Shown piece by piece: positions 1 to 34,334 of a DNA stretch of 34,334 bases. Location of the stretch: assembly GCA_030692925.1 (NCBI GenBank), contig JAUYBY010000030.1, positions 1-34,334 of the forward strand. Direction: 5' to 3'. Position numbers and translations under genes: made by a program. This stretch comes from Candidatus Zixiibacteriota bacterium (GTDB lineage: Bacteria; Zixibacteria; MSB-5A5; RBG-16-43-9). Every line of letters begins with the position of its first letter. Position 1 is the stretch's first letter. The notes under the pieces are model-generated. The model was given only the letters and a program-made list of their open reading frames with translations, was not told where the DNA came from and did not search any database.

Positions 1-6
1 AAAGAT

Positions 7-29
7 GGAAACCTAAAGGTTTCCGCTAC
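7..29 (-). repeat. REP-like palindrome (GGAAACCT type)
   Basis: A perfect hairpin: GGAAACCT, a 2-nt loop, AGGTTTCC, then G and the foot CTAC at 26-29. Read on the minus strand it begins GTAG. The same stem recurs at 7098-7120 and, split by an insertion, at 14206-14250. Bases 30-105 show no gene. Confidence 0.8.
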
Positions 30-105
30 AAAAAAACTTGCTCTTTAATCCTTTGCCACTTTTTTTCATCTGCATTAGAGCAGGCATCTGAAGACTCAAA
101 AGATA

Positions 106-134
106 TTGACTTTTGGGGCTGTAGATATTACAAT
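106..134 (+). promoter_or_regulatory. Predicted sigma-70 type promoter for the first GT9 gene
   Basis: TTGACT at 106-111 and TACAAT at 129-134 are separated by exactly 17 nt, close to the sigma-70 consensus. Transcription would start near 141, leaving a leader of about 70 nt before the ATG at 212. This is a motif match only. Whether housekeeping sigma in this lineage uses the E. coli consensus is unknown. Confidence 0.45.
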
Positions 135-211
135 AATTTTAAATCGCTTTCTGGAGATCTATATTCGTAGACAACTTGAATATCGATTATTTTAGGCTAA
201 GAGAATAAAAG

Positions 212-1309
212 ATGAGAAAAGAGCTTGAGAAAAAAGGCAAATCATTCTTAATACAGGTGCTGAGGCTTTTGTTAAGAAATAAGCCCGTTCAGGATAAAGT
301 TGATCTATCTGCCGTTAAGAAGATACTAGTAATCAGGCAGGACAACCGGATCGGCAACCTTGTTTTGACCGCTCCTCTGCTTTTAGCCCTGAGGAAATCT
401 TTCCCCCGGGCAAAGCTGTCTTTCCTTTCAAGCAGCGTATCAGCTGAGGTTTTCTCCGGCTCAAAATTGATAGATGAGCTTTTGGTCCTGGAGAAAAAAA
501 GATATATCCGGAACCCTTTTGCTTTCATCTCTCAGATTTTCTCACTAAGAAGAAAAGGTTTTGATCTCGCCTTTGACTGTTCGGACGAAAATCACCTTTC
601 CTTTGGTCACGGAATGTGGATTTATCTTTCAAGAGCTAAATACCGGGTCGGGCATAAAAGGGAGAAAAGCGACCTCTTCCTGAACATAGAGGTTCCCCCG
701 GTTAATCATACCCGGCATGCAACTGACATGCATCTGGACCTTTTGAGATTTTTAATGCCTGGAGTTTCTGAGGAATTGCCATTCTTAGACGTAAAAAGAG
801 AAGAGGAGGAGTATATCCGGAACTATTTAGAGAAGATGAGTATCGGAGATGAGGATGTCTTAGTGGGAATAAATTTAGGTGGAACCGGTGAAAAAAGGTG
901 GGATTTGGAAAATTTTATCGAATTGGGCAAAGGGTTAAAAGAAAAGGAAAAGGTAAAAGTGGTTTATATCTGGGGACCACAGGAGAAAGACCTGGTTAAA
1001 GACTTTAAAGTTTCCGGGGTCTTAACCGAAATTTTTCCACTGCCCAAGCTTTCCGCTCTTTTAAAAAGATGTGATCTTTTTATCACCTCTGATTCCGGGA
1101 TAATGCATCTTTCAAATGCGGTAGGAACTACCACCCTTGCCATCTTTATCCATTCAGACTCGCAGAAATATGGACCCAAAGGTGAAAAACACAGGGTGAT
1201 AACTTCACAGGATGGCAAGGTGAAATCGGGTGAGGTGTTAGAAGAAGCTTTGAAGATGATTAGAGAACTGTCGAGTGTTAAACAATTACAGATGACAGAT
1301 GACAAATGA
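212..1309 (+). CDS. Glycosyltransferase family 9 (heptosyltransferase-like)
   Basis: 365 aa. GT9 enzymes move ADP-activated heptose (or a related sugar) onto the growing LPS core at the cytoplasmic face of the inner membrane. The N-terminal Rossmann half opens at residues 38-49 with LVIRQDNRIGN, where D44 matches the conserved GT9 aspartate. The C-terminal nucleotide-sugar half carries GINLGGTGEKRW (219-230), IWGPQEKD (253-260) and the family motif SDSGIMHL at 293-300. About 35 basic N-terminal residues precede the usual start, so translation could begin a little later. No strong Shine-Dalgarno is visible. The last residues (QMTDDK) are encoded by a heptamer array that runs through the stop codon. 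A second intact GT9 at 9208 and a broken one at 6268 suggest LPS core assembly, but donor and acceptor cannot be read from sequence. Confidence 0.88.
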   Translation: MRKELEKKGKSFLIQVLRLLLRNKPVQDKVDLSAVKKILVIRQDNRIGNLVLTAPLLLALRKSFPRAKLSFLSSSVSAEVFSGSKLIDELLVLEKKRYIRNPFAFISQIFSLRRKGFDLAFDCSDENHLSFGHGMWIYLSRAKYRVGHKREKSDLFLNIEVPPVNHTRHATDMHLDLLRFLMPGVSEELPFLDVKREEEEYIRNYLEKMSIGDEDVLVGINLGGTGEKRWDLENFIELGKGLKEKEKVKVVYIWGPQEKDLVKDFKVSGVLTEIFPLPKLSALLKRCDLFITSDSGIMHLSNAVGTTTLAIFIHSDSQKYGPKGEKHRVITSQDGKVKSGEVLEEALKMIRELSSVKQLQMTDDK

Positions 1310-1319
1310 CAGATGGTAT
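1285..1319 (+). repeat. Heptamer tandem array (ATGACNR)
   Basis: Five consecutive 7-bp units: ATTACAG, ATGACAG, ATGACAA, ATGACAG and a degenerate ATGGTAT. The array overlaps the last codons and the TGA stop (1307-1309) of the GT9 gene. Related arrays lie at 4521, 4622, 19272 and 21448. Confidence 0.75.
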
Positions 1320-1324
1320 ATTCT

Positions 1325-1505
1325 GCGGGGCTGGGAGCCCCGCCTACGAGTAAAATGCCGGGATCTGAAAATCATCGTAGGCGGAGCACCTTGCTCCGCC
1401 GGAGGAGAAATGTAGAGACGCATTGCATGCGTCTTTACAAAAACATAAAGATAGGGACAGGGCTTATTGAGCGTAGCAAAATCCCGCTATGACGGGGTCC
1501 CTGTC
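1325..1505. repeat. Cluster of four REP-like palindromes
   Basis: The gap before the TPR gene holds only repeats. (1) 1325-1347: GCGGGGCT / AGCCCCGC with foot CTAC; the same stem recurs at 30312-30334. (2) 1377-1399: foot GTAG, then GCGGAGCA / TGCTCCGC, forming an inverted pair with the first. (3) 1412-1438: GTAG, then AGACGCAT / ATGCGTCT, then TTAC. (4) 1452-1505: outer arms GACAGGG (1456-1462) and CCCTGTC (1499-1505), with an internal apex insert containing TTGAGCGTAGC and ATCCCGC. That apex insert recurs inside otherwise different palindromes at 14433-14490 and 17907-17962. Confidence 0.75.
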
Positions 1506-1538
1506 AGAGAGGCAAATATCATCAGGGAAATTTGACAG

Positions 1539-2438
1539 ATGAGAATATTCGGCTATGAGATTATTGATCCTGCTTTATTCTGGACAATCGTTCTAGGAGT
1601 TGCCGCTATACTGGTTGCGCTTTTTGCATATATTTTACCACGCAGGACAAGACTAAGAGAAGAGGAGGAAGAACGCCTTCGTCGCATTGAAGAAGACACT
1701 AAGGTTGCTAAAAAGGAATCAAAAGAAGCCAATGAAAACGTAAAATTAATTGAAAAACATTTAGGTATCCCGATTTATGTGGATGGATTGCCCAAGGCAG
1801 ACCCACCTGTATTTGACCCATTTGCCAAAGGTGTGAAGCTGATGGCAGAATATAAATGGGATGAAGCAGTTATTGAATTTAAACAATCTATGAAAGAGGC
1901 GAAAGCCAGCCAATTGGTGGCTCTTTACAATCTCATCGGGCTTTGTTACTATACCCCAGGCAAGCTTGATTTAACTTTGGAAAATTGGAATAAATCTTTA
2001 AGCCTTGCCAGAGAATTTAATGACAGAGAAGGAGAGGCATCAGCTCTTGGCAACCTCGGTATAGTCTATAAGACCAGAGGTGAATTGGACAGAGCCATAA
2101 AATACCATCAGGATGCTTTAAAGATAGATAGAGAAATTGGCAATAAAAAGGGAGAAGCTGAAGACCTTGGCAACCTCGGTAATGTCTATAAGACCAGGGG
2201 TGAATTGGACAAAGCCATAAAATATTATGAGGATGCTTTGAAGCTCAATCAGGAGTTGGGCAGAAAAGAAGGTATGGCAAACCAGCTTGGCAACCTCGGT
2301 TTAATCTTTGAGGAAAAAGGAGAAAAGGAAAAGGCGTTAAAATATTTTGAAGATGCATTGAAACTCTTTACTCAAATTGGAGCGCAAAGAGAAATTGAAA
2401 CAGTCAAAGAAAGCATTAAAAGATTAAAAGGTGAATGA
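1539..2438 (+). CDS. Membrane-anchored TPR-repeat protein
   Basis: 299 aa. Residues 13-33 form one hydrophobic segment followed by PRRTR, consistent with an inner-membrane anchor and a cytoplasmic C-terminus. Residues 37-75 are highly charged (EEEEERLRRIEEDTK) and probably a coiled coil. From about residue 93 there are roughly five tetratricopeptide repeats; three (about 167-205, 207-245, 247-285) have a 40-residue period with the ALGNLG...GELD.AIKY signature typical of LGN/kinesin-light-chain type TPRs. Such arrays are protein-interaction scaffolds; no catalytic domain is present and the partner is unknown. The three units are very similar as DNA as well: the 15-mer CTTGGCAACCTCGGT starts at 2046, 2166 and 2286, exactly 120 bp apart, implying recent unit duplication. 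No strong ribosome-binding site is visible. Confidence 0.8.
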   Translation: MRIFGYEIIDPALFWTIVLGVAAILVALFAYILPRRTRLREEEEERLRRIEEDTKVAKKESKEANENVKLIEKHLGIPIYVDGLPKADPPVFDPFAKGVKLMAEYKWDEAVIEFKQSMKEAKASQLVALYNLIGLCYYTPGKLDLTLENWNKSLSLAREFNDREGEASALGNLGIVYKTRGELDRAIKYHQDALKIDREIGNKKGEAEDLGNLGNVYKTRGELDKAIKYYEDALKLNQELGRKEGMANQLGNLGLIFEEKGEKEKALKYFEDALKLFTQIGAQREIETVKESIKRLKGE

Positions 2439-2462
2439 GGTTAAGAATGGTTTAGGAGTTCT

Positions 2463-2625
2463 GTAGCGTCCCTCAATAAATGCGGGACGAAAGAAACTCA
2501 CCCTGACCCTCTCTTGAAAAGAGAGGGGAATTGATTATAACGTCAGGGATAAATCCCGCAGGATGCGGGATAAACCCTGACGCTACGAAAAGAAGAAAAC
2601 GTAGCGTCGGGCTTTACGCCCGACG
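2463..2625. repeat. Composite REP tract (CGTCCC, CCCTCTC and CGTCAGGG stems) plus one simple REP
   Basis: Four hairpins fill the gap before the ABC transporter. 2463-2489: GTAG with CGTCCC / GGGACG. 2507-2527: CCCTCTCTT / AAGAGAGGG, with no GTAG foot. 2541-2586: outer stem CGTCAGGG / CCCTGACG ending in CTAC, enclosing an inner stem ATCCCGCA / TGCGGGAT. 2601-2625: GTAG with CGTCGGGC / GCCCGACG, a sequence repeated at 17974-17998 and 19322-19346. The first three together form one composite (GTAGCGTCCC ... CCCTCTC ... CCCTGACGCTAC) whose layout is repeated at 14701-14793 and, broken by an insertion sequence, at 4663-4706. Confidence 0.75.
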
Positions 2626-2650
2626 AAAGACAAAAAGATAAAAGAATAAT

Positions 2651-4531
2651 ATGAGACTTTACATAAGGCTTTTAAAATTCATAAGACCACACCTGAAATC
2701 TCTTCTGGGGGCTGTCCTGTTTATGATACTTTTCGCCGGGATGAGCGGCTTTTCTCTTACTATGGTGATTCCATTTACCAAGATGATTTTCTCCGATAAC
2801 GGATCCGTAGGATATGAGAAGAGTTCAACCTCTGCTGATACGAGCGAAAGCCTGCAGCAGAAGTCTTCGGCAGGTGGAGAAAGTTTGGTAGTTTTGGTTC
2901 CTGGAAAACTAAAACAGCAGTTCGATTCCTGGCTTAAAGGAAAAGATAAAACAGATAGTCTTAAGCGGTTATGTATCTTCATCTTAGTTATATTCTTTTT
3001 AAAGAATTTATTCTGGTATCTGGAGAACTATCTTATGGTTATCGTTCAGGAAGGTGTGGTAAAAGATTTGAGAGATAGACTCTATTCTCATTATCACCTT
3101 TTGCCTCTGGAATATTTTCACGGAAAGAAGACCGGGGTATTGATCTCCAGGGTGACTAACGATGTAAGTCTGGTAAAGAATGCGGTCTCCTCAGGATTTG
3201 TCGGAGGATTAAACCAGTTTTTTTTGGCGATCGTTTATCTTTTTTTGGTAATCTGGGCGAGCTGGAAATTGACCCTGATTGCGCTTCTGCTTTTCCCTCC
3301 CAGTATCTTTATAATCACCAAAGTGGGGAAGAGACTACGCTCAAAAAGCGTTTTAGCCCAGCAGAAGATGGGAAGCATAACTTCAGTTTTACAGGAGACA
3401 GTTTCAGGGATCAAGGTCGTCAAGGCTTTTGCTATGGAGGGGTTTGAGCTGAAGAAGTTTTTCAATTATACCCGGGATTATTTCAAGACGATGGTGCGGT
3501 TAACCAGAGTCGGCTCTTTGGCACCGCCGTTGACTGAGTTTTTGGGAGTGGTGGCTGGAGTTCTGATCCTCTGGTTCGGAGGAAGAGCTATCTTAGCTGG
3601 TGGAGGCCTGACCCCGGACCGGTTCTTCCTTTTTCTTATAGCGATGTTCTCTTTGATGCAGCCTTTGAAGATTTTAAGCCACGTGAATATCGATATTCAG
3701 CAGGGCTTGGCTGCTGCGGCAAGAATTTTTGAAGTTCTTGATACCCAGCCTAAGATCGAAAGCCCTGAGGATGGGGTCAAAATCGATAGTCTCAGACAAG
3801 GAGTGAAGTTCAAAAATGTATCATTCAGATATAATAGCAAGAAAGTAGCGCTGGAGAAAATAGATCTAGAGGTAAAATCCGGAGAAATAGTTGCGCTGGT
3901 TGGTCCTTCCGGTGCTGGCAAGTCCACTTTAGTTGACCTGCTCCCCCGCTTTTATGACCCAAATGAAGGGGTAATCGAGATAGACGGTGTAGACTTGAGA
4001 AGAATGAACTTGAACTCTTTGCGAAACCTGATGGGGATTGTTACTCAGGAGACCATACTCTTTAATGACACGGTCTGGAATAATATCGCCTACGGAGATG
4101 AGAAGGCTACTTCTGAAAAAGTGAATGAAGTGGCTAAAATGGCTAATGCTTATGATTTCATTCAGAACCTGCCAGAGGGATACAATACCATAATCGGGGA
4201 TAGAGGAGTCAAGCTTTCCGGTGGCGAGAGGCAGAGGATTTCCATCGCCCGTGCTTTGTATAAAAATCCTTCAATTCTTATTTTCGATGAAGCCACCTCC
4301 GCTCTGGATTCAGAATCAGAGCTACTTGTGCAGGAGGCAATCGACCGGTTGATGAAAAACCGCACTACTTTTGTGATTGCGCATCGACTTTCCACCATTC
4401 AAAACGCAGATAAGATCGTGGTGATAGATGAGGGAAGGATAGTTCAGACCGGAAAGCACAAAGATCTGGTCCAGCAGGAGGGGTTGTATAAGAAGCTTTA
4501 TGAGATGCAGTTTAAATTCAATGACGAATGA
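2651..4531 (+). CDS. MsbA-like ABC exporter (membrane and ATPase domains fused)
   Basis: 626 aa. A type I ABC exporter half-transporter, expected to work as a homodimer in the inner membrane. Residues about 1-340 hold the six-helix membrane domain. Residues about 385-620 are the nucleotide-binding domain: Walker A GPSGAGKST at 418-426, signature LSGGE at 522-526, Walker B ending in D546-E547 (LIFDEATSALD) and an H-loop in AHRLST near 578. The MsbA family flips lipid A-core; lying among LPS glycosyltransferases, that is the likeliest role, but multidrug or other lipid exporters look alike. Compared with about 580 aa for E. coli MsbA it has an extra polar segment of about 50 residues between helices 1 and 2 (about 50-105). 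The stop codon lies inside a heptamer array. Confidence 0.85.
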   Translation: MRLYIRLLKFIRPHLKSLLGAVLFMILFAGMSGFSLTMVIPFTKMIFSDNGSVGYEKSSTSADTSESLQQKSSAGGESLVVLVPGKLKQQFDSWLKGKDKTDSLKRLCIFILVIFFLKNLFWYLENYLMVIVQEGVVKDLRDRLYSHYHLLPLEYFHGKKTGVLISRVTNDVSLVKNAVSSGFVGGLNQFFLAIVYLFLVIWASWKLTLIALLLFPPSIFIITKVGKRLRSKSVLAQQKMGSITSVLQETVSGIKVVKAFAMEGFELKKFFNYTRDYFKTMVRLTRVGSLAPPLTEFLGVVAGVLILWFGGRAILAGGGLTPDRFFLFLIAMFSLMQPLKILSHVNIDIQQGLAAAARIFEVLDTQPKIESPEDGVKIDSLRQGVKFKNVSFRYNSKKVALEKIDLEVKSGEIVALVGPSGAGKSTLVDLLPRFYDPNEGVIEIDGVDLRRMNLNSLRNLMGIVTQETILFNDTVWNNIAYGDEKATSEKVNEVAKMANAYDFIQNLPEGYNTIIGDRGVKLSGGERQRISIARALYKNPSILIFDEATSALDSESELLVQEAIDRLMKNRTTFVIAHRLSTIQNADKIVVIDEGRIVQTGKHKDLVQQEGLYKKLYEMQFKFNDE

Positions 4532-4541
4532 CGGATAAAAA
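4521..4541 (+). repeat. Heptamer tandem array (ATGACNR)
   Basis: Units ATGACGA, ATGACGG and ATAAAAA. The first two encode the last residues and the TGA stop of the ABC transporter. The terminal ATAAAA-type unit also closes the arrays at 4622, 19272 and 21448. Confidence 0.65.
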
Positions 4542-4573
4542 AAGTTTAAATGTTCAAAGGTTCAAGAGTTCAA
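4542..4573 (+). repeat. Octamer tandem array (NNGTTCAA)
   Basis: Four 8-bp units in register: AAGTTTAA, ATGTTCAA, AGGTTCAA, GAGTTCAA. It directly abuts the preceding heptamer array. A five-unit array of the same octamer lies at 25610-25649. Confidence 0.7.
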
Positions 4574-4621
4574 GGGAAAAAGAAAAAAGAAAATAGGAAA
4601 CGGAAGAAGGAAAATAAAAGC

Positions 4622-4656
4622 ATGACGGATGATGAATGTCGAATGACGGATAAAAG
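4622..4656 (+). repeat. Heptamer tandem array (ATGACNR)
   Basis: Five units in perfect register: ATGACGG, ATGATGA, ATGTCGA, ATGACGG, ATAAAAG. Between this array and the octamer array (4574-4621) there is only purine-rich sequence with no gene. Confidence 0.75.
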
Positions 4657-4662
4657 CTGAAG

Positions 4663-4706
4663 CGTCCCGTCTCTGGCGGGACGAAGATTCCCTCTCCTCT
4701 TAGAGG
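4663..4706. repeat. Left half of a composite REP tract, broken beside the insertion sequence
   Basis: CGTCCCG (4663-4669) pairs with CGGGACG (4677-4683), followed by CCCTCTCCTCT ending at 4700. Intact versions of this composite at 2463-2586 and 14701-14793 continue with the complementary AGAGGG arm and a CCCTGACGCTA.C end. Here those parts are absent and the insertion sequence begins instead. CCTCTTAGAGG at 4696-4706 is a small palindrome at the junction. Confidence 0.6.
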
Positions 4707-6260
4707 CTGTGTCGTAATTATTACGAGGGGATATAGATTTTGGGGAATAGGTATACTGATCAACGTGCGATATGCTATATTGTGGTGTAATGATAAATAT
4801 GAAAGGAGCCTAAAATTATGGCATATCGATATGGTGATAGATATCAAATGCAACTGCTTCCACAGAGCATGGAAGAATATGTAGCTCCGGATGATCCTGT
4901 TCGGGCGTATGATGCCTTTGTGGAATCGCTGGATCTGGATGAGCTGGGCATTATTTGGGATGAACATAAAGTTGGCAACTCCGAATATAATCCTAAAGCT
5001 ATGATCAAGCTTTTGGTATATGGGTACTCATAGGGTCTCCGCAGTTCTCGGAAATTAGAAAGGGCGACTTATCATAACCTGTCTTTTATCTGGATTATGG
5101 GTGGTTTAAGGCCCGATCATAAAACCATAGCTCGATTTAGAAAGGATAATAAGAATATTTTGAAGAATATTCTTAAACAATGTGTTCGACTCTGTATAGA
5201 TCTGGGTTTGATTGAAGGCAATACGCTTTTTGTGGATGGCACAAAGATAAGAGCGGGTGCCTCCATTCAGAATACCTGGACAAAAGATAGATGTGAAAGT
5301 TATCTTAAGGGAGTGGATCAGTATATAGAATCCATTCTTTCTGAATGTGATACTATAGATGAACAGGAAGAAGACCATCCATCTCTGGTTAATCTACAGG
5401 AAGAACTGAAAGATAAAGAGTATCTTAAATCCAGGATACAGGGCATTTTAAAAGAGCTCCGGGAACAAGGAAGGGAATCAATAAACACTACCGATCCGGA
5501 TTGTGTTAAAGTCAAAGGCCGCCAGGGAATTCATGCTGGTTATAATGGGCAAATAGTGGTGGATGAAAAGCATGGGCTTATAGTGCACAGTGACGTGGTG
5601 AATGAGAGTAATGATATTAATCAGTTTGCCCCTCAGATTGAACAAGCCCACCAAACCCTGGGACACCCCTGCACCAATGCCTGTGCAGATGCGGGTTATT
5701 CTAACACCCCAGAGTTAAAGAAGATCGATGACCAACATATTAAGGTTATCGTTCCTTCACAAAAACAAGCTCATGGAAGAGCAGTAAAGCCATTTGACAA
5801 AGAACAATTTCGTTATGATGAGCCGAATGATCGTTATATTTGTCCGCAAGGACGTCCTCTGACCTATACTTTCTTTTGTAAGAACAGGAATCATAAAGTG
5901 TATCAAATTACAGACAAATCTTTATGTTTAGAGTGTCCCTATTTTGGTCTTTGCACCAAAGCCCAATATGGCAGACGAATAAGACGTTTGGTGGATGAAG
6001 ACCTTAAATTGAAACTCCAGCATCAATATGATCAAGAATTGTCACAAGCAATTTATAAACTAAGAAAAGAAAAAGTGGAACTTCCTTTTGGACACATAAA
6101 ACGAAATTTAGGAGTGACCGCCTTTTTGCTCCGAGGACTGGAAGGAGTCAAAGCAGAAATGTCGTTATTAGCAAGTTGCTTTAATATCACACGCATGATC
6201 AACATTATTGGAGTTCCATTGCTTATGGCAAAACTTATGAGTTAATTCTGTTTAGACACA
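4705..6260 (+). mobile_element. IS1182-like insertion sequence (inactivated)
   Basis: About 1.55 kb with one transposase frame. The only clear terminal match is short: TGTGTC at 4708-4713 and its complement GACACA at 6255-6260; bases outside these hexamers match poorly, so the exact ends are uncertain by several bases. No target-site duplication is visible. The left flank is a broken intergenic repeat tract and the right flank is the interior of a GT9 gene, so sequence appears to have been lost next to the element. Assignment to IS1182 (DDE transposase group of the IS5/IS1182 type) rests on the protein. Confidence 0.75.
4818..6245 (+). pseudogene. IS1182-family DDE transposase with in-frame amber codon
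   Basis: A single 475-codon frame interrupted by TAG at 5031-5033 (codon 72) in the context YGYS-stop-GLRSSRKLER, a normally conserved N-terminal stretch of this family. The frame is otherwise intact on both sides, so this is a point nonsense mutation. The N-terminal part (MAYRYGDRYQMQLLP...) is the DUF772-type region. Catalytic candidates are D140 (FVDGTKIRAGAS), D291 (ADAGYSN) and E421 (KEKVELPFGHIKRNLG). A Cys-rich segment (SLCLECPYFGLCTKA) precedes the last. Ribosome-binding site AGGAG at 4804-4808. A truncated product could restart at the ATG at 5097, but it would lack the N-terminal domain. TAG is used as a real stop elsewhere in the window, so suppression is unlikely. Confidence 0.85.
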
Positions 6261-7095
6261 CGTCTTTATGATACTAATGAATGAAACACCTAATTTTGCA
6301 GAACTAAGTGAATATTATTCTATTTTTATTCCAAATTCCAAGACTCGTTTAGGGTTCGATCTACCGCGCAGAAGAGTTCTCTATAATATTCTGGCATCTC
6401 GCGGGACTTCCTCAGAATATGCTGCTTTATCCTGCCTGAAAGCTCTCAAACCTCTGGGGATTGAATATGATGATTTTAAGCTGGATTTTTTTCTGTCAGA
6501 TGAAGCCAGAAGCTTGGCAGAACAATTTTTTCAAAAAGAAAATTTAAATACTGAGAATCTGGTCATCTCCGTCTCTCCGACAAGCCGCAGGAGATTCAAT
6601 TTCTATTCCCTGGACAGGTATGCGCAAATCTGCGACTGGCTTATTCAGGAGTTTGCAGCTAAAATCATTTTGGTCTGGGGACCGGGAGAAGAAAAAGTCG
6701 TCCAAGATGTATCATCTAAAATGAGAAATAAACCGATTATCTCTCCACACACCCCATCCCTTTTAGAATTAGGCGCAGTTCTGGAAAGATGTGACCTGCA
6801 TATCGGAAATGATAATGGTACCAAGCATATTGCTACAGCAGTGGGGAAGCCCACTTTCACCTTGTACGGCCCCAATAGTCCTTTAAGTTGGACCTTCCCT
6901 GACCCTCTCAGACATGGCTATATCAAAAAAGAAGTCGATTGTCCGAATTGCGAAAATGAAAAACACAGATGCGAAAGTCTGGAGTGCCTGGATTATTCGG
7001 TGGAAGAGGTGAAAATAAAAATCAAAGAGTTTCTGAATTCCCTGAGTGAATTGAAAGATAACCTCACCCTCTCCTTGAAAAGGAGAGGGAGCTAA
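6261..7095 (+). pseudogene. GT9 heptosyltransferase, 5' end deleted at the insertion-sequence junction
   Basis: Open frame of 275 codons from the first ATG at 6268. It starts in the middle of the GT9 fold: SKTRLGFDLPRRRVLYN at residues 24-40 corresponds to the segment about 100 residues into normal family members, so the N-terminal Rossmann strand with the conserved D (present in the GT9 proteins at 212 and 9208) is missing. The C-terminal half is intact: VSPTSRRRF (102-110), VWGPGEEK (136-143), GNDNGTKHIA (180-189) and a CPNC...C...C cluster (225-240). Homologous sequence runs to within a few bases of the insertion-sequence end. The missing 5' part is not on the other side of the element. 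The last residues (LTLSLKRRGS) are encoded by a CCCTCTCCTT repeat, so the original C-terminus may also have changed. Confidence 0.8.
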
Positions 7096-7195
7096 ATGTA
7101 GCGGAAACCTTTAGGTTTCCATTTGTTTTGAGGGTGTGGATGGAAGGCTGAAGCCTTCCGCTACAAAAAACGTCGGGGATGAACCCCGACGCTAC
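7067..7195. repeat. REP cluster: CCCTCTCCTT hairpin, an inverted REP pair and one further REP
   Basis: 7067-7089: CCCTCTCCTT / AAGGAGAGGG, lying inside the 3' end of the GT9 remnant. 7098-7120: GTAG, C, GGAAACCT / AGGTTTCC. 7142-7164: GGAAGGCT / AGCCTTCC, G, CTAC. These two face each other across a 21-nt linker, a BIME-like pair. 7171-7195: CGTCGGGG / CCCCGACG, CTAC. No gene in this gap. Confidence 0.8.
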
Positions 7196-7210
7196 AAAAA
7201 ACTATAAAGG

Positions 7211-8335
7211 ATGAAAAAAACTCTCAACATCCTACAACTGGTAAATTTCAGATGGTACAACGCCTGTGCTCATTATGCGGTGACTCTTTCTTCTGGCTTT
7301 CAGAAGAGAGGTCATAGGGTCATCTTGGCTGGGGATAACAATTCTCCTCCGTTGCAGGTAGCTGAGAAGATGGGCTTGGAGGTTTTTCCGGACCTGTATT
7401 TGAGTTATCAAAATCCAGGCAGGTTTTTTTATAATATCAAAAGATTGAAGGATGTCATCGAGCAGGAAAAAATTGACCTGGTTAATGCCCATCAAGGAAC
7501 TGGACAGTTTTATGCCAGCCTGGTCAGAAAACTGTTTAAGAAAAAATTTGTGCTAATCCGGACTCGTGGAGATCATAGAAAACCTAAAAATAATCTGTTT
7601 AACAGATGGCTGAATAAAAAGTGGACTGATGGAATCATTACTACAGCGGAGACTCTTTACCAGAGTTATACAGAGATTTTCCCGCTGGACAAGAGCAGAT
7701 TGATTAATATCCCCTTGGGGATTGATTTCAATTACTTTTCTCCTCTGGAAAAGGATTTGGAGCTGGGAAAAAGCCTCGGAATTTCAGATGGTGAGTTAGT
7801 GGTCGGAATCTTGGGAAGGCTTTCTCCGATTAAGGGTCATAGATATTTTATCGAAGCGGCTGCTGAGGTTCTGAAAAGCTTTCAGTTTGTTAAATTCTTG
7901 ATTGCGGGAGAGGATGCCCAGGTAAAATCTTACCGATTGAAAGAATTGGTTAAGGAGATGGGAATCTCGGACAAGTTTATTTTCATAGGATGGGTTGAAG
8001 ATCCGAGGAAGATAATCTCTCTTATGGATATTGCAGTAGTTGCCTCAATCGGCTCCGAGACCATAGCCAGAGTGGCTTTAGAATATATGGCTTTAGGAAA
8101 ACCGGTCGTGGGTACGGAAATTAACGCCATTCCTGAAGTCGTAAAGAACGGCATAAACGGGTTTATCGTCCGACCAGAGGATAGCCGAGGTATGGCAGAA
8201 GTGATGTTGCAGTTACTTGAGGATAAGGATAAAAGAGAAAAGTTCGGCAAAGCCTCAAGAGCTTTAATTGAGAATGAATTTTCCCTGGACGCTTTTGTAG
8301 ACAAAACTGAAAAGTTCTATTTCAGCTTCTTATAA
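7211..8335 (+). CDS. Glycosyltransferase family 4 (GT-B, retaining)
   Basis: 374 aa. Cytoplasmic or membrane-associated GT-B enzyme transferring a sugar from a nucleotide donor. The N-terminal acceptor domain (about 1-175) starts TLNILQLVNFRWYNACAHY. The C-terminal donor domain begins near VVGILGRLSPIKGHRYFIEA (197-216), followed by FLIAGEDAQ (229-237) and the family EX7E motif with E283 and E291 (GSETIARVALEYMALGKPVV). Next comes GTEINAIPEVVKNGINGFIV, which binds the nucleotide end. Its position between LPS-type genes, 13 nt before a WaaE-like GT2, suggests LPS core or O-antigen extension. The sugar cannot be predicted. No strong Shine-Dalgarno is seen upstream of the ATG. Confidence 0.87.
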   Translation: MKKTLNILQLVNFRWYNACAHYAVTLSSGFQKRGHRVILAGDNNSPPLQVAEKMGLEVFPDLYLSYQNPGRFFYNIKRLKDVIEQEKIDLVNAHQGTGQFYASLVRKLFKKKFVLIRTRGDHRKPKNNLFNRWLNKKWTDGIITTAETLYQSYTEIFPLDKSRLINIPLGIDFNYFSPLEKDLELGKSLGISDGELVVGILGRLSPIKGHRYFIEAAAEVLKSFQFVKFLIAGEDAQVKSYRLKELVKEMGISDKFIFIGWVEDPRKIISLMDIAVVASIGSETIARVALEYMALGKPVVGTEINAIPEVVKNGINGFIVRPEDSRGMAEVMLQLLEDKDKREKFGKASRALIENEFSLDAFVDKTEKFYFSFL

Positions 8336-8348
8336 AGGAAATTTATTT

Positions 8349-9104
8349 ATGCCCAGGATATCTGCAATTGTCATCACTTACAACGAGGAGAAGAATATTC
8401 AGAGGTGCCTGGAGAGCCTGAGCTGGGCGGATGAGATTGTGGTGGTTGATTCCTTCAGCCAGGACAGAACAAAGGATATTGCTTCATCCTTTACTGACAA
8501 AATCTTCGACCTGGGATGGCAGGGATTTGGAAAGCAAAAGGAAATTGCCAGGACAAAAGCTTCATACGATTGGGTCTTATCTGTGGATGCGGACGAGGTG
8601 GTTTCGGAAAAATTAAAAGAAGAAATCAAGAGCGTGATAAACAAAAATGATTCTTTAGACGGGTATTACATTCCTCGCCTGTCCAATTTTTTAGGGAGAT
8701 GGATTAAACACAGCGGCTGGTACCCAGATTACGTCTTAAGGCTTTTCAGAAAAGATAAGGCAAGATTTGACGACTCCCCGGTGCACGAGAAATTGATTTT
8801 GGATGGAAAAGCGGGTTTTCTGAGGAATGAGATTAGACACTATACTGATCCGGACATCTCTCACTATCTTTCCAAAATGGATAAGTATACGACTTTGAGT
8901 GCGCAGAAGCTTTTGGCTGAGGGGAAGAGTGCAACTCTCTTTGATCTGCTCCTCAGGCCAGTAGCTATTTTTTTCAAAATGTATCTGTTCAAATCTGGAT
9001 TCCTGGATGGCTGGCAGGGTTTTCTTTTAGCCTGTTTTTCCTCCTTTCACGTTTTCGTCAAGTATGCCAAGTTGTGGCATTTAAGGAAATCTCTTCCTTC
9101 GTAG
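8349..9104 (+). CDS. Family 2 glycosyltransferase, WaaE/KdtX-like
   Basis: 251 aa. GT-A fold enzyme of the WaaE/KdtX type, which adds a beta-linked glucose (or similar sugar) to LPS inner-core heptose. The start ISAIVITYNEEKNIQRCLES (residues 4-23) is the nucleotide-binding strand and loop. DAD at 80-82 binds metal and nucleotide. WYPDYVLRLFRK (124-135) and SPVHE (143-147) are characteristic of this subfamily. The C-terminal 60 residues are hydrophobic and basic, suiting membrane association. AAAGGA at 8334-8339 is a usable ribosome-binding site and overlaps the end of the GT4 gene, so the two are probably co-transcribed. The TAG stop (9102-9104) is part of the GTAG foot of the REP element that follows. 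Confidence 0.87.
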   Translation: MPRISAIVITYNEEKNIQRCLESLSWADEIVVVDSFSQDRTKDIASSFTDKIFDLGWQGFGKQKEIARTKASYDWVLSVDADEVVSEKLKEEIKSVINKNDSLDGYYIPRLSNFLGRWIKHSGWYPDYVLRLFRKDKARFDDSPVHEKLILDGKAGFLRNEIRHYTDPDISHYLSKMDKYTTLSAQKLLAEGKSATLFDLLLRPVAIFFKMYLFKSGFLDGWQGFLLACFSSFHVFVKYAKLWHLRKSLPS

Positions 9105-9157
9105 TGCGACCCTTTCAGGGTCGCTTGACCCATCGTAGGGGCACGGCGCGCCCCTAC
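9101..9157. repeat. Two REP-like palindromes; the first supplies a stop codon
   Basis: 9101-9124: GTAG, T, GCGACCCT / AGGGTCGC. The same element occurs at 14010-14033, 18008-18030 and, with an insertion, at 22067-22129. Its GTAG overlaps the TAG stop of the GT2 gene. 9135-9157: GTAGGGGC / GCCCCTAC around a 7-nt loop, so both feet are present in one hairpin. The rest of the gap to 9208 shows nothing recognisable. Confidence 0.8.
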
Positions 9158-9207
9158 ATACCTATGGACTTTCAGTCGCATTTAATAAAACGGAACCATC
9201 ATCTGCT

Positions 9208-10266
9208 ATGAAAATACTAAATCTAAAAGGCACAGAGAAATTCCTGATCGTCCGCACGGACCGGATCGGAGACGTGATTTTATCCACGCCAGTCCTCGAA
9301 GTGCTGAAAAGAAGTTATCCGAAGTCCCGTGTTGCTATGCTGGTCTCTCCCTATACCAAAGACCTTCTGAAGAATAACCCCTGGCTGGATGAAGTGATAA
9401 CGGATGATAATGCAGGGTTCAAAGGGTTTTTAAAATCGATAAGAATACTAAGAGAAGGGAAATTCGATGTGGTAGTTCTACTGCATCCGACTTTGAGGTT
9501 GGCTTTTTTGCTTTTCTTCTCCGGAATCAAGGTAAGAATAGGGACTGGCTATCGCGCTTATCAATTCCTTTTCAACTATAAAATATATCAGCATCGTAAA
9601 ACTATTAAGAAGCATGAATTAGAATATAACCTGGATATGCTCGCTCCTCTGGGGGTTTCCTCCGAAAAGATTCTGCCAAAGATATATCTGTCGCCAGAGG
9701 AGAAGAATTACTCTCGACAAATTTACGATGATCTGAATATCAAAAAAGACGATATCAAAATCGTGATTCATCCGGGAAGCGGAGACTCATCTTTGAATTA
9801 TCCCTTGGAAAAATTTGCCATCTTAGCCGATAAACTTATAGAGGAACTTTCTTCAAAGATAATCCTGACCGGGAATAAAAAGGAATTGGTGCAATCAGAG
9901 AAAATGAAAAGCTTGATGAAATACCAGCCGTTTGATTTAACTGGCAAGACTGGACTCAGGCAGCTCTGCTCACTTCTGAAGGGAGCAGACCTTCTGATCT
10001 CTAACAGCACCGGGCCAATGCATATTGCAACCGCAATAGGTACGCCGGTAGTAGCTCTTTTCTCTCCTCTCTTTGTTGCCAGTCCTAAAAGATGGGGACC
10101 TTATGGAGAGAGGAATGAGGTAATTATGCCTCCAGTCGATACCTGTTTCAAATGTAAGTTTCAAAAGTGCCCACAATTCAATTGTATGGAGATAATAGAA
10201 CCGGATGAGATCGTCTCCAAAGTGAAAAAAATTCTTCAGAGGAAAAGTCTAAAGGCAAACAGATGA
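9208..10266 (+). CDS. Glycosyltransferase family 9 (heptosyltransferase-like)
   Basis: 352 aa, full family length. FLIVRTDRIGDVILSTPVL at 12-30 contains the conserved aspartate D18. IHPGSGDSS (187-195) and the signature SNSTGPMHIATAIGTP (265-280) form the ADP-heptose pocket. Four cysteines (C313, C316, C321, C326; DTCFKCKFQKCPQFNC) form a cluster seen in many GT9 proteins near the C-terminus. Likely a step of LPS inner-core synthesis. The gene ends ATGA at 10263-10266, where its TGA overlaps the ATG of the RelA/SpoT gene, so translation of the two is probably coupled. Confidence 0.9.
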   Translation: MKILNLKGTEKFLIVRTDRIGDVILSTPVLEVLKRSYPKSRVAMLVSPYTKDLLKNNPWLDEVITDDNAGFKGFLKSIRILREGKFDVVVLLHPTLRLAFLLFFSGIKVRIGTGYRAYQFLFNYKIYQHRKTIKKHELEYNLDMLAPLGVSSEKILPKIYLSPEEKNYSRQIYDDLNIKKDDIKIVIHPGSGDSSLNYPLEKFAILADKLIEELSSKIILTGNKKELVQSEKMKSLMKYQPFDLTGKTGLRQLCSLLKGADLLISNSTGPMHIATAIGTPVVALFSPLFVASPKRWGPYGERNEVIMPPVDTCFKCKFQKCPQFNCMEIIEPDEIVSKVKKILQRKSLKANR

Positions 10267-12416
10267 ACTTAGCTGAATTCGTCATCAGAATCGAATCCTT
10301 CAACGCCAATGTGAATGTTGCTCTCCTGCGCAAAGCCTACGAGTTCTCAAACAAGGCTCATCAGGGCCAGTTCCGGGAATCGGGCGATCCTTATATTCAG
10401 CACTGTCTGGAAGTAGCTTTCATCTTAGCTGAACAGCACCTGGATACAGCTACAATTGCCGCCGGCATGATCCACGATGTTTTGGAAGAGACAGACATAA
10501 CCCTTGAAACCATAAAGCAGGAGTTCGGCGAAGAGATCGCCAGGTTAGTGGATGGGGTGACTAAAATCGGAGAGCTGCATTTCGAAAGTGCAGAAGAAGA
10601 ACAGGCAGAATATTACCGCAAGATGCTTCTCTCTATGGCTAAGGATATCCGGGTGATAATCATAAAGTTAGCAGACAGGCTGCATAATATGCGCACCCTG
10701 GGGGCTCTGCCCGGTGAAAGACAGTTAAGGATTGCCCAGGAAACTAAAGAAGTCTATGCACCTTTAGCCCATCGATTTGGCATGGCAATGATAAAAACGG
10801 AGCTGGAGGATCTCTCCTTCAGATTTTTAGAGCCGGAAGCATATGCTGACCTTCAGAAAAAGATAAATGAGAAAAGAGAGGAGAGGGAAGAATATATCCA
10901 GGAGGTGGCAAAGCCTTTAAAAGTTGAGCTGGAAAATAATGAAATAAAGGCGGAGATCACCGGTAGGGCAAAGCATTTAGCCAGTATCTATTACAAGCTT
11001 AGAGATCGGGATAAGCCTCTGGAGGAGATATTTGACCTTTTCGCCATCCGGGTGATCGTGGACACAGTAGGCGGATGTTACCAGGCATTAGGCATAATTC
11101 ACAGCTTGTGGACTCCAATGGCTGAAAGGTTCAGGGATTACATCGCTACTCCCAAAAGGAATATGTACCAGTCTCTGCACACCACAGTCATCGGCCCAAG
11201 AGGGAGAATGGTCGAAATCCAGATCAGGACCCATCAGATGCACCACACGGCTGAATACGGTATTGCAGCTCACTGGCTTTACAAGGAAGGCAGAAAAGAG
11301 TTAGACGAATCAGACAAGCAGATGATCTGGCTGAGAGAGGTTTTAGAGTGGCAAAGAGAACTTTCTTCTCCGTCAGAATTCTTAGAGTATCTGAAGATAG
11401 ACCTGTTTCAGGATGACGTTTTCGTTTTTACGCCGAGAGGGGAGTTAAAACAGTTGCCCAAAGGATCTACCCCGCTTGATTTCGCCTATGCGGTTCATAC
11501 CGACGTGGGGAGTCACTGCACCGGCGCCAGGGTGAATGATAAGATGGTCCCTTTGAGCACGGTTCTTGCAAGTGGAGACCGGGTGGAGATAATCACCTCT
11601 TCTCACCAGGTTCCAACCCCGGACTGGCTGAAGATTGTCAAGACCACTAAAGCCCGCAGTAAGATCAGGCACTTTCTAAAGCAAAGGGAATATGAAGAGA
11701 GTTTGAATTTAGGAAAGGAACTTCTGGAAAAGGAGTTTAAAAAGCATAATCTCAAGCTGATGGGCGAGCATGAGCTCACTGATTTGGCTATGAGGTTGAA
11801 CTTATCCTCCTCTGAGGCGCTCCTTTCAGCCCTGGGAAACGGAAGCCTTTCGATGAAGCAGGTCTTGTCAGAGATCCTGCCAGAGGTGCCTGCTCCGCCT
11901 TTGAAAGAGGGTTTGATTCAGAAATTCGTAGATAAAGCCAGGGGAAGAAGGGGCATTAGAATCCAGGGTTTGGGCAGTCTCCTGTTCAGGTTTGCCCAGT
12001 GCTGCCAGCCCGTGCCGGGAGAGAGGATAATAGGTTTTATCACCCGGGGCAGAGGAGTCTCAGTTCACCGGGCTGATTGCCTGAATGCCCTGCAGATGAT
12101 GGTGGAAAACGACAGGAAGGTAGAAGTGGAATGGGACGTGGATAAAGACCGGTCCTTCATCGTGAGGTTAGCGATATTGGTGGAGGATAGAAAAAATATA
12201 TTGAAGGATATTACTGAAGCCATAGCAGATGCTGATACTAACGTGCGTGGAGCTGAGATTAAACCAGGACAGGTAGCCACAATCGGTAATTTCATCATAG
12301 AGGTTAAAAATTTGAGACACTTGAACCGGACGATCAAGAGGATAAAAAGAGTAAAAGGGGTAATCGAGGTGGAGAGAGCTAAAGGTGTGGAAATAGAGGA
12401 AGGGAAAACCGGATGA
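10263..12416 (+). CDS. rel: Bifunctional (p)ppGpp synthetase/hydrolase (RelA/SpoT family)
   Basis: 717 aa, normal for a long RSH protein. It makes ppGpp from GTP/GDP and ATP and degrades it, controlling the stringent response. An intact hydrolase HD domain is visible: H33, H47, H71-D72 (MIHDVLEET) and D138 (KLADRLHNMRTL). The synthetase domain spans about 205-340, with GRAKHLASIYYK, FDLFAIRVIVD and the substrate motif YQSLHTTV (302-309). The TGS domain (about 385-445) starts DDVFVFTPRGELKQLPKGST. A zinc-finger/helical region has AQCCQPVPGERIIGF, and a C-terminal ACT domain starts FIVRLAILVEDRKN. The start codon overlaps the GT9 stop and its own TGA overlaps the next ATG (12413). This is the clearest identification in the window. 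Confidence 0.96.
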   Translation: MNLAEFVIRIESFNANVNVALLRKAYEFSNKAHQGQFRESGDPYIQHCLEVAFILAEQHLDTATIAAGMIHDVLEETDITLETIKQEFGEEIARLVDGVTKIGELHFESAEEEQAEYYRKMLLSMAKDIRVIIIKLADRLHNMRTLGALPGERQLRIAQETKEVYAPLAHRFGMAMIKTELEDLSFRFLEPEAYADLQKKINEKREEREEYIQEVAKPLKVELENNEIKAEITGRAKHLASIYYKLRDRDKPLEEIFDLFAIRVIVDTVGGCYQALGIIHSLWTPMAERFRDYIATPKRNMYQSLHTTVIGPRGRMVEIQIRTHQMHHTAEYGIAAHWLYKEGRKELDESDKQMIWLREVLEWQRELSSPSEFLEYLKIDLFQDDVFVFTPRGELKQLPKGSTPLDFAYAVHTDVGSHCTGARVNDKMVPLSTVLASGDRVEIITSSHQVPTPDWLKIVKTTKARSKIRHFLKQREYEESLNLGKELLEKEFKKHNLKLMGEHELTDLAMRLNLSSSEALLSALGNGSLSMKQVLSEILPEVPAPPLKEGLIQKFVDKARGRRGIRIQGLGSLLFRFAQCCQPVPGERIIGFITRGRGVSVHRADCLNALQMMVENDRKVEVEWDVDKDRSFIVRLAILVEDRKNILKDITEAIADADTNVRGAEIKPGQVATIGNFIIEVKNLRHLNRTIKRIKRVKGVIEVERAKGVEIEEGKTG

Positions 12417-13183
12417 AATCGATTTCAGAATTTAAAGAGAATATGATGATTGAAGAAAAAGAGGACTTGAATTGTCTGAAGTTTACTCCCTTAGAGAAGT
12501 TTGGATTTATCAGGCATGGTTTTATTCTGGGGAAAAAGGATGGAACCGGGATTAATTCTTCAGATATTCCAGAGCTGATCTCCATTGCCTCAAGTATCCC
12601 TGAAGAAAAATTCAGAGTCGTGATCCCGAAACAGGTTCATCAGGTTCAGGTTTTAAGCTTCAAAGAGAAAATGCAGGAAAAGATTATTCAAATGGAGGGT
12701 GATGCTCTGCTGACTGATCAGGATAATCTTTTTCTGACAATCCAGGTTGCTGACTGCCTCCCGGTTTTCTTAGCTGATCCAGCAACTGAAATCGTGGGGT
12801 TAGCCCATATCGGCTGGAGAGGGGCTCTTTCAGGAATGGCAGAAGAAGTAATCCGGAAATTTAAAGAGGTTTTTAATGCAAAACCTTCTGACCTGTATTT
12901 AGCTTTTGGGCCATCGATTGGCGAATGCTGTTACAAAGTATCTGATGACCTGGCAGTTCTATTTGACGAAAAATATATTGACAAAAGAGGAACAGAGAAT
13001 TATTTAGACCTTGTTTACTTCGTCAAAGATAAATTTTTGAAATCAGGAGTGAAAGAAGAAAATATTTTAGTTTTCAGTGAATGCACTTTTTGTGGAGATC
13101 AAAGATATCAATCTTATAGAAAGGATAAGGAAAAAGCTGGCAGGATGGTAGCTTTTATAGGCAAGATCCATACTATTGGATGA
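12413..13183 (+). CDS. pgeF: PgeF/YlmD-type laccase-domain protein (purine nucleoside phosphorylase or peptidoglycan editing)
   Basis: 256 aa. Family DUF152/Cu-oxidase_4. Members are reported as purine nucleoside phosphorylase/deaminase enzymes, and E. coli YfiH/PgeF prevents mis-incorporation of L-Ser into peptidoglycan precursors. The metal triad is visible: H76 (IPKQVHQVQV), C115 (VADCLPVFLADP) and H132 (GLAHIGWRG). GPSIGECCYKVSDD at 166-179 matches the conserved GP.IG.CCYEV segment, and DQRYQSYRKDKEKAGRM near the C-terminus matches the family's RF.SYRR end. The ATG overlaps the stop of the RSH gene; M11 or M12 are alternative starts. Coupling to rel may link nucleotide or wall quality control to the stringent response, which is inference. 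Confidence 0.88.
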   Translation: MKSISEFKENMMIEEKEDLNCLKFTPLEKFGFIRHGFILGKKDGTGINSSDIPELISIASSIPEEKFRVVIPKQVHQVQVLSFKEKMQEKIIQMEGDALLTDQDNLFLTIQVADCLPVFLADPATEIVGLAHIGWRGALSGMAEEVIRKFKEVFNAKPSDLYLAFGPSIGECCYKVSDDLAVLFDEKYIDKRGTENYLDLVYFVKDKFLKSGVKEENILVFSECTFCGDQRYQSYRKDKEKAGRMVAFIGKIHTIG

Positions 13184-13206
13184 TTTTCGTAAAGATTTGA
13201 ATACGC

Positions 13207-13308
13207 GTAGGGGCGTCCAATTGGACGCCCTGGTGGGTCAGGGTGGCCCTCAGGTCCCCTGACCTGACGGAAAAGTTTTTGACTTGCCAGGTCGGGGGAC
13301 CTGGCAAG
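13207..13308. repeat. Three hairpins, including two long perfect palindromes
   Basis: 13207-13230: GTAG followed by GGGCGTCCAA / TTGGACGCCC with no loop. 13236-13264: GGTCAGGG / CCCTGACC. 13283-13308: CTTGCCAGGTC / GACCTGGCAAG around GGGG, an 11-bp perfect stem without a GTAG foot. CTGGTG (13230-13235) and CACCAG (13310-13315) may pair around the last two. No gene in this gap. Confidence 0.75.
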
Positions 13309-13337
13309 CACCAGAAAAAAAGATTAAGAATTTCTTT

Positions 13338-13365
13338 TTGAATTACCGATAGTATTAAATAATAG
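13338..13365 (+). promoter_or_regulatory. Possible promoter for the outer-membrane protein gene
   Basis: TTGAAT at 13338-13343 and TAATAG at 13360-13365 with a 16-nt spacer, 29 nt upstream of the ATG. Both boxes deviate from consensus. The gene has its own strong ribosome-binding site, which suits an independent transcript. Confidence 0.3.
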
Positions 13366-13393
13366 GGTGTAAAACCTGTAAAAAGGAGGAAAG

Positions 13394-13996
13394 ATGAAAA
13401 AAACCTTGATTTTACTCGGCGTGCTGGTGCTCTTAGCATCTCAGGTTTATGCTGTTACCGGTGTTGGTATAGGGGTTAGGGGTGGCTTTGTTTCGAACTA
13501 TACCAATCCCGGATTGAAAGATTCGCCACTTGGTCTGGACCTGAAGCAGATGCCGATGCTGGGCGGGCACGTGGTTTTGGGCTTTCTACCGGTAATCGAT
13601 TTGGAAGGTTCGGCTGAGATGGCCTGGAAGAAAAAGAGTTTTACCTACGGTAGCTCTTCAGGCGATCTCACCTTAAGGGATTTTTCTCTGAATGTGACAG
13701 CAAAATATAAATTCAATATGATGCCGGTGATCAAGCCTTACATTGGAGCTGGCTTAGGCTGGCACTGGCTGGTCTATTCTTTTTCTCTTAGTTCTGGCGC
13801 TAGTGTGGATGTGCCGGTGGATGAGAATCGGCTGGGGTACCACGGGCTGGTAGGGCTTGCTCTCAAGCTGCCAGCTTTGCCCCTTGAGTTTTTTGCTGAG
13901 GGAAGATATACCCACATCATGACCAAACAGGAGAAGTTCGACACCAAAGCTACCCATTACACGACTATCTTAGGTGGAGTGACATTAGGGTTTTAA
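13394..13996 (+). CDS. Small outer-membrane beta-barrel protein (porin-like)
   Basis: 200 aa. Residues 1-20 (MKKTLILLGVLVLLASQVYA) are a clear signal peptide with cleavage after A20. The mature part alternates short hydrophobic strands and turns: GIGVRGGFVSNY, GGHVVLGFLPVIDLEGSAEM, LRDFSLNVTAKYKF, IKPYIGAGLGWHW, LEFFAEGRYTHI. It ends TTILGGVTLGF, with the terminal Phe expected for BAM-inserted barrels. About eight strands are likely, as in OmpW/OmpA-like porins. AGGAGG at 13384-13389 is an ideal Shine-Dalgarno, and a terminator follows at 14063. Exact function is not readable from sequence. Confidence 0.8.
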   Translation: MKKTLILLGVLVLLASQVYAVTGVGIGVRGGFVSNYTNPGLKDSPLGLDLKQMPMLGGHVVLGFLPVIDLEGSAEMAWKKKSFTYGSSSGDLTLRDFSLNVTAKYKFNMMPVIKPYIGAGLGWHWLVYSFSLSSGASVDVPVDENRLGYHGLVGLALKLPALPLEFFAEGRYTHIMTKQEKFDTKATHYTTILGGVTLGF

Positions 13997-14009
13997 AAGG
14001 TATTTTTTC

Positions 14010-14033
14010 TTAGTGCGACCCTTTCAGGGTCGC
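14010..14033 (+). repeat. REP-like palindrome (GCGACCCT type)
   Basis: TTAG, T, GCGACCCT / AGGGTCGC. The foot is TTAG instead of GTAG, while the stem is identical to 9101-9124 and 18008-18030. Confidence 0.75.
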
Positions 14034-14062
14034 TATCATTTCTTATTAATAAAAGAAGTAGG

Positions 14063-14086
14063 AAAGCCCCCGTATGGGGGCTTTTT
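14063..14086 (+). terminator. Rho-independent terminator
   Basis: AAAGCCCCC (14063-14071), loop GTAT, GGGGGCTTT (14076-14084) running into TTTTT. A strong G+C stem plus a U tract about 65 nt after the barrel-protein stop. It is the only classical terminator I recognise in the window; most gene ends have REP hairpins without a U tract. Confidence 0.8.
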
Positions 14087-14094
14087 CATTAGTG

Positions 14095-14490
14095 GTAGAA
14101 CAGACGTTCCTGTCTGTTCCTTATGGTCAGAGAGCGAAGCCTGGCGTCCTACGGACGGGCTGGCTCGTAGCCACAAGAATGTCTGACCTACCAGAACGAT
14201 CTTTTGTAGCGGAAACCTTCCCTACGAATCCGTCTAACGGACAGGTTTCCATGTTTTTAAAAATGGAAGGCTAAAGCCTTCCTCTACATAAGGACGTTTG
14301 GACACACATCGCATGCGTCTATCCTTTTGGCACCCTTAAAAGGTCGCTATTTCACTGTAGGGACAGCCCTTCCTTCGACTATGCTCAGGACGGTGAGCCT
14401 GTCGAACCGTGTGGCTGTCCGCATCAGGGTTCGGACAGGGACCACCGCCTTTGGCGGGATTTCGCATCGCTCAACAAGCCCTGTCCCTAC
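14095..14490. repeat. REP tract with several apex insertions
   Basis: The gap 13997-14828 has no convincing conserved gene. 14095-14118: GTAG, AACAGAC / GTCTGTT. 14125-14192: GGTCAG / CTGACC, CTAC, with an apex insert containing GGCTACG... and GCCAGGCTTCGCTCT (minus-strand reading); the same insert core sits in the same stem at 19356-19401. 14206-14250: GTAG, GGAAACCT / AGGTTTCC with a 24-nt insert. 14265-14287: GGAAGGCT / AGCCTTCC, CTAC. 14357-14420: GTAG, GGACAGCC / GGCTGTCC, with an insert whose own ends are TTCGAC (14374-14379) and GTCGAA (14401-14406). 14433-14490: GGACAGGG / CCCTGTCC, CTAC, with the ATTTCGC...CTCAACAAG insert. Open frames here are repeat sequence. Confidence 0.75.
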
Positions 14491-14509
14491 ACAAAATGCC
14501 AAAAAATGG

Positions 14510-14538
14510 TTGACTTAAGACCGGTTAATAATTAGATT
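14510..14538 (+). promoter_or_regulatory. Possible promoter about 300 nt upstream of the aminotransferase
   Basis: TTGACT at 14510-14515 and TAGATT at 14533-14538 with a 17-nt spacer, in the only repeat-free part of this gap (14491-14700). It could drive the aminotransferase with a long leader, or the short frame at 14565. Confidence 0.3.
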
Positions 14539-14564
14539 AGTGAAAATCGTAACCAGGTCTCTAT

Positions 14565-14636
14565 ATGATCAGAATGAAAATTATCAAACCTTTAAAAGAG
14601 ACTCTCCACCGCATCTACCTCAAGGGGATGACTTAA
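14565..14636 (+). other. Possible 23-codon small ORF
   Basis: ATG at 14565 to TAA at 14634-14636 encodes a 23-residue basic peptide beginning MIRMKIIKPLKETLHRIY. It lies 27 nt after the possible promoter at 14510 and outside any repeat. There is no good Shine-Dalgarno (only an AGG about 9 nt upstream), no homology that I recognise and no second copy. It may be a leader peptide or chance. Confidence 0.15.
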
Positions 14637-14700
14637 ATTTCACCTCATTCAAACTCTTTCGTTTTAAGGAGTAGTATAAAAAAACTTAGCATCTAGAAAT

Positions 14701-14793
14701 GTAGCGTCCCGCAAGATGTGGGACGTAAGGGACCTCTCCCTAACCCTCTCCTAAAAGGAGAGGGGAAAAGATGATCCCTGACGCTAACAAGAA
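14701..14793 (+). repeat. Composite REP tract, second full-length copy
   Basis: GTAG, CGTCCC / GGGACG (14701-14725), then CCCTCTCCT / AGGAGAGGG (14744-14764), then an end CCCTGACGCTAAC. Same order of parts as 2463-2586 but without the inner ATCCCGCA stem. It serves as the intact reference for the tract broken at 4663. Confidence 0.7.
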
Positions 14794-14828
14794 TATGATT
14801 TTTAAAATGTTTACTGAAAGGAAATAAA

Positions 14829-16175
14829 ATGGTTAACAAAAAAATGCCTCATATAGGCACAAAACTTCCAGGTCCCAAGAGCAAAAAGCTCATAAATAAA
14901 GATGAAAAATTCGTCTCCCAATCTTATACCAGAGCTTACCCGGCAGTGATCGACCATGCTAAAGGAGCTTATATTTTCGATTCGGATGGAAATTCATACA
15001 TCGATTTTCACGCTGGAATCGGAGTCTGCTGCACTGGTAACTGTCATCCAGAAATAGTAGCAGTCGTCAAAAAGCAGGCTGAAAAAGCGATTCATATTGC
15101 CAGCGCAGATTTCTATCACCCATTGGTCGGAAAGCTGGCAGAGAAATTGGCCCAGATCACCCCAGGAACTAAAGAGAAAAGAGTTTTCTTTGGCAATTCA
15201 GGCACTGAGGCGGTCGAGTGCGCCTTGAAATTAGCCCGGTATAATAAAAGAAAGCCCAGGATGATTGCCTTTATCGGAGCGTTTCACGGCAGAACCATGG
15301 GCTCTTTATCTTTGACCTGCAGTAAAATCACCCAGAGAAAATATTTTGCTCCGATGCTGCCTGAAGTCACTCACGTTCCTTATGCCTATTGCTACCGGTG
15401 TCCATTTAATTTAGAATATGGCAGTTGCGATATCGCCTGCGTTAAATTTATCGATGAGGTCATTCTGCAGAAGGTTGCACCAGCAGAGGATGTGGCAGCC
15501 ATATTCGTGGAGGCGATTCAGGGAGAAGGCGGGTATATCGTGCCTCCAGTAGAATTTCACCCGAGGTTGAAAAAAGTCGCAGAGAAATATGGCATCTATT
15601 ACGTTGTGGATGAGGTTCAGTCGGGAATGGGAAGGACTGGCAGGATGTTTGCCATCGAACACTGGGGTGTTGTGCCTGACATTATCACAGTAGCTAAGGC
15701 TTTAGCCTCAGGTATGCCTATTGGAGCCTGCATCGCGCCGAAGAAGCTTATGTCCTGGGTGCCAGGTGCTCATTCCACTACCTTTGGAGGTAACCCGATA
15801 GCTTGTGCCGCGGCACTCAAAACCATCGAGCTATTGGAAAATGGTTTGATGAAAAATGCCGAGAAGATGGGGAAATATATTATGCCTCGCCTGAAGAAGA
15901 TGTGGGAGGATTACGACATAATCGGAGACGTGCGGGGTAAAGGGCTGATGATCGGCATAGAATTTGTCAAGGATAAAAAGAGCAAGAAACCCGCGGCTGA
16001 TTATGCCAACGAGGTTGAGCAGCAGTGCTTCAGAAACGGGCTGATGCTTTTGACCTGCGGGCCGAACGGTGTCAGGTTTATTCCGCCTCTGATTATCGAT
16101 GAGGGTATCGCAGACAAGGCTCTGAAGATTTTTGAGAAGGTGGTAAAAAATATCGCTGGAAGAAAGAAAAGATAG
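14829..16175 (+). CDS. Class III pyridoxal-phosphate aminotransferase (acetylornithine/4-aminobutyrate type)
   Basis: 448 aa, fold type I PLP enzyme. Phosphate-binding NSGTEA at 123-128; [12 protein letters not shown] at 152-163; D261 and Q264 in [13 protein letters not shown] contact PLP; K290 in [13 protein letters not shown] forms the Schiff base; [15 protein letters not shown] is the family's second phosphate segment. It resembles the archaeal-type acetylornithine/4-aminobutyrate/amino-acid-racemase group rather than classical ArgD. C188, C191, C200 and C204 ([18 protein letters not shown]) form a Cys cluster that I recall from that group and that classical enzymes lack. Substrate cannot be fixed: GABA, ornithine or lysine derivatives are possible, as is racemase activity. 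Neighbours (sucCD) would suit succinate-forming GABA catabolism. Confidence 0.88.
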
Positions 16176-16235
16176 TTTGAGGAAAGAAGTAATTGATAGG
16201 GAGCGAACATATATTCTCTAAATGATGTGTAGCGC

Positions 16236-16306
16236 GTAGGGGCGGTCGATAAAAGCCTTACGATCCTACGGAGGCTTAGCTCCCCGGAGGGACTTTATGT
16301 CCGCCC
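16236..16306 (+). repeat. REP-like palindrome with large apex insertion
   Basis: GTAG, GGGCGG (16240-16245) pairs with CCGCCC (16301-16306). The 55-nt apex contains TCGATAAAAGCCTTACG followed by a small GGAGGCTTAGCTCC palindrome. The same GATAAA.GCCTTACG insert interrupts another REP type at 22139-22209, and a shorter form lies in the element at 17791. Confidence 0.65.
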
Positions 16307-16317
16307 GAAGTCATTAT

Positions 16318-16418
16318 TGTCATTCTGAGTCCCCGCAGGGGACGAAGAATCTCGTTCAAAGTCATTTTTGACAGATTCTTCGGTCGTCGCGGCAAATGCG
16401 GACTCCCTCAGAATGACA
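16318..16418. repeat. Terminal-inverted-repeat element, copy 1
   Basis: Begins TGTCATTCTGAG and ends CTCAGAATGACA: a perfect 12-bp terminal inverted repeat spanning 101 bp. Inside, GACGAAGAATCT and AGATTCTTCG also pair, so the transcript would fold into one long hairpin. It has no coding capacity. The TGTCATTCTGAG...GAAGAATCT type is familiar from many unrelated bacterial genomes, from memory. Confidence 0.75.
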
Positions 16419-16436
16419 GAAGATGAACTGCCTATA

Positions 16437-16503
16437 TGTCATTCTGAGTCCGCCGAAGGCGAGACGAAGAATCTTTAGATGCTTCGCTTCGCTCAGCATG
16501 ACA
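16437..16503 (+). repeat. Terminal-inverted-repeat element, copy 2
   Basis: TGTCATTCTGAG ... CTCAGCATGACA (one mismatch), 67 bp, with GACGAAGAATCT and TAGATGCTTCGCTTCG inside. Its right half differs from copy 1 but is shared with the copies at 17791 and 18162. Confidence 0.75.
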
Positions 16504-16592
16504 ACGGTCGAAAGCAAAAATATGACTACTGGAAGACGCGTAGGGGTGGAGCTTGACTCCACCCTCAGTCAAATTAAGAACCGGAGCATGGT

Positions 16593-17780
16593 GTGAGATT
16601 ATACGAATTTGAGGCAAAAAAGCTTTTCTCTAAAGCCGGGATTCCGATTCCTCAAGGAGAATTAGTCAAATCTCCTGAGGATGCAAAAGCTTTTGCCGAA
16701 AAATTAGGCAAACCTGTGGTCCTCAAAGCTCAAATCCTTTCCGGAGGAAGAGGAAAGGCTGGCGGGATTAAGTTCGTTCAAAATCCTTCAGAAGCTGAAA
16801 GAAAAGTATCCGAGCTTCTCTCCCTGAAAATCAAAGGTTTTCCGGTTGAGATGGTTCTGGCAGAAGAGAAAGTCGAGCTTGACAAGGAGCTTTATCTCGG
16901 CGGGACTATCGACAGGGTGAATTATAAACTGGTTATCATTGCCTGCACAGAAGGCGGGATGGAAATTGAGGATGTGGCAAAGAAGTCTCCTGAAAAGGTC
17001 AAGAAACTTAATCTGGATATCGATGAAAAGCTTTATAATTTTCAGGCTCAAGGATTAGCTAAATGGCTGGGTGTGAAAGGAGACCAGATAAGGAATGTGG
17101 GGAGCATCATCTCCACTCTGTTCAAAGTTTTCAAAAGCTATGATGCTAAATTGGTGGAGATTAATCCGCTGGTTCTGACTAAAGAGGGAAAATATATAGC
17201 CTGCGATGCCCGGATGAGTGTGGATGACGATGCTTTGTTCCGGCATAAGGAGCTTTCCGAGATGGGAATTGAGAAAAGGCACGAAGAAGGGGAGATGACC
17301 GAAAGGGAGAAAAAAGCAAGGGAATGGGGAATCCCTTATTTAGATCTGGATGGGAACATAGGGATGTTTCCAGGTGGTGCGGGTTTTGGAATCATGGGGA
17401 ATGATTTCATTCACTATTTTGGCGGCAAGCCTGCCAATTTTATGGACTCAGGCGGAGGTCCCACTCCTGAAAGGTTAGCTAAGATGTTAATCCTTTTAGA
17501 TGAAAACCCTCAGGTCAAGGCTATTTTCGGGGCAAGGTTCGGGGGAATTTCCCGGTGTGATGATTTTGCCAAAGGTGTGGTGATCTTTTTAAAAGAGCAT
17601 GGTCTTTCCAAGCCAATGGTCTTAAGAATGACCGGAAATATGTGGAAAGAAGGTCTGGAGATTTTCGAGCAGGCAAAAAAGGAAAATCAGGAGATCTTCA
17701 GGAACATCGAGATTCACGGGATTGAAACCCCGATTGAGGAGATTGCCAAAAGAGTGGTTGAGCTCGCAAAGAACAACTAA
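16593..17780 (+). CDS. sucC: Succinyl-CoA synthetase beta subunit (ADP/GDP-forming)
   Basis: 395 aa with the normal SucC length and order: ATP-grasp domain from the N-terminus (RLYEFEAKKLFSKAGIPIP), VLKAQILSGGRGKAGGIK near 43-60, EINPLV near 190, then the CoA-ligase domain with GNIGMFPGGAGFGIMGND, NFMDSGGGPTPERL and FGGISRCDDFAKGVV. With SucD it interconverts succinyl-CoA and succinate with nucleotide phosphorylation in the TCA cycle. The start is GTG at 16593, chosen because GGAG (16583-16586) lies 6 nt upstream and MRLYEFEAK is the family N-terminus; the nearby ATG at 16588 is out of frame. Unusually, sucD does not follow directly: 1.7 kb with repeats and a dehydrogenase gene intervenes. 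Confidence 0.93.
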   Translation: MRLYEFEAKKLFSKAGIPIPQGELVKSPEDAKAFAEKLGKPVVLKAQILSGGRGKAGGIKFVQNPSEAERKVSELLSLKIKGFPVEMVLAEEKVELDKELYLGGTIDRVNYKLVIIACTEGGMEIEDVAKKSPEKVKKLNLDIDEKLYNFQAQGLAKWLGVKGDQIRNVGSIISTLFKVFKSYDAKLVEINPLVLTKEGKYIACDARMSVDDDALFRHKELSEMGIEKRHEEGEMTEREKKAREWGIPYLDLDGNIGMFPGGAGFGIMGNDFIHYFGGKPANFMDSGGGPTPERLAKMLILLDENPQVKAIFGARFGGISRCDDFAKGVVIFLKEHGLSKPMVLRMTGNMWKEGLEIFEQAKKENQEIFRNIEIHGIETPIEEIAKRVVELAKNN

Positions 17781-17790
17781 GTGACTTGAC

Positions 17791-17892
17791 TGTCATTCTG
17801 AGTCCTCAGGCCGTTAAAAGCCTTACGGCTCGTAGAGACGAAGAATCTATCTTGCAGAGGACTGCAGATGCTTCGCTGCGCTCAGCATGACA
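17791..17892 (+). repeat. Terminal-inverted-repeat element, copy 3
   Basis: TGTCATTCTGAG (17791-17802) ... CTCAGCATGACA (17881-17892), 102 bp. Compared with the copies at 16437 and 18162 it carries an extra segment with GTTAAAAGCCTTACGG and CGTAGAG, a relative of the insert inside the palindrome at 16236. Confidence 0.7.
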
Positions 17893-17906
17893 AGCATATA
17901 GATCGC

Positions 17907-18105
17907 GTAGGGGCGGGGCTTGTTGAGCTTAGCGAAATCCCGCACCTGCGGGGTCCCCGCCCGCAAATGAGACGTGGCGTCGGGCTTTACGCCCGACGAG
18001 GGGTTTCGTAGTGCGACCCTTTAGGGTCGCAAGGAAACATGTAGCGGAGGTCTTCAGACCTCCAGGGGTTGGGAAGATCGTAGCGTCCGACGTTTCTGTC
18101 GGACG
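17907..18105. repeat. REP cluster between sucC and the dehydrogenase
   Basis: 17907-17962: GTAG, GGGCGGGG / CCCCGCCC with apex TTGTTGAGCTTAGCGAAATC, the insert also found at 1452 and 14433. 17974-17998: GTGG (variant foot), CGTCGGGC / GCCCGACG. 18008-18030: GTAG, T, GCGACCCT / AGGGTCGC. 18041-18063: GTAG, C, GGAGGTCT / AGACCTCC. 18080-18105: GTAG, CGTCCGAC / GTCGGACG. Five different stems in 200 bp share one foot. The gap 17781-18272 contains no gene. Confidence 0.8.
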
Positions 18106-18161
18106 GGGCGGAACACCGTTGGGTTAGGGGACCCTATAGGCACAAAGTCAGAAAATGTATC

Positions 18162-18236
18162 TGTCATTCTGAGTCCGCAGGACGAAGAATCTATCCTTCC
18201 TATGGTTTTAGATGCTTCGCTACGCTCAGCATGACA
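18162..18236 (+). repeat. Terminal-inverted-repeat element, copy 4
   Basis: TGTCATTCTGAG (18162-18173) ... CTCAGCATGACA (18225-18236), 75 bp, the simplest form: a GTCCGCAGGAC mini-palindrome, GAAGAATCTATC and TAGATGCTTCGC. Confidence 0.75.
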
Positions 18237-18272
18237 AATAGCCAAAAGTAGACAAAGTTGTAATTATAATAT

Positions 18273-19265
18273 ATGCAGCAGAAGCTTAAAATAATCGTTG
18301 CTTTAACTGAAAGGGAAAAGGATTTCCAGGATTTTTCTGAAGCTATATCATCATCTCCTCAATTAATGAACAGGTTCGGCCTGATCCGCTCTCAGAATAA
18401 AGAACATCTTAAGGAATTACTTCAGGAAACTGATATTCTCATCTCTTTTTCAATTACTCCGGAGAACTTCCAGAGAGCAAAAAATCTCAAATGGATTCAT
18501 CTGGCAGTTGCGGGAGTGGATGAATCGATTTTTCCCGAGCTTCTAAAAAGCAAAGTAATAATTACTGCCTGCAAAGGTATCCACAGCCATACTATTTCAG
18601 AGCATATCCTGGGGATGATTCTGGCTTTTGCTAAAGGGCTTCATTTAAGCACCCTCAGACAAATTCGTAAGAATTGGGCTTTTAATGAAGTGATGAAGCA
18701 AAGGTTTGAATTGAAAGGAAAGACCTTAGGGATTATCGGCCTGGGCGGGATTGGATTGGAACTGGCAAGGAAGAGTAAATGTCTTGGAATGCAGGTAATC
18801 GGGATGAAAAACAGATTGAAAAAGGGTGAAAAGATTAGATCTGTTGACAGAATTATCCCCAAGGAGAAGTTGCCTGAGCTTTTGAGCCTATCCGATTTTG
18901 TGGCTTTGACTCTTCCTTTGACTGATGAGACTTTCCATTTAATCGGAGAAAAAGAGTTAGCTCAAATGAAAAATTCAGCTTATCTTATCAATACTTCCAG
19001 AGGGAAGATTATCGATGAGAAAGCTTTAATTGATGCCCTGGAGAACAAAAGGATTGCTGGCGCAGGTTTGGATGTTTTCGAGGGGGAACCACTAAGCCCG
19101 AACAGCAGATTGTATGATTTAGAGAATGTGATAATCACTCCGCATGTGGCTGGAACGATGACAGATTACTTCCAAAAAGTTGCCCGGATTTTTAAGGAGA
19201 ATTTAAGGAGGTATTTAAGCGGCAGGAAAATGATGAATCTGGTGGATAAGAAGTTAGGATATTAA
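18273..19265 (+). CDS. D-isomer-specific 2-hydroxyacid dehydrogenase
   Basis: 330 aa NAD(P)-dependent enzyme. Rossmann motif GLGGIG at 156-161 (TLGIIGLGGIGLELARK). Catalytic triad R243 (INTSRGKI), E272 (DVFEGEP) and H291 (ITPHVAG). The substrate domain is formed by about 1-105 and the extreme C-terminus. It reduces or oxidises a D-2-hydroxyacid such as glyoxylate/hydroxypyruvate, phosphoglycerate or a D-lactate type; specificity is not readable. Length and lack of an ACT domain argue against long SerA. A perfect TATAAT (18265-18270) sits just before the ATG with no Shine-Dalgarno and no matching -35 box, so the true start may be downstream (M32) or the message leaderless. It separates sucC from sucD. 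Confidence 0.85.
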   Translation: MQQKLKIIVALTEREKDFQDFSEAISSSPQLMNRFGLIRSQNKEHLKELLQETDILISFSITPENFQRAKNLKWIHLAVAGVDESIFPELLKSKVIITACKGIHSHTISEHILGMILAFAKGLHLSTLRQIRKNWAFNEVMKQRFELKGKTLGIIGLGGIGLELARKSKCLGMQVIGMKNRLKKGEKIRSVDRIIPKEKLPELLSLSDFVALTLPLTDETFHLIGEKELAQMKNSAYLINTSRGKIIDEKALIDALENKRIAGAGLDVFEGEPLSPNSRLYDLENVIITPHVAGTMTDYFQKVARIFKENLRRYLSGRKMMNLVDKKLGY

Positions 19266-19271
19266 AAGAAA

Positions 19272-19306
19272 ATGTCGAATGACGGATGACGAATAACTGA
19301 TAAAAG
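19272..19306 (+). repeat. Heptamer tandem array (ATGACNR)
   Basis: Five units in register right after the dehydrogenase stop: ATGTCGA, ATGACGG, ATGACGA, ATAACTG, ATAAAAG. Near-identical to the array at 4622-4656. Confidence 0.75.
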
Positions 19307-19321
19307 AAAAGGATATGAGAT

Positions 19322-19434
19322 GTAGCGTAGGGCTTTATGCCCGACGTAATAAAGGGTAGGTCAGACATTCTTGTGGCTACGCCAGGCTTCGCTCTCTGAC
19401 CACGGAGATGAACAGACAAAAATGTCTGTTCTAC
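19322..19434. repeat. REP cluster with an inverted GGTCAGACA / AACAGACA pair
   Basis: 19322-19346: GTAG, CGTAGGGC / GCCCGACG (two mismatches to the type sequence). 19356-19401: GTAG overlapping GGTCAG / CTGACC, interrupted after GTCAGACATTCTTGT by the GGCTACGCCAGGCTTCGCTCT insert. 19411-19434: AACAGACA / TGTCTGTT, CTAC. The last two form a BIME-like pair; the same pair occurs in reverse orientation at 14095-14192 and uninterrupted at 22223-22290. Confidence 0.75.
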
Positions 19435-19494
19435 CGAGGAAATAGTCTCAGGTTTTATATCCGGCGAACATAGCAAAAAAATACAAAGGTAAAA

Positions 19495-20361
19495 ATGGCA
19501 ATCCTGGTTGACAAAAACAGCAAAGTAATCGTGCAGGGAATAACTGGTGGTGTAGGCAGGTTTCATACTGAAAGGATGCTGCGGTACGGAACAAAAATTG
19601 TAGCTGGGACTTCTCCTGGAAAAGGTGGGGAAAAAGTTTTTGGACTTCCGGTGTACGACTCAGTGGAAGAATGCGTGAAAAATCATCAGGCTGATACCTC
19701 GGTTATCTTCCTGCCAGCCCAGTTTGTCTTAGAAGCCTGTGTGGAGGCAATCTATGCAGGAATCAAACTTGTCGTAGTTATTCCAGAGCACATTCCTATT
19801 TTCGATATGATGCAGATAAGGAAAGAGGCTTTAAAGCATAATGCTTTAGTGATCGGCGGGAACACTGCAGGAATAATTACTCCTGGTGAAGCTAATTTAG
19901 GGATAATGCCGGATATCGCTTTTTCACCGGGAAGAATCGGAACTGTTTCCCGCTCCGGTTCTCTGACCTACTATGTGGCTGATACCTTAACCCGAACAGG
20001 GTATGGAGAGACAACCTGCATTGGATTGGGTGGCGATCCGGTCTTAGGAACGACTTTTGACGAAATCCTCTGGCTCTTTGAAAAGGATGAAAGGACTAAA
20101 GCTGTCGTTCTGGTCGGTGAAATTGGCGGCGTATATGAGGAGAAAGCTAAAGAGACAATAAATAAGATGAAGAAGCCGGTCATTGCTATGGTGGGAGGTC
20201 TTTTTGCTCCTCCAGGAAAAAGGATGGGTCATGCCGGAGCAATCGTAGAAGGGGAGATGGGCACCGCCCAATCCAAGTTAAAAGCGTTGGAAGAAGGTGG
20301 AGCACATATCGCCAGGACTTTTCTGGATATACCGGAGATTCTGAAGAAATTGGGAATTTAA
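19495..20361 (+). CDS. sucD: Succinyl-CoA synthetase alpha subunit
   Basis: 288 aa. CoA-binding Rossmann domain: VIVQGITGGVGRFHTERM (11-28) and AGTSPGKGGEKVFGLPVYDS (37-56). The active-site histidine that is phosphorylated during catalysis is H246 in GKRMGHAGAIV, the same number as in E. coli. TVSRSGSLTYY (150-160) and CIGLGGDPVLGT are family landmarks. It forms the ligase with the SucC subunit encoded at 16593. The usual sucCD adjacency is broken here. AAAGGT about 6 nt upstream serves as ribosome-binding site, suggesting independent translation. Confidence 0.94.
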   Translation: MAILVDKNSKVIVQGITGGVGRFHTERMLRYGTKIVAGTSPGKGGEKVFGLPVYDSVEECVKNHQADTSVIFLPAQFVLEACVEAIYAGIKLVVVIPEHIPIFDMMQIRKEALKHNALVIGGNTAGIITPGEANLGIMPDIAFSPGRIGTVSRSGSLTYYVADTLTRTGYGETTCIGLGGDPVLGTTFDEILWLFEKDERTKAVVLVGEIGGVYEEKAKETINKMKKPVIAMVGGLFAPPGKRMGHAGAIVEGEMGTAQSKLKALEEGGAHIARTFLDIPEILKKLGI

Positions 20362-20362
20362 T

Positions 20363-20426
20363 GTAGCGGAGGTCTTCAGACCTCCACCTGTATAATGAAA
20401 AATGGAAGGCTGAAGCCTTCCACTAC
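20363..20426. repeat. Inverted REP pair (BIME-like)
   Basis: 20363-20385: GTAG, C, GGAGGTCT / AGACCTCC. 20404-20426: GGAAGGCT / AGCCTTCC, A, CTAC. The two feet face outward across a short linker. The 3' hairpin overlaps an in-frame ATG (20395) upstream of the asparaginase-like gene, so that start would be repeat-encoded. Confidence 0.85.
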
Positions 20427-20436
20427 AATTACTGCA

Positions 20437-21444
20437 ATGAATGAAATCTTGGTCAAAGTCTATCGAAGGAGTACAGTCGAAAGCGTTCACTGTGGCTCAG
20501 TGGCTGTAGTTGATTCCAAAGGCAAACTCATTTACTCCTTTGGTGATCCTAATTTTGTGACTTATCTGCGCTCGTCTGCCAAGCCGTTTCAGGTTATTCC
20601 TCTCATTACTTCTGGTGCAGCCAAGAAATTCGGACTTTCTCAAAAAGAGATCGCCATAATCTCAGGCTCGCATAACGGTCAGAAGATTCATACTGATACG
20701 GTTAAGAGCCTCCTCAAAAAAATCGGCCTTTCTGAAAAAAATCTCCAGTGCGGGGTGCATATCCCGCATTACTATACTGCCAATAATATTATTCCTCCGC
20801 CCGGCAAAAAGTTCACCCAGGTTCATCACAATTGCTCTGGAAAGCATGCCGGGATGTTAGGTTTGTGTATCTACTTCGGATGGGACATCAAGAATTATCG
20901 TGACCAGAACTACCCCGTTCAGAAAATGATTTTAAAAGCAATTTCAGAGATATGCCAGTACCCGGAGAAGAAGATCGGCATCGGAATTGATGGATGCGGG
21001 GTGCCGGTTCATGCGATGCCTCTTTACAATATGGCGCTTGGTTTTTCCAATCTTGTAAATTACAACTCAGAGGACGACAATACTGCGGAAGCATATAAAC
21101 TCATACTTGATTCTATGAGAAAATATCCGGAGATGGTTTCAGGTGAAGGCAGGTTAGATTTGAGCCTGGCAACGGCCTCGAAGAATAATATATTAGCCAA
21201 GGCGGGAGGGGAGGCCCTGAGCTGTTCCGGGATTTTAAGTAAAGGATGGGGAATGGCGGTCAAAATCGCTGATGGGGGTCAAAGGGCAATTGGTCCAGCA
21301 GTAATCGAAACCTTAAGGCAGATGGGCTTGCTAAATCAAAAACAGATTTCTGAGGTGAACAAATTCTCCCATCCAATCATCAGGAATTTTAGAGGGGATG
21401 AGGTGGGATTTGTCAAAGCAGAATTCAGACTTAGAAAACTATAA
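20437..21444 (+). CDS. Asparaginase II-family protein (AnsA-like, PF06089 type)
   Basis: 335 aa from the chosen start. I prefer ATG 20437 (MNEILVKVYRRSTVESVHCG) over an in-frame ATG at 20395, because the 14 extra residues would come from the REP hairpin. The family hydrolyses L-asparagine to aspartate and ammonia and is unrelated to the E. coli AnsB fold. Landmarks: YLRSSAKPFQ (43-52), SGSHNGQKIHTD, HHNCSGKHAGML, GIDGCGVPVHAMPL and GEALSCSG. These Ser/Thr- and His-containing motifs are shared with the Rhizobium etli type enzyme. It ends just before a heptamer array. Some members are annotated only by homology, so substrate is likely but untested. Confidence 0.85.
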   Translation: MNEILVKVYRRSTVESVHCGSVAVVDSKGKLIYSFGDPNFVTYLRSSAKPFQVIPLITSGAAKKFGLSQKEIAIISGSHNGQKIHTDTVKSLLKKIGLSEKNLQCGVHIPHYYTANNIIPPPGKKFTQVHHNCSGKHAGMLGLCIYFGWDIKNYRDQNYPVQKMILKAISEICQYPEKKIGIGIDGCGVPVHAMPLYNMALGFSNLVNYNSEDDNTAEAYKLILDSMRKYPEMVSGEGRLDLSLATASKNNILAKAGGEALSCSGILSKGWGMAVKIADGGQRAIGPAVIETLRQMGLLNQKQISEVNKFSHPIIRNFRGDEVGFVKAEFRLRKL

Positions 21445-21447
21445 CCA

Positions 21448-21475
21448 ATGACAGATGACGAATGACTAATAAAAG
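21448..21475 (+). repeat. Heptamer tandem array (ATGACNR)
   Basis: Units ATGACAG, ATGACGA, ATGACTA, ATAAAAG, starting 4 nt after the asparaginase stop codon. Confidence 0.7.
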
Positions 21476-21523
21476 AAAAAAGGAAAAAGAATTCACAATA
21501 AAAACTTTAACACAAAAACCTTT

Positions 21524-22063
21524 ATGAAAAAAGAAATCTTAAAAATCCTGCCGGAGATCAGAAAGATTAAAAATCAGGAGCTAAGAGAAAAGGTTATTTT
21601 AACCTGGGAAGAAGGGATAAGGTTGGGTGGTTGGGATATGGAGGATTTGAAGAAAATACCGTTTACTCTTCTGATCGTTGATTCGAGAGTCAACCTAATA
21701 GAGCACACTCACGCAGTCACAAATACCGCTCTGAGGGTGGCGGAAGTGGTTTCAATAGCTTATGGGAATTCAGTCAAGATCGACAAAGATGTTTTAATTG
21801 CAGGGGGGATTCTGCACGATGTAGGGAAACTGCTGGAATACGCCAAAGTCAAGGGAAAGATAACAAAGAGCATTAAAGGCAAATTTCTGAGGCACCCCTT
21901 CTCCGGCTCGGCTTTAGCCTATAAATGCGGAGTTCCGGATGAGGTCCTGCATTTGATCGCAGCCCATTCGTATGAAGGTGACCAGGGTTATCGCTCCATA
22001 GAAGCTATAATCATCCATCATGCGGACTTTATAAATTTTGAAGTCCTGAGCGGGAAGACATAG
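21524..22063 (+). CDS. HD-domain phosphohydrolase
   Basis: 179 aa. Small soluble HD-superfamily protein. Metal ligands expected from the family are visible: H61/H63 (IEHTHAVTN), H98-D99 in ILHDVGKLLEY, H124 (LRHPFSG), H148 (IAAHSYEGD) and D168 (IIHHADFINFE). HD proteins of this size cleave phosphate esters of nucleotides or act on cyclic nucleotides or RNA 2',3'-phosphates. No extra domain points to one substrate. No clear Shine-Dalgarno; the start is set by the first ATG in an A-rich leader. Confidence 0.8.
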   Translation: MKKEILKILPEIRKIKNQELREKVILTWEEGIRLGGWDMEDLKKIPFTLLIVDSRVNLIEHTHAVTNTALRVAEVVSIAYGNSVKIDKDVLIAGGILHDVGKLLEYAKVKGKITKSIKGKFLRHPFSGSALAYKCGVPDEVLHLIAAHSYEGDQGYRSIEAIIIHHADFINFEVLSGKT

Positions 22064-22066
22064 TTC

Positions 22067-22344
22067 GTAGCGTGACCCTTTTCCTATTGCGGATCCGGAG
22101 CAAGCCCCCGTAGGGTAGGACAGGGTCGCATGACAAATGTAGTCGATAAATGCCTTACGACGCCTACGGCGGGCATGGCTCCCCGTAGGGCGGAGGTCTT
22201 TAGACCTCCATTTACTGAGAAGGTAGGTCAGACATTCGTGTCTGACCAAGTGTGTACTGTCAGGAGAACAGACAAGAATGTCTGTTCTACCAGATGGAGG
22301 GTTGATCCTCCTCTGGCGGAAAGACCTTGATAGTTTTCCGCTAC
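22067..22344. repeat. REP tract with two interrupted palindromes
   Basis: The gap between the HD gene and the GT39-like gene contains only repeats. 22067-22129: GTAG, GTGACCCT / AGGGTCGC split by about 42 nt. 22139-22209: GTAG, then an insert with TCGATAAATGCCTTACG ending GTAGGG, then GGAGGTCT / AGACCTCC. 22223-22247: GTAG overlapping GGTCAGACA / TGTCTGACC. 22267-22290: AACAGACA / TGTCTGTT, CTAC. 22317-22344: CGGAAA / TTTTCCG, CTAC. The first and last parts look like the two halves of a BIME into which the middle pair was placed, as at 25709-25806. Confidence 0.75.
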
Positions 22345-22350
22345 AATTTT

Positions 22351-24195
22351 ATGAGCTGGATTAAAGAGAAGTTCGAAAAAAAGGAGAATTATTTACCTCT
22401 CCTTATTTTTATTTTAGCCTTCGGGATAAGATTCATCTACCTCCTGGGCATAAGAAGGCTTCCTCTTTTCGATTTTCCTTTTGCTGATGCCCTTTTCAAT
22501 TTAGATTGGGCAAAAGAGATAGTCTCAGGAAAGCTCTGGGCTAAAGCTCCTTTTTTTAGAGCTCCTCTTTATCCTTTCTTTTTATCTTTTCTTATAAAAG
22601 TCTTCGGAGAAAACTTGTATGTTTTGAGAATCATCCAGATGCTATTTGGTTCTTTTAGCTGCGTTTTAATTTACCTGACAGGTAGCAGGATTTTTAATTC
22701 AAAAGTAGCCTTGCTCTCATCTATCTTCGCCTGCTTGTATGCTCCTTTAATCTATTTTGATTTAGAGTTTTTGGACACTTTCTTCATAATTTTTATGGAC
22801 CTTCTTTTAATCTATCTCTTGCTCTTTGCTCAGAAAAAGCCATCGTTTTTTAGATTGTTCCTTAGCGGAGTCATACTTGGGCTTTCTGCAACAGCTCGTC
22901 CGAACATCCTGCTGTTTGCCATTTTCGTTCCTTTAGGGCTAATTTTTTATTTCCGAAAAGAAATAAGTCCGAAAAAAATATTCACTTTCATCCTCTTTTT
23001 CGCGATAGGCGTTTTCCTGGTTATCTTGCCAGTAACTCTGGTCAACTATTTTGCAGGAAAAGATTCTGTTTTGATTTCCTGGCAGGGAGGCATCAACTTC
23101 TATTTAGGGAATAATCCCCAGGCATCAGGGTATAAAGCTGTTGCTCCTGGGATAAGGACGACCTGGTATGGGATTTATTATGATGGTATCAATTTGGCAG
23201 AAAAATTATCAGGCAAAAAAATCAAATTATCGGAGACCTCTGATTTCTGGTTCAAGCAGGGGTTTGATTTTATTTTTAGGGAGCCTTTTGCTGCTCTGAA
23301 ACTCTATGCAAAAAAGATTGCTCTTTTTTTAAGCGGGTATGAAATCTCCGAAAATCCCAATATCTATTTTTTCTGGTCTGATCCACGAAATCTTTTAAAG
23401 CCCTTACTCTGGAAAAAACTCATCTCTTTTCCAGGCGGCATACTTCTTCCTTTAGCCTGGCTGGGGATTTTGTTAGCCTTTAAAGAATGGAAAAAGCTCT
23501 CCCTGGTCCTGGGATTTATCTTTACCTATATGGTTTCAGTAATACTTTTCTTCGTGAACACCAGATTTCGTATCCCGGTAATCCCTTTTCTCCTGATTTT
23601 CTCTGCCTTTGCCATTTTCAAAATATTCGAGCAGAAAGAGATCAGAAAAAAGATTACGTTGATATTCATTAGCATCCTCTTTATTATCCTTGGAAACATC
23701 GACCTGACCAGTCAGATGGCTCCAGTGTATGAAGCCCAGTTTCACTATATTCTAGGAAATGCCTACTTAAAGGAAAACTCTTTTCAAAAAGCAGAAGAGG
23801 AGTTCAAAAAATCAATTCAGATTTCAGAAGAACAGCCCAGGGGTTTCACCGGTTTAGGGGTTATCCGCTATATGCAAGGGAACTACCCTGAGGCAGAAAG
23901 TCTGTTGAAAAAAGCCCTTCAGGTTGATTCAACCGAGGTATTTGCTTATCGTTATCTGGGAGACATTTACGCCAGAAGAAGAGAATATTCAAAAGCTCTG
24001 CAAGAGTACCAGATGGCTTTAGCCTTGAATCCAGAATACGGGGAGGCATATTTCGGGGCAGGATATGTCTACGCTAATTTAGGGGAATTGAAAAAAGCTG
24101 TTGAAATGTGGGAGAAAAGTTTAGTATATTCTCCTGATTTGCCCGGGACGAAAAAGAATCTGGATAGAGCAAGAAGACTGTTAGAAAAAAAGTGA
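22351..24195 (+). CDS. GT39/GT83-type membrane glycosyltransferase fused to TPR repeats
   Basis: 614 aa from ATG 22351 (MSWIKEKFEKKENYL). An in-frame ATG at 22327 would add 8 residues encoded by a REP, so I reject it. Residues about 14-450 form a polytopic membrane domain with around ten hydrophobic helices and the PMT_2 pattern: an acidic loop after helix 1 (FDFPFADALFNLDWA, 40-54), APFFRAPLYPFFLSFL, ATARPNILLF, and an extracytoplasmic loop WQGGINFYLGNNPQASGYKA. Such enzymes use polyprenyl-phosphate sugars to glycosylate proteins or lipid A in the periplasm. Residues about 463-614 are four TPR units that would lie at the end of the last helix. The fusion suggests substrate or complex recruitment, which is inference. 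Confidence 0.8.
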   Translation: MSWIKEKFEKKENYLPLLIFILAFGIRFIYLLGIRRLPLFDFPFADALFNLDWAKEIVSGKLWAKAPFFRAPLYPFFLSFLIKVFGENLYVLRIIQMLFGSFSCVLIYLTGSRIFNSKVALLSSIFACLYAPLIYFDLEFLDTFFIIFMDLLLIYLLLFAQKKPSFFRLFLSGVILGLSATARPNILLFAIFVPLGLIFYFRKEISPKKIFTFILFFAIGVFLVILPVTLVNYFAGKDSVLISWQGGINFYLGNNPQASGYKAVAPGIRTTWYGIYYDGINLAEKLSGKKIKLSETSDFWFKQGFDFIFREPFAALKLYAKKIALFLSGYEISENPNIYFFWSDPRNLLKPLLWKKLISFPGGILLPLAWLGILLAFKEWKKLSLVLGFIFTYMVSVILFFVNTRFRIPVIPFLLIFSAFAIFKIFEQKEIRKKITLIFISILFIILGNIDLTSQMAPVYEAQFHYILGNAYLKENSFQKAEEEFKKSIQISEEQPRGFTGLGVIRYMQGNYPEAESLLKKALQVDSTEVFAYRYLGDIYARRREYSKALQEYQMALALNPEYGEAYFGAGYVYANLGELKKAVEMWEKSLVYSPDLPGTKKNLDRARRLLEKK

Positions 24196-24240
24196 AAGGT
24201 AAGACGAAGATTAAAAAAGGAAAATAAGAAAGTATTTTGA

Positions 24241-24275
24241 CCTATTACCTACCACCTATCACCCATAACCTAATA
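24241..24275 (+). repeat. Heptamer tandem array (CCTANYA) abutting the trpB ribosome-binding site
   Basis: Five 7-bp units in perfect register: CCTATTA, CCTACCA, CCTATCA, CCCATAA, CCTAATA. The array ends 4 nt before the Shine-Dalgarno AGGAGG (24280-24285). Confidence 0.75.
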
Positions 24276-24290
24276 CCGCAGGAGGAATAA

Positions 24291-25607
24291 ATGAGTTCGA
24301 TAAACAGAAAGATGCAAAGAAGACAGATCACGTTAGCCACAGATGAATTGCCGAAAAGATGGTATAATATTCTGCCGGATCTACCAGAGCCTCTGCCGCC
24401 GCCCAAGGATCCCGAGACTGGGGAATCCCGTTTAAAGGCACTTCCGGAGATACTCCTGGGTGAGTGCCTGAAGCAGGAGTTCTCCACCGAAAGATGGATC
24501 GATATACCGGATGAGCTTTTAAGCATCTACCAACAGGCTGGCAGGCCCAGGCCTTTGTTCAGGGCATTGAACTTGGAAAAAAGGTTAGGAACGCCTGCAA
24601 AGATGTATTATAAGAGCGAGTTTTACTCTCCCACAGGAAGCCATAAAGTCAACACTGCATTGGCGCAGGCATTTTACGCCAGGGAGCAGGGTTTTGCAAG
24701 GCTGACCACTGAGACCGGAGCAGGTCAGTGGGGGACTGCCTTAGCTTACGCTGCCAGCTTAGCTAATTTGAAATGCACAGTTTATTGGGTGAGAGCCGTA
24801 CATGACTGGAAAAATGACCGACGTGGATTTATGCAGCTTTTTGGAGCGGAGGTGTATGCTTCTCCCAGCAACCTGACTGAGGTGGGAAGGAAATTATACG
24901 AGAAGGACCGTAACCATCCCGGCTCTTTAGGGATTGCAATCTCTGAGGGGATAGAAGATGCCAAGAAAGATAAAAATGCGATCTACTGTTTAGGCTCGGT
25001 TCTGAATCACGTGCTGATGCACCAGACCATAATCGGTCTGGAGACCCAGGCTCAGTTTGAAAAAATCGGCGAGTACCCGGATCTGGTTATTTCTTGTTTA
25101 GGTGGTGGAAGCAATTTCGGAGGGTTCGCTTTACCCTTTATGGGAGATGTGCTGACCAAGGGTAAGAAGATAAGATTTATCGCTGCGCAAAGCCAGGCAG
25201 CGCCCAATCTGCAGGGAGAATATAGATACGATTTTGCAGACCACGGGGAACTGACTCCGCTTTTGAAAATGTATACGCTGGGCCATCAGACCAGTTTGCC
25301 TCCGATTAAGGGAGATGGCTTAAGATACCACGGCTGTTCACCCATCATAAGTTTGCTCCGGGATAAAGGGTATATCGATACAGTTGCTTATCCTCAGGAT
25401 GAAAAGCAGGTGTTTGCCCATGCCAGGACTTTCATTCAGGCAGAAGGATTTTTGCCAGCGCCGGAGTCAGCTTACAGCGTCGCCTGCGCCATTGATGAAG
25501 CTTTAAAGTGCAAACAAACCGGAGAAGAAAAAGTTATCGCGTTTAATATAAGCGGGCATGGGTTTATGGATATTCCGGGATACCGTGAAGTTCTGGGACT
25601 GAAATAA
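24291..25607 (+). CDS. trpB: TrpB2-type tryptophan synthase beta chain-like enzyme
   Basis: 438 aa. Fold type II PLP enzyme. The PLP lysine is K119 in SPTGSHKVNTA. ETGAGQWG (141-148) is the catalytic Glu/phosphate loop, and GGGSN (271-275) binds PLP phosphate. The N-terminal extension (RWYNILPDLPEPLPPP) and C-terminal SGHGFMD.PGY are hallmarks of the TrpB2 subgroup rather than TrpA-associated TrpB1. TrpB2 enzymes make tryptophan from indole and serine and often act without TrpA, possibly salvaging indole. No trpA or other trp gene is in the window. Strong Shine-Dalgarno AGGAGG 5 nt before the ATG. Confidence 0.9.
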   Translation: MSSINRKMQRRQITLATDELPKRWYNILPDLPEPLPPPKDPETGESRLKALPEILLGECLKQEFSTERWIDIPDELLSIYQQAGRPRPLFRALNLEKRLGTPAKMYYKSEFYSPTGSHKVNTALAQAFYAREQGFARLTTETGAGQWGTALAYAASLANLKCTVYWVRAVHDWKNDRRGFMQLFGAEVYASPSNLTEVGRKLYEKDRNHPGSLGIAISEGIEDAKKDKNAIYCLGSVLNHVLMHQTIIGLETQAQFEKIGEYPDLVISCLGGGSNFGGFALPFMGDVLTKGKKIRFIAAQSQAAPNLQGEYRYDFADHGELTPLLKMYTLGHQTSLPPIKGDGLRYHGCSPIISLLRDKGYIDTVAYPQDEKQVFAHARTFIQAEGFLPAPESAYSVACAIDEALKCKQTGEEKVIAFNISGHGFMDIPGYREVLGLK

Positions 25608-25609
25608 AA

Positions 25610-25649
25610 AAGTTCAATAGTTCAAAGGCTTAAACGCTCAAAGGCTCAA
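25610..25649 (+). repeat. Octamer tandem array (NNGTTCAA)
   Basis: Five 8-bp units starting just after the trpB stop: AAGTTCAA, TAGTTCAA, AGGCTTAA, ACGCTCAA, AGGCTCAA. Confidence 0.75.
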
Positions 25650-25661
25650 AGGAGAAAAAAT

Positions 25662-25806
25662 GTAGGGCAAGGCCTCAAGGTCTTGAGACTTCAGCCTTGC
25701 AGAATCATGTAGCGGAGGTCTTCAGACCTCCATTGATTGGAAAGGTAGGTCAGACATTCCTGTCTGACCAATAGAATAAATGTGGAAGGCTGAAGCCTTC
25801 CGCTAC
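25662..25806. repeat. REP cluster: one REP nested between the halves of a BIME
   Basis: 25662-25700: GTAG, GCAAGGC / GCCTTGC enclosing CTCAAG / CTTGAG. 25709-25731: GTAG, C, GGAGGTCT / AGACCTCC. 25745-25769: GTAG overlapping GGTCAGACA / TGTCTGACC. 25784-25806: GGAAGGCT / AGCCTTCC, G, CTAC. The second and fourth elements are the usual outward-facing pair (as at 20363-20426), and the third type sits in its linker. No gene between 25608 and 25890. Confidence 0.85.
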
Positions 25807-25890
25807 AAAGCGAAGCTGAAAATGAAAGCTTCTACAATTCATTTATAAGGAATCGAATTCACACACAACCAGAAGAGAAATTTACGATAT

Positions 25891-26760
25891 ATGAATCAAA
25901 ATCAATCCATAACTTACGAAGAAAACATAGTATATCACAATTTCAAACCTTTCTTTGAATTAGGCAAAAAGGTTGTAGGTTTTAGCAATGAATGCATTGA
26001 CTATCTTGATAAATCTAAAATCACTGATGCTACTATAACTGAGCTTCAAGATGTTATCACTAGTCTATGCTTTAGTAGTCGAAAGACATATTATAGTATT
26101 CTCATTCTTTGTAATAAGGGTCATGGTGAAGATGCTATGAATTTGACGAGGACAATTTTTGAAAACTTCCTTGTGCAAAAGTTTATTCAGCTAAATTCTG
26201 AAGAGTATCTACCAAAATTTTCAAATTATCAATTTCTTATGCAAAAATTTTTTTTAGATAAAGCGAAAAAGAATCATGGTAGCAATTTTCCAGTGATAGA
26301 TAAAGTAAATAGAGAAATACTTAAACATGAGAAAGACATCTTAGAAAACTATAATCAAATTAAGCTATTTTATGTTAAGGAAGGCAGAGATGAGGAAAAA
26401 CAGTTGAATAAATTTAAATACGGAAGATGGGCGGGTATAATCAGAAGCAAAATGGCTGAGATGACAGATCTAGTTCCCGATTATGAGAATGCTTTTTCCT
26501 TTCATTCCTGTTTTACCCATCCGAACATCTTTGGCTTAAAAGATTTTTGTCTTAAATCAATTTCTGGGACTAACTTTAAGTCCACGCCAAGTGAAGCAGA
26601 AATTTTTCCTGCATTGCCTACAGGCACAAGGTATTTTTTACTCTCACTTAGAGAATGGACTAACATTTTCAACTTAGTTAAAAATAGTCAGATAGACTCC
26701 TATTTAAATGAATTAACAAAATTAGAAGAAGATTATGTTTGTAAAAATAGTTTCTCATGA
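25891..26760 (+). CDS. DUF5677-like protein of unknown function
   Basis: 289 aa, mostly helical and soluble with no signal peptide. SSRKTYYSILILCNKGHGEDAMNLTRTIFENFLVQKFI (about 62-99) resembles the core of DUF5677-type proteins, in which an A..L.R...E helix is typical; this assignment is from memory of the pattern. FSFHSCFTHPNIFGL near 210 has a His-rich loop. Function unknown. The gene is clearly more A+T-rich than its neighbours, with many AAA, TTT and ATA codons, a hint of recent acquisition. Its stop codon (TGA, 26758-26760) overlaps an ATG that could be an alternative start of the next gene. Upstream is a repeat tract rather than an operon partner. Confidence 0.55.
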   Translation: MNQNQSITYEENIVYHNFKPFFELGKKVVGFSNECIDYLDKSKITDATITELQDVITSLCFSSRKTYYSILILCNKGHGEDAMNLTRTIFENFLVQKFIQLNSEEYLPKFSNYQFLMQKFFLDKAKKNHGSNFPVIDKVNREILKHEKDILENYNQIKLFYVKEGRDEEKQLNKFKYGRWAGIIRSKMAEMTDLVPDYENAFSFHSCFTHPNIFGLKDFCLKSISGTNFKSTPSEAEIFPALPTGTRYFLLSLREWTNIFNLVKNSQIDSYLNELTKLEEDYVCKNSFS

Positions 26761-26780
26761 TAAGTAAAGAGGTAGAAAAT

Positions 26781-28043
26781 ATGTCAGGTAAAACGATTAT
26801 CGAAAAAATCTTGTCCAGAGCTTCGGGCAAGGATGTTTTTGCCAATGAGCGGGTTTGGGCTGAGGTGGATCTGGCAGTGGTGAGGGATTTTGGTGGTCCA
26901 AATGTAGTTCTGGAGTTTGATGAGTTCACTAACAAGGGGAAAGTCAAAGACCCGGATAAGATCGCTATGACTTTTGACTATCAGGCACCGGCTAAGGACT
27001 TGAAGGTTGCTCAGAATCAGGTTTTGTGCCGGGATTTTGCTAAAAGGCAGGGGATTAAAAACCTTTTTGATGTGAACTGGGGGATAGGTCAGCACGTTCT
27101 ATTGGAGCAAGGGATGATCAAGCCAGGCTCAGTTGTGGTGGGAACTGACAGCCATATGAACCTTTTAGGTGTAGTGGGTTCTTTTTCTTCTGGTGGCGGG
27201 ACAACTGATATTGTCGCAGCATGGTATTCGGGAAAGCTCTGGTTCAGAGTACCTGAGACGATTAAGGTTATCTTCAAAGGGAAATACAAAGAGCCAGCTT
27301 CTGCCAAGGATTTGACATTGAAATTTGTGAAGACGGTCGGGATGGATAGACCTAATTACAAATCTTTAGAATTCACAGGTGAACCGGTCGATAAGCTTTC
27401 CTTAGCAGGGAGATTGACTTTAGGGAGTATGGTGACTGAGGTAAATGGTAAAATCTGCTTTATCGAGCCTTCAGGTGAGGTTCTAAATTTTTTGAAAGAA
27501 AGAATAAAAGATAAATTTGAGATTGTCAAAAGCGATAAGGACGCAAAATACTTGGAAGAGGTCGAAGTCGATGTGAATGACTTGATTCCGCAGATCGCTT
27601 GTCCTCATTCTCCGGACAATGTTGTGCCAGTGGAACAGGTTGCAGGAAGACCGTTTAATGAAGGTTTTATAGGGTCTTGCACCAATGGAAGATTTGAGGA
27701 TTTTGAGGTTGCGGCAAGGATTTTAAAGAAAGCTGGAAAGATTCACCCAGAGGTCAGATTAGTCATAGTCCCTGCTACCAGAGAAGTTGCCAGGCAGATG
27801 CTTAAATCAGGTCTGTATGAAATCTTCATGGATTTAGGAGCGATGATTGCCAATCCGGGATGCAGTCTCTGTACAGCCGGACATCACGGTGTTTTAGGAA
27901 AAGGTGATGTCCTGCTTTCCACCTCCAATCGAAATTTCCTGGGTAAATTAGGAAAAGGCGCTGAGGTCTATCTCTGCAGCCCGGCAACTGTTGCCGCTTC
28001 AGCGGTGGAAGGAAAGATCACGGATCCAAGACGATATTTTTGA
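26781..28043 (+). CDS. Aconitase-superfamily hydro-lyase large subunit (LeuC/HacA-like)
   Basis: 420 aa from ATG 26781, chosen over the in-frame ATG at 26757 because AGAGGT lies 8 nt upstream and GKTIIEKIL is the usual N-terminus. The 4Fe-4S ligands are C300 (GSCTNGR), C361 and C364 (NPGCSLCTAGHHG). H105 (GIGQH) and VGTDSHMNLLG (120-130) are active-site segments. LSTSNRNFLGKLG and YLCSPATVAASAVEGKITDP match the LeuC end. Members dehydrate and rehydrate isopropylmalate, homocitrate or methylated malates together with a small LeuD-like subunit. None is encoded nearby. DY at 66-67 replaces the DH pair expected in the family, so the substrate may differ from isopropylmalate. Confidence 0.82.
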   Translation: MSGKTIIEKILSRASGKDVFANERVWAEVDLAVVRDFGGPNVVLEFDEFTNKGKVKDPDKIAMTFDYQAPAKDLKVAQNQVLCRDFAKRQGIKNLFDVNWGIGQHVLLEQGMIKPGSVVVGTDSHMNLLGVVGSFSSGGGTTDIVAAWYSGKLWFRVPETIKVIFKGKYKEPASAKDLTLKFVKTVGMDRPNYKSLEFTGEPVDKLSLAGRLTLGSMVTEVNGKICFIEPSGEVLNFLKERIKDKFEIVKSDKDAKYLEEVEVDVNDLIPQIACPHSPDNVVPVEQVAGRPFNEGFIGSCTNGRFEDFEVAARILKKAGKIHPEVRLVIVPATREVARQMLKSGLYEIFMDLGAMIANPGCSLCTAGHHGVLGKGDVLLSTSNRNFLGKLGKGAEVYLCSPATVAASAVEGKITDPRRYF

Positions 28044-28044
28044 T

Positions 28045-28108
28045 GTAGTGGAGGTCTTCAGACCTCCAGTGGCGCTGGGGAAGATGGAAAGCTGAAGCTT
28101 TCCGCTAC
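28045..28108. repeat. Inverted REP pair with conserved linker
   Basis: 28045-28067: GTAG, T, GGAGGTCT / AGACCTCC. 28086-28108: GGAAAGCT / AGCTTTCC, G, CTAC. The linker segment TGGCGCTGGGGAAGATGG (28070-28087) recurs with one change at 29019-29036 next to the same right-hand hairpin. Confidence 0.85.
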
Positions 28109-28124
28109 ATTAAAAAAGGAAAGA

Positions 28125-28802
28125 ATGAAGGGCACATTAGTCAATACGGCAACGGTAATAATCGGCAGCTTATTGGGATTGGCTGTGGGGAGCAGGTTTA
28201 CCGAGAAGATCAAGACGATTGTGATGCAGGCTCTTGGGCTGTGCACCCTTTTAATCGGGTTGAGAATGGCATTCAACACAGAAAATATACTGCTGGTTAT
28301 CGGAAGCTTAGTTCTTGGTGGGATTACAGGAGAATTGCTTAGAATCGAGGATGGGCTGGAGAAGATCGGAGATTTGATAAAGAAGAAAGTAAAATCTGAA
28401 TCCGGAACTTTTGTCCTGGGTTTCGTAACTGCGAGTTTAGTTTTCTGTGTTGGTCCGATGACCATCGTTGGCTCAATTCAAGACGGGATTTCGGGCAAGG
28501 CTGATACCCTTTATGCCAAATCAATGTTAGACGGCTTCGCCTCCATAGCCTTTGCCTCCAGTTTGGGAGTGGGAGTGTTTTTTTCTTCTTTAACTGTGCT
28601 GATTTTTCAAGGGGCACTGACTTTGTTGGGAAGCCGGTTAGCGTTTTTACTTGAGCCCAAAATACTGAACGAGCTAATTGCCACTGGCGGTCTGATGATC
28701 TTGGGAATCGGGTTTTATCTTTTAGATATAAAAAGAATAAAAGTTGGGAATTTCTTGCCGGCTTTAGTGTTTGCGGTTGTCTTAGCCTTGATTTTTAAGT
28801 AG
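28125..28802 (+). CDS. DUF554-family membrane protein
   Basis: 225 aa with about six or seven hydrophobic segments: TLVNTATVIIGSLLGLAVGS (4-23), IVMQALGLCTLLIGLRMAF, ILLVIGSLVLGGITGELL, and FVLGFVTASLVFCVGPMTI with the family's invariant FC.GPM motif. GSIQDG, ASIAFASSLGVGVFFS and a C-terminal helix LPALVFAVVLALIF follow. E. coli YqgA and B. subtilis YdfK belong here; their transport role is not established. It has no obvious functional link to the flanking genes and is separated from both by repeats. Confidence 0.87.
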   Translation: MKGTLVNTATVIIGSLLGLAVGSRFTEKIKTIVMQALGLCTLLIGLRMAFNTENILLVIGSLVLGGITGELLRIEDGLEKIGDLIKKKVKSESGTFVLGFVTASLVFCVGPMTIVGSIQDGISGKADTLYAKSMLDGFASIAFASSLGVGVFFSSLTVLIFQGALTLLGSRLAFLLEPKILNELIATGGLMILGIGFYLLDIKRIKVGNFLPALVFAVVLALIFK

Positions 28803-28821
28803 CTCATAAATCACAATAACT

Positions 28822-29057
28822 CGTCCGACATAAAAGTTGGACGTTACGAAGAAAAGAGTGTAGCGGAGGTCTTCAGACCTCCACAAAAAAAGGGTTCAAA
28901 AGGGATTTGTCGGGCAGTCTTCGACAGCCCGACCTACCGTAAAGTATGGAGTAGGAGTAGGTCGGGTTGCGCAAGCTACCCGACACTGAAATGTTAGCAG
29001 AGGTCTTCGGACCTTCATTGGCGCTGGGGAAAATGGAAAGCTGAAGCTTTCCGCTAC
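28822..29057. repeat. Six REP-like palindromes before the aldolase gene
   Basis: The 348-nt gap contains no gene. 28822-28847: CGTCCGAC / GTTGGACG, TTAC. 28860-28882: GTAG, C, GGAGGTCT / AGACCTCC. 28909-28937: GTCGGGC / GCCCGAC, CTAC. 28957-28984: GTAG, GTCGGGT / ACCCGAC. 28993-29016: degenerate GTTAGC with AGGTC / GACCT. 29035-29057: GGAAAGCT / AGCTTTCC, G, CTAC. The last two plus linker are a decayed copy of the pair at 28045-28108. Confidence 0.75.
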
Positions 29058-29150
29058 AAAACAAGTCTGCTTTCAGCAGTTATGAGCTTAATCGAAACCA
29101 TTTTTTTCCGATGTAAAGGGTAGATGAAAGAATATAATGAGAGGTGAAAT

Positions 29151-30239
29151 ATGGTAGTAACAACTGAAATTAAGCTTCTGGATTTAAGACCTGATTATAT
29201 CAAAGAAAAATTAGGGAGCAAAAGTAAGGTCTGTCTTTTGAATTCCCATGATATTTTCAGGGCTATCCGGGATGAAAAGGTCATCATTATGGCCTGTAAT
29301 ACCCGGATAAAGCACGTCATTCCTGGAATAATGAGGGCTGCAGAAGAGCTTGATTCGATCGTAATGTTTGAGCTGGCTAAATCGGAAGGTAATCCGGATG
29401 GAGGATACACCGGGATGACCCCGGATATTTTCTTCGACACTGTGATAAGTTATGCAGAAAAAACAGGTTTATCCAAGCCATTCTCTATTCATGGTGACCA
29501 TATAACCACTAAGAATACCTCTAAGGAGGAGATAGAATCCTCCAAGAAACTGATAGAAGCTGAGCTTAAGGCCGGGTACACCTCATTTGCCATTGATTCC
29601 TCTTTTAACGAATTAGAAGACAATATCCTCATAACCACTCAACTTGCTCAACCCATAGTGGAATTAGGCCTGGGGTTGGAAGTTGAGGTGGGTGAGGTGA
29701 AATCTGCCGGACAGGAGGCGGTGATTACTACAGTAGAGGAAGCAACCACTTTTATTGGCGGGTTATGGAAAAATAGGGTCAAGCCGGACCTTCTGGCTAT
29801 AAATAATGGGTCCAAGCATGGGAATTATCTGGAAGGGGAGAAGATCTTTATCGACCTGGACAGGACTAAGGAGATTTATGATGTAATCAGAGATAAAGGA
29901 GTCTGTATTGCCCAGCACGGGATAACCGGGACTCCTATGCATCTGGTGGGGAAATTCGCTGATTGTGGGATCCGTAAAGGTAATGTGGGAACTGAATGGC
30001 AGAATATCGCTCATAAGGGTCTCCCTAAGGATTTAATGGAACAGATGAAGAAATGGGCTGGGGATAATAAGAAGGACATTAAATTTGCCACTAAGGTTTT
30101 TGTAAAAGATATTAACTCCATCTCAGAAAAATATCAGAAAGTCATTGAACAGGATGCTTATCAAACCGCCTGTGAATTCATCCGTGCCTTTAGAGCAGAA
30201 AAGCTGGCTTCTAAATTAAAGGATAAGCTTTTTAAATAG
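29151..30239 (+). CDS. Class II (zinc) aldolase-like protein, fructose-bisphosphate aldolase family
   Basis: 362 aa TIM-barrel protein. Class II features by position: HGDH at 114-117 (catalytic D116, metal ligand H117), EVEVGEV at 178-184 (metal-site Glu), NNGSKHGNY at 218-226 with H223, AQHGITGTP at 254-262 with H256, and GIRKGNVGTEWQ at 273-284 for phosphate and substrate binding. These align with the HxDH, AxGxxHG, LHGxSG and KxNxxT landmarks of the family but are divergent, so the substrate may be a ketose phosphate other than fructose-1,6-bisphosphate. GAGGTG (29141-29146) is a good ribosome-binding site. It has its own leader after a repeat tract. Confidence 0.82.
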   Translation: MVVTTEIKLLDLRPDYIKEKLGSKSKVCLLNSHDIFRAIRDEKVIIMACNTRIKHVIPGIMRAAEELDSIVMFELAKSEGNPDGGYTGMTPDIFFDTVISYAEKTGLSKPFSIHGDHITTKNTSKEEIESSKKLIEAELKAGYTSFAIDSSFNELEDNILITTQLAQPIVELGLGLEVEVGEVKSAGQEAVITTVEEATTFIGGLWKNRVKPDLLAINNGSKHGNYLEGEKIFIDLDRTKEIYDVIRDKGVCIAQHGITGTPMHLVGKFADCGIRKGNVGTEWQNIAHKGLPKDLMEQMKKWAGDNKKDIKFATKVFVKDINSISEKYQKVIEQDAYQTACEFIRAFRAEKLASKLKDKLFK

Positions 30240-30261
30240 AGGTTTTGGAACCTTAGAACAA

Positions 30262-30334
30262 AGGTCGGACAAGGGTGTCCGACCTACGGTAATAAATTAT
30301 ATTCTTTCGTAGTAGGCGGGGCTCCCAGCCCCGC
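30262..30334. repeat. Two REP-like palindromes upstream of the PorU promoter
   Basis: 30262-30287: AGGTCGGACA / TGTCCGACCT, with the end overlapping CTAC. 30312-30334: GTAG, GCGGGGCT / AGCCCCGC, the same stem as 1325-1347 in opposite orientation. Confidence 0.75.
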
Positions 30335-30382
30335 TTGATTGGTAAATATTTGAACATTTTGAAGTTAAATGCCAAATAAGGC

Positions 30383-30410
30383 TTGACAAATTTCGTTTAT
30401 TAATTATAAT
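30383..30410 (+). promoter_or_regulatory. Strong sigma-70 type promoter for the PorU-like gene
   Basis: Consensus TTGACA (30383-30388) and consensus TATAAT (30405-30410) with a 16-nt spacer; the start should be near 30417, giving a leader of about 95 nt. TGCCAAATA (30370-30378) and TATTTGGCA (30454-30462) form a 9-bp inverted repeat flanking the promoter and could be a regulator site, which is inference. Confidence 0.7.
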
Positions 30411-30441
30411 GCTGGCAAAAGAAAGGGTTTGCCTATAGAAT

Positions 30442-30512
30442 ATAGTTAAAGGGTATTTGGCAGTATTAAGAGATGGTTTTCTGTTTTCAAAAAGGAGTTA
30501 CCCTTTAACTAT
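30442..30512 (+). promoter_or_regulatory. Leader hairpin overlapping the PorU start codon
   Basis: ATAGTTAAAGGGTA (30442-30455) and TACCCTTTAACTAT (30499-30512) are perfect 14-nt reverse complements. The right arm covers the first two bases of the ATG at 30511. The Shine-Dalgarno-like AAAGGAG (30491-30497) lies in the loop immediately before the right arm. Pairing would hide the start codon. An upstream small stem GGCAAA (30414-30419) / TTTGCC (30428-30433) adds structure. No known riboswitch consensus was recognised. Confidence 0.5.
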
Positions 30513-33500
30513 GCCACATTTCATTCCCCGAGTTGATAATTCGTTCAGGCGAATTAAAGCTTCTCGGTTTTTTGTTTATCCGAATTTAAACCCCATGACA
30601 TTATCCAAAAGGTTTATTATACCTGTTATCCTTCTGGGCTTGTTTCTCTCCACCAATTCTTATGCCTTGGACGAATACAGCGACATTCAGGTCTTGAGGT
30701 CTGATAAAAACGGGATAGTATTCAAATACAAAGTCCCTGAGCTGAGCACATCCAGGTTCTCCAGCGGCGATACTCTTTTTGATCTTTTGAGTATTGATAA
30801 GTGTCCGCTCTCAAGAGATGATGGATATCCTCAGGTGCCATCCAGGATTGTGGTGATCGGGATTCCTCCTGGAAGCCAGGTAGATGTCAGGGTTTTAGAC
30901 GAAAATAGCCTGGATAAGGGGAAGTTCAATTTGCCTTTCTTTGAAAAAAAGATTGAAGCTGAAAAAAATCAGGAGCAGGCCCGTACCCTGAAAAAAGATT
31001 TGTCTAATACAGATATGTTCTTCCCGGAAAATCGGGTCAGCTACGACCCGCCAGCTTTCATTCGTAATCAGAGAATCTTAAGGCTCAAGCTTTTCCCGGT
31101 TCAATATAATCCTGCCAGAAAAGCGGTGAAGTATTATTCCGAAATCACCGTAGAGGTGGATTTCACCGGAGGCGAAAAAACCGAAGGGATGATGGAAAGA
31201 GACCTGTTTGAAAACGTTTACAAAGAAACCATTCTGAATTATGAGGTGGCTAAAAACTGGAGGAAAACAAGGGAGGTCGGTTTAGAGAAAGTCTTACAGG
31301 TTAATCCTTTCAGTTACTCAGATACCTGGTATAAGATAACACTGCGGGATAAGGGCATCTACAAAATCGATGGGAATTTTCTGGCAAATGCTGGAATAAG
31401 CCTTTCCTCAATCGACCCGCAGAAGATAAGGATTTTCAGCGGAGGAGGAAAAATTCTTCCGGTTTCAAATTCGTCCTCCCGGCCGGAATTAAAAGAACTC
31501 GCCAGCCTGGTTTCAGACGGAGGGGATAACAAGTTCGATCCGAATGACTATATACTTTTTTATGGCTGGTCAGTTAATAACTGGGAGTATGATTCGACCT
31601 CAAAGGGATATAAGTATTATCTGAACCCTTACACCAGAGATAATATCTATTGGTTGACTTTTACCGGGAACTTCCCCGATTTAGCTAAGAGGATGGAGGT
31701 CGGAAACGGAAACCTGAATGAACCGAATCCTGTCGTCTCATCGAAATCCAGGGATAGAATCCATATGGAAGATGATGTTATGCTGGCAGAGGATTATTCA
31801 GGTGAGCCTTACAATTATTATCAATGGTACTGGCAGACAGGGACTTCTTTTACCTTTTATCCATCATTATCCAGCGTCTTTCCAGGCGATACTGCTATCA
31901 TCACGGTAAAATATTTCTTAAGCTCTCCCTCTTCTGCCTATCTTGACACTTTTCGTTTGGAGACAATCTCGGTAGGCACCTATGTTACTACAAAACTGAC
32001 TGATGGGTTACACACCTTACGCTTTAACTTCAACTATCAAACTTATTTAGATTATTATGAGATAGGATATTCCAGAAAACTTCTCTGTTCTTATGATCAG
32101 CTCAGGTTTGAAAATCCGGATACATCTGGTGTAATAGAATATAAAGTATCCGGTTTTAACGGTACAGTTCCCTATCTTTTTGAAATAGAAGATAGATTTG
32201 GAGTGAAGAAGTTTGAGAATTTTGTCCGTAATGCAGATAGCATTAGATTCCAGGATCAGCTAATAAGAGGCGAGAAAAAACAATTTTATTTGCTGGATCA
32301 GTCTAAATTCAAGACACCCCTTTCCATAAGTTCACAACAGATTGCAAATCTGCGAGATGTCTCCAATCAGGCTGATCTTTTAGTGATTACTCATTCTGAT
32401 TTCTATGGCCAGTTACAGGAATACAGGAGTTTAAGAGAAAATCTAAATAAGATTACAGTAAAGTTAGTCAACGTGAAGGATATATATAATGAATTCTCCT
32501 GGGGACTTTTTGATCCGGTGGCTATTAGGGATTTTCTCAAATATGCCTATGAAAATTATTCAGGTCAAGCACCAGCTTTTGCTCTTCTCGTTGGTGACGG
32601 AACTTATGACTACAAAGACCTTTTAGGTACACACTCGCCTAACTGGATACCTCCTTTTGCAGTTGATCCCGATAAATCCGTCTCAGACGATAACTTCGTA
32701 TATTTCGGGAACTACGGCTATCTGGACGAGGATGTCAACGGTGCGGTGGATATGTTCATCGGAAGATGGCCAGTCAAAACTCCACAGGATGTGCAGGTGA
32801 TAATAAATAAAATAAAAGAGTATGAAACCACTCCTGAATATAATACCTGGAAAAACCTGATAACTTTGGTAGCGGATGACGAATTCGGGCCTCCAGGTAG
32901 TGTTACTGAAAGGATACACACTGATGATACGGAGGATATCGCCGACCATCACGTTGGTAAGACTTTTAATCTGAGTAAAATCTATCTAATGGAGTATCCT
33001 TTTGATGCTGCCAGACAAAAACCGGAGGCAGAGCAGGCTATAATCAATGCTTTTAACAATGGCACAGTAATAATCAACTATATCGGACACGGAAACCCTA
33101 ATGTCTGGGCGCATGAGCGGGTTTTTAAACGCGAGCAGGATATCCCCAGGCTGAAAAACAAGAAAAGATATCCATTAGTCTATGCGGCATCCTGCAGTAT
33201 CGGACTTTTCTTCAGTCCCAATGGCGAAGGGATGGCAGAGGATTTTTTAAGGGCTGAAGATAAAGGTGCAATCTCAGTCATCTCTGCCACCTGGCTGGTT
33301 TACTCCTTTGACAATGCGGCTCTGAACGCCAAAGTTTACGATCTACTGTTAGCTTCTGATTCCCTCTCAATAGCAGAGGCACTATATTCTGCAAAGCTTT
33401 TAAGACGTTACAACGATAATGACCGTCAGTATATAATCATAGGCGATCCTCTGACTTATCTGGATGTTCCTAAACTTCAGGTTAGATTTATAGAATTAAA

Positions 33501-34334
33501 TCCTGACACAATGAAAGCTTTAAGCCGGATGAATTTTAAAGGAGAAGTTATCGATAAGACAGGACAGGTAGATTCTCTTTTCAAGGGAACTGCTTATCTT
33601 TTAGCTTTTGATTCGGATAAACAAAGAAACTATCTAATGGCGCTACCCTGGGGTGGTGTAGCTACGGTAAAATATAGTCTTCCAGGCAACGTTATCTTCA
33701 GAGGAAGCGCTCAGGTTAATAGTGGTAAATTTGAAGGAAGCTTTATTGTGCCTAAGGATATGGGGTATGGCGGCAAGGACGGCAGGATAAGCGCGTATCT
33801 GGTAAATTCTGATTCGACTATAGATGGGGCAGGTGCTTTAGATTCGATTCCGGTAGCGGGAACTGATACCACAGTCAAAGACAGCCTGGGTCCGGAGGTT
33901 AGGATAGCTTTTGTGGAAAATCCAAAATTCATAGATGGAGATACGGTTCAGCCGGACCCTGGTCTTAAAGTTTATGTTTCAGATTCATCCGGGATTAATC
34001 TGACCGGCGAATTAGGGCACCGGATCACCCTCTCGATAGATGATGACTGGGAAAATATTCTGGATTTGACCTCAAATTTCCAGTATGATTTGAACAGTTA
34101 CTCCCACGGGAGCCTGACTCAGAAAATAAATTTAAAAGAAGGTGACCATACCCTGAAAGTCAAAGCCTGGGATAATGCCAACAATTCCACCCTGGCAAAT
34201 TTCCAGGTCAAGGTTATATCTTTAACCAAAGAGTTATCCATAAGCCAGGTGATGAATTATCCGAATCCTTTTTCAAGATTTACCCAGTTCACCTACGAGC
34301 TTTCAGTGCCGGCTGAAAGGGTGGAGATAAAGAT
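30511..34334 (+). CDS. porU: PorU-like C25 (gingipain-family) peptidase, type IX secretion sortase candidate; 3' end outside window
   Basis: Open for 1,274 codons to the window edge with no stop. An N-terminal signal peptide is clear from M29 (LSKRFIIPVILLGLFLSTNSYA); ATG 30595 (M29) is an alternative start, but it has no Shine-Dalgarno. Residues about 50-610 are the propeptide-like and beta-rich N-terminal region. Residues about 620-985 form the C25 caspase-like domain, starting ADLLVITHSDF, with LLVGDGTYDY, H860 in NYIGHGNPNVWAHE, C895 in YAASCSIGLF and IIGDPLTYL at the end. The spacing of H and C fits gingipains. The C-terminus shows the Ig-like VKAWDNANNST followed by VMNYPNPFSRFTQF (N1249 onward), as in PorU. 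PorU cleaves T9SS C-terminal signals and attaches cargo at the cell surface. A secreted cargo peptidase with a type A sorting domain is the alternative. Confidence 0.8.
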   Translation, partial: MPHFIPRVDNSFRRIKASRFFVYPNLNPMTLSKRFIIPVILLGLFLSTNSYALDEYSDIQVLRSDKNGIVFKYKVPELSTSRFSSGDTLFDLLSIDKCPLSRDDGYPQVPSRIVVIGIPPGSQVDVRVLDENSLDKGKFNLPFFEKKIEAEKNQEQARTLKKDLSNTDMFFPENRVSYDPPAFIRNQRILRLKLFPVQYNPARKAVKYYSEITVEVDFTGGEKTEGMMERDLFENVYKETILNYEVAKNWRKTREVGLEKVLQVNPFSYSDTWYKITLRDKGIYKIDGNFLANAGISLSSIDPQKIRIFSGGGKILPVSNSSSRPELKELASLVSDGGDNKFDPNDYILFYGWSVNNWEYDSTSKGYKYYLNPYTRDNIYWLTFTGNFPDLAKRMEVGNGNLNEPNPVVSSKSRDRIHMEDDVMLAEDYSGEPYNYYQWYWQTGTSFTFYPSLSSVFPGDTAIITVKYFLSSPSSAYLDTFRLETISVGTYVTTKLTDGLHTLRFNFNYQTYLDYYEIGYSRKLLCSYDQLRFENPDTSGVIEYKVSGFNGTVPYLFEIEDRFGVKKFENFVRNADSIRFQDQLIRGEKKQFYLLDQSKFKTPLSISSQQIANLRDVSNQADLLVITHSDFYGQLQEYRSLRENLNKITVKLVNVKDIYNEFSWGLFDPVAIRDFLKYAYENYSGQAPAFALLVGDGTYDYKDLLGTHSPNWIPPFAVDPDKSVSDDNFVYFGNYGYLDEDVNGAVDMFIGRWPVKTPQDVQVIINKIKEYETTPEYNTWKNLITLVADDEFGPPGSVTERIHTDDTEDIADHHVGKTFNLSKIYLMEYPFDAARQKPEAEQAIINAFNNGTVIINYIGHGNPNVWAHERVFKREQDIPRLKNKKRYPLVYAASCSIGLFFSPNGEGMAEDFLRAEDKGAISVISATWLVYSFDNAALNAKVYDLLLASDSLSIAEALYSAKLLRRYNDNDRQYIIIGDPLTYLDVPKLQVRFIELNPDTMKALSRMNFKGEVIDKTGQVDSLFKGTAYLLAFDSDKQRNYLMALPWGGVATVKYSLPGNVIFRGSAQVNSGKFEGSFIVPKDMGYGGKDGRISAYLVNSDSTIDGAGALDSIPVAGTDTTVKDSLGPEVRIAFVENPKFIDGDTVQPDPGLKVYVSDSSGINLTGELGHRITLSIDDDWENILDLTSNFQYDLNSYSHGSLTQKINLKEGDHTLKVKAWDNANNSTLANFQVKVISLTKELSISQVMNYPNPFSRFTQFTYELSVPAERVEIK

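Follow-up and report, generated by a model that had tools for sequence, protein, structure and literature searches.

Three related species of one genus of Zixibacteria, a little-studied phylum, carry short, modular DNA inserts at or close to the tips of their GTAG-tagged REP hairpins, and this tip-insert system is restricted to that genus. We consider it probable that the inserts are nested, SDR-like, non-autonomous micro-modules which enter near REP hairpin tips, after which the loaded copies spread. The observations come from a 34,334-nt stretch of one genome (the window; Table 1) and from a genome-wide comparison that drew on the stretches around repeats in the window genome (G000), two congeners (G001 and G002, the latter being Zixibacteria RBG_16_43_9) and a member of the next genus (G003).

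REP hairpins and the E1 insert

The palindromes of the window are GTAG-tagged REP hairpins (H1) accompanied by an inverted partner (H2), in the style of REPINs or BIMEs, in a Zixibacteria genome. Simple H1, GGTAGGTCAGACATTC[G/C]TGTCTGACC, folds into a 9-bp perfect stem with a TTCN loop and the GTAG tag. As in REP/REPIN elements, a GTAG tetranucleotide precedes a hairpin of 20-40 nt on its 5' side, and H1 and H2 form inverted pairs with many extragenic copies. The 2.41-Mb window genome contains 75 copies of the motif GGTCAGACA, against 15 of the reversed control, and the H1/H2 REP pattern gave 64, 67 and 40 hits in G000, G001 and G002, respectively, with 0 for its reversed control. Within the window there was no Rfam match and no tRNA.

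RAYTs, the Y1, HUH type of transposase that mobilises REPIN/BIME systems, are present in all three species, and their genes score above the cut-off of profile NF047646. In G002 a 152-aa RAYT (C67) lies directly between H1/H2 pairs, the position of a cognate RAYT. No RAYT was found beside H1/H2 in G000 itself, and the other RAYTs of the window genome are flanked by GTAG hairpins of their own.

The initial annotation had recognised uninterrupted palindromes near 22223 and 25745, an insert in the palindrome at 19356-19401 and, at 14125-14192, the same insert ends together with a further element. All of these were recovered (Table 1), as was the nesting, with a second element lodged in the palindrome and a third lodged in the second, the third being variable among copies. 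The second element, here termed E1, is 20-42 nt long and occurs in 32 H1 copies genome-wide across the three species, all of them, on alignment to simple copies, at one junction (TGT^CTGACC or TG^TCTGACC, a 1-nt ambiguity). Folding places this junction outside the loop, 2-3 nt down the 3' arm in every copy, and the claim that E1 sits precisely at the hairpin loop is thus not upheld. A search for GGCTTCGCTCTCTGACC with at most 2 mismatches returned 15 matches, all within an H1 hairpin, and 0 in the control; chance similarity is ruled out by the absence of control hits for insert and junction. The mini-hairpin stems of E1 vary in a compensatory manner (GCCC/GGGC versus GTCC/GGAC), and its interior variants recur within species. 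A third module, E3, which lies within other hairpins, contains a piece related to E1, GGCTACGCC-GGGCTTYGCTC.

Table 1. Repeat hairpins and inserted modules in the window.
Positions	Strand	Feature	Basis and comparison
2792..2812	+	E2, 21 nt, in frame, adding SDNGSVG in an ABC-transporter gene (ORF 2651-4531)	also in G001 and G002 orthologs
14094..14119	+	H2 partner hairpin (GGTAGAACAGAC...GTCTGTTC) in inverse orientation to H1, with which it forms a REPIN/BIME pair	sequence
14125..14192	-	H1 REP hairpin with long E1 form, GTAG-tagged	sequence; G001 ortholog has a different E1 interior, G002 ortholog is simple
14131..14172	-	E1, 42 nt, GGCTACG...GCTCT	alignment to simple copies
14145..14165	-	third-level module AGCCAGCCCGTCCGTAGGACG, 21 nt, inside E1; mini-hairpin GTCC-GTA-GGAC (other copies GCCC-GTA-GGGC)	copy comparison
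14206..14250	+	different GTAG hairpin (GTAG-C-GGAAACCTT / CAGGTTTCC), 14 nt away from the H1 copy, tip occupied by E2	sequence
14220..14241	-	E2 TCCGTTAGACGGATTCGTAGGG at the tip of the GTAG hairpin 14206..14250	sequence
19355..19401	+	H1 REP hairpin with short E1 form	sequence; G002 ortholog has a longer E1 interior variant, same flanks
19375..19395	+	E1, 21 nt, GGCTACGCCAGGCTTCGCTCT	alignment to simple copies
19410..19435	-	H2 partner hairpin	sequence
22067..22129	+	GTAG hairpin GCGTGACCCTT / AGGGTCGC with loaded tip	sequence
22082..22120	+	E2 split between GGATCC and GTAGGA, the tip of its own second mini-hairpin, by a nested segment of 18 nt (GGAGCAAGCCCCCGTAGG, 22097-22114)	
22222..22247	+	simple (empty) H1 REP hairpin	sequence
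22266..22291	-	H2 partner hairpin	sequence
25744..25769	+	simple H1 REP hairpin	sequence; ortholog comparison with G002

At 14 orthologous loci the species differ, H1 being extended by E1 in one and simple in another. The simple H1 at 25744..25769, for example, has an apparent ortholog in G002 (C12): the two are identical over 133 nt of 5' flank, and the G002 copy contains a 20-nt E1 at the same junction. Among three-way loci with exactly one extended species, the extended form is the singleton in 5/5 (two in G000, one in G001 and two in G002), and this scatter over all three species indicates that the E1 state arises repeatedly in place. By parsimony the direction of change, for E1 and E2 alike, would be gain. 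Extended/simple pairs show no excess of differences in the outer arms, which argues that whole hairpins are not swapped; at two E1-variable loci the outer 3' arm retains its locus-specific bases (CTGACAGC, CTGACTGA). The loop base beside the junction differs in 12/19 extended/simple pairs and in 9/27 simple/simple pairs (P = 0.07), a hint that E1 is accompanied by changes at a few loop bases, which exchange between hairpins would explain too.

E2 at the tips of unrelated stems

The module E2 (TCC-N3-8-GGATCCGTAGGA) is 20-22 nt long and is found without target duplication. On this independent module we followed up the proposal that inserts concentrate at the loop and are not spread along the stem, and the proposal stood. 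In an analysis of 82 copies that gave no preference to hairpins placing the junction near the loop, 49 lay in a hairpin of at least 7 bp, and in 47 of these 49 the junction was no more than 2 nt from the loop; of random points, 7% fell in hairpins and 45% of those lay within the same distance. A first collection of E2 had been chosen partly by its right flank (AATG), a possible source of bias, and was redone with the bare 13-nt core. In this flank-unbiased set E2 is at the tip in 46 of 79 copies, the near-loop hairpin being preferred if several fitted. The tip preference has a P of about 1e-3 even when each host stem is counted once, and the tip hosts comprise at least 10 unrelated stems, none sharing sequence with another. 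About 40% of the copies lie outside any recognisable hairpin, some of them in frame within genes, and one sits 6 bp down a stem. The junctions have no conserved target tetranucleotide, left flanks including ACAAG, CCTTT, ACCTG, ACCTA, CTGAAG and GTTCAA. E2 has two predicted mini-hairpins, and taken alone it is no more stable than shuffled sequences.

Clean orthologous empty sites for E2 were found in two host families and a gene. G000 has GTAAACCTT[22 nt]TAGGTTTAC where G002 has GTAAACCTTTAGGTTTAC, and an H2 hairpin loaded in G001 is empty, with identical flanks, in both G000 and G002. Candidate pairs that were alignment shifts with both species occupied (L299/L313 and L269/L246, for example) were excluded, and for the GGGGCGTTCAA host no spanning match was found in the orthologous comparison.

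Exact copies of the E2 core number 29, 24 and 26 in the three congeners and 0-2 in 130 other genomes of the phylum, and E1 is likewise restricted to the genus. A wide distribution of E1 is ruled out, as pattern matches outside Zixibacteria are chance matches lacking a hairpin, and so is a life of E1 proper as a free mobile unit in many hosts, H1 being the sole host found. No copy of the 22-nt E2 pattern was found in viral contigs.

The initial annotation had read apex insertion as a choice of target from the two loaded copies in the window. Tip placement is borne out genome-wide, but repeated targeting does not follow from those two copies, since loaded copies with the same junction can share one founder. 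The orthologous switches between simple and extended forms, the presence of E2 in at least 10 unrelated stems and the clean empty sites are stronger evidence.

Insertion, exchange and descent as possible routes

According to the reading that we favour, E1 (20-42 nt) and E2 (20-22 nt), built of mini-hairpins such as TCC-GTA-GGA, would enter at, or no more than 2-3 nt from, an existing hairpin tip without target duplication, leaving the host foldable. A REP that is single-stranded and folded, on the lagging-strand template or as an extruded cruciform, would present its loop as exposed single strand, where a RAYT or other single-strand transferase, or else polymerase template switching, would probably add the module; both the enzyme and the single-strand intermediate are putative. 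Loaded hairpins would then spread among copies of their own REP family through RAYT-driven copying or short-patch exchange. Copies within a family are alike in junction and orientation, as from one copied loaded founder, and independent events are therefore to be counted at roughly one per host stem (about 10-13) and not per copy. In a bolder and tentative form, E2-like units may be gene-less micro-mobile DNA of about 21 nt that recognises not a sequence but a shape, namely the tip of a single-stranded hairpin in its folded state, relies on RAYT-type single-strand transposases acting in trans and nests in its own tips, such that REP hairpins grow outward in layers.

It is possible, though we hold it doubtful, that a simple REP gains the tip of a loaded one by gene conversion or replication template switching, through about 20 bp of shared sequence to one side and 6-7 bp to the other, with no de novo insertion at individual loci. 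Such exchange fits the confinement of E1 to H1 hairpins at a single junction and in a single orientation, the recurrence of its interior variants within a species and the tendency of the junction-side loop base to change with it. However, it leaves unexplained why the same E2 occurs in genes and at the tips of 10 or more stems without common sequence, and the changed patch is too short for classical homologous conversion, the outer 3' arm retaining its locus-specific bases. Common descent alone, in which a REP was loaded once and copied as a unit by RAYT, is unlikely: the constant junction and orientation in each host family and the RAYTs of all three species agree with it, but at orthologous sites one REP with the same flanks carries the insert in one species and lacks it in another, which indicates that the insert changed state in place and contradicts descent as the sole explanation.

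Loss in place of gain, with the loaded form ancestral and simple hairpins arising by precise deletion, seems to us improbable. No module-carrying outgroup exists to polarise the sites, but the singleton status of the loaded form at the five three-way loci speaks against loss, deletion would need to regenerate a perfect palindrome each time on at most 1 nt of microhomology, and G003 possesses H1/H2 REPs with neither E1 nor an exact E2 core. We give very little credence to the idea that the loaded hairpins act as functional RNAs or terminators and owe their longer tips to selection; the compensatory variation of the mini-hairpin stems is in its favour, whereas the lack of an Rfam match in the window, the difference in presence at the same site between close species and the occurrence of the same module in unrelated hairpins and coding sequence are not.

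Relation to known elements

The SDRs of Nostoc and relatives, reportedly described by Elhai et al. in 2008 (Genome Res. 18:1484), are said to be dispersed, folded, nested and lineage-restricted units of 21-27 nt, with RNA intermediates proposed. E2 resembles them in size (20-22 versus 21-27 nt), dispersal, folding, nesting and lineage restriction, and with 24-29 exact-core copies per congener and clean empty sites it has the character of a dispersed folded unit of recent mobility. SDR5 enters one octamer, between bases three and four of the HIP1 palindrome (PMC4390886), whereas E2 enters at least 10 different long REP stems at the tip, in a different phylum; no sequence relation is claimed.

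The host hairpins share their GTAG tag, their hairpin form, their inverted pairs and a RAYT gene flanked by its own REPs with REP/REPIN/BIME and RAYT (TnpA-REP) systems (PMC3116915, PMC2817692 and PMC8266576); unlike REPs, the tip modules have no foot tag joined to a stem, and no such exchangeable tip inserts are mentioned in the passages considered from those papers. Palindromic repeats within palindromes are known from REP dimers (A. variabilis GTAG-15, T. roseum GTAG-23 and H. neapolitanus CGTC-1; PMC3733652), but there the REP is the insert and another palindrome the host, whereas here the REP hosts a module of 20-45 nt, in many host families and with orthologous empty sites. The insertion sequences IS1397, ISKpn1, ISPpu9/10, ISPa11 and ISRm22 also use a REP as a precise target at one fixed position, bringing their own transposase and, in several cases, target duplications (PMC1525189); the modules have no gene and no duplication, and inserts of 20-42 nt encode no transposase. 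Unlike non-autonomous IS200/IS605 elements, E2 has no conserved short target at its junction. Mitochondrial palindromic GC clusters and double-hairpin elements (such as GC42; PMC4478555) are likewise tiny hairpins, present or absent at homologous sites and able to merge into one another, but they belong to organelle genomes, come with short target duplications and have neither a REP host nor a RAYT.

Our findings point to elements of about 20 nt that rank among the smallest mobile DNA proposed, with an unusual landing site. The system bears on how REP families originate, diversify and spread. It brings REPs and micro-elements together, and its orthologous sites occur in both filled and empty states among three related species, which makes it possible to test what is mobile, where it inserts and whether it recognises a sequence or a shape. 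Loops matter for recognition by some RAYTs (PMC8266576), and the tip modules are a concrete way for REP hairpins to alter their loops while keeping their stems.

REP hosts and the insert E1

The host hairpins are ordinary REPs. H1, GGTAG-GTCAGACA-TTCN-TGTCTGACC, folds as a GTAG tag followed by a hairpin of nine perfect base pairs and a 4-nt loop, and its partner H2, GAACAGACA-AGAA-TGTCTGTTC-TACC, is inverted and usually lies 3' of it, so that the unit reads GGTAG...CTACC in a REPIN/BIME layout. The window genome (G000; 2.41 Mb, 112 contigs, approximately 91% complete), which like its congeners G001 and G002 (Zixibacteria RBG_16_43_9) is a fragmented draft assembly, contains 75 GGTCAGACA sites versus 15 for the reversed control. 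Other GTAG hairpin families are also present, one of which, GTAGCGGAGGTCTTCAGACCTCC, flanks a RAYT (REP-associated tyrosine transposase) gene on contig C49.

All copies found in the three genomes, 32 E1-bearing H1 hairpins (17 in G000, 9 in G001 and 6 in G002), share one junction, ...TTCNTGT^CTGACC or one base leftward. The coordinates of the initial annotation proved correct when the window sequence was re-checked. As the E1 junction lies 2-3 nt down the 3' arm of H1, however, that annotation's placement of the insert precisely at the hairpin loop was slightly off for E1. The lower 7 bp of the stem, GGTCAGA/TCTGACC, nonetheless pair when the hairpin is folded with E1 present. The interior of E1 is variable, with a short form (GGCTACG-CCAGG), a long form containing AGCCAGCCCGYCCGTAGGRCG, another that has GGCTACGTGGCTACGGGCATACGCCACAGG, and additional variants, and its mini-hairpin stems vary in a compensatory way (GCCC-GTA-GGGC, GTCC-GTA-GGAC and, in G001, GCCC-TTC-GGGC). 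E1 was not found in any hairpin family other than H1, and a search of 78 genomes found it in the window genome and the two congeners alone.

E2 and hairpin tips

Some H2 partners hold another insert, E2, which does lie within the loop: CATT[ TCCTACGGATCCGTCATAGGA ]CTTG. The E2 core, GGATCCGTAGGA, is a dispersed sequence; the exact 13-mer CGGATCCGTAGGA has 29 copies in G000, 24 in G001 and 26 in G002, versus 0-2 per genome in 130 others from the phylum. The module, TCC-N3-8-GGATCCRTAGGR, is 20-22 nt long. With the module removed, 49 of 82 unique copies lie within a hairpin whose stem is 7 bp or longer, 40 of these in the loop and 47 within 2 nt of it; among random nearby control points 7% fall inside such hairpins, and 45% of those within 2 nt of the loop. 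Tip placement was seen for 46/79 copies in a set gathered regardless of flank and for 19/29 in the window genome alone. Host stems comprise at least 10 unrelated sequences, most of them GTAG-tagged, and include GCGACCC, GTAAACC and GGAAACC, GAACAGAC, CGCAAGC, CCTCTCCTT, CCCTCTCC, CGTTGCC, CGTCCTCA, CGTCCGG, GGGGCGTTCAA and AACCCCACCTTG; when each host stem is counted once, P is still approximately 0.001. One copy (locus L235, compared with its G000 ortholog) lies 6 bp down the stem; the preference for tips, though strong, therefore has exceptions. In a relative of H1 from G001, GGTGGCTCAGACATCCCTG (L251, contig C118), an E2-like segment, TCCTACGGACCCGTTTCTAGGG, occupies the TG^TCTGA junction used by E1, and two different modules therefore use that arm position.

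A third module, E3, CCGATAAAAGCCTTACGG[mini-hairpin, TAC loop]GGCTTYGCTCC, recurs within other hairpins (L325, L328, L334, L348, L326 and L335). Its inner stem switches as a unit (GGC-TAC-GCC, TCC-TAC-GGA, GAC-TAC-GTC), and it has GGCTACGCC-GGCTTYGCTC in common with E1.

Hairpin and module features in the window
Position	Feature	Observation
2792-2812	E2 in frame within an ABC-transporter gene	Adds SDNGSVG; kept in both congeners' orthologs; an old insertion, now coding sequence
16319-16460, 17792-17846, 18163-18190	Repeated hairpin GTCATTCTGAG...CGAAGAATCT	Tip contents differ: short hairpin segments TCCGCAGGA, TCCCCGCAGGGGA, E3-like piece
7140, 18040, 20362, 22186, 25708, 25782, 28044, 28859, 29033	Further GTAG hairpin families GTAGCGGAGGTCTTCAGACCTCC, GTAGCGGAAGGCTTCAGCCTTCC	Intergenic regions filled
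22082-22120	Nested E2	Interrupted by 18 nt at its own mini-hairpin's tip, between GGATCC and GTAGGA
22130-22195	E3	Within another hairpin
25744	Simple (empty) H1	Apparent G002 ortholog bears E1; 133 nt of 5' flank identical (group 13, contig end)

Loaded and empty orthologous sites

Pairing H1 loci across the three genomes by flanking sequence gave 14 orthologous sites at which one species is extended (insert-bearing) and another simple, some of which (groups 4, 10, 13 and 17) rest on a single flank or on looser flank matches. At five three-way sites (groups 3, 6, 7, 8 and 14) exactly one species is extended, twice G000, once G001 and twice G002, a spread that favours repeated gain over loss, with gain polarised by parsimony among the three species. 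Locus-specific bases are retained (CTGACAGCAAG in group 7, CTGACTGAACAG in group 8), as is CATCC on the left of group 7 in G001 and G002. Groups 12 and 19 carry E1 in both species with different interiors, indicating that in-place change extends to the inner layer. In extended/simple pairs the outer arms show no raised level of differences; the loop base beside the E1 junction differs in 12/19 of these versus 9/27 simple/simple comparison pairs (P = 0.07), which leaves room for short-patch exchange at E1 sites.

E2 shows the same kind of difference. At one locus G000 reads GTGTAAACCTT[ TCCTACGGATCCGCTTCTCGGA ]TAGGTTTACC, where the 22-nt module TCCTACGGATCCGCTTCTCGGA splits a perfect palindrome at its midpoint with no duplication, versus GTGTAAACCTTTAGGTTTACC in G002; an H2 site is loaded in G001 and empty in G000 and G002 within identical 70-nt surroundings; and a genic site has 21 nt in frame in G002 and none in G000.

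Possible routes to the tip

Each module is a discrete unit whose presence or absence differs precisely from species to species, with no target duplication; the modules nest, and they favour hairpin tips whatever the host sequence. DNA folded as a single strand would expose its hairpin tip, which may be the target; template switching could reach it, as could a single-strand transferase, for which RAYTs would be the obvious candidates because they are described as HUH enzymes acting on folded single strands (PMC8266576). Loaded tips would afterwards spread inside a REP family. Y1-type transposase genes number five in the window genome, five in G001 and ten in G002; four examined proteins match the NCBI REP-associated tyrosine transposase model above cut-off, and one matches the solved TnpA-REP chain 4er8. 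A 152-aa RAYT of G002 lies exactly between H1/H2 pairs and is the probable cognate transposase. In the window genome itself (~91% complete) no RAYT was seen adjoining H1/H2, and three are flanked by GTAG hairpins of other kinds. No conserved target tetranucleotide is present at module insertions, which counts against a simple IS200/IS605-like scheme. Alternatively, with only about 10-13 founder events to go by, the tip bias may reflect survival, since insertion into the stem would destroy the REP and further amplification would be open only to tip-loaded REPs.

In behaviour E1 and E2 most resemble the SDR micro-elements of cyanobacteria, of which SDR5 is described as landing at a fixed place within a palindrome (PMC4390886); REP dimers inside other palindromes (PMC3733652), REP-targeting IS elements (PMC1525189) and merging mitochondrial GC clusters (PMC4478555) are further relatives. 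Within the literature covered, what seems to be new is that one 21-nt module occupies hairpin tips in many unrelated REP families, together with its empty sites at orthologous loci and its nesting in layers.
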